DNA from: Bacteroidales bacterium
Lineage (GTDB): Bacteria > Bacteroidota > Bacteroidia > Bacteroidales > UBA7960
Length of the DNA stretch: 35,035 bases
Reading direction: 5' to 3'
Assembly: GCA_007129255.1 (NCBI GenBank)
Contig: SKVW01000231.1
Span: 1-35,035, forward strand
Shown here: positions 1 through 35,035 of the stretch, piece after piece
Position numbering within the stretch: position 1 is the stretch's first letter
Layout of the letters: each line of letters starts with the position of its first letter
The notes under the pieces: generated by a model
The model's database searches: none
What the model was told of the DNA's origin: nothing
The model's input: only the letters and a program-made list of their open reading frames with translations
Made by a program: the position numbers and the translations under genes

Positions 1-1
1 C

Positions 2-238
2 AACGACAACCACTACGGCACCGACGACTATGGATTTAACGCCCCTCCGGGAGGCTTCCGCAGGGACGACGGCCTTTTCCTGGGTATCGGCAATAACGGC
101 TACTGGTGGACATCCACCGAATCGACCGAGTTCGCCGGCAACGGATGGTACCGAGCTCTGCGCAATTACCAGGGAACCCTGGCAAGGGGAGACTTCAACA
201 AATCCACAGGCTTTCTGGTCAGGTGCGTGAAAGAATAG
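2..238 (+). CDS. C-terminal end of a FISUMP-domain (Fibrobacter succinogenes major paralogous domain) protein, 5' truncated by window edge
   Basis: Frame starting at base 2 reads NDNHYGTDDYGFNAPPGGFRRDDGLFLGIGNNGYWWTSTESTEFAGNGWYRALRNYQGTLARGDFNKSTGFLVRCVKE-stop. The 'GYWWTSTE...GFLVRCVK' ending is typical of FISUMP domains. Confidence 0.85.
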   Translation, partial: NDNHYGTDDYGFNAPPGGFRRDDGLFLGIGNNGYWWTSTESTEFAGNGWYRALRNYQGTLARGDFNKSTGFLVRCVKE

Positions 239-310
239 AAATCAAAAGATTTTTACCCAAAGCAGGTCAACCCATGGACCCTGACTTGTTCTGAAAAACG
301 ATTGTAAAAA

Positions 311-357
311 AGCCCAAACGCAGAAAAGCCATAGCAGGCAATGCGTTTGGGCTTTTA
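311..357 (+). terminator. Rho-independent terminator after the FISUMP gene
   Basis: Inverted repeat AGCCCAAACGCA (311-322) / TGCGTTTGGGCT (342-353) followed by TTT. Confidence 0.75.
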
Positions 358-385
358 ATAAAAAATAGTTTCACAATATTTCTTT

Positions 386-898
386 ATGAAAAACCTTGGA
401 CCATCAGGTATCAAATGGCTGAAGATCATTCACCTGTTATTTGTGGGTTTATGGATCGGCAGCAGCTTCTCTATCTTATTCCTTATCATTTTCCTGCAAT
501 TCTCCGGCTTAAAGGAAGTATATGGTTTTTACCTTGGCATCAAGCTGGTTGACGATTTTGCCATCATTCCGGGTGCGGTCGGTGCCATGCTTACAGGTAT
601 GGTATATGGCATCTGGACCAAATGGGGTTTTTTCAGGCACAACTGGCTTACGGTTAAATGGATACTCAATATTGCCCTGATGATCACCGGTATTTTTCTG
701 CTGGGTCCGGCCGTCAATGCCAATACTGCCCTGGCCGAATCCAAAAGATTGGCAGCATTGGCATCAGATCAGTTTATGAGCAACCAGCAAATGCTCATTA
801 TCCTGGGGTCGGTGCAATTCATTCTGCTGTTGTTCATGCTCTATGTTTCCACTTTCAAACCCTGGAAAAAAAGGAAAAGCAAAACTTTACCGAGCTGA
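386..898 (+). CDS. Multi-pass membrane protein, DUF2269-like
   Basis: 170-aa ORF with about four hydrophobic segments; N-terminal WLKIIHLLFVGLWIGSSF resembles DUF2269-type proteins. Confidence 0.6.
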   Translation: MKNLGPSGIKWLKIIHLLFVGLWIGSSFSILFLIIFLQFSGLKEVYGFYLGIKLVDDFAIIPGAVGAMLTGMVYGIWTKWGFFRHNWLTVKWILNIALMITGIFLLGPAVNANTALAESKRLAALASDQFMSNQQMLIILGSVQFILLLFMLYVSTFKPWKKRKSKTLPS

Positions 899-1051
899 AA
901 AAATTACCCCGGCAACCGGCGGATAACATCCAGCAACCAACAACGGGCTTTTGCCTGAAAGGGCTATTTCCTGAGGATCAAAAAAATGAAAAAAAGTAAA
1001 AATAAAAGGGTTTTTTACTTCGTTGCTCTAATAAAGATTTTAGGTAGTAAA

Positions 1052-2776
1052 ATGTTTAAATACTTAATCGTTTGTTGCTTTATATTTTTCTCTTTCTCAG
1101 GGCTAAGCCTGTCCAAAGATCTTCAAAAAGATTCGCCTGATTTTGCCATCCCTTCAAAAGAGTATATTGCAAAAAGCCTTTCCGACCTGGAAGCTGAAAC
1201 CATCGGAGATTCTCTTCTGCATAAAGGGATCAGGTTAAGGGATGCAAGAAAACTCACCTTAGCCCTGGATTACTTTGCAGAAGTTTTAAAAATCGGGAAA
1301 GAAGAAAAAAACCATCGCCTGCAGTTTCTGGCCATCAATAACATTGGTCTTTGTTATTATGTATCTGCCGAATACGCCAAAGCACTTGATCATTACCTGG
1401 AAGCCTATGAAATTGCAAAGGATGAGCTCCCAACCAATTATGAGCTAACGATTTTGAACAATATTGCACTGGTTTACAAAAGAGACCGAAAACTGGATCA
1501 GGCCCTGGCGTTTTTTTTAAAAGCTTATGAAAGTGCCGTAAAGCTTGGACTGAATAAAAAAGCGGCAGAATATGGTATTAACCTGGGAACTCTTTACAAT
1601 CGAATGGAAGAATTTGATAAGGCCAAAACCAAACTTGAAAATGCCACCAATTTTATCAATCCTGATGCAGAGAATTATCATTTTGCAAGGATCAGCCTGG
1701 CCGAAACTTATGAATTAAAAAATGAGCTTCACCAGGCAGAAAAGATCCTTTCAGAAATCGCGAAAACCGGATCCGGAGTCAGCGAATCGGTAAAGGTATT
1801 CGCACATAACCGCCTGGCAAGAGTACAAATCGCTTCGGGCAAATATGATGAAGCCAGGACAAATGCCCTGAAAGCAGCCGAAATTGCAAAAAACTTAGAC
1901 CTTATTCACTCTGAATATGATGCTTACAATTATTTAAGTGAAATAGGAGAAAAGAAAAACAACTATCAAATGGCCTATGAATACCTGCAAAAAAATAAAA
2001 CCGTATTAAACACCTTACAACAACTTAGAAACCAGGAAAAATTTTCTGAATTGCAGGCAAAGTTTGAACTGTCAAAATACGAATATGAACTGCAAGCTGC
2101 AGAAGAAAGATATGATTCTTTGCAAAAATTTTACACCATCATAGTCACTGGATTAATCCTTATTGGTGTGTTGGTAACTTATGCGGCCCGGATAAGGTGG
2201 CTGAATATGCGCCAGAAAAACAACCTGCTTCAAAAAAAGGAAGAAATTGCCGCTTTGGAACTGGAAAAAAGCCAGGCACAGCATATGGCCCTGGAGCAGG
2301 AAATAAAACGAAAAGAAGAACAAGCCACCATGAGCGAACAATTATTGCGGGAAGAGATTGAGTTAAAGAATAAGGAGATCTCTTCAAGAGCATTGGTGAG
2401 CGCAACCAAAAACGACATATTACACCAGGTGATCACCCGCATAGAGAAAGCAAACGGCTCAGCACCCAATGGGCTTAATTCTCTTAAAAATGAATTAAAA
2501 AACACCATTGACATAGATAAGGACTGGAAAGATTTCGTGGTTCATTTTGAGCAAACCCATGAAGGGTTTTTTCAACAACTGATGAAAAAACACAAATCAT
2601 TAAATAACAATGACTTACGCTTTATAGCCTATTTGAAAATAAACCTGGGAAGTAAGGAAATTGCCCGCCTTCTCAATATTACCCCGGCCTCTTTCAGGAA
2701 AAGAAAAATGCGGCTTAGGGATAAGCTCGGGCTGGAACGCCACGAAAATCTGGAAACATACATCTATAATCTATAA
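1052..2776 (+). CDS. TPR-repeat protein with single TM, coiled coil and C-terminal LuxR-like HTH (membrane-tethered regulator type of Bacteroidota)
   Basis: Signal-like start MFKYLIVCCFIFFSFSGLSLS, TPR motifs, TM segment (FYTIIVTGLILIGVLVTYA), coiled coil, and C-terminal LKINLGSKEIARLLNITPASFRKRKMRLRDKLGL helix-turn-helix. ORF can extend upstream to 986. Confidence 0.75.
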   Translation: MFKYLIVCCFIFFSFSGLSLSKDLQKDSPDFAIPSKEYIAKSLSDLEAETIGDSLLHKGIRLRDARKLTLALDYFAEVLKIGKEEKNHRLQFLAINNIGLCYYVSAEYAKALDHYLEAYEIAKDELPTNYELTILNNIALVYKRDRKLDQALAFFLKAYESAVKLGLNKKAAEYGINLGTLYNRMEEFDKAKTKLENATNFINPDAENYHFARISLAETYELKNELHQAEKILSEIAKTGSGVSESVKVFAHNRLARVQIASGKYDEARTNALKAAEIAKNLDLIHSEYDAYNYLSEIGEKKNNYQMAYEYLQKNKTVLNTLQQLRNQEKFSELQAKFELSKYEYELQAAEERYDSLQKFYTIIVTGLILIGVLVTYAARIRWLNMRQKNNLLQKKEEIAALELEKSQAQHMALEQEIKRKEEQATMSEQLLREEIELKNKEISSRALVSATKNDILHQVITRIEKANGSAPNGLNSLKNELKNTIDIDKDWKDFVVHFEQTHEGFFQQLMKKHKSLNNNDLRFIAYLKINLGSKEIARLLNITPASFRKRKMRLRDKLGLERHENLETYIYNL

Positions 2777-2799
2777 ACTAGGGGGTTATAAAAATCACT

Positions 2800-2835
2800 T
2801 GTCACACTTTGTCTTTCCGGATGTCACGTTTTGTC
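2800..2835 (+). repeat. Two 14-bp direct repeats (12/14 identical) with a 22-bp period; candidate operator
   Basis: TGTCACACTTTGTC at 2800-2813 and TGTCACGTTTTGTC at 2822-2835, in the intergenic region. Confidence 0.6.
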
Positions 2836-2917
2836 CCTGTCGAAAATTAGCCCCGGGGAAGAAATTTGATTTCCTTTGCCGGTGTTAAGATTTTGTTTCA
2901 TTAAAAACCTTTTATTT

Positions 2918-5794
2918 ATGAAATCCCAAAACAAACTATTACTGTTACTGGCAATGCTGATCTTTGCCATTTATCCTCAAATACCGCTTGAAGCACAAGT
3001 TAAATTCAGTGAAGAGGAAGAGGTAAAAAGCTCATTAATCCCCAAAAATCTTCTTGATCAAAATGAAAGCATAACCTACGAAGGAAGAGTCGGGCCGGGA
3101 TACGGACGCTTTCGTTCCATCGCCTTTGATCCTGCAAACGAAGGCGTTGCTTACGCATCCAATCGCGACCGGCAGCTTTTTAAATCTACCGATCATGGTC
3201 AGACCTGGTCTTATCTTTATTCTGCACCAAGAGTTCCGGGCTTTCCGGTGCGCATTACCGATCTAAGGTTTGCAAACCCCCAGGAGCCTACCCATCTTTA
3301 TTTTGTAGTTGGTGACGGCAGCAGCTCAGATGTTGACACCAGAGGCATTTATATTATGGATGTCACCACAGGGGAAATTATTGATACCATCTCCACTTTC
3401 TATATCCACCATCTGAATTTTGCAGATTATGATGTTGACCCTCTGAACCCGGATAACATTGTTGTGCTTGGAGCAATGGGCATTTGGTTTGACGGAAGCC
3501 GCAGAACCGTATGGAAATCTACCAATGGTGGAGAGGATTTTGACCTGATCTTTGATTATATCAATTTTAATGAACTTTCGCCCAGAACGGTAACCATAGA
3601 TCCGGGCAACCCAAACGGTATCCTTCTTGGTATGGGCGGCAGTCCCGGGGATGATGAAGGTGGTTTTTACGGAACCATTGACGGAGGGGATAACTGGAAC
3701 CGCATCACTGCGGGAGATATCATTAACGAAGTTGTCATGGATCCTGCAAACTCTGACAGACTTTTTGCCATTACCGGATTTGGAGCAGAGGAGAACAAAA
3801 TCCTCCATTCAACAAATGGCGGATTTACATGGAATTCCCTGGATTATGGCATTGATGAAGATTTGATTGGGAATTTTATAGCCCTTCGCCTCGATCATAA
3901 CGATCCTGATAAAGTATGGGTTACCAGCACCGAAAGAATTCATGTTTCCACTGACGGAGGCCAAAACTGGGAAAGCACCCTGTTTGATGAAGATACTTAT
4001 CATACCTACCGATACGGTGCTTCGATAGATGTCAATCCATTCAACAGCCAACACGTTATTGTGGGCAGCGATCATCGGGTAGTACAAACCATGGATGGGG
4101 GCGATGAATGGAGTGTAATGCCTATCTACATGATGAACCTAAGGAATGTAGACCCGGTTAAACTTCCCGATGGAAGTGAATACCTGTATTATACGGCAAA
4201 TGGAAGTTATCTCGCTCACAATCTGGAAACCCATGAAGTAAATGGGCACCTTGGATTAAATATGGTCAACCAAAGCTTCCAGATATATGGCGACCAATAC
4301 AGCCAGGATCGTGCATTTATCGGAGTGCCAATGTTTATGGGAGGAGTCAAGATTTTTAAGTCCGACAGGCACCTGGAAGCCGATCCCGTTGAAGTTTTTG
4401 ACGGATCCGGCAGGGTTTTATCCCAAATTATTCGCTGCCCTGAGGATACCGAAACCTATTGGTTTATAATCCCTCAAACCCCAAACTGGCAAGGCCCCGC
4501 TAAGTTGTATCGCACCACCGACGATTTTGAAACAATAGAAGAATTATCCATTACTAAAGAACAGGAAGTGATAACCGACATTGAAGTAGTGGAAGGTCAA
4601 CCCGGTGTTATCTGGGCTTATGCGGCAAGTAATAATGATACCGGAGTCTTTAAATCCACCGACTATGGCGACACCTGGATTTCTTATTCCACCGGTTTGC
4701 CGGAGGATATCGGAATCTGGAACCTGTCTGTCAACCAGAATAATCCGGACAACATACTGGCAACTGTGAGTATGAACCAGGGGCTTTACGTAACCTTTGA
4801 CGGAGGAGAAAACTGGGTATCCAGCTTTTATGAATTTGAGTGTACAGATGTTGTTTTTAGTAAAGCCCATGAAAATATTGCATTTGCCAGGCGTTTTGGC
4901 GTTGCAGGAGGAGTTTTCTCAGAAGATGGTGGAGCATCCTGGTCGGTTGTACCTGAGGAAGTAGGCCTGGATGCCAACTACAATAGAATGGGAATCATCG
5001 ACCAGGATGAAACCATTGACATTTACATGAGCGGAAGCGGTGTCAGTATCGTCAAATATACCTATACTGTTCCTGAACAATTCGACCTTGCATTTAACAT
5101 TCAGGATGAGGAAGGACAGGAGATCACAGATGCAACGATCACTTTGGATGGTGTTGAATATGAAGCCGGTATTTACGTTTTTGAAGACCTGGATCCCGGA
5201 ACCTATTCATACATGGTCAACCGTGAAGGTTACCAGACTTTTGAAGACGAGGTTACCATAACGGATGCAGATGTGGTTGTAAACGTCACACTGCTGGAAG
5301 AGGAAGAACCGGTATTTACCGTTACATTTTACATTGAGGATGAAGAAGGCGATGTTATCACCGAAGCAATGGTCACTTTCGATGGTACACAGTATGGCCC
5401 CGGGGTTTATGTTTTTGAGGAAATCGAAGCAGGAACCTATGACTACCTGGTAACCAAAGAAGGCTATCACGAAGAATCCGGGGAAGTAAGTGTAACCGAT
5501 GAGGATGTGGTGGTTGAAGTAACCCTGGAGCGCGACGATGTGTCCCTGAGCGATCCCGATCTGGTTGAGCTTTCCATCTTTCCGAATCCGGCAAGTACAG
5601 AAATAAACGTACGTTCAGAGGATAAAATTCAGGAGATCAGGATATTTGACATGCTCGGTCAACAGGTGTATGCCGCCGAGGTACAAAGCAATACCTACCA
5701 GGTAAATGTTGCTATGCTGGACAAAGGAATTTATTTTCTGAGAATAAACACATTAAAAGGATTTGCAACTGAAAAGCTGCAGATAATCAAGTAA
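2918..5794 (+). CDS. Secreted Asp-box/BNR (sialidase/sortilin-like beta-propeller) protein with two PEGA-like domains and a T9SS type A sorting domain
   Basis: Signal peptide MKSQNKLLLLLAMLIFAIYP; many S/T-x-D-x-G-x-x-W motifs (STDHGQTW, STNGGFTW, STDGGQNW, STDYGDTW, TFDGGENW, SEDGGASW); C-terminus LSIFPNPASTEINV...FDMLGQQVY...LDKGIYFLRINT...EKLQIIK. Confidence 0.85.
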   Translation: MKSQNKLLLLLAMLIFAIYPQIPLEAQVKFSEEEEVKSSLIPKNLLDQNESITYEGRVGPGYGRFRSIAFDPANEGVAYASNRDRQLFKSTDHGQTWSYLYSAPRVPGFPVRITDLRFANPQEPTHLYFVVGDGSSSDVDTRGIYIMDVTTGEIIDTISTFYIHHLNFADYDVDPLNPDNIVVLGAMGIWFDGSRRTVWKSTNGGEDFDLIFDYINFNELSPRTVTIDPGNPNGILLGMGGSPGDDEGGFYGTIDGGDNWNRITAGDIINEVVMDPANSDRLFAITGFGAEENKILHSTNGGFTWNSLDYGIDEDLIGNFIALRLDHNDPDKVWVTSTERIHVSTDGGQNWESTLFDEDTYHTYRYGASIDVNPFNSQHVIVGSDHRVVQTMDGGDEWSVMPIYMMNLRNVDPVKLPDGSEYLYYTANGSYLAHNLETHEVNGHLGLNMVNQSFQIYGDQYSQDRAFIGVPMFMGGVKIFKSDRHLEADPVEVFDGSGRVLSQIIRCPEDTETYWFIIPQTPNWQGPAKLYRTTDDFETIEELSITKEQEVITDIEVVEGQPGVIWAYAASNNDTGVFKSTDYGDTWISYSTGLPEDIGIWNLSVNQNNPDNILATVSMNQGLYVTFDGGENWVSSFYEFECTDVVFSKAHENIAFARRFGVAGGVFSEDGGASWSVVPEEVGLDANYNRMGIIDQDETIDIYMSGSGVSIVKYTYTVPEQFDLAFNIQDEEGQEITDATITLDGVEYEAGIYVFEDLDPGTYSYMVNREGYQTFEDEVTITDADVVVNVTLLEEEEPVFTVTFYIEDEEGDVITEAMVTFDGTQYGPGVYVFEEIEAGTYDYLVTKEGYHEESGEVSVTDEDVVVEVTLERDDVSLSDPDLVELSIFPNPASTEINVRSEDKIQEIRIFDMLGQQVYAAEVQSNTYQVNVAMLDKGIYFLRINTLKGFATEKLQIIK
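5081..5533 (+). repeat. Tandem duplication of about 78 aa encoding two PEGA/CarboxypepD-like beta-sandwich domains
   Basis: FDLAFNIQDEEGQEITDATITLDGVEYEAGIYVFEDLDPGTYSYMVNREGYQTFEDEVTITDADVVVNVTL versus FTVTFYIEDEEGDVITEAMVTFDGTQYGPGVYVFEEIEAGTYDYLVTKEGYHEESGEVSVTDEDVVVEVTL; starts 234 bp apart (5081, 5315). Confidence 0.8.
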
Positions 5795-5824
5795 TTTTCT
5801 TCATAATTAGTAGTTTTGTTGAGG

Positions 5825-5861
5825 CAGGGCTGCCCCGGGTAATTCCAGGGTGGCCCTTCTT
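5825..5861. terminator. Possible shared terminator hairpin between convergent genes
   Basis: AGGGCTGCCC (5825-5834) / GGGTGGCCCT (5848-5857), 8/10 pairing plus G-T wobbles, between convergent stops; weak T tract. Confidence 0.4.
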
Positions 5862-6312
5862 ACTTGGGCAACCGGCCAAATACGTTCAGTATCCAGCGAT
5901 GGGCTTTGTGGATGCCCGCGGGCTGGGCATGCAGCAAGATGCAATGGCCGTAAACCTGTTCAACCGGGCTGGCATCCAGCATCTCTTTTACTTCCTTATT
6001 TCCGGTCATTTGCTGTATCCAGATGTGGGTGATCCCCTTTTCCAGGGCTTGCTTTACCAGGCCGGGAGCCACATCGGGTTTGGTGACCACCAGAAGGGCC
6101 TTTACCTTTTCGGGTAAAGCCATTACATCAGGATAAACCGTTTGCCCTTGCGGGGTTTCCCCCCCGGCAGGGTTTACGGCATATACATCATGACCTTTCT
6201 CTTTCAGGATACGGAATACCATGGAGCCGAACTTTTTCGGACTGCGTGAGTACCCTGCCACCGCAATGTGGGGGCTGGAAAGAAAGGCGTCAATTTGTGC
6301 TTTGGTAGCCAT
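5860..6312 (-). CDS. CoA-binding domain protein (YccU-like)
   Basis: IAVAGYSRSPKKFGSMVFRILKEKGHDVYAVNP...GITHIWIQQMTGN; typical Rossmann CoA-binding family. Confidence 0.85.
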   Translation of the reverse strand: MATKAQIDAFLSSPHIAVAGYSRSPKKFGSMVFRILKEKGHDVYAVNPAGGETPQGQTVYPDVMALPEKVKALLVVTKPDVAPGLVKQALEKGITHIWIQQMTGNKEVKEMLDASPVEQVYGHCILLHAQPAGIHKAHRWILNVFGRLPK

Positions 6313-6472
6313 AGTGAGGAAATTTAAAAGGATGCCGTTAATGATACAAAGTAAAGAAAAAAGCCATTACATCGATCGAAAAAAAACGCTTCCCTGCCGG
6401 GAACCTTTAACATTTAGACCCTTCCCTTGTTCTGAAAAGGCGGTTGTTCAGGGAAAATTGCCCGAATTTGGT

Positions 6473-6480
6473 TACCTTTG
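6473..6480 (+). promoter_or_regulatory. Bacteroidota-type -7 box (TAnnTTTG) upstream of oadG
   Basis: TACCTTTG 37 nt upstream of the predicted oadG start; no clear -33 TTTG at consensus spacing. Confidence 0.4.
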
Positions 6481-6516
6481 CTTTCTTTAAAATACCGCTT
6501 TAATTCACGGCTGATC

Positions 6517-6774
6517 ATGGAAAATTTAGGCCTTCCTTTGCAGGTTTTCATTCTCGGGCTGCTAACGGTTTTTATCGTGCTGCTCATTGTAGTGCTTACC
6601 GGCAAGGGCATCATCTGGGCTGTTAACCGGTTTTTTCCGTTGGCAAAGCCCCCCGAAAAAAAAGGACCAGAAAAAGGCGGCCCAACCGGCCGCAAACACC
6701 TGGCCGCCATTGCCGCCGCAGTTCAAGCCGTCACAGAAGGCCACGGCAAAGTGGTAAATATCCGAAAAACTTAG
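6517..6774 (+). CDS. oadG: Na+-pumping decarboxylase gamma subunit (OadG family)
   Basis: Single N-terminal TM followed by Pro/Lys-rich linker and short HLAAIAAAVQAV tail, immediately upstream of alpha and beta subunits. Confidence 0.75.
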   Translation: MENLGLPLQVFILGLLTVFIVLLIVVLTGKGIIWAVNRFFPLAKPPEKKGPEKGGPTGRKHLAAIAAAVQAVTEGHGKVVNIRKT

Positions 6775-6855
6775 TTTTGGTTTTTCCTGTGTTTTTTATC
6801 TCCGGAAAAAATTTCCGGAAGGGTTAACAGTATCAATTTTCAGGCTTTATCTATC

Positions 6856-8754
6856 ATGCGAAAAATAAAATTTTCATTGGTCTATCGCGATATGTGGCAA
6901 TCCTCAGGGAAGTATCTGCCCCGGGTGGACCAGCTCAAGAAAACCGCACCCCATATTATTGAAATGGGTTGTTTTGACCGTATTGAAACCAATGGAGGGG
7001 GGTTTGAGCAGATCAACCTGCTGTTTGGTGAAAACCCCAATAAGGCCCTTCGCGAATGGACCCGCCCCTTCAACAAAGCGGGTATACAAACCCATATGCT
7101 CGACCGTTCCCTCAATGGCTTGCGCATGGAGCCGGTACCGGCCGATGTGCGCAAGCTCATGTACAAGGTCAAAAAAGCCCAGGGCACGGACATCACACGC
7201 ATCTTTTGCGGCATGAACGATCCCCGCAACATCATCGACTCTATCCACTATGCACAGGATGCCGGGATGATCGCACAGGCAGCCATGAGCATTACGTTCT
7301 CCGAAGTTCATACCATAGAATATTATATCAACCTGGCCGATGAGTTGATCAATGGGGGGGCCGACGAGCTTTGCCTTAAAGACATGGCCGGCATCGGACG
7401 TCCGGTATGGCTCGGAAAGATCGTTTCGGGTATCCGCGAAAAACATCCCGACATTCCCATACAATATCACTCCCACTCGGGACCGGGTTTTGCCATGGCC
7501 TCCATCCTGGAAGTGGTCCGGGCAGGAGCAGATTATATCGATGTAGGCATGGAACCCCTCTCATGGGGTACCGGCCATGTGGACTTACTGGCCGTGCAGG
7601 CCATGCTGAAAGATGCCGGCTTTGATGTGCCTGAGGTAGATATGGATGCCTACATGAAAACCCGAAGGGTTAACCAGGAATTTATGGAGGACTTCCTGGG
7701 CTATTTCATCAATCCCCAGAACCGCACCATGAACTCCCTGCTGATATCTTCAGGATTGCCGGGGGGTATGATGGGCTCCCTGATGGACGACCTGAAGAAA
7801 AACCTGAAATTCCTCAACAAATGGCTTAAAAAGCACAACAAGCGCAAAATGACCCAGGATGAATTCCTGGTAAAACTTTTCCGGGAAGTGGAATACATCT
7901 GGCCCAAGGTAGGCTATCCGCCCCTTGTGACCCCATTCAGCCAGTATGTGAAAAACCTGGCCGTGATGAATGTTACACAGATGGAAAAAGGAGGGGAGCG
8001 CTGGACCATGATCCCCGACAATGTATGGGACATGCTTACCGGTAAGCTTGGCCGACTGCCAGGAGAGCTGGCTCCTGAACTGAAAGAACTGGCCGAAAAA
8101 GAAGGAAAAGAATTCTTTAAGGGCAATCCACAGGAGCTTTATCCCGATGAGCTCGAAGGGTTTAAAAAAGAAATGGATGAAAAGGGATGGGATTATGGAG
8201 AAGATGATGAAGAACTCTTTGAGCTGGCCATGCATCCCGAACAATACCGCCGCTATAAATCAGGTGAAGCCAAAAGGGCCTTTGAAGAAGAAATGGAGCG
8301 CCTGCGGGAAGAAGGGGGCGGCATGTATCCCAAAACGGAAAAAAGGGTGATTGAAAAATCCTCCAAACAACCGGCTGGCCCCACCCAAATGACCGTGGAA
8401 GTGGAAGGCGAAAAATACAGCGTTACCGTTTCCTATAATGACAATCCCTTGCAAACCCATGAAAAGGAGGCAAGCGACAGTAAGGAGGGGAAAGCCGGCC
8501 AAAAAGAAGATCAGGTAAGGGACATCATCTCACCCCTTTCGGGTAATTTTTACCTGACCAAAGAAATGGGGCAAAAGCCGGTTAAAGTGGGCGACAACAT
8601 AAAAAAAGGAGATGCCCTGGGCTATATCGAGGCCATGAAAACCTACAACACCATCCGTTCCAATGTGGCTGGCAAACTGGAAGATATCGTGGCTGAAAAC
8701 GGCACCGAGGTGTTTGAAGACGACCTGCTTTTTCGCATAAAAGAGGAGAATTGA
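6856..8754 (+). CDS. oadA: Biotin-dependent decarboxylase alpha subunit (OadA / pyruvate carboxylase subunit B-like), carboxyltransferase plus biotinyl domain
   Basis: RDMWQS, LCLKDMAG, HSH motif, GYPPLVTPFSQ, and C-terminal biotinyl domain GDALGYIEAMKTYNTI. Confidence 0.85.
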   Translation: MRKIKFSLVYRDMWQSSGKYLPRVDQLKKTAPHIIEMGCFDRIETNGGGFEQINLLFGENPNKALREWTRPFNKAGIQTHMLDRSLNGLRMEPVPADVRKLMYKVKKAQGTDITRIFCGMNDPRNIIDSIHYAQDAGMIAQAAMSITFSEVHTIEYYINLADELINGGADELCLKDMAGIGRPVWLGKIVSGIREKHPDIPIQYHSHSGPGFAMASILEVVRAGADYIDVGMEPLSWGTGHVDLLAVQAMLKDAGFDVPEVDMDAYMKTRRVNQEFMEDFLGYFINPQNRTMNSLLISSGLPGGMMGSLMDDLKKNLKFLNKWLKKHNKRKMTQDEFLVKLFREVEYIWPKVGYPPLVTPFSQYVKNLAVMNVTQMEKGGERWTMIPDNVWDMLTGKLGRLPGELAPELKELAEKEGKEFFKGNPQELYPDELEGFKKEMDEKGWDYGEDDEELFELAMHPEQYRRYKSGEAKRAFEEEMERLREEGGGMYPKTEKRVIEKSSKQPAGPTQMTVEVEGEKYSVTVSYNDNPLQTHEKEASDSKEGKAGQKEDQVRDIISPLSGNFYLTKEMGQKPVKVGDNIKKGDALGYIEAMKTYNTIRSNVAGKLEDIVAENGTEVFEDDLLFRIKEEN

Positions 8755-8807
8755 TCGGGTGCAGGAAACTTACTTTTCCTGCTGTAAATTAACGGAAAAT
8801 TGCAAAA

Positions 8808-10022
8808 ATGGGTGCACTGGAAAAATTAGTGGATATGACCTCCCTGCCGGAGCTGTTTACCAGCCCGGGAGTGATCATCATGCTGGCGGTAGGGGTCTTT
8901 TTATTGATTTTAGGGATCCGGAAAAAATATGAACCCCTGTTGCTGGTGCCTATTGGCTTTGGGGTGATCCTGGCCAATTTGCCCGGGGCAGGCATGGGCA
9001 TTGTGCCCGAAGCGGAAGTGATGCTGGAAGAAGGCCGGTATAAAAACCTCATAGAGATCGCCGCCGATCACGGCATCATGAACTACCTGTATTACTCCCT
9101 GATCAAAACCGGCTTTTTGCCGCCCATTATTTTTCTTGGCGTGGGTGCCCTGACAGACTTCGGACCCATGCTGCGCAACCTTCGCCTGGCACTTTTTGGG
9201 GCTGCTGCCCAGCTAGGGATATTCACTGTATTTTTTGCGGCCATTGCCGTGGGCTTTACCCCCCAGGAAGCCGGTTCCCTGGGTATTATCGGGGGCGGAG
9301 ACGGGCCAACGGCTATTTTTATTTCCATTGTGCTGGCCCCCCACCTGCTGGGGCCCATCGCCATTGCTGCCTATTCTTACATGGCCCTGGTACCGGTTAT
9401 CATCCCCCCGGTGGTACGCCTGCTTTGCTCCAAAAACGAATTGCAGATCAACATGAAGGCCATGGACAAAAAATACCCCTCAAAAAGGGAAATTAAGAAC
9501 ATGCCGGCGGTCAAGATCGCTTTTCCCATTGTGCTAGGCATCATTGTCGCCTTTTTTGTGCCTACCGCCGTGCCTTTGATTGGAATGCTCATGTTCGGCA
9601 ACCTGATACGGGAAATTGGGGTGGCCACCGGCCGGCTATCGGATGCCGCCACCGGTCCCATCCTCAATACAGCAACCATCTTTTTAGGCCTGGCTGTTGG
9701 TGCCACCATGACATCCGGCACTTTCCTGGATATCCGCACCATGGGAATCATAGTTGGAGGGCTTATCGCTTTCTCCATTTCGGTGGCAGGCGGCATCCTG
9801 GCCGTTAAGGGATACAACCTGTTTGCAAAGAAAAAGATCAACCCCCTGATTGGGGCCACCGGGCTCAGCGCCGTTCCCATGGCTTCGAGGGTGGCCAACG
9901 AAATTGCCGTAAAAAACGACAGTTCCAATCACCTGCTACAGTATTGTATGGCCAGCAATATTTCGGGAGTCATCGGTTCGGCTGTGGCAGCGGGCGTGCT
10001 GATCTCCTTCCTTGCAGGATAA
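8808..10022 (+). CDS. oadB: Na+-translocating decarboxylase beta subunit
   Basis: Polytopic protein with GGGDGPTAIFIS motif, FGNLIREIG, and LLQYCMASNISGVIGSAVAAG C-terminus. Confidence 0.9.
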   Translation: MGALEKLVDMTSLPELFTSPGVIIMLAVGVFLLILGIRKKYEPLLLVPIGFGVILANLPGAGMGIVPEAEVMLEEGRYKNLIEIAADHGIMNYLYYSLIKTGFLPPIIFLGVGALTDFGPMLRNLRLALFGAAAQLGIFTVFFAAIAVGFTPQEAGSLGIIGGGDGPTAIFISIVLAPHLLGPIAIAAYSYMALVPVIIPPVVRLLCSKNELQINMKAMDKKYPSKREIKNMPAVKIAFPIVLGIIVAFFVPTAVPLIGMLMFGNLIREIGVATGRLSDAATGPILNTATIFLGLAVGATMTSGTFLDIRTMGIIVGGLIAFSISVAGGILAVKGYNLFAKKKINPLIGATGLSAVPMASRVANEIAVKNDSSNHLLQYCMASNISGVIGSAVAAGVLISFLAG

Positions 10023-10046
10023 GGCTTTACTTGTCAGCTTGTCGAT

Positions 10047-10556
10047 CTAATCGTACATTCTTACATACTCATAGGAGTTTCCGCAATGCTCCAAAAAACG
10101 GATAAAATCCCTGTAGGCTATCACCAGAGAGGCTGTATTGATGCAGGGGTGAAAACTGATGCTTTCCGACTCCCTGAGCTTTTCATCCAGGAAAAGATGC
10201 ACATGGGTTCCGGTATCATTGATAAGCCCAAACGGGGTTACTGAACCCGGGTTCAGCCCCAGGTACTTTTTTAACCTTTTGGGAGAGGCAAAAGTAAGTT
10301 TGCCCTGCTTTAAACGCTGCTCCAGATCCCGGATGTTGAGCTCGCGGGTATGTTCCAGAATTACCAGGTAATGCCGGTTTCCCTTGTGATTCCTGAAAAA
10401 AAGATTTTTGCAGTGGGTAGCGTCCAGGTCTTTCCAGTATTTGGCGGCTTCCTCCACCGTGGGGGCCGGGGGATGGCCATAATAATCATATGAAATTTTC
10501 AGTTCTTCCAGTAATTGATACAAACGGGGATCTCCGTTGCGCTTTTCTTCACTCAT
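10047..10556 (-). CDS. YbaK/ProX-type aminoacyl-tRNA deacylase
   Basis: GHPPAPTVEEAAKYWKDLDATHCKNLFFRNHKGNRHYLVILEH...LGLNPGSVTPFGLINDTGTHVHLFLDEKL; typical ProX (prolyl-tRNA editing) family. Confidence 0.85.
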   Translation of the reverse strand: MSEEKRNGDPRLYQLLEELKISYDYYGHPPAPTVEEAAKYWKDLDATHCKNLFFRNHKGNRHYLVILEHTRELNIRDLEQRLKQGKLTFASPKRLKKYLGLNPGSVTPFGLINDTGTHVHLFLDEKLRESESISFHPCINTASLVIAYRDFIRFLEHCGNSYEYVRMYD

Positions 10557-10563
10557 AATTTTT

Positions 10564-11226
10564 TTATCCGTGTTTGGAAATCAATTCCAGGCGTTTGCGG
10601 TCCAGTATCTCCAGGTTTTTCCCGGATACCCTGATGATCCCTTCTTTCTGCAGGCCCGAAAGGGAATTGATCACACTCTCCTTTGAATATCCTATGGTAT
10701 CGGCCAGTTCTATCCTGGTAAAAGGCATCTGGAATTGGCCACTTCCAAAAATCCCGGACAATTCCAGTAAAATGGTGGAAAGGGCGCCGTCCACATTTTT
10801 ATGGCTCAGGTAGATCAGGTCGTGAACAATTTTATTGGTCATCAGGGACATGAGACTTACCATCTGCACCGCAAAATCTCCGTTGGTGCGGATCAGTTCT
10901 TCAAAAACATTACGGTCGATCAGCCTAACGCGGGAAGGTTTGATGGCTGTTGCCGAAAAATCAAAGTTCTTTTTAACAAATGAGCACATGATCCCGATAA
11001 AAGAACGGCTGCCAATGATCTTGAAGGTGGTGGTGCGCTCCTGATCACTAACACTGAGTTTCGCCATTCCTTCTTCCAGATAAAGAATGTGGTTGGCCGA
11101 AAAGCCTTGTTTAATGATCGGTTCATTGGGCCGGAATTCAAGGGTATAGGAATTATCCTCCACCAGCTTTTTCTGGGCCGGGCTCAGCCGGGAATTCCAT
11201 TCAGGATGTTTTTCATTTGTTTTCAT
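10564..11226 (-). CDS. Crp/Fnr-family transcriptional regulator
   Basis: Cyclic-nucleotide-binding-like N-domain and C-terminal HTH TRIELADTIGYSKESVINSLSGLQKEGIIRVSGKNLEI. ORF can extend to 11247. Confidence 0.85.
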   Translation of the reverse strand: MKTNEKHPEWNSRLSPAQKKLVEDNSYTLEFRPNEPIIKQGFSANHILYLEEGMAKLSVSDQERTTTFKIIGSRSFIGIMCSFVKKNFDFSATAIKPSRVRLIDRNVFEELIRTNGDFAVQMVSLMSLMTNKIVHDLIYLSHKNVDGALSTILLELSGIFGSGQFQMPFTRIELADTIGYSKESVINSLSGLQKEGIIRVSGKNLEILDRKRLELISKHG

Positions 11227-11311
11227 GATTAACGATTGACTGAACATAAAAATGCAATATTACTTTTTTTTTAGAGAAAAACTAAATGGTTGGAAACGGC
11301 TTTTGCCATAT

Positions 11312-11319
11312 CAAAAATA
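11312..11319 (-). promoter_or_regulatory. Candidate -7 box for the crp-like gene
   Basis: CAAAAATA, i.e. TATTTTTG on the minus strand, in the divergent crp/osmC intergenic region. Confidence 0.3.
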
Positions 11320-11342
11320 ACACCCAAATAAAAACAAATGAT

Positions 11343-11350
11343 TAGCTTTG
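11343..11350 (+). promoter_or_regulatory. Candidate -7 box for the OsmC-family gene
   Basis: TAGCTTTG matches TAnnTTTG, 40 nt upstream of the ATG at 11390; no clear -33. Confidence 0.35.
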
Positions 11351-11389
11351 TTAAAAATTTAACAATTATTCATCTTAAAAAATAAAACC

Positions 11390-11842
11390 ATGTCCGACTT
11401 AACATTTAAAATAAACGCCAGCAGCCAAAGCCCTGCAAAAACAAGTGTAAAAGCCCGCAACTTTGAGATCATTGTGGACGAGCCTGAGGGACTGGGCGGA
11501 ACCGATCTGGCCCCAAACCCGGTTGAGTATGTGCTGGCCGCCTTTGCCGGCTGCCTGAACGTGATGGGCCACCTGGTCGCCAAGGAAATGGGGTTTGAAC
11601 TGCGTCACCTGGAAATAGACATCAAGGGCGAGCTGAACCCTGCAAAATTATTCGGAAAAAGTGACGAGCAAAGGGCCGGTTATAAGTACATTTCCATTAC
11701 ACTTAAGCCTGATTGCAACGCAGACCACGAAACCCTTGAAAAGTGGATCCATGCCGTAGAGGAACGCTGCCCGGTAAGCGACAACCTGCAAAACCGCACC
11801 CCGGTGAAAGTGGAAGTTGCCCGGCAAGAATTTGCCAACTAA
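11390..11842 (+). CDS. OsmC/Ohr family protein
   Basis: DEPEGLGGTDLAPNPVEYVLAAFAGCLNVMGHLVAKEMGFELRHLEIDIKGELNPAK and C-terminal EERCPVSDNLQNRTPV. Confidence 0.9.
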   Translation: MSDLTFKINASSQSPAKTSVKARNFEIIVDEPEGLGGTDLAPNPVEYVLAAFAGCLNVMGHLVAKEMGFELRHLEIDIKGELNPAKLFGKSDEQRAGYKYISITLKPDCNADHETLEKWIHAVEERCPVSDNLQNRTPVKVEVARQEFAN

Positions 11843-11871
11843 CAATAGTTTTTTTCTTCATGTTTTTAGTT

Positions 11872-11905
11872 AACCCGGTCATTTAAATTGGTGGCCGGGT
11901 TTTTT
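11872..11905 (+). terminator. Rho-independent terminator after the osmC-like gene
   Basis: AACCCGGTCA / TGGCCGGGTT stem followed by a T run. Confidence 0.75.
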
Positions 11906-12020
11906 AAAAAAATATTAACCCCTACCACAGTGGTTTTAAACACAACCCCCAAATTTTTTCCGTTAAAATAATTCAGGTGATTAATTGCCTGTTTTACTTC
12001 TTTATCTGAATGGGTTTTTA

Positions 12021-12028
12021 TAATTTTG
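12021..12028 (+). promoter_or_regulatory. Bacteroidota-type -7 box
   Basis: TAATTTTG, 18 nt upstream of ATG 12047. Confidence 0.45.
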
Positions 12029-12046
12029 CCCCATCTTATATCCCTT

Positions 12047-12436
12047 ATGCATAGGATAAAACAATATCTTTTTCTATTGCTCCTGCTGCCGGTTTGTTGG
12101 CTGTTTCACAACTCCAATGCCAACTGGCACTATCATCAGTTACCCAATGGTCAACTGGTAAAACACGCCCACCCTTTTCAGTCCCAAGCCGAAAACAATC
12201 CTGAAAGGGAAACCGGCTTTCCTTTTGAAAACCACCACCATAGCGAAAAAGAAATCTTTTTCCTGGGAACGATTTCGGATTTTCATACCATCGTGGTGGC
12301 CGAATGCTGCACAACCATACCATTGGTTCCGGAAAATTCTATTACCCTTGCTTTAAATGTCCTGGACCCCCAGCCGGGAATCCCCATGCGATTCCCCTTT
12401 CTCCGGGCACCCCCTCTGGTAATGCACGGAGCTTAA
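12047..12436 (+). CDS. Small His-rich secreted/membrane-anchored protein preceding a TonB-dependent receptor
   Basis: N-terminal hydrophobic segment YLFLLLLLPVCWLF, then HYH, HAH, HHHSEKE motifs; same strand and adjacent to the TBDR gene. Confidence 0.6.
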   Translation: MHRIKQYLFLLLLLPVCWLFHNSNANWHYHQLPNGQLVKHAHPFQSQAENNPERETGFPFENHHHSEKEIFFLGTISDFHTIVVAECCTTIPLVPENSITLALNVLDPQPGIPMRFPFLRAPPLVMHGA

Positions 12437-12587
12437 TTTCTTTCCGTCCACTCCCCCTTTTTCCTGATGTTAACAGAGAACATGACTCTTCATAGTGTCA
12501 GATTGCTGCAATTGCCTGTTTGATATCGGGGTGATCACCCAATTAATAACTACAATGCATTATCTAATTTTCATAATTTCACCTACA

Positions 12588-14834
12588 ATGAAATCCAACA
12601 TAAAATCTGTTTTTTCTGCGATCATGGGTTTTACTATGATTCTGGGTTTTTCGGCTTCCATGTCCGGGCAACCCAATAATACTTCCGGCCTCGAAGGCCG
12701 GGTCATTTCCATCGAGGAAGAACAACCCGTTCCTTTTATCAACCTCATGATTGAAGGGACAAGTATTGGAACAGCCACTGATGCCGATGGTTTTTTCCGG
12801 CTTCATAACCTCCCCTCCGAAAAACTAACCTTAAAGGTCAGCGGTATCGGGTATCAAACCAAAGCCCTTGAACTGGATCTGGAACCGGGAGAAACCCTGC
12901 AACTGGAAGTTGAGGTCAGTTACCGGGCTGTAGACCTTGGCGGAGTAGTCATTACCGCAAACCCCACGGCCAGTGGGTTTCGCTATCAGTCCGACATGAG
13001 TTTTGTCGGGGAAGCATTGCAAAAACGCAGCGAAGTCTCTTTTGGAGAAATGCTTGACGGAGAGCCTGGACTGGCCATGCGCTCCATGGGTTCGGCCCCG
13101 GCACGCCCGGTAATTCGCGGCATGGATGGCGACCGCATCCTGATCCTGGAACACGGTGAGCGTATGGGCGATGTGTCTGAATCCGGTGCCGGTCATTCCC
13201 TGACCATGGATCCACTTTCTGCCAGCCGCGTTGAGGTGGTAAAAGGACCCGCCAGCCTGATGTACGGATCCAGTGCGCTGGGCGGTGTTATCAACCTGAT
13301 GACCAGCGATATCCCCGAAGACTGGGATCCCGGCTCCTCAGGAGTTGTTTCTGCTCAGGGAGCTACCATGAACAATATGGGCGCCGGCTTTGCCCGGTAC
13401 ACCCACGGAAACAGCAACTGGGCTGTAACTGCCAGAACGGCCTACCGCAAATCAGGCGACATCACCACCCCCGAAGGCAAAATGCCCGGAACCTACATGA
13501 ACCATTACGACGGTGCCTTCGGCTTTGGACTGCAACGCTCCAATCTCAACGGAGGAATGAGCATTTCTTTTAATGACCAGACTTACGGCCTGCCTGAACA
13601 TCTGGATGACCCCTATGAAAGCATAGAAGTGCGCCAGCAAAGGATTGGCATGCAGGGAAGGTTCAATTACCAACGGCAAGGTTTTTTTGACAAAGCACAG
13701 TGGCGGTTTAATGTAACCCATCTTGGTCAGAAAGAAGTAGAAATTGAATTCGAGGATGGCGCCTGGGAAGAGGATGTGGAGCTTTCGCACGACAAAATTG
13801 CATTCAGCAGTACCCTGACGCTTCAACACCGTCCCCATCGCATTTTCGAACGGGGGGCATTTGGGCTGAACATTCATGGCCACAACCTGGATATTGGTGG
13901 AGATGAAGCGTATACTCCCGGCGAGCGGCGGTTTAATGTAGGAGCCTTCACCTACCAGGAGATACCCCTCTCCCCTGTGCTGAGGATGCAGGCCGGCGCC
14001 AGGATTGACTTTCAGCATACCGGGGCATTGCCAAACCATGTTTTTCCGGATGCCGACCAAGCAAGAAGCAGAGCAAACTTTACTGGTTCTGCAGGCCTTA
14101 ATTACCGCCCCATTCAGCATGTTGAGATCGGAGGGCAATTTGCCCGCTCTCACCGCAATCCAATGGTGGAAGAATTGTTTGCCAATGGTCCTCACTTATG
14201 TTCAGGTGTTTATGAAGTGGGAAGCACCGACCTGAAAGACGAAACAGGACATGGTACCGATCTGTTTATCAATTGGACCAACCGGCTTTTCAAAATGGAA
14301 ATCTCTGGATTTGCCAACTGGTTCAGCAATTACATCATTTTCGAACCTACCGGTGTAACCGATGAAGACTCTGGGCTCCCCATTTTTGAATACATGGGTG
14401 ATGATGCCAGGTTTTTCGGGGGTGAGTTTGTTCTGGGCATCGCTCCTTTTAGCGGCCTTACTCTTAATATGGGAATGGATTACGTGAATGCCCGCCGAAA
14501 CAGCGAAAGCAGGGAGTATCTTCCTTTTATCCCCCCTTTCCGCTTTAGCGGAGTAGCCGAATATGACTTTGGAAGCGGTTGGATCGGCAGCCGCATCAGG
14601 GCTGTAAATAAACAAAGCAGGGTGGCACCCGAAGAAAGCATGACCGATGGCTATGCCCTGATGGGCATTACCATGGGCTATCGCCTGGACTTCAACGGCC
14701 GGCATGTCCTCATTTTCAGGGCCGATAATATTTTCAACACCAAATACAGGGATCATCTGTCCAGAGTGGAAGACCGCCATTTTCCCATGCCGGGAAGAAA
14801 TTTCAATTTGGCATACCGTTTGTATTTTAATTAA
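12588..14834 (+). CDS. TonB-dependent outer-membrane receptor with CarboxypepD-like N-terminal domain, ZnuD-like plug
   Basis: GLEGRVISIEEEQPVPFINLMIEGTSIGTATDADGFFRL; plug RPVIRGMDGDRILILEHGERMGDVSESGAGHSLTMDPLSASRVEVVKGPASLMYGSSALGGVINL; C-terminal NLAYRLYFN. Confidence 0.85.
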   Translation: MKSNIKSVFSAIMGFTMILGFSASMSGQPNNTSGLEGRVISIEEEQPVPFINLMIEGTSIGTATDADGFFRLHNLPSEKLTLKVSGIGYQTKALELDLEPGETLQLEVEVSYRAVDLGGVVITANPTASGFRYQSDMSFVGEALQKRSEVSFGEMLDGEPGLAMRSMGSAPARPVIRGMDGDRILILEHGERMGDVSESGAGHSLTMDPLSASRVEVVKGPASLMYGSSALGGVINLMTSDIPEDWDPGSSGVVSAQGATMNNMGAGFARYTHGNSNWAVTARTAYRKSGDITTPEGKMPGTYMNHYDGAFGFGLQRSNLNGGMSISFNDQTYGLPEHLDDPYESIEVRQQRIGMQGRFNYQRQGFFDKAQWRFNVTHLGQKEVEIEFEDGAWEEDVELSHDKIAFSSTLTLQHRPHRIFERGAFGLNIHGHNLDIGGDEAYTPGERRFNVGAFTYQEIPLSPVLRMQAGARIDFQHTGALPNHVFPDADQARSRANFTGSAGLNYRPIQHVEIGGQFARSHRNPMVEELFANGPHLCSGVYEVGSTDLKDETGHGTDLFINWTNRLFKMEISGFANWFSNYIIFEPTGVTDEDSGLPIFEYMGDDARFFGGEFVLGIAPFSGLTLNMGMDYVNARRNSESREYLPFIPPFRFSGVAEYDFGSGWIGSRIRAVNKQSRVAPEESMTDGYALMGITMGYRLDFNGRHVLIFRADNIFNTKYRDHLSRVEDRHFPMPGRNFNLAYRLYFN

Positions 14835-14856
14835 AAGAATTACCATTCCCCTTTTA

Positions 14857-14897
14857 GAAAAAACCCCGGGTTGCTATAATCTCCCGGGGTTTTTTCT
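14857..14897. terminator. Bidirectional terminator between the TBDR gene and atpG
   Basis: AAAAAACCCCGGG...CCCGGGGTTTTTT hairpin flanked by A and T runs, between convergent genes. Confidence 0.8.
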
Positions 14898-14948
14898 TTT
14901 GAGCTTCCGAAACGGTGGCAATTATCGGCATTCTGAAAAAGAAGAAAG

Positions 14949-15851
14949 TTATCGGCTGAAGACTTCTGCACCTCCTACAATTTCCATGATCTCACGGGTG
15001 ATCATCGATTGCCGTACCTTGTTGTAGCTTAGTGTAAGGCTTTTGAGAAGCTCTGTAGCGTTGTCGGTGGCTTGGTGCATGGCCGTCATACGGGCTCCAT
15101 GTTCTGATGCTGAGGCATCCAGCAATATTTGGTAGAAATACAGGGAAACATACTGGGGAACTAAGGTGTCCAGCATTTCTTTTGGGCTTGGCTCAAGAAT
15201 GTATGAAAATTCTTGCTGCATTTCTTCCGCTTTTGGGGAAGCATTTTTTTGTTCCTCTCCGGGAATTTCCGCAGAGACAGGAAGAAGCTGATCAATTACC
15301 AACTCCTGCATTACAGCATTTTTAAAGCGGTTATAAACCACATCCACCCGGTCATAAGTTTCGGAAGCGTACATTTCCATTAATTCCCTGGCAAGGGTTT
15401 CTGTTTTTTCATAACTGATTCCTTCCAGGACTTCGTGGGCCGTTTTCAATATCTCAAATTCACGGCTTTGGAAGAAAGCCTCAATTTTTTTTCCAATCAA
15501 CAAAAGCTTGACCTTATAACCTTCCTGTATCAGAGAGTTGACATGAAGCAGGGTACGTTTTACCAGCAAAGTGTTGTAGGTGCCACAAAGCCCTTTGTTG
15601 GAAGCAATACCCACCACAAGAATGTTTTTCCCTTCCCTGGGCAGGGTAAATTGATTTTTCTCTTCAGTTGGTATTTGAGGCTCCAATCCGGAAAGCATTG
15701 TTTTTAAATGAGCCGCATAGGGTCTTACACTTAAAATACCATTCTGGGCTTTGCGCAGCTTGGAGGCAGAAACCATCTTCATGGCACTGGTGATCTGCCT
15801 TGTAGATTTGATGGATGCAATCCTTGTACGAACTTCCTTCAGGTTAAGCAT
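14949..15851 (-). CDS. atpG: ATP synthase F1 gamma subunit
   Basis: LKEVRTRIASIKSTRQITSAMKMVSASKLRKAQ...VGIASNKGLCGTYN...MTAMHQATDNATELL...YNKVRQSMITREIMEIVGGAEV. Confidence 0.95.
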   Translation of the reverse strand: MLNLKEVRTRIASIKSTRQITSAMKMVSASKLRKAQNGILSVRPYAAHLKTMLSGLEPQIPTEEKNQFTLPREGKNILVVGIASNKGLCGTYNTLLVKRTLLHVNSLIQEGYKVKLLLIGKKIEAFFQSREFEILKTAHEVLEGISYEKTETLARELMEMYASETYDRVDVVYNRFKNAVMQELVIDQLLPVSAEIPGEEQKNASPKAEEMQQEFSYILEPSPKEMLDTLVPQYVSLYFYQILLDASASEHGARMTAMHQATDNATELLKSLTLSYNKVRQSMITREIMEIVGGAEVFSR

Positions 15852-15876
15852 AAGATCTGTTTGTCCCGGTGTTCTG

Positions 15877-17463
15877 TTATTTTTCCTGGAATTTTTCCCC
15901 TACCTCCATGGCAGCTGCTTTTAGGGTATCTGTCATTTCATCGTCCAGCAAGCCTTGACGGAGCTTATCCAGAACTTCCTGGTGGTTTTTTTTCATGAAG
16001 GCGATAAATTCTTTCTCAAATTCGGCCACCATATTTATGGGAATTTTGCTTATAAGTCCACGGGTGCCGCAAAATAAAATGGCAATTTGCTCTTCAACGG
16101 GCACAGGGCTAAACTGCCCCTGCTTCAGGATCTCCACATTGCGGGCACCTTTCTCCAAAATGGTACGGGTAGATGCATCCAGATCGGATCCGAATTTGGA
16201 AAAAGCCTCCAGCTCACGATACTGGGCCTGATCAAGTTTAAGGGTTCCGGCAACTTTTTTCATGGATTTCACCTGGGCATTCCCTCCCACCCTGCTCACA
16301 GAGATCCCCACATTGATGGCAGGTCGAACACCGGCATTGAAAAGGCTGGATTCCAGAAATATCTGACCATCGGTAATGGAGATCACGTTGGTGGGAATGT
16401 AGGCAGAAACATCTCCGGCCTGGGTTTCCACAATGGGAAGGGCAGTAAGCGAACCACCGCCCTTAACCAGGTCTTTAATAGACTCTGGGACATCATTCAT
16501 TTTTGCCGCGATCTCATCTGAGGCAATCACTTTTGCAGCCCTTTCCAACAGGCGCGAATGGAGATAAAACACATCCCCCGGATAGGCTTCCCGCCCGGGA
16601 GGCCTTCGCAGCAAGAGGGAAACTTCCCGGTAAGCAACGGCCTGTTTGGAAAGGTCGTCGAAAACTACCAGGGCAGCCCTTCCTGTGTCCCTGAAGTATT
16701 CCCCGATGGCTGCACCGGCAAAGGGGGCAAAAAACTGCATGGCGGCCGGGTCGCTGGCCGAAGCCGATACCACCACGGTATAGTCCATGGCTTTATGTTT
16801 TCGCAACTGGTTTACAATTCCTGCAACCGTCGAGCTTTTCTGACCAATGGCCACGTAGATACAAAACACCGGCTCGCCTTTTTCAAAAAACTCGCGCTGG
16901 CTAAGGATGGCATCAATGGCAATGGCCGTTTTCCCGGTCTGACGGTCGCCAATGATCAGCTCACGTTGTCCCCGTCCAATGGGGATCATGGCATCAATGG
17001 CTTTGATACCGGTTTGAAGAGGTTCGTTTACCGGTTGACGGTAAATTACCCCGGGAGCCTTTCTTTCAAGGGGCATCTGAAAAAGAGAACCGGATATGGC
17101 TCCATGCCCGTCAATGGGTTTGCCTGTTGAATCGATAACCCTTCCAACAAGACCTTCCCCGGCACCAATGGAAACAATTTCACCGGTTCGTTTTACAATA
17201 TCCCCCTCCTTGATGTTTCGGGCATCGCCCAGCAACACAATCCCCACGTTGTCTTCTTCCAGGTTAAGCACCACCCCTTTGAGTCCTTCTTCGTTAAAGG
17301 CCACCATCTCTCCGGCCTGTGCATTGGACAATCCGTAAATGCGGGCTATTCCGTCGCCGATCTGCAATACCGTTCCGGTTTCTTCCAGGTTGATCTCCCG
17401 GTGAAAACCGGCCATTTCCTGTCGAAGGATGGCAGAAATTTCTGCAGGTTTAATATCTGACAT
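15877..17463 (-). CDS. atpA: ATP synthase F1 alpha subunit
   Basis: [16 protein letters not shown] Walker [39 protein letters not shown]. Confidence 0.97.
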
Positions 17464-17477
17464 ATCTGTTCTTTTTC

Positions 17478-18038
17478 TTATGCTAATAAACCGGTATAAC
17501 TGTTAAGGTGCTTTCTGATGTCATCCAGCTTGCGTTTAATGCTGGCGTCATATTGTTTTTCACCTAGATTGAGAATAAACCCTCCGATGATCTTCGGGTT
17601 TACTTCCTCATAAAACTCTACTTTTTTATCGGTCAGCTTCCCGACCACGGACAACACTTTTTCCCGTAATGGTTCATCAATGGGAAGGGCTGTGGTAACC
17701 TTAACCAGTTCAATTCCAAGATACTCCTTGTAAACCACCTGAAATTGCTCAGAAATTCCATCAAGCAGGGCTGATCTGCGTTTCCTTACAATGATCTGAA
17801 GGTATTTATGAATAACGGGGTGTACCTGTCCTTCAAACAAACGGGAAATAATCCTTTGTTTTTTCTTTTCCCTGACAATGGGGCTGTTCAAAACAACCTT
17901 CAACTCTTTCTCAATAGAAAATACCCGGTGGATATATTTCATATCCTGGTAGGTCCTTTCAAGGATATTGTTCTCCTCTGCCAGGGAAAGCAGCGCCCTG
18001 GCATAACGTCTGGAAACGCGAATATCTCTTCCAATCAT
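17478..18038 (-). CDS. atpH: ATP synthase F1 delta subunit
   Basis: [14 protein letters not shown]...[32 protein letters not shown]; position in operon. Confidence 0.93.
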
Positions 18039-18063
18039 GGGAAGACGGTTTGTTTTTATAATT

Positions 18064-18558
18064 TTAATTCAGGATAACCTTTTCAAGCTCTCCGTTGACA
18101 AAGCGCGTATTTTTCTCCTTGTCGCTGAATTCTTCCTGCAACACTTTTTCGGCCATATCTACCGATAAACTGGCAATCTGGTGCTTTATTTCAAGCATGG
18201 CCGATTTTTTTTGCACCTCAATGGCATTGCGCGCATTCTCTAAAAGTTGATGGGCATCATCACCGGCCTTTATGCGGGCTTCCCGCAGCACATTCTCGGC
18301 TTCGGTTTTTGCCCTGACAAGTAGCTCCTGATGCTGTTTATCGGCCTCGGCAACTTTTTGTTTTTTCAAAGTCTCCAGTTCTTCCAGCTCCCTTTTGATG
18401 TGCTGGGCGTTACGCAATGAAATGGCAATTTCCCGCTCGCGCTCGCGGATGGTCCCCAAAATAGGGGCCCAGGCAAATTTCCTTAAAATTAACAAAACAA
18501 TACCAAATGACAAGGTCATCCAGAAAATAAGCCCTAATCCGGGTGATAAAAGTTCCAT
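18064..18558 (-). CDS. atpF: ATP synthase F0 b subunit
   Basis: N-terminal TM GLIFWMTLSFGIVLLILRKFAW followed by long charged helix. Confidence 0.93.
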   Translation of the reverse strand: MELLSPGLGLIFWMTLSFGIVLLILRKFAWAPILGTIREREREIAISLRNAQHIKRELEELETLKKQKVAEADKQHQELLVRAKTEAENVLREARIKAGDDAHQLLENARNAIEVQKKSAMLEIKHQIASLSVDMAEKVLQEEFSDKEKNTRFVNGELEKVILN

Positions 18559-18665
18559 GATAACAATATGTTTAAGTGCAACAATATGGTTGAAAATGAC
18601 GATATGCCCTTTCAGCCCGGCAGCAAAAAAACCAAACCGGTGATGGTTTTACAAAAACCGGTTTT

Positions 18666-18929
18666 CTAAACAAATAAAATCAGCAGGCAGACCACGATGG
18701 CAAAAAAGGTTACCCCTTCAATAAGCGCTGCCGAAACAATCATGGACGACCGCAGGTCGTTGCCTGCTTCAGGTTGGCGGGCAATAGACTCCAAGGCCGT
18801 TTTCCCGATCTTTCCGATACCCCAGGAGGCGGCAAATACAGCAATTACAGCTGACAGCCCGGCTCCAAGATTTACCCAGGTGCCAATGATCTCTACAGAG
18901 GCTTCCAATAAAACGAATAATGGTGACAT
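18666..18929 (-). CDS. atpE: ATP synthase F0 c subunit
   Basis: Two TM hairpin with loop ARQPEAGNDLRSSM and ion-binding Glu in SAALIEGVTFFAIVVCLLILF. Confidence 0.95.
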   Translation of the reverse strand: MSPLFVLLEASVEIIGTWVNLGAGLSAVIAVFAASWGIGKIGKTALESIARQPEAGNDLRSSMIVSAALIEGVTFFAIVVCLLILFV

Positions 18930-18976
18930 AATTTTTTTTTTTAGGTTTAACTTAACACTTTTTGATTATTGATTTA

Positions 18977-20152
18977 TCAATGGTGCTCTTCAGGAACAGC
19001 CATTCCAAAAAACAGTGCACTGAATAAGGTAAATACATAGGCCTGCAGGAAAGCCACCAGTAACTCCAGGAATCCCATAAAAACCAGAAATACCAGGGAT
19101 AAAGGAGAAATGGCCATTCCAAATGCATTGCTAACCTCTCCAAGAACAAAGATCAGGCTTACAAAACCCAGGATGATCATGTGTCCTGCCGTGATGTTGG
19201 CAAATAACCTGATCATCAGCACAAAGGGTTTAATGATAACCCCGACCAGCTCTATTAAAGGCATCAGGGGTATGGGTACTTTCAGCCACCATGGCACGCC
19301 GGGGGTGTTGAAAATATGCTGCCAATAACCTTTGTTAGCAAACAGCTGGGTGGTGAAAAATGTGAACATGGCCAGCACCAGGGTAACACTGATATTGCCC
19401 GTAACATTGGCACCCCCCGGGAAAAAGGGAATCAATCCCATGATATTGTTAAAGAAGATAAAAAAGAAAAGAGACAACAAATAAGGCAAAAATCGCTCGT
19501 AATGTTTTGGACCGATGGCAGAAAGAGCAATTTCATCCCTTACAAACAAAACCAGTGGCTCCATAAAGGATTGCAGGCCAGAAGGTACTGCCCTGCTCCC
19601 ATATTGTTTGTATTTTTTCCCCACGCTGATAAATATCAGACATAGCAGAGCGGCGGAAATAAAAATGGAAAGTACATTTTTGGTAATGGAAAAATCCAGT
19701 AACAAAGAGGCTTCAGGATCGGGGGTTTTACCGTCATCCAAAACCCGGATGATACGGTTTTTACGGGGCCCTTCATGGGCAATCCGAAAACCTTTGTAAG
19801 AGGCATATCCATGATCAAACCGACTGCTCAGAAATAGATGAAAGCGTCCTTCATAAAAAAGAATAACCGGAAGCGGAAGAGAAATTTCTTTCGGTCCAAT
19901 ATCAAAAAGGTGCCAGTCGTAAGCATCCAGGATATGGTCAATGATCACCTTCCCTGCATCAAAACCCGGTTCTTTATCGGCAACTTCAGCATATTCTGTA
20001 AGAGAAGGAGGCGGTACCGTGTCGGTTTGCTGAATATTCCCGGCATTGGCAAATAAGGGATTTATGCTGAGGGTGACACAACAAAATACAGCTGTAAAAA
20101 TTAAGCCTGTGAAAACATCCCGCTTTTTCCCTTTCATATGCATTGCAATCAA
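18977..20152 (-). CDS. atpB: ATP synthase F0 a subunit (with long periplasmic N-terminal extension typical of Bacteroidota)
   Basis: PLIELVGVIIKPFVLMIRLFANITAGHMIILGFVSLIF and LQAYVFTLFSALFFGMAV. Confidence 0.95.
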   Translation of the reverse strand: MIAMHMKGKKRDVFTGLIFTAVFCCVTLSINPLFANAGNIQQTDTVPPPSLTEYAEVADKEPGFDAGKVIIDHILDAYDWHLFDIGPKEISLPLPVILFYEGRFHLFLSSRFDHGYASYKGFRIAHEGPRKNRIIRVLDDGKTPDPEASLLLDFSITKNVLSIFISAALLCLIFISVGKKYKQYGSRAVPSGLQSFMEPLVLFVRDEIALSAIGPKHYERFLPYLLSLFFFIFFNNIMGLIPFFPGGANVTGNISVTLVLAMFTFFTTQLFANKGYWQHIFNTPGVPWWLKVPIPLMPLIELVGVIIKPFVLMIRLFANITAGHMIILGFVSLIFVLGEVSNAFGMAISPLSLVFLVFMGFLELLVAFLQAYVFTLFSALFFGMAVPEEHH

Positions 20153-20226
20153 ATTGGATTTGATGGTGCAAGATAGGAATTAATTTTTTTCAAAAACCTC
20201 ACGAAAACACTTAATTTACAAACAAT

Positions 20227-20616
20227 TTATGGGTTTTTTCTATTGTGTAAATCCCGATATACACTCATCACCTCGAAAATTGTGAATAAAAAATAAAAAA
20301 CAAAAAAGGTTATGATAAAGGCTACCGCATCATCAGGTCTGGAAAAAGCATAAAAAAGTATTATCCCTATATACAACAGGAATCGGGCCATGTTTATGGC
20401 GAGAAAAACCTGGGAGAAAAGCTTGTCTCTTTTTTGAGTAATCCGGGCAAGAATATACTTGGAAAGTAAGGCCAGTAAGAAGAAAAACGGCACAAAAAAG
20501 TAAAAGGCTTCTGAAACCAGAAAATCAGGAGCCAACCATGCAAACAATGCATAAACAGCAAAAAGTATTACCGAATAAGCAGCCAGGTTAATGGTGAATT
20601 TCCGGAAATTGATCAT
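20227..20616 (-). CDS. AtpI-like small membrane protein heading the ATP synthase operon
   Basis: 129 aa, about four TM segments, immediately upstream of atpB and same strand. Confidence 0.55.
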   Translation of the reverse strand: MINFRKFTINLAAYSVILFAVYALFAWLAPDFLVSEAFYFFVPFFFLLALLSKYILARITQKRDKLFSQVFLAINMARFLLYIGIILFYAFSRPDDAVAFIITFFVFYFLFTIFEVMSVYRDLHNRKNP

Positions 20617-20634
20617 GGGAGAAAAGCTTGAAGG

Positions 20635-20669
20635 ATATTAAAAAAATGCCGGGAAGTTTTCCCGGCATT
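20635..20669 (-). terminator. Intrinsic terminator downstream of the bactofilin gene (minus strand)
   Basis: Perfect 11-bp stem AATGCCGGGAA-GTT-TTCCCGGCATT (20645-20669); on the minus strand followed by TTTTTTAATA. Confidence 0.75.
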
Positions 20670-20677
20670 GCATTGAC

Positions 20678-21109
20678 TTATCTTTGCTCGGCTTTTACCG
20701 ATTCGCCGGGTTTGGGTTTTGATTCCTCCTTGCCGGGCGAGTCCCCTTTATCCATAGAACAAGAGCCGGTAAACCTGGCTCCGGGCTCAATGGCCAGTTT
20801 GTTGGTAATAATTTCTCCAAAAAGACGGGCACTTGCTTTAAGGGTCAAAAGCTCAGATACCTCTACCTTGGCACGGATCTTTCCTGACAAATCAGCATTC
20901 TGGCAAATGATATCGCCTTCTACCACTCCGGTGGTGCCTACTACGATTTTACCCTTCGAACGTACCTCTCCGGATAAAGTTCCGTCAACGCGAATATCGC
21001 CACTGGAGGATACCTCTCCTTTTATAGTGGTACCGGTACCTATCAAATTTATCGAAGTGTGATCGGGTTCTTGTTGTTTGGCCATTGTATTTTTCTTTTT
21101 ACTGAACAT
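20678..21109 (-). CDS. Bactofilin (polymer-forming cytoskeletal protein)
   Basis: INLIGTGTTIKGEVSSSGDIRVDGTLSGEVRSKGKIVVGTTGVVEGDIICQNADLSGKIRAKVEVSELLTLKASARLFGEI. Confidence 0.93.
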   Translation of the reverse strand: MFSKKKNTMAKQQEPDHTSINLIGTGTTIKGEVSSSGDIRVDGTLSGEVRSKGKIVVGTTGVVEGDIICQNADLSGKIRAKVEVSELLTLKASARLFGEIITNKLAIEPGARFTGSCSMDKGDSPGKEESKPKPGESVKAEQR

Positions 21110-21177
21110 TATATTTATTAATTAAGAATTGACGCACCGACAAAAGTAAAACAAAAAGGTTTTTTTCCAAAGTACCT

Positions 21178-23802
21178 CTATTTATTTAAATATTTTACTT
21201 TGAAAAATTCAAGGTAATCATCCAGGTTTCTCTCCTGGTAAAAGATCGGGTAGTTTTCCACAGAAATAATAAAGCCTTGAAGGGCATCAGGATCATAACT
21301 GCCTATGGTTTCCGAATTGATAATGGCGTTATAATACTCCATCCCTTTTTCCTTGTCCGAAAAATTGGTGATGGTGGTTATTTGTCTGCGCTCATCAAGG
21401 AAAATATTGCTCAAAGAAAGGTCACGCTCAGGAAACGAATCTTGGTTGAACTCATTGATGAAATTACGCAACTGGGCCGGTTCTACGTTGAGCACATCCA
21501 CCACAAAAACGAAAAAGTGCGCAGCATCTTCATTTTCGGAAAACACCGAAACAAACGGCTCGTGGTCAGGATCTTCAAAGGTTTCCTGCGCTACTTCATC
21601 ATCAAACAGGAGCATATTCGTATCCAGAGAGGCCAGCAGGTCGGTAGCACGCTCATGCACCGGGTAGCCCTCAAAATCAATCAGGATGTTTTCCAGCTCA
21701 TGCCTGAATTGTTGGCGGCTACCGGTTTTACCCACCGATAAAGCTTTCAGATAGGAAAACTTGCTGCGTAACGCAAGGGAAATATCCATGGTATCCGCAG
21801 CCTGGGCGTGTTGTTTTACCAGATCAAAGTTCTCTGAGAAAAAGGCGTTGTAAGCTTCATTGTATAGTCGGTTGGCATATTCCTCTCTTTTTTTCAGATT
21901 TTCAATGTAATCCGGGTCTCCAAGTATTTTCGCAAAATCACTTTCGGGAAACTCATTGATCAACCTGTTTTTAAAAGTCTGGGCGCGGGTTTGCTCGCCG
22001 GTTTCCTGGCTGAGGGTATACAGGTAATAATAGGCATAAAGCTTTCGCTCGGTGTCCGGAAAGCGGGAAACCAGGGTTTCAAGACTGGTGATGGCCCTGG
22101 GGTAATCTTCGAGCCGGTCTTTAAAGATCATTCCTTTGTTATAATAGGCCCGTGCAATACGATCATTGGATTGCTCCATCATTTCAGGAGTGGTAGGGAT
22201 ATTTCTCAGGTAACGGTTCCGGTCAAGGGGGCTGCCATCTTCATCCATTTCATCGGGGTCGTCCCACTCCCCTTCTCCAAAATCGAAAGAAACTGTTTGT
22301 TTATTGCTGATGCGCCATAAATCTTCCAGGGGCCTTTCGCCAAATTTGGCATAGAACTCGGTTTGTCCAAAACTGATGGCAGATGGATTGTAGAAATACC
22401 AGCCTCCGTCGCGTCCCCCATCACCGGGTCTGCGCGAACGGGCCATTTGCTGGGCCGTTTGCATGCGCTGGCGTTCTTCCTCCCGCTGCCTTTGCTCTTC
22501 TTCCCTGATTTTGGCAATTACTTTATCTACAATGGCATTACGCTCAGCGGCAGTCATCCCGGCCAGACGCTGAAGCGAATCTTCCCTTTCAATCATGTTG
22601 ATGTTGCGGGCAAGGTCGCTCAGGATGGTTTGCTTTTCACTGATCTTCTGAAAATTTTCAAAATTCTGCGGCAAAAAGGTAATGGTGCTGTCATAATATT
22701 TGCTGGCTTTCAGGTATTCAGGCTGCTCAAAATAAATTTCTCCAAGCCGCAAAAAAGAAAGTCCTTTCTGGGTGTTGTTGCCATCACTAACCGCAGCAGA
22801 CTGCTTATAGTTATTTATTGCCTCCTTTTGATTGCCTTCTCTTTTGGAAAGTTCGGCCAGTGCATAATAAATCTGGTCGCGGTAGTCGCGGTTTTTGTCA
22901 TCGCGCAGCATGCGTTCCAGGCCTTCCCGTATGTCTCTGCTGCTGCCGGTTGCCGGATCAAAGGCCCTCGCCATATTGATACGCGCCTGAAATGCCATGT
23001 CGAAGGTAGGGTTCATGCGCAACACCCTGGCGTAGGTTTGCTGGGCATTGGCATACTCTTCTGAGTGATGATACAACTGGGCCTTGATAAATGTAAGGCG
23101 TGAACGCTCCCGCCGGCTGCGGGTTTTGTCAATGCCCCTGTCAAGAAAAGGGATAGCCTGCATGTAATTACCCTGCCGGATATGATAATCGGCAAAAGCC
23201 AAATGATAAAGGCGGGCCCCTTCATCACTGAGCAACCCCTCCCTGTAATCGGATCTTGTCAGTTCCAGCATTTGGCGGGCATTGTCAAAACGTTCCTGTT
23301 CATTATAGGCCTTGGCAATCCACACTTTGGATTCATAGGCAGGGTCCGTATCGTATTGCCTGATGATATATTCAAAAGTAAGAATGGCCAGGTTATAGTC
23401 TCTTTTAAAAAAGTGCGAACGGGCAATCAGAAAGTAAGATTCATCTATCCATTTATTGTATTCTATCCCCCGGATATTCATGGAGTGTCTTCTGATAACG
23501 ATACTGGCTTTCTGGTAAGTAATATCCATATTACCCTGTACAGACCGTGCCTGCTGTTCATCTCCATAGCGGAAAACACTCAATACCTGTTCATAATTGT
23601 CCTCATGGGCCTGTGAAAGTTGTTCCACTCCCTGTCTGAAACTCTCCCTGGCATTCCAAAAACCATTATATTTGGCACTGATGGTATGATAATTACGGTT
23701 GAGCCAGGTGTTTTTCTGGGTAGAACAACCCCAGAAAAACAGCACTAAAAATAATAATGTTACAATCCGGGCTATATGCGGAAAAAAAGGATGTTTTTTC
23801 AA
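21178..23802 (-). CDS. PorW/SprE-like TPR lipoprotein (T9SS / gliding accessory protein)
   Basis: Lipobox LFFWGCSTQKNTWLNRNYHTISAKYNGFWNARESFRQG, TPR repeats, 874 aa; start and overall layout match SprE/PorW. Confidence 0.8.
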   Translation of the reverse strand: MKKHPFFPHIARIVTLLFLVLFFWGCSTQKNTWLNRNYHTISAKYNGFWNARESFRQGVEQLSQAHEDNYEQVLSVFRYGDEQQARSVQGNMDITYQKASIVIRRHSMNIRGIEYNKWIDESYFLIARSHFFKRDYNLAILTFEYIIRQYDTDPAYESKVWIAKAYNEQERFDNARQMLELTRSDYREGLLSDEGARLYHLAFADYHIRQGNYMQAIPFLDRGIDKTRSRRERSRLTFIKAQLYHHSEEYANAQQTYARVLRMNPTFDMAFQARINMARAFDPATGSSRDIREGLERMLRDDKNRDYRDQIYYALAELSKREGNQKEAINNYKQSAAVSDGNNTQKGLSFLRLGEIYFEQPEYLKASKYYDSTITFLPQNFENFQKISEKQTILSDLARNINMIEREDSLQRLAGMTAAERNAIVDKVIAKIREEEQRQREEERQRMQTAQQMARSRRPGDGGRDGGWYFYNPSAISFGQTEFYAKFGERPLEDLWRISNKQTVSFDFGEGEWDDPDEMDEDGSPLDRNRYLRNIPTTPEMMEQSNDRIARAYYNKGMIFKDRLEDYPRAITSLETLVSRFPDTERKLYAYYYLYTLSQETGEQTRAQTFKNRLINEFPESDFAKILGDPDYIENLKKREEYANRLYNEAYNAFFSENFDLVKQHAQAADTMDISLALRSKFSYLKALSVGKTGSRQQFRHELENILIDFEGYPVHERATDLLASLDTNMLLFDDEVAQETFEDPDHEPFVSVFSENEDAAHFFVFVVDVLNVEPAQLRNFINEFNQDSFPERDLSLSNIFLDERRQITTITNFSDKEKGMEYYNAIINSETIGSYDPDALQGFIISVENYPIFYQERNLDDYLEFFKVKYLNK

Positions 23803-24028
23803 AACTTAAAGGCCTTATTGTTTTCTTAAGGATAACTTTTATTTTGCAAATTTATTTTATTTCAGCCAATGTTTTAGGCTTAACAGTTTTTTACACTGAA
23901 AAATCAGAGAAGTTTTTTGCAAACCAAAAGGAAAAACCATTTTATTTGCGAAATTTGCAACGCAAAACCATAAGGCCGGAATTTTGTAATTTTACAGGCT
24001 TGTATAGTTGCATTTCCAATTTCATATC

Positions 24029-24904
24029 ATGGCAAAAAACGTCAAAAAAAAACACACCTTTTTTCGCAAGCTTCACGACAAGTATCGTTTGGTTTTAATG
24101 GACGACGAAACTTTTGAAGAAAGGCTTTCCTTTCGTTTGACCCGCTTCAACGTTTTTATCTTTTTTGGCACTTTAAGCATCTTTTTGGTGATCGCAACCA
24201 CCTACCTGATCGCATTTACTCCTTTACGTGAATACATTCCCGGGTATGCCGATTTCAATACCCGCAAAGTACTGAGGGAGCTCATGCTAAGGGCAGACTC
24301 CCTGGAAGTGGAGTTGCGGCAAAAAGACCTTTATTTTCAAAACATCCGTAATATTGTTGAAGGCCGTGAAGTAGAGGAACAATATTCCGATACGGTAATG
24401 AGCCAGGAATATTTTGAAATTGACGAATTGCCCCGTTCAAGGGAAGATTCTATTTTAAGAGCCGAAATGGAAGCCATTGAAAATTATAATGAATGGGTGA
24501 GCGAAGAAGTAAGACCCACTCAAACCGCCATAACACAGTCATTTTTCTTCCCCCCGGTACAGGGAATAATTACAAGCTTTTTTGACCCGGCCAATAATCA
24601 TTATGGGCTGGATATCGTGGCCGATAAAAATGAAGCTATTAAAGCTACCCTTGACGGCACGGTCATTTTCTCAACCTGGACCCTTGAAACCGGTTACAAC
24701 ATCGGATTGCAGCATAGCAACAACCTGGTTTCCGTTTATAAACACAACAGTACATTGCTTAAAAAAGAAGGTGATTTTGTAAGGGCAGGAGAAGTTATCG
24801 CCATCATTGGTGAATCGGGCCTTCACTCTACCGGCACCCACCTGCATTTTGAGCTTTGGCATAATGGTGTGCCTGTAAATCCCCTGGATTATATTGTTTT
24901 CTGA
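24029..24904 (+). CDS. M23 (LytM-type) peptidase, membrane anchored
   Basis: N-terminal TM; HYGLD...VYKHNS...GTHLHFELW, so the HxxxD/H/HxH metal and catalytic residues are intact. Confidence 0.92.
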   Translation: MAKNVKKKHTFFRKLHDKYRLVLMDDETFEERLSFRLTRFNVFIFFGTLSIFLVIATTYLIAFTPLREYIPGYADFNTRKVLRELMLRADSLEVELRQKDLYFQNIRNIVEGREVEEQYSDTVMSQEYFEIDELPRSREDSILRAEMEAIENYNEWVSEEVRPTQTAITQSFFFPPVQGIITSFFDPANNHYGLDIVADKNEAIKATLDGTVIFSTWTLETGYNIGLQHSNNLVSVYKHNSTLLKKEGDFVRAGEVIAIIGESGLHSTGTHLHFELWHNGVPVNPLDYIVF

Positions 24905-26088
24905 TGAGGAATAAACCGAAAAAAAAACTGGCCATCCTGGGATCTACGGGCTCCATCGGCCGGCAGGCTTTGGAGGTGGTAAGGTCATGCCCCGGTCTGT
25001 TCAGCCTGGAAGTTCTTTCTGCCAAAAACAACGCTTCCCTGCTGGTAGAACAGGCCCTGGAGTTTGAGCCCAATGCCGTTGTTATTGGCAATGAAAAACA
25101 CTACCAGGAGGTCAGCGATGCCCTTTCCTCCCTGCCGGTTAAAGTTTTCTCCGGAAAAAAGGCCCTCACCCAAATAATGGAATACACCAGCAGCGATCTG
25201 GTACTTACGGCCATGGTAGGTATTTCGGGACTGGAACCCACCATCAGTGCCATAAAAAATGGCAGGAATATTGCTTTAGCCAATAAAGAAACCCTGGTTG
25301 TTGCAGGTCATATCATCACCAGGCTGGCCCGGGAAAAAGGAGTAAACATCTATCCTGTCGACTCCGAGCATTCTGCAATTTTTCAATGCCTGGCAGGAGA
25401 GTTTCACAATCCCATAGAAAAGATCTATCTCACTGCAAGCGGAGGTCCTTTCCGGGAACATAGCCTGAACGAACTGGAAAAAGTAAAAAAAGAACAAGCC
25501 CTGAAGCATCCCAACTGGGAGATGGGCGATAAGATCACCATTGATTCCGCTACCATGATGAACAAAGGGCTGGAAGTGATTGAAGCAAGATGGCTGTTTG
25601 GGTTAAAACCCCCGCAAATTGGGGTGATTGTCCATCCCCAGTCAATCATCCACTCTATTGTACAGTTTGAAGACGGATCAATGAAAGCACAAATGGGCCT
25701 TCCCGATATGAAATTGCCCATTCAATATGCCCTTGGATACCCCGAGCGCATTAAATCAGATTTTGAACGTTTTGATTTTTTAAATTATCCAAAGTTGACT
25801 TTTGAACAGCCCGATTCCAAAAGGTTCCCCTGCCTGGGCCTGGCTTATAAAGCCCTTGAAAAAGGAGGTAACATCCCCTGTGTGCTCAATGCAGCCAATG
25901 AAGTGGCAGTAGAGGCCTTTTTGAACAACCGGATCGGCTTTTTGCAAATCCCGGAGATCATTGGGCAGTGCATGGAAAAAATTGAATTCATTGACAATCC
26001 AAACCTGGAAGATATTTTACAAACCAATCGAAAGGCCTGCAGCCTGGCCAACGAGCTCATTGAACAAAAAGCAGTAAACCCGCATTAA
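24904..26088 (+). CDS. dxr: 1-deoxy-D-xylulose-5-phosphate reductoisomerase
   Basis: LAILGSTGSIGRQALEVV, ALANKETLVVAG, PVDSEHSAIFQCL, TASGGPFR, HPNWEMGDKITIDSATMMNKGLEVIEA. ATGA start/stop overlap with the upstream gene. Confidence 0.97.
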   Translation: MRNKPKKKLAILGSTGSIGRQALEVVRSCPGLFSLEVLSAKNNASLLVEQALEFEPNAVVIGNEKHYQEVSDALSSLPVKVFSGKKALTQIMEYTSSDLVLTAMVGISGLEPTISAIKNGRNIALANKETLVVAGHIITRLAREKGVNIYPVDSEHSAIFQCLAGEFHNPIEKIYLTASGGPFREHSLNELEKVKKEQALKHPNWEMGDKITIDSATMMNKGLEVIEARWLFGLKPPQIGVIVHPQSIIHSIVQFEDGSMKAQMGLPDMKLPIQYALGYPERIKSDFERFDFLNYPKLTFEQPDSKRFPCLGLAYKALEKGGNIPCVLNAANEVAVEAFLNNRIGFLQIPEIIGQCMEKIEFIDNPNLEDILQTNRKACSLANELIEQKAVNPH

Positions 26089-26117
26089 TTTGTACAAGTT
26101 TTAAACCCAATATACGA

Positions 26118-27440
26118 ATGGAAATACTCATCAAAGCCTTACAGTTTTTTCTCAGCTTATCCATATTGATCGTTATACACGAAATGGGCCATATGGTCAC
26201 GGCCCGACTATTCAAAACAAGGGTAGAGAAATTTTATCTCTTCTTTAATCCCTGGTTTTCACTTTTTAAATTCAAGCGCGGACAAACCGAATACGGTATG
26301 GGATGGCTTCCCCTCGGCGGTTATGTTAAGATCTCCGGTATGATTGACGAGTCCATGGATAAAGAGCAAATGAAAAAACCACCCCAACCCCATGAGTTCA
26401 GGGCAAAGCCGGCATGGCAACGACTGATCATCATGGTGGGCGGAGTTACTGCAAACATAATCCTTGCAGCCTTTATCTATGTTTTTATGCTCTTTTTTAT
26501 GGGAGAGCAATACCTGCCTGCGCAAAATGCCAAATATGGCATTGTGGCTGATTCCCTGGCAAGGGATATCGGGATGCAGACCGGTGACAAGATCCTGAAA
26601 CTTAACGGAGAGGAAGTAAAAGATTTTATGGATATTCCCAGGGAGTTTGTCATGGGTAATGTGCAGCGGGTTACCGTAGAGCGTAACGACAGCCTGGTTG
26701 AGTTATCAGTCCCGGAAGATTTTTTTGGCCGACTGATCTCCGCCCGGGGCAGGGGCTTTATTTCCCTTCGCTTTCCATTTATTGTGGAAGAAGTAATGGA
26801 AAACTCCCCGGCTGAAAAAGCCGGCCTTAAATCCGGTGATCATATTAAGGGCATTGGCGATCACCATACCTGGTCGTTTGATGGATTTGCCCGCACCATT
26901 CCGGAATATGCAGGCAAGCAAACCACCATCAGGATTGCCCGCAACGATGATGAACTGGACTTGCCTATTGCCATTCCTGAGGAGGCCCGTATCGGAGCCT
27001 ATGTAAAACCTGTAGACCAGATCCTGGATTTTGAAAGACGCGAATATTCTTTCTTTGCTTCCATACCGGCAGGCATTTCAAAAGCATACAATACCACCAC
27101 AACCTACTTCAAAGAACTCCGCCTGCTGTTCCACCCTGAAGTAAAAGCCAGGGAAAGCTTAGGAGGTTTTATTACCATCGGCAGTATTTTTGCCCCAACC
27201 TGGGACTGGGCACACTTCTGGACCATCACCGCACTGCTGTCGGTTGTGCTGGCCATCATGAACCTGCTCCCTATTCCCGCACTGGATGGCGGCCACGTGA
27301 TGTTCCTGATCTATGAGATCATCGTCGGGAAAAAACCTCCCGAAAAATTTATGGAATATGCACAGATGATCGGTATGCTGTTGCTGCTTTCACTGCTAAT
27401 TTTTGTAAACCTCAACGACATACTCCGGCTGTTCAGGTAA
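26118..27440 (+). CDS. rseP: Site-2 zinc metalloprotease RseP
   Basis: VIHEMGHMVTARLF, PDZ region, NLLPIPALDGGHVMF. Confidence 0.95.
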   Translation: MEILIKALQFFLSLSILIVIHEMGHMVTARLFKTRVEKFYLFFNPWFSLFKFKRGQTEYGMGWLPLGGYVKISGMIDESMDKEQMKKPPQPHEFRAKPAWQRLIIMVGGVTANIILAAFIYVFMLFFMGEQYLPAQNAKYGIVADSLARDIGMQTGDKILKLNGEEVKDFMDIPREFVMGNVQRVTVERNDSLVELSVPEDFFGRLISARGRGFISLRFPFIVEEVMENSPAEKAGLKSGDHIKGIGDHHTWSFDGFARTIPEYAGKQTTIRIARNDDELDLPIAIPEEARIGAYVKPVDQILDFERREYSFFASIPAGISKAYNTTTTYFKELRLLFHPEVKARESLGGFITIGSIFAPTWDWAHFWTITALLSVVLAIMNLLPIPALDGGHVMFLIYEIIVGKKPPEKFMEYAQMIGMLLLLSLLIFVNLNDILRLFR

Positions 27441-27599
27441 CCCTTTCCCGCCCTGGCTACCCTCCCGGTAAAACACACGCAAATGCCTGTGACGGCCAGT
27501 TCAGGGTATGCCGTTCATTTGGGTTGGGCTTGTTTTTATTTTAACATTTCAAAGCCGAATATCCCCGCATTGGATGTGGCGCCTTTGCCGGATTTTTCA

Positions 27600-27607
27600 T
27601 ATATTTG
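27600..27607 (+). promoter_or_regulatory. Candidate -7 box for the cphA-like/iadA unit
   Basis: TATATTTG matches TAnnTTTG, about 60 nt upstream of ATG 27669. Confidence 0.4.
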
Positions 27608-27668
27608 AAAGGAACGGAACCCTCCCCACGGCCGGCGCAAAATTGTCAAACCCTAAATTGCATGCATC

Positions 27669-29366
27669 ATGAAAGCATCCGAGAGAGATTTTGACGTGAG
27701 GAATTTTTATTTCTATAATGGGCCCAACCTTTACCTTGGCTGCAGGTCGCTGGTATTTCACATTTACCTTGATCCGGAAGGCCCCGAAGTCGATTTTTAC
27801 AAACCAGCAGTTTATAATGCTTTCCCGGGCATTAAGCATTACAATGATACCACTGTGGTCGACCTGTTTGTACATGCCCTCATGGAGCTGCTGCGCATGG
27901 GTAGGGAGCTTTTCATAAAGGATTACGCCATTACTGAAGAAGGGGAAGAATACATTGTGGCTGTGGAGTTCCTGGACGATTTATCCGCAGAAAATGCCGT
28001 CCGGCTGCTCAGCGACTGGTTCAAATTCATCAATAAAGGCCGGGAAAAATCCTTTGCCCTGGATGAAAAGATCCGTTTGTTGCACGAAACATTTCAGACC
28101 TCCATTGTCAGCAACCCCACAGTTTATGCACTTTTGGAAGAAGCCGTGAAAAGGGAGATCCCGGCCTTTTATCTTCAGGAGGAAAAACAGTTTCAATGGG
28201 GCTACGGCAAAAACCAACTCCGGGGCCTGGGAGCCAACTTCCATACCGACAGCATCAAGGACACGGAATTTACCATGTATAAAGACCGGGTCACTGAGTT
28301 TCTGATCATGTGTGGTTACCCTACGCCCATGGGAACCAACTGCTTTACCGAAGAAGAAGCGGCAGATGAAGCCAAAAAACTTGGATTTCCCGTGGTGGTA
28401 AAACCGGCAGCCGGAACCAAAGGCTTTGGGATCCAGGAAAATATTGGCTCTGAACCAGAAGTCAGAAAGGCTTTTCAAACCATTATTTCCCAGGCCGGAC
28501 AGGAGGGCTGGCCTTTTGAGGGGGTCTTTGTTCAGCAGCAGATCCGCGGACAGGAGTTTCGATTGTACCTGGCCGCGGGAAAATTTGCGGCAGCGGCCAA
28601 AATGCCGTTCGACAATAACCAAAGTATTGCAGAAAAAGTTCATCCACTTAACATTAAGATGGCTGAATCCATTGCCGGGTTTTTCAACATCAAATGCCTG
28701 GCTGTGGATGTGGTTACTGAAGATCTCTCGCGACCATGGAGCAAAGGCAATTTTGGGATCATCGGCCTGCACGCCGGTCCGGCATTTTTTGAAACCAAAA
28801 CCCAAAAACCCTTCTTTGAAAAAATAGCAGAAAAAATCCTGTTCTCGCACTTTGGCTTTGGCGAACATGCCAGAATTCCCATTATCGCAGGAAATCAAAT
28901 AACCCAAAACCTTGCAGAAAAAATTACTGCCGCTGCTGCAACCCATCGAAACAACTTATTCTTTGGCAGCCTCACCAAAGAAGGGGTATTTTTTAACGGA
29001 CAATTTTTCCAAAAAAATGAAAGCCACGAACAAAATGTCAAAATCATTTTGCGCCATCCCAAAACAGAATTGGCCCTGATTAACCATAACCGTGAAAATA
29101 TTTACCAGAGCGGGTTTTCCCATGACCGGGCAGACCTGGTAATCCTGGAAAACCCCAACCAGCCAGAAGAAAAACTTAAAGAAATGATCTTGCCCGGGGG
29201 CTGGCTCATCCTCATTCAAGGCGGGGAAATACAGCTTCTGGTTAACAGGGAAACCAAAAAAACCCTTTCCTTCGAAAAAGAAACCCTGAAAGAAGAAAAA
29301 CTGCTGGAAATGCTGAACCCCCTGATAAAAGAATTGTTGGATAAATATGAACGAACCATTCCATAA
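27669..29366 (+). CDS. Shortened cyanophycin-synthetase (CphA)-like protein: N domain + reduced ATP-grasp + truncated Mur-ligase remnant; possibly a pseudo-enzyme
   Basis: FYNGPNLYLGCRSLVFHIYL; REIPAFYLQEEKQFQWGYGKNQLRGLGANFHTDSIKDTEFTMYKDRVTEFLIMCGYPTPMG...LGFPVVVKPAAGTKGFGI; HPLNIKMAESIAGFFNIKCLAVDVVTEDLSRPW; RIPIIAGNQITQN...TKEGVFFNGQFFQKNESHEQNVKIILRHPKTELALINHNRENIYQSGFSHDRADLVILEN aligns by eye with the corresponding CphA1 segments. Confidence 0.75.
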   Translation: MKASERDFDVRNFYFYNGPNLYLGCRSLVFHIYLDPEGPEVDFYKPAVYNAFPGIKHYNDTTVVDLFVHALMELLRMGRELFIKDYAITEEGEEYIVAVEFLDDLSAENAVRLLSDWFKFINKGREKSFALDEKIRLLHETFQTSIVSNPTVYALLEEAVKREIPAFYLQEEKQFQWGYGKNQLRGLGANFHTDSIKDTEFTMYKDRVTEFLIMCGYPTPMGTNCFTEEEAADEAKKLGFPVVVKPAAGTKGFGIQENIGSEPEVRKAFQTIISQAGQEGWPFEGVFVQQQIRGQEFRLYLAAGKFAAAAKMPFDNNQSIAEKVHPLNIKMAESIAGFFNIKCLAVDVVTEDLSRPWSKGNFGIIGLHAGPAFFETKTQKPFFEKIAEKILFSHFGFGEHARIPIIAGNQITQNLAEKITAAAATHRNNLFFGSLTKEGVFFNGQFFQKNESHEQNVKIILRHPKTELALINHNRENIYQSGFSHDRADLVILENPNQPEEKLKEMILPGGWLILIQGGEIQLLVNRETKKTLSFEKETLKEEKLLEMLNPLIKELLDKYERTIP

Positions 29367-29371
29367 AAAAT

Positions 29372-30532
29372 ATGATCCTGTTTAAAAACTGCGAAGTGTA
29401 TTCACCCGACCGTATCGGGAAAAGAGATGTACTAATTGGCGGACAAAAGATCCTTGCCATAGAGAAAAAAATTGATCCTCCCAAAGGTTTGGAAGTGGAG
29501 ATAATCAAAGCCCAGGGCCTAAAAATGATTCCCGGGCTGATTGATGCGCACGTACACATTGCCGGGGCCGGCGGGGAAGGAGGCCCGGCCTCCCGCACCC
29601 CCGAGATGCAATTGAGTCATATGCTGGAAGCCGGGGTTACTACGGTAATCGGGTGTCTGGGGACAGACGGCCTTACCCGCAGCGTGGAATCGGTGCTGAT
29701 GAAAGCCAAAGCCCTGAAGCAGGAGGGTGTGAGCGCCTGGATCTATACCGGCGCCTACCAGGTACCAACTCCAACCATCCTTGGAGATGTGGGCAAAGAT
29801 ATCGCCATGATTGAAGAGGTGATTGGTGCCGGAGAAATTGCCCTTTCCGACCACCGCTCCTCCTGCCCCACCACCGATGAACTCATCCGCCTGACCATGC
29901 ACGCCCGGGTCGGAGGAATGCTTGGGGGTAAAGCCGGCATTGTCAATATCCACATGGGAGATGCCCGCGACCCTTTTAAACCCCTCTACCAAGCGGTGGG
30001 AAAAAGTGAACTCAGGCTGACGCAGTTCTTACCCACTCACTGCAACCGCAACGAATACATTTTTGAAGATGCCAAAACCTATGGGAAAAAGGGATACGTG
30101 GATATCACTGCAAGCTCATACCCCTACTTTCCACAGTATGAAATAAAACCTTCCAAAGCCATTGCCGAGCTGGTGAAGGCCAAAGTACCCCTGGAGCATA
30201 TCACCATGTCCAGCGACGGATGCGGCTCCCTGCCCGACTTTGATGAAAAGGGTAACCTGAAAAGCCTGGAATCCGGATTCCCAAAATCCATTTTTGATGA
30301 AATGGTCGCCACCGTCAAAGAAGAAGACATGAACCTGGAACAGGCCCTTAAAGTGGTGACTTCCAATGTGGCCGACATCCTGTGGCTGAAACAAAAAGGA
30401 AGGGTGGAAACAGGTAAGGATGCCGATCTGGTGCTGCTGGATGATCAGTTTAATATTGTACACATGACCGCCATGGGCAAAATGATGGTAAGAAACACCC
30501 AAATGCTCAAAAAAGGCAGCTACGAAAAATAA
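29372..30532 (+). CDS. iadA: Isoaspartyl (beta-aspartyl) dipeptidase, metallo-amidohydrolase family M38
   Basis: PGLIDAHVHIAGAGGEGGPASRTPE, SAWIYTGAYQVPTPTI, SDHRSS, NIHMGDA, LPTHCNRN, MSSDGCGSLPDFDEKGNL. Confidence 0.93.
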   Translation: MILFKNCEVYSPDRIGKRDVLIGGQKILAIEKKIDPPKGLEVEIIKAQGLKMIPGLIDAHVHIAGAGGEGGPASRTPEMQLSHMLEAGVTTVIGCLGTDGLTRSVESVLMKAKALKQEGVSAWIYTGAYQVPTPTILGDVGKDIAMIEEVIGAGEIALSDHRSSCPTTDELIRLTMHARVGGMLGGKAGIVNIHMGDARDPFKPLYQAVGKSELRLTQFLPTHCNRNEYIFEDAKTYGKKGYVDITASSYPYFPQYEIKPSKAIAELVKAKVPLEHITMSSDGCGSLPDFDEKGNLKSLESGFPKSIFDEMVATVKEEDMNLEQALKVVTSNVADILWLKQKGRVETGKDADLVLLDDQFNIVHMTAMGKMMVRNTQMLKKGSYEK

Positions 30533-30552
30533 CTATGAATTTTAAACCAATT

Positions 30553-30583
30553 ACCCCGCAAGGCTTTACCTGGGGTTTTCTTT
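30553..30583 (+). terminator. Possible terminator after iadA
   Basis: ACCCCGCAAGG-ctttA-CCTGGGGT imperfect stem followed by TTTCTTT. Confidence 0.5.
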
Positions 30584-30590
30584 AAATATC

Positions 30591-31526
30591 ATGCTGAAAA
30601 AATTTCAGATCAGTATTCTTGGTTCGTCGGCTGCTACCCCAACTTCACTGCGGCATACCACGGCACAGGTCCTGCATTTTCACAACAAGCTTTTTCTGCT
30701 GGATTGTGCCGAAGGCACCCAGATGCAGATACGTCGCTTTAAGTTGCCCATAATGAAGTTTGATCACATTTTCATCAGCCACCTGCACGGCGATCATTAC
30801 CTGGGGCTTCCCGGATTGCTCTTTTCATACCACCTGCTGGGACGCGACAAAGACATACATATCTACAGCCCTCCGGGATTGAAAGAGATCATTGAGGTGC
30901 AGTTCAGGATCTCCGGACTCAAACCGGTTTTCAACATCATTTACCATGAATTGAAAAAGGCCCGGGAAATCATATACGAGGACCGCTACCTTACTGTGGA
31001 AACCATGGAAATGGAACATCGTCTGCCCACCTTCGGGTTTTTTTTCAGGGAAAAACTCCTGGAAAAGAATATCAAAAAAGAAAGCATCGTTCAGTATGAT
31101 ATCCCGGTGGAAAAAATCCCGGAAATAAAAAAGGGAGAAGATTTTGTAACACCGGACGGCAAGGTGATCCCCAACAGCCGGATCACCATCAGCCCGTCAC
31201 GCCCCAGAAGCTATGCTTTTTGCGGAGATACCGCCTATACGGAAAAATTTCTTGACCAGATTAAGGGTGCAGACCTGCTTTATCATGAAGCCACCTTTTT
31301 AAATGACAAAGCAGCCATCGCCCGGGAAAAATCCCACAGCACTACTGTTGAAGCGGCTACCCTGGCCAAAAAAGCGGGAGTGAAAAAGTTGTTGCTGGGG
31401 CATTACTCGGCAAGGTACAAGGAAATGGCCGAATTTACCAAAGAAGCCAGGGAGGTTTTTCCAAACACCATCATTGCTGAGGAAGGGGATATTGTAAAGG
31501 TGGGAGAAAACGCGAGTCCTGCTTAA
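30591..31526 (+). CDS. rnz: Ribonuclease Z
   Basis: LGSSAATPTSLRHTTAQVL...LLDCAEGTQMQIRR...IFISHLHGDHYLGLPGLL...HEATF...LLLGHYSARY. Confidence 0.95.
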   Translation: MLKKFQISILGSSAATPTSLRHTTAQVLHFHNKLFLLDCAEGTQMQIRRFKLPIMKFDHIFISHLHGDHYLGLPGLLFSYHLLGRDKDIHIYSPPGLKEIIEVQFRISGLKPVFNIIYHELKKAREIIYEDRYLTVETMEMEHRLPTFGFFFREKLLEKNIKKESIVQYDIPVEKIPEIKKGEDFVTPDGKVIPNSRITISPSRPRSYAFCGDTAYTEKFLDQIKGADLLYHEATFLNDKAAIAREKSHSTTVEAATLAKKAGVKKLLLGHYSARYKEMAEFTKEAREVFPNTIIAEEGDIVKVGENASPA

Positions 31527-31529
31527 ATC

Positions 31530-32510
31530 CTAAAAAAACAGGCTGAGCCACTCCTGTGGTAAACCCCGGGATACCTCATCAATTAATCCATGCTCTTTGA
31601 GCAGCACGGCAATGGATTTTTCCCTGTGCTGCCTGCCGGCCAGTTCTTTACGCATCTCTTCAAAGAGTTTTCCCTTTTTCCCGTTGGTAAGGAAATGGGC
31701 TGCATCAATGGTTCCTTTTTTTACACTAAGTTTCAGTTCAACCGGATCCCCCTCTATGTCCGCCTTGCTGTTAAGCAGGTAATCGGGGGAATAACCAAAA
31801 TTCCATTCCCAGGTGCCATACTTTTCCCTGGCAAGCCCGGCAATGAGCTCCTGCTCCTTTTGCGAAAAAGAATATTCTTCCGCATCCGTGAAATAATCTC
31901 TGAGAAAATCCTCAAGTTTTTCATAAAATGACTCAAAAGACACTTTTTGCTCAAGAAATTGGCTGACGTTGGCTACCCTGCTTCTTACCGATTGCACGCT
32001 GCGGTCACGATACTTTCCCGGAATCACCCTGATGGCATGGTTTAGCCGGTTCAGGTCGGCATTAAAAAGCAGGGTGCCGTGATGAAGTACTTTGTTTTTA
32101 AAAACATGCTCTGCATTGCCCGATATCTTCAGGCCGTTGACCCTCAGGTCGTTTTTTCCTTCAAACCGTGCCGGAACCCCCAGGGTCTCCAAAAAGGCAA
32201 TGACCGGACGGGTATGTTTCGGGAAATCTATTAATTGCCCCGGGGGAGCTTTCCGGATAAAGGTAAAGTTTAAATTTCCCGGTCCGTGAAATACCGCTCC
32301 CCCGCCTGACAACCGACGAATGACCGGGATCTTTTCCCGTTTTACATAAGGATAGTTGATCTCGGAAAGGGTATTCTGGTGCTTTCCCACCACCACCGAT
32401 GCCTGGCTTTGCCAAAGCATGATCACTTCTTCATCCAGGTGTTTAAGCAAATACTCTTCGGCAGCCAGATTGAACCAGGGATCGTGGGAGGAATTTTTTA
32501 CAAACAACAT
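31530..32510 (-). CDS. lplA: Lipoate-protein ligase A
   Basis: VVVGKHQNTLSEINYPYVKREKIPVIRRLSGGGAVFHGPGNLNFTFI, GLKISGNAEHVFKNKVLHHGTLLFNADL. Confidence 0.93.
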   Translation of the reverse strand: MLFVKNSSHDPWFNLAAEEYLLKHLDEEVIMLWQSQASVVVGKHQNTLSEINYPYVKREKIPVIRRLSGGGAVFHGPGNLNFTFIRKAPPGQLIDFPKHTRPVIAFLETLGVPARFEGKNDLRVNGLKISGNAEHVFKNKVLHHGTLLFNADLNRLNHAIRVIPGKYRDRSVQSVRSRVANVSQFLEQKVSFESFYEKLEDFLRDYFTDAEEYSFSQKEQELIAGLAREKYGTWEWNFGYSPDYLLNSKADIEGDPVELKLSVKKGTIDAAHFLTNGKKGKLFEEMRKELAGRQHREKSIAVLLKEHGLIDEVSRGLPQEWLSLFF

Positions 32511-32515
32511 GGGGG

Positions 32516-33355
32516 TTAAGGTAAACTTTCTATTTGCGTTTTGATTTTACGAAGCAGGAAACTGTCGGTAACGGCATCGCTGAGAAAATTAAGGGTTTCG
32601 GTATCATAAATATTGGCGATGGCTTTTTTCCTGACTTCGAAATCGGGATCATTCAGGGCAATTTCCCTGAGTACCTTCACATCGGAGATCCTTGATACGG
32701 CCTGTCCCCTGACGTAATAATCCTGATCGGAGGTGGCTACCTCCTGCACCACCACCGGGTCGTCAATCTGGTGAACCGCCAGTGCCCTCACGTAAAAATC
32801 CTGATCATTCAGGGCAATAAAGCTAAGCACTTGTTGATCGGTGATCTTTTTCAGCGCATCCGAACGAACATAAAAATCGCTGTTGGTACGGGCTATGTGG
32901 GCAAGCACCTGTTGATCAGTGATGGCCTGAACCGCAGCCGATTTAATATCCCGGTCGGTGATTCCTTCCACCAGGCTGGCCAGCACATCATTGTCGGTAA
33001 TGTTTGACAGGGCATCCTTGCAGATATAATAATCGTTCTGACTGCTTAAAACAATTTTTGCCAGGGATTTGGGGCATTCGACCTTTTTAACCGCCGCCAG
33101 TCGCACATAATAATCTTTTTCTTCATGAGCTATGCGAACCAGCATTTGCTGGTCCTCAATCTTTTCAACTGCCGTTTGCCTGACAAAATAATCCGGGTCA
33201 TTCAACGCAATGCGCCAAAGAATATTCTGATCCTGAATTTGTTTTATGGCATTGGCCCGCACAAAATAATCGGGAGCATGCAAAGCCTGATCAATGACTT
33301 TATCCTTGCTGGCTTTGGAAGAAGCGGTTTGTTTTGAAGGGCGATGGCTCATCAT
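32516..33355 (-). CDS. HEAT-like solenoid protein made of about nine 26-aa repeats
   Basis: Repeating D-x-D-[YF]-x-V-R-x-x-A-[VIL]-x-x-I-x-D-x-x-[VIM]-L-x-x-I-A units across nearly the whole ORF. Confidence 0.8.
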   Translation of the reverse strand: MMSHRPSKQTASSKASKDKVIDQALHAPDYFVRANAIKQIQDQNILWRIALNDPDYFVRQTAVEKIEDQQMLVRIAHEEKDYYVRLAAVKKVECPKSLAKIVLSSQNDYYICKDALSNITDNDVLASLVEGITDRDIKSAAVQAITDQQVLAHIARTNSDFYVRSDALKKITDQQVLSFIALNDQDFYVRALAVHQIDDPVVVQEVATSDQDYYVRGQAVSRISDVKVLREIALNDPDFEVRKKAIANIYDTETLNFLSDAVTDSFLLRKIKTQIESLP

Positions 33356-33516
33356 TCCATTTTTTGATTCAATAAACCCGGATCCGGCCTTTGGAAAATT
33401 TTGTCTTTTAACAAATTTAAAAAAATACTGACATCATTCCGAAAGCTGTAAAGAAAATAAAGCACATATCCCCTGCACATACTCAATTCCTTAAACCAAC
33501 CCCTGCGATTTTTTTA

Positions 33517-33524
33517 TAACTTTG
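33517..33524 (+). promoter_or_regulatory. Candidate -7 box upstream of valS
   Basis: TAACTTTG matches TAnnTTTG, about 100 nt upstream of ATG 33625. Confidence 0.35.
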
Positions 33525-33624
33525 TCAGGTTTTTTAATAATGAAGCCGGCAATAGCAGAATCAGCAGATTACCGGTTTGCCGCTGTCTTAATAGTTTAAC
33601 TTTTGCATACGATCCAACAATATC

Positions 33625-35035
33625 ATGAGCATTCCTAAGCAATATTCTCCAAAAAATACCGAAGCCAAATGGTATAAGCACTGGATGGAAAAAGGTTATT
33701 TCCGTTCCGAACCTGATAACCGTGAACCCTATACCATCGTGATCCCGCCTCCAAATGTAACGGGTGTGCTGCATATGGGGCACATGCTCAACAACACCAT
33801 TCAGGATGTGCTGGTGCGCAGGGCAAGGATGCAGGGCTTCAATACCCTTTGGCTGCCCGGAACCGACCATGCTTCCATTGCTACAGAAGCCAAAGTGGTA
33901 AACAAACTCAGGAGCGAAGGAATAGACAAGAAAAAAATCTCCAGGGATGAATTCCTGGAACATGCCTGGGAGTGGAAAGAAAAGCACGGGGGCATCATCC
34001 TTGAACAGCTGAAAAAACTGGGTGCTTCCTGCGACTGGGATCGTACCAAATTCACCATGGATGATGACCTTTCGGAATCGGTGATCCGTGTTTTTGTTGA
34101 TCTTTACGAAAAAGGCCTTATTTACCGGGGTGTGCGAATGGTAAACTGGGATCCCAAAGCCCTCACCGCCCTTTCCGACGAAGAGGTGGTTTACAAGGAA
34201 GTACAGTCAAAATTCTATTACCTACGTTACGAGGTTCAGGACCGCCCCGGAGAGTACGTAACCATTGCCACCACCCGCCCGGAAACCATTTTGGGTGATA
34301 CGGCCATCTGTATCCATCCCGAAGACGAGCGCTACGCCCACCTCAAAGGGAAAAAAGCCCTGGTGCCCCGATCAACCGCCCCATTCCTTTTATTCTGGAT
34401 GAATACGTAGACCGTGAGTTTGGTACCGGTGCACTGAAAGTGACCCCGGCCCATGATATTAACGACTACAACCTGGGCATAAAACACAACCTGCCCTCCA
34501 TAGATATTTTTAACGACAATGGCACCCTCAACGAAAAAGCAGAGATCTTTATCGGGGAGGACCGCTTTGTGGTCAGGGAGAAGATCAGCCGGGAGCTGGA
34601 GGAAAAAGGTCACCTGATCAAAGTGGAAGAGCTCGTGAACAATGTGGGCTATTCCGAGCGAACCGACGAAGTAATCGAGCCAAAACTTTCACTGCAGTGG
34701 TTCCTGAAAATGGATACCCTGGCAAAACCCGCACTGGATGTGGTATTGGACGATACCATCCGCTTTCATCCGCCCAAGTTCAAAAACACTTACAAGCACT
34801 GGATGGAAAATGTACGCGACTGGTGCATCAGCCGTCAGTTGTGGTGGGGGCATCGCATTCCCGCCTGGTATCTGCCCGATGGTAATTTTGTAGTGGCCAT
34901 GAATGCCGAAGAAGCCCTTATCATGGCCAAGGACAAATTCGACCCAGGCCTGAAAGCCGAAGACCTGCGACAGGATGAAGATGTGCTGGACACCTGGTTT
35001 TCTTCCTGGCTATGGCCGGTGTCTGTTTTTGACGG
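33625..35035 (+). CDS. valS: Valyl-tRNA synthetase, 3' end outside window; reading frame broken by an apparent 1-nt deletion near 34365-34371
   Basis: [47 protein letters not shown]; frame 1 ends at 34410, but valS homology continues in another frame as [36 protein letters not shown]...[23 protein letters not shown]...[15 protein letters not shown] to the window end. Confidence 0.93.

Follow-up and report, generated by a model that had tools for sequence, protein, structure and literature searches.

CphA2 has been described as a cyanobacterial enzyme (PMC9262961, PMC10206079) that naturally lacks the P-loop-M and the Mlid (PMC9427784), whereas CphA1 (SuCphA1, 7LG5; TeCphA1, 7WAC) has live G and M sites, a G-omega module, the Mlid and usually an HxxEH motif. 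In published work on TeCphA1 and SuCphA1, G-omega comprises TeCphA1 residues 325-399. TeCphA1 holds the primer chain through E215 and R309 and the incoming aspartate through R323 and N394, Mg being chelated by D431 and E450; alanine mutants of R323 or N394 impaired the enzyme. The DNA analysed here, referred to as the window, is a stretch of 35,035 nucleotides from a Bacteroidales bacterium (contig SKVW01000231.1), and its features are listed in Table 1.

Table 1. Coordinates of the features of the window
Feature	Position	Strand	Basis or remarks
27-bp block, identical in G001, amid a diverged intergenic region	27582..27608	+
Probable G-omega-less CphA2-derived pseudoenzyme, 565 aa	27669..29366	+	ORF, homology, dN/dS, Foldseek
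N domain, aa 1-146	27669..28106	+	No HxxEH metallopeptidase motif, like CphA2
G domain, N-terminal lobe, aa 147-313	28107..28607	+	E200, K205, K245, K251, R298 kept; R312 -> M
Altered ATP-grasp P-loop	28413..28433	+	GHKG(I/Q)GV (full-length relatives) -> GTKGFGI; GARGYGD in G001
Junction, G-omega (~75 aa) missing	28602..28628	+	6-7-residue linker FDNNQS spans the gap
Destroyed metal motif	28764..28781	+	EINAGP (E = Mg ligand) -> GLHAGP
Mur-ligase-like M domain	28872..29363	+	No P-loop/Mlid, like CphA2; 11/12 family invariants kept
iadA, beta-aspartyl (isoaspartyl) dipeptidase, 386 aa	29372..30532	+	Begins 5 bp past the pseudoenzyme stop
HEAT-repeat protein, 279 aa	32516..33355	-	Regular short repeats; beside or near lplA in relatives too

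Identity, orthology and genome context

The ORF of 565 codons was intact and free of frame lesions. A sequence search of solved structures bore out the CphA-type relationship that the original prediction had assigned to it, and the best matches were CphA2 enzymes (7TA5 of Gloeothece citriformis, E = 5e-80; 8FXH of Stanieria sp., E = 5e-79), CphA1 structures trailing widely with the same query (E = 3e-24 or weaker); the tree and Foldseek also indicated closer homology to CphA2 than to CphA1. The NCBIfam cyanophycin synthetase models matched the protein, but far under their cut-off. With CphA2 it shared the N-G-M order and the absence of P-loop-M and Mlid; unlike CphA2, it was devoid of the whole G-omega and of the Mg ligand Glu. 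Homology to CphA1 was distant and covered N, G and the beginning of M, the intact GTNGKT P-loop-M, the Mlid and G-omega of that enzyme being absent; Mur P-loop and HxxEH motifs were sought in the 565-aa protein and none was found. CphA1 (~870 aa), which the original prediction had taken as reference, was therefore a misleading yardstick and was replaced by CphA2 (629-642 aa), to which the closest solved structures belong. The early end of the M domain and the lack of GTNGKTT, also pointed out in that prediction, are both real but are ordinary CphA2 traits (PMC9427784), so that M-domain degeneracy was rejected as evidence of decay. The hinge difference 'VQQQI' versus 'VEKYI' was likewise rejected as a loss, since full-length relatives carry it too.

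Synteny and homology mark the gene as an ortholog derived from a Bacteroidales CphA2. Its syntenic orthologs in sister genera are full-length (~636 aa) CphA2-like genes, in the order dxr–rseP–cyanophycinase–CphA2–iadA–rnz–lplA. Within the same family, eight genomes (G016, G033, G037, G039, G035, G031, G008, and G013) had such a gene near iadA; it adjoined iadA in seven of them and lay 2.8 kb from it in G008. Where contigs permitted, the neighbouring genes dxr, rseP, rnz, lplA, and HEAT were also common to all eight. The full-length proteins (e.g., G016, L082:5001-6908, with the same neighbours rseP, iadA, rnz, and lplA) were ~54% identical to the 565-aa protein over aligned positions and keep GHKG, LRR.ANISAGG, GID, and EINAGPG. 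A cyanophycinase above the NCBIfam cut-off was encoded immediately upstream of CphA2 in 7/8 of these genomes. The gene order shared by the relatives thus indicates that the window locus lost the cyanophycinase and retained iadA, whose adjacent product was a strong match (474 bits). A cyanophycinase remnant was sought in the 228-bp gap before the gene, but neither blastn nor tblastx yielded more than short matches at chance level. The 27-bp block in the intergenic region contains TATATTTG (TAnnTTTG, a Bacteroidota -7-like box) 61 bp ahead of the start codon; its GCCGGATTTTT portion may instead be the rseP terminator.

A second species of the genus carried the same short form (G001, contig SLRE01000232.1, Bacteroidales MAG CSSed165cm_562; 76% identity to the window protein). 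No further short form was found beyond the window genome in a 395-genome sample of the order, and a contig scan, with peptide patterns too narrow for forms that have diverged as far as the G023 protein described below, revealed none beyond G001.

In the window genome (95% complete, fragmented into 247 contigs) no CphA1-like protein that could act as substrate source for a CphA2 was found, and the only cyanophycinase-family protein was encoded away from the operon and had a lipoprotein-like N-terminus. The own supply of beta-Asp-Arg expected with CphA2, through CphA1 and an intracellular cyanophycinase, was accordingly missing from this genome. This cyanophycinase-family protein (156 bits, over the cut-off) was encoded on contig C127 (L067:1948-4462) beside a YfcC-like basic amino acid transporter; the two are a possible cyanophycin scavenging pair and resemble the scavenging loci mentioned in PMC10206079. 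Four relatives (G003, G011, G020, and G027) possessed iadA but neither a CphA1-like protein nor CphA2, which argues that the CphA2-derived gene was not retained here by mere inertia. Gene absences in G001 carry little weight, as that genome is only 73% complete.

Lost and retained residues of the G domain

The missing G-domain segment of the original prediction was confirmed: ~75 aa, present in the full-length sisters and corresponding to the whole of G-omega, were gone between KFAAAAKMP and VHPLNI. The alignment examined comprised three short and 54 longer sequences, and 149 of its columns were conserved at ≥95% among the longer sequences. The window protein kept all 13 of these invariant columns in the N domain (all within aa 1-125) and 11 of the 12 in the M domain, as compared to 63/92 in the G domain outside G-omega; losses were thus concentrated in the G domain (24/25 kept for N plus M vs. 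63/92; Fisher P = 0.004). In the G-omega stretch itself, 26 of the 32 invariant columns were deleted.

TeCphA1 positions were carried over by hand via the SuCphA1 alignment, and each mapped position met the expected letter. Equivalents of E215 (E200), K220 (K205), K261 (K245), R309 (R298), and D431 (D347) were kept, and H267 corresponded to K251; in G001, the K220- and H267-equivalents were Leu and Arg, respectively. Conversely, R323 was changed to M312, E450 to G366, and N452 to H368, and N394 was absent. The metal motif EINAGPG of the full-length relatives read GLHAGPA, the His of the G-domain P-loop was replaced by Thr (GHKG to GTKG), and both species had acquired H368 and E375 in the region that once held the metal site. 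In G001 the junction and the point losses recurred; these lesions were absent from 53 full-length relatives. The mapping indicated that the residues holding the chain survive, whereas acceptor binding has been lost together with one Mg ligand of the two. The complete ATP-grasp G domain of CphA2, with G-omega and Mg ligands, was thus not present, and the proposal that the protein goes further than CphA2 by losing G-domain catalysis is well supported.

Selection, phylogeny and predicted structure

The dN/dS ratio between the window gene and G001 was 0.126 (NG86; 95% bootstrap 0.089-0.171), a value that is only approximate given a dS of ~1.1. It ranged from 0.075 to 0.157 across all six segments of the gene, and neighbouring genes displayed values from 0.047 (iadA) to 0.259 (lplA). 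No stops were observed vs. ~19 expected per neutral branch, and frameshifts were equally absent; the gene therefore shows neither the dN/dS near 1 nor the disabling frame lesions of a pseudogene, and the label 'pseudo' proposed for it suits the catalyst only, not the gene.

In the tree, the stem leading to the short form was long (0.74 changes per column) and the branches beyond it were of ordinary length (0.18 and 0.19), the pattern expected from a burst of change and then renewed constraint. Since the junction and the point losses are common to both species, the simplest reading is that they split later than the loss. Another G-omega-less protein (G023, L053:6381-8177, 598 aa) fell within a paralogous clade characterised by an N-terminal extension (100/98), which forces two separate changes and suggests an independent loss of G-omega in that lineage, a placement to be taken with caution because of its long branch. 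Its frame was open, and a shuffled sequence would contain ~56 stops. Like the window genome, G023 had no detected CphA1-like protein; in contrast with the window protein, its short protein was of independent origin, with 34% identity, and no iadA was detected in the genome.

AlphaFold2 gave a confident CphA2-like predicted fold without G-omega (pLDDT 86.4, pTM 0.77; 88.9 and 0.82 for a full-length control). Foldseek ranked CphA2 first (8FXI_C, TM 0.82; 7TA5, TM 0.80, by query length); for the control model CphA2 was also first (7TA5, E = 1e-63). In the short-form model, strand 305-312, before the gap, led directly into helix 326-339, after it, so that in the model the predicted fold does not collapse although G-omega is missing. 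Catalytic residues have thus been lost while selection and, by prediction, the fold are kept, and a CphA2-derived pseudoenzyme is a well-supported description.

Possible function and wider occurrence

As the catalytic parts are lost and selection nevertheless preserves the protein beside an enzyme that cleaves bonds of the same type, it now probably binds or organises and makes nothing. Our preferred explanation, to which we assign a probability of about 0.55, is a dead CphA2 descendant maintained by selection as a non-catalytic binder of beta-aspartyl chain ends or dipeptides. The ancestor would have been a Bacteroidales CphA2 (beta-Asp-Arg polymerase) in a cyanophycinase-CphA2-iadA operon. 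The genus ancestor would then have lost its CphA1-like companion protein along with the cyanophycinase of the operon, G-omega would have been excised, and the Mg2+- and acceptor-binding residues replaced. The capacity for ligation would in all likelihood be gone, the predicted CphA2 fold being kept under purifying selection. Most likely, the product would be a cytoplasmic protein that binds a beta-aspartyl peptide chain end or beta-Asp-X dipeptides, and it may present its ligand to the neighbouring IadA or tune this dipeptidase. The leading hypothesis is that the protein binds beta-aspartyl peptides, either in concert with IadA or independently of it, because the chain-binding residues are kept and iadA is linked; retention of individual residues may, however, be structural, as only two sequences carry the short form, and adjacency to iadA, inherited from the ancestral operon, is no proof of partnership. 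Residual nucleotide binding or weak activity may persist, as K205, K245, D347, and R298 remain. A bolder version is doubtful: excision of G-omega would have twice turned CphA2-type polymerases into dedicated non-catalytic binders of isoaspartyl peptides, and the one studied here would capture, in complex with IadA, beta-Asp-Arg obtained by scavenging or damaged isoaspartyl peptides, which would then be cleaved.

The main rival is pure scaffolding, in which a dead subunit with the oligomer surfaces of N, Gcore, and M would organise IadA or another enzyme without any cyanophycin-type ligand. It agrees with the predicted CphA2 fold and with N- and M-domain invariants being the best kept, but the primer-chain residues E200 and R298 were kept as well, and we regard it as possible, although clearly less probable than ligand binding. 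The retention of K205, K245, K251, and D347 by the window protein, together with the new H368 and E375 of both species, would suit a ligase or nucleotide-dependent enzyme repurposed for a new substrate, with G-omega and the metal site replaced by other means. Against this, the E450-equivalent is Gly in both species, G001 has Leu for K220 and Arg for K251, both the R323-equivalent and the whole of G-omega have been lost, and alanine changes at R323 or N394 impaired TeCphA1; such an enzyme is unlikely. Among the roles offered in the original prediction, a binding, regulatory or scaffold protein fits best, whereas the ligase of different chemistry is disfavoured by the loss of the metal ligand and the substrate module.

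A gene decaying after the loss of its cyanophycin pathway, kept open by chance or through translational coupling to iadA, would agree with the disappearance of the CphA1-like companion and of the cyanophycinase from the operon, with the long stem branch and with the 5-bp spacing to iadA. This reading is contradicted by a dN/dS that is low in every segment and by the missing stops; moreover, translational coupling would not conserve amino acids, and in the four relatives that have iadA without a CphA1-like protein CphA2 is simply absent, which makes decay very improbable. An assembly or binning artefact joining the two ends of a normal CphA2 might be suspected from the metagenomic origin of G001 and the fragmentation of the window genome, but the same junction and point losses on independent contigs of two species, with flanking synteny intact, leave it with a negligible probability.

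CphA1-like proteins with altered motifs were also observed in Bacteroidales. In genus g5, CphA1-like proteins of 918-954 aa (L154-L159, in G039, G016, G035, G033, G029, and G031) displayed a G domain that was degraded (GHQGKG lost by replacement, N, G or D in place of the Mg-ligand Glu, and GIN instead of GID), but retained the HxxEH of the N domain and a P-loop-M, GSAGKS, that is Walker-A-like. All these genomes except G029 encoded a separate CphA2-like protein with its G motifs kept, and a division of labour between two half-dead synthetases is possible. Other CphA1-like proteins (L057:2119-4326 and L147-L151; ~735-785 aa) were without the Mlid and had an altered P-loop-M (e.g., GYSGCS, GSNGRN, GSRGKT), with E(I/V/L)NAAPD G motifs and HxxEH retained; the L057 gene adjoins iadA and CphA2.

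CphA2-type genes were present in Bacteroidales, often beside cyanophycinase and iadA, and in MAGs of several other phyla. Full-length CphA2-like genes were found at nine loci (L085, L086, L089, L099, L117, L121, L122, L131, and L134) in MAGs labelled Negativicutes, Muiribacteriota, Desulfobacterales, Cloacimonadota, SAR324, Holophagae, and Coatesbacteria. Among the open-access papers searched, none named pseudoenzyme and cyanophycin synthetase together. At this locus a single catalytic module has been cleanly deleted by nature, in a structural family that is already well studied, and a full-length ortholog in synteny can serve as control; the occurrence of CphA2-type genes beyond cyanobacteria makes a wider cyanophycin-like storage economy testable.

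Follow-up and report, generated by a model that had tools for sequence, protein, structure and literature searches.

A predicted pseudoenzyme descended from cyanophycin synthetase 2 adjoins an isoaspartyl dipeptidase gene in a Bacteroidales bacterium

Cyanophycin synthetase 2 (CphA2) is a β-Asp-Arg polymerase. Published papers on cyanophycin call it a cyanobacterial enzyme, and an earlier mention of CphA2-like enzymes from other bacteria concerns Bacillus horikoshii (PMC5532821). CphA2 is described as lacking both the P-loop of the M domain and the M lid (PMC9427784). In TeCphA1, the Gω module (residues 325 to 399) surrounds the substrate site, Glu450 binds Mg, and Glu215 and Arg309 are in contact with the side chain of the terminal Arg and with the terminal carboxylate, respectively (PMC9427784). 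The zinc and substrate residues of the isoaspartyl dipeptidase (IadA) of Leucothrix mucor, LmIadA, are listed in PMC10206079, according to which the isoaspartyl dipeptidases of many carriers of cyanophycin genes in the Bacteroidota are still undiscovered. In the account given there, which cites Ben Hania et al. 2017, the example of a cyanophycin utilization locus comes from a Bacteroidetes scavenger of cyanobacteria.

We analyzed a window of 35,035 nucleotides from a Bacteroidales bacterium, in which an earlier note had claimed a unit of two genes, one CphA-like (gene A) and one encoding IadA (gene B). Both open reading frames are present as claimed, on the same strand and 5 nt apart, with rseP (26118-27440) before the pair and rnz (30591-31526) after it:

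27600..27607, + strand: TATATTTG, a pattern match to the Bacteroidota -7 box TAnnTTTG; the A-B transcript likely starts in this region
27669..29366, + strand: gene A, a catalytically degraded CphA2 derivative (pseudo-CphA2) of 565 aa, assigned from CphA2 homology, the structural model, and dN/dS
29372..30532, + strand: gene B, isoaspartyl dipeptidase iadA, 386 aa, assigned from its TIGR01975 score and intact active-site residues

Profile searches upheld both family assignments. The score of gene A was 144 bits against a curated CphA1 cut-off of 850, which places it outside CphA1, and its match to the CphA profile stopped near position 572 of 862. The name CphA-like therefore stands at the level of the family, and the more exact description is a CphA2 derivative whose ligase active site is destroyed. 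The closest solved structures were those of CphA2 (7ta5, E 5e-80; 8fxh, E 5e-79), and an AlphaFold model of gene A with a mean pLDDT of 87.6 had CphA2 structures 8fxi and 7ta5 as its best PDB matches. The homology to CphA2 (PDB 7ta5, 8fxh, 8fxi) extends over the full length and includes the fold; a pattern scan of gene A detected no M-domain P-loop motif, and the M lid is absent as well, as in CphA2. By all of these measures, gene A evidently descends from CphA2.

Unlike CphA2, gene A is without Gω and without catalytic residues of the G domain, a loss that destroys the one active site a CphA2 has. The positions concerned, located by alignment, are as follows:

28266..28268, + strand: codon 200, Glu, equivalent to TeCphA1 Glu215, retained
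28416..28418, + strand: codon 250, Thr in place of the CphA2 P-loop His (GHKG)
28560..28562, + strand: codon 298, Arg, equivalent to TeCphA1 Arg309, retained
28602..28628, + strand: junction at the missing Gω module (about residues 312-320), from alignment to the intact relative L102
28764..28772, + strand: codons 366-368, GLH replacing the EIN metal-binding motif

Approximately 75 residues, the Gω module, are missing from the only catalytic domain of gene A, and the gap coincides with TeCphA1 residues 325-399; the distance from the Arg323 position to the end of the NISAGG motif is 8 residues in gene A compared to 77 in intact L102. We compared gene A to 75 other CphA2-type sequences, 14 cyanobacterial and 61 from elsewhere. 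The Glu and Asn of the EIN motif are invariant in all 75, whereas in gene A the Glu has become Gly and the Asn, two residues on, has become His. The P-loop His is likewise present in each of them, and altogether gene A has lost this residue and the equivalents of R323, N394, S396, and E450, all five invariant in the comparison set. Gene A does not have the intact G-domain active site, with Gω and the Mg-binding Glu, that is expected of a CphA2. Equating the P-loop His with TeCphA1 His267 was considered and dropped, because loop lengths place it apparently one position earlier. The sister species L082 (= G680), which belongs to the same genus and is 75% identical in gene A, shares the deletion; there too, Glu has changed to Gly and Asn to His (GMH at the motif position), and Ala stands for the P-loop His. 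An assembly error was rejected as the source of the Gω deletion, since the deletion recurs in L082, whose sequence comes from a separate assembly. We infer from the lost catalytic parts that the gene A protein is inactive as a ligase, and a suggestion in the earlier note, that the pair handles a non-cyanophycin isopeptide polymer, is unlikely as far as synthesis by gene A is concerned, because the ligase site is gone.

Other parts of the site remain. Gene A has equivalents (E200 and R298) of the residue pair with which CphA1 holds the terminal β-Asp-Arg unit. The window copy also still has the equivalents of Lys220, Lys261, and Asp431, which contact phosphate or Mg, and might therefore bind nucleotide weakly. 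These three residues and the folded ATP-grasp core of the predicted model would be in keeping with a gene A product that has kept ATP-dependent ligase activity but uses a different substrate in an atypical active site. We nevertheless judge this highly improbable: the Mg-binding Glu, the following Asn, the equivalent of the substrate residue Arg323, and the whole of Gω are gone, the Lys220 equivalent is also lost in L082 (Leu), and single-residue mutations in this same catalytic set impaired TeCphA1 (PMC9427784).

Gene B scored above the curated IadA cut-off (TIGR01975, 474 bits versus 331.25) and encodes the only IadA over that cut-off in the genome, on contig C51. Its residues H60, H62, E69, T98, E155, H194, H223, and R226 correspond to those of LmIadA with the numbering shifted by 4 throughout, and the zinc- and substrate-binding residues of an IadA are thus present. 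Gene B is by these features an intact IadA, predicted to hydrolyze β-aspartyl dipeptides. It shares family membership and active-site residues with the IadA enzymes of L. mucor and Escherichia coli, and as in the L. mucor enzyme, Glu replaces the carboxylated Lys; unlike them, it is paired with a pseudo-CphA2 and does not stand alone or with cphA1 and cphB. Judging from the spacing, genes A and B likely share a transcript. The -7 box reported at 27600 is indeed there and is kept in L082, within a block identical in both species, at -65 in L082 versus -69 in the window. Just upstream, L082 has a strong hairpin with T residues after it (z -4.8), and the corresponding window hairpin is weak (z -0.4). 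A terminator proposed at 30553, after iadA, gained no support (z -0.47). Scans for sigma-70 promoters and terminators returned about as many sites as in shuffled sequence.

The closest counterpart in gene order was found in related Bacteroidales. The complete order rseP-cyanophycinase-cphA2-iadA-rnz occurs in L102, L106, and L124, and the order from cyanophycinase to rnz, without a visible rseP, in L083, L103, and L105; lplA follows rnz in some related loci. Position and gene order around the pair are the same as in the window, but the relatives keep the cyanophycinase gene and an intact CphA2. The earlier note had asked whether Bacteroidota in general have the pair between rseP and rnz and had held that a pair not conserved in relatives would count against it; the pair does recur there. 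Among 70 loci with a visible gene downstream of a CphA2-type gene, iadA was directly downstream in 21, and because of this frequency and the recurrence between rseP and rnz, the adjacency of cphA2 and iadA is above chance. The A-B pair is, on the evidence of gene order, a remnant of a cyanophycinase-CphA2-IadA locus between rseP and rnz, and comparable gene sets have been described; the pair, which the earlier note named as its best candidate for an undescribed system, is thus no such system built from scratch. The note also did not recognize that the synthetase is without its catalytic apparatus. No cyanophycinase remnant was found in the 228-nt gap after rseP in the window. In other loci, a protein of 560 to 571 aa without a Pfam match is encoded directly upstream of some CphA2 copies (L104:3170-4852, L091:3135-4850), and a CphA1 locus has a 476-aa ATP-grasp protein between cyanophycinase and iadA (L070:10632-12062).

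Gene A of the window and that of L082 are of equal length, with all 565 codons open and no indel. The dN/dS ratio between the two was 0.128 at a dS of 1.10 (bootstrap 0.091-0.171), an estimate that rests on one sister genome, G680, which is 73% complete. When neutral evolution was simulated over the same distance (500 runs), the sequences acquired 23 stops on average and at least 8, and identity was about 16%. The open frame, the lack of indels, and the low dN/dS relative to this simulation therefore indicate that gene A was maintained as a protein, under strong purifying selection, after its catalytic site was lost. For the comparison genes, the ratios between the same two species were 0.047 (IadA), 0.048 (RseP), 0.074 (Rnz), and 0.26 (LplA). 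The looser constraint on gene A than on IadA (0.128 versus 0.047) counts against our best explanation, given below. A decaying pseudogene that by chance has no stop codon yet, next to an iadA that alone matters, would account for gene A being more relaxed than its neighbors IadA and RseP and for the long stem branch that followed the loss of the active site; in the tree, the window gene and its L082 counterpart are nested among the syntenic CphA2 genes on a stem of 0.69-0.79. Set against the low dN/dS at equal length without indels in two species, and against a simulated minimum of 8 stops, such decay is very unlikely. That gene A encodes a dead but selected pseudoenzyme and is no decaying gene is, by these sequence comparisons, well supported.

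A second CphA2 derivative without Gω, L175 (L180:6381-8177, - strand; G699), encodes 598 aa in another genus of the family and is flanked on one side by a RecQ-type helicase gene and on the other by a gene for 505 aa that has no Pfam match. A single origin of the Gω loss in L175 and the window gene was rejected (p-AU 5.6e-9, with the caveat of a long L175 branch), and Gω was apparently lost independently a second time. Because L175 does not adjoin iadA, partnership with IadA is not general for genes lacking Gω. This fits an alternative in which gene A is selected for a function that involves neither β-aspartyl peptides nor IadA and has iadA as a neighbor by block inheritance, as would also be expected from the ancestral gene order. 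However, only 5 to 6 nt separate the two genes in both sister species, compared to 33 to 116 nt in the closest syntenic relatives, and the equivalents of the peptide-contacting residues are kept; we consider an unrelated function unlikely.

The claim of a pair without cphA1 held: a profile search found no CphA1 over the cut-off in the window's genome, which is 95% complete. The claim of no cyanophycinase held for the window and failed for the genome, in which contig C127 carries a cyanophycinase-family gene that scored 156 bits versus a cut-off of 126.6. Its protein begins with a signal-like stretch and, by eye, a lipobox-like FLSC motif. On C127, a SusD-family gene and a cleaved-adhesin-domain gene precede the cyanophycinase-family gene, which is followed by a YfcC-like carrier scoring below its curated cut-off; this putative cyanophycin-scavenging cluster (L042:1-4462, G000 C127) lies on a contig that ends upstream, where SusC could lie. 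Thus, as in the cyanophycin utilization locus in the account cited above, a cyanophycinase-family gene, a transporter, and iadA are all present and CphA1 was not found; as far as that account describes the locus, the differences are that iadA (C51) and cyanophycinase (C127) are here on different contigs and that a dead CphA2 accompanies iadA.

Our preferred reading, which we hold to be probable, is that gene A is an inactive CphA2 derivative kept by selection after the lineage stopped making cyanophycin, with a role as a binder of β-aspartyl peptides or a regulator of IadA, and that the product of gene B works as IadA. Between rseP and rnz, the ancestor would have had genes for cyanophycinase, CphA2, and IadA; in the window's genus, the cyanophycinase of the locus and CphA1 would have disappeared, and neither Gω nor the Mg-binding motif of CphA2 would have survived. 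The cell is probably a scavenger of cyanophycin or β-aspartyl dipeptides, with a route in which an exported cyanophycinase-family lipoprotein would release β-Asp-Arg, the carrier would import it, and IadA would split it into Asp and Arg. The gene A protein, as a noncatalytic binder of β-Asp-Arg or of cyanophycin ends, might control or tether IadA or buffer the dipeptide. These results suggest that the dead enzyme took a new noncatalytic job; taken alone, its binding or regulatory role is a tentative proposal. Of the β-aspartyl-dipeptide sensing or salvage module first put forward, the salvage setting fits the intact IadA, the exported cyanophycinase-family lipoprotein, the YfcC-like carrier, and the lack of CphA1, and sensing or binding is only possible. 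A more specific scheme, in which the dead CphA2 is a sensor or regulatory subunit that binds β-Asp-Arg or cyanophycin ends, controls or tethers IadA, and so couples dipeptide supply to the release of Asp and Arg in a polymer scavenger, with clean removal of Gω as a repeated route, is conceivable but doubtful.

The component families are known; what is new is a CphA2 without Gω that is catalytically dead yet selected. Searches for "cyanophycin synthetase" with "pseudoenzyme," or for a conserved pseudo-CphA2, found no paper in the literature searched, whose coverage leaves out most subscription journals. Gene A has a structural lesion that can be defined, shows signs of selection, and is encoded together with an apparently working partner, which makes it a candidate in which a new role is directly testable.

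CphA2-type genes occurred in 28 of the 395 sampled genomes of the order, and only that of the window matched without a break at the Gω position. Within the family, a CphA1-type gene was detected in all eight searched genomes with an intact CphA2 (428-784 bits, below the cut-off of 850) and in none of the three with Gω-less genes, one of which, G680, is only 73% complete. CphA2-type genes lie well outside cyanobacteria, adjoining cyanophycinase and iadA in Bacteroidota. Further ones (L117, L144, L147, L148, L128, L129, L133, L100, and L122) are on contigs with the labels SAR324, Coatesbacteria, Fermentibacteria, Ignavibacteria, Kapaibacteria, and Cloacimonadota, and often adjoin cyanophycinase or iadA.

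Many Bacteroidota with CphA2 also encode a CphA1-type protein of approximately 735 aa that has no M lid and a degraded M P-loop (for example, L052:2119-4326 on the - strand, L073:6070-8271, L074:4813-7017, and L079:6702-8939). The N-domain motif Cx19HxxEH is kept in those checked, and these proteins possibly represent a second functional split of cyanophycin synthetase. In the window, a HEAT-repeat protein gene (32516-33355, - strand) lies three genes downstream of the A-B pair, and a 42% identical relative of its product is encoded at L077:10253-11110, directly adjoining a CphA1-type gene.
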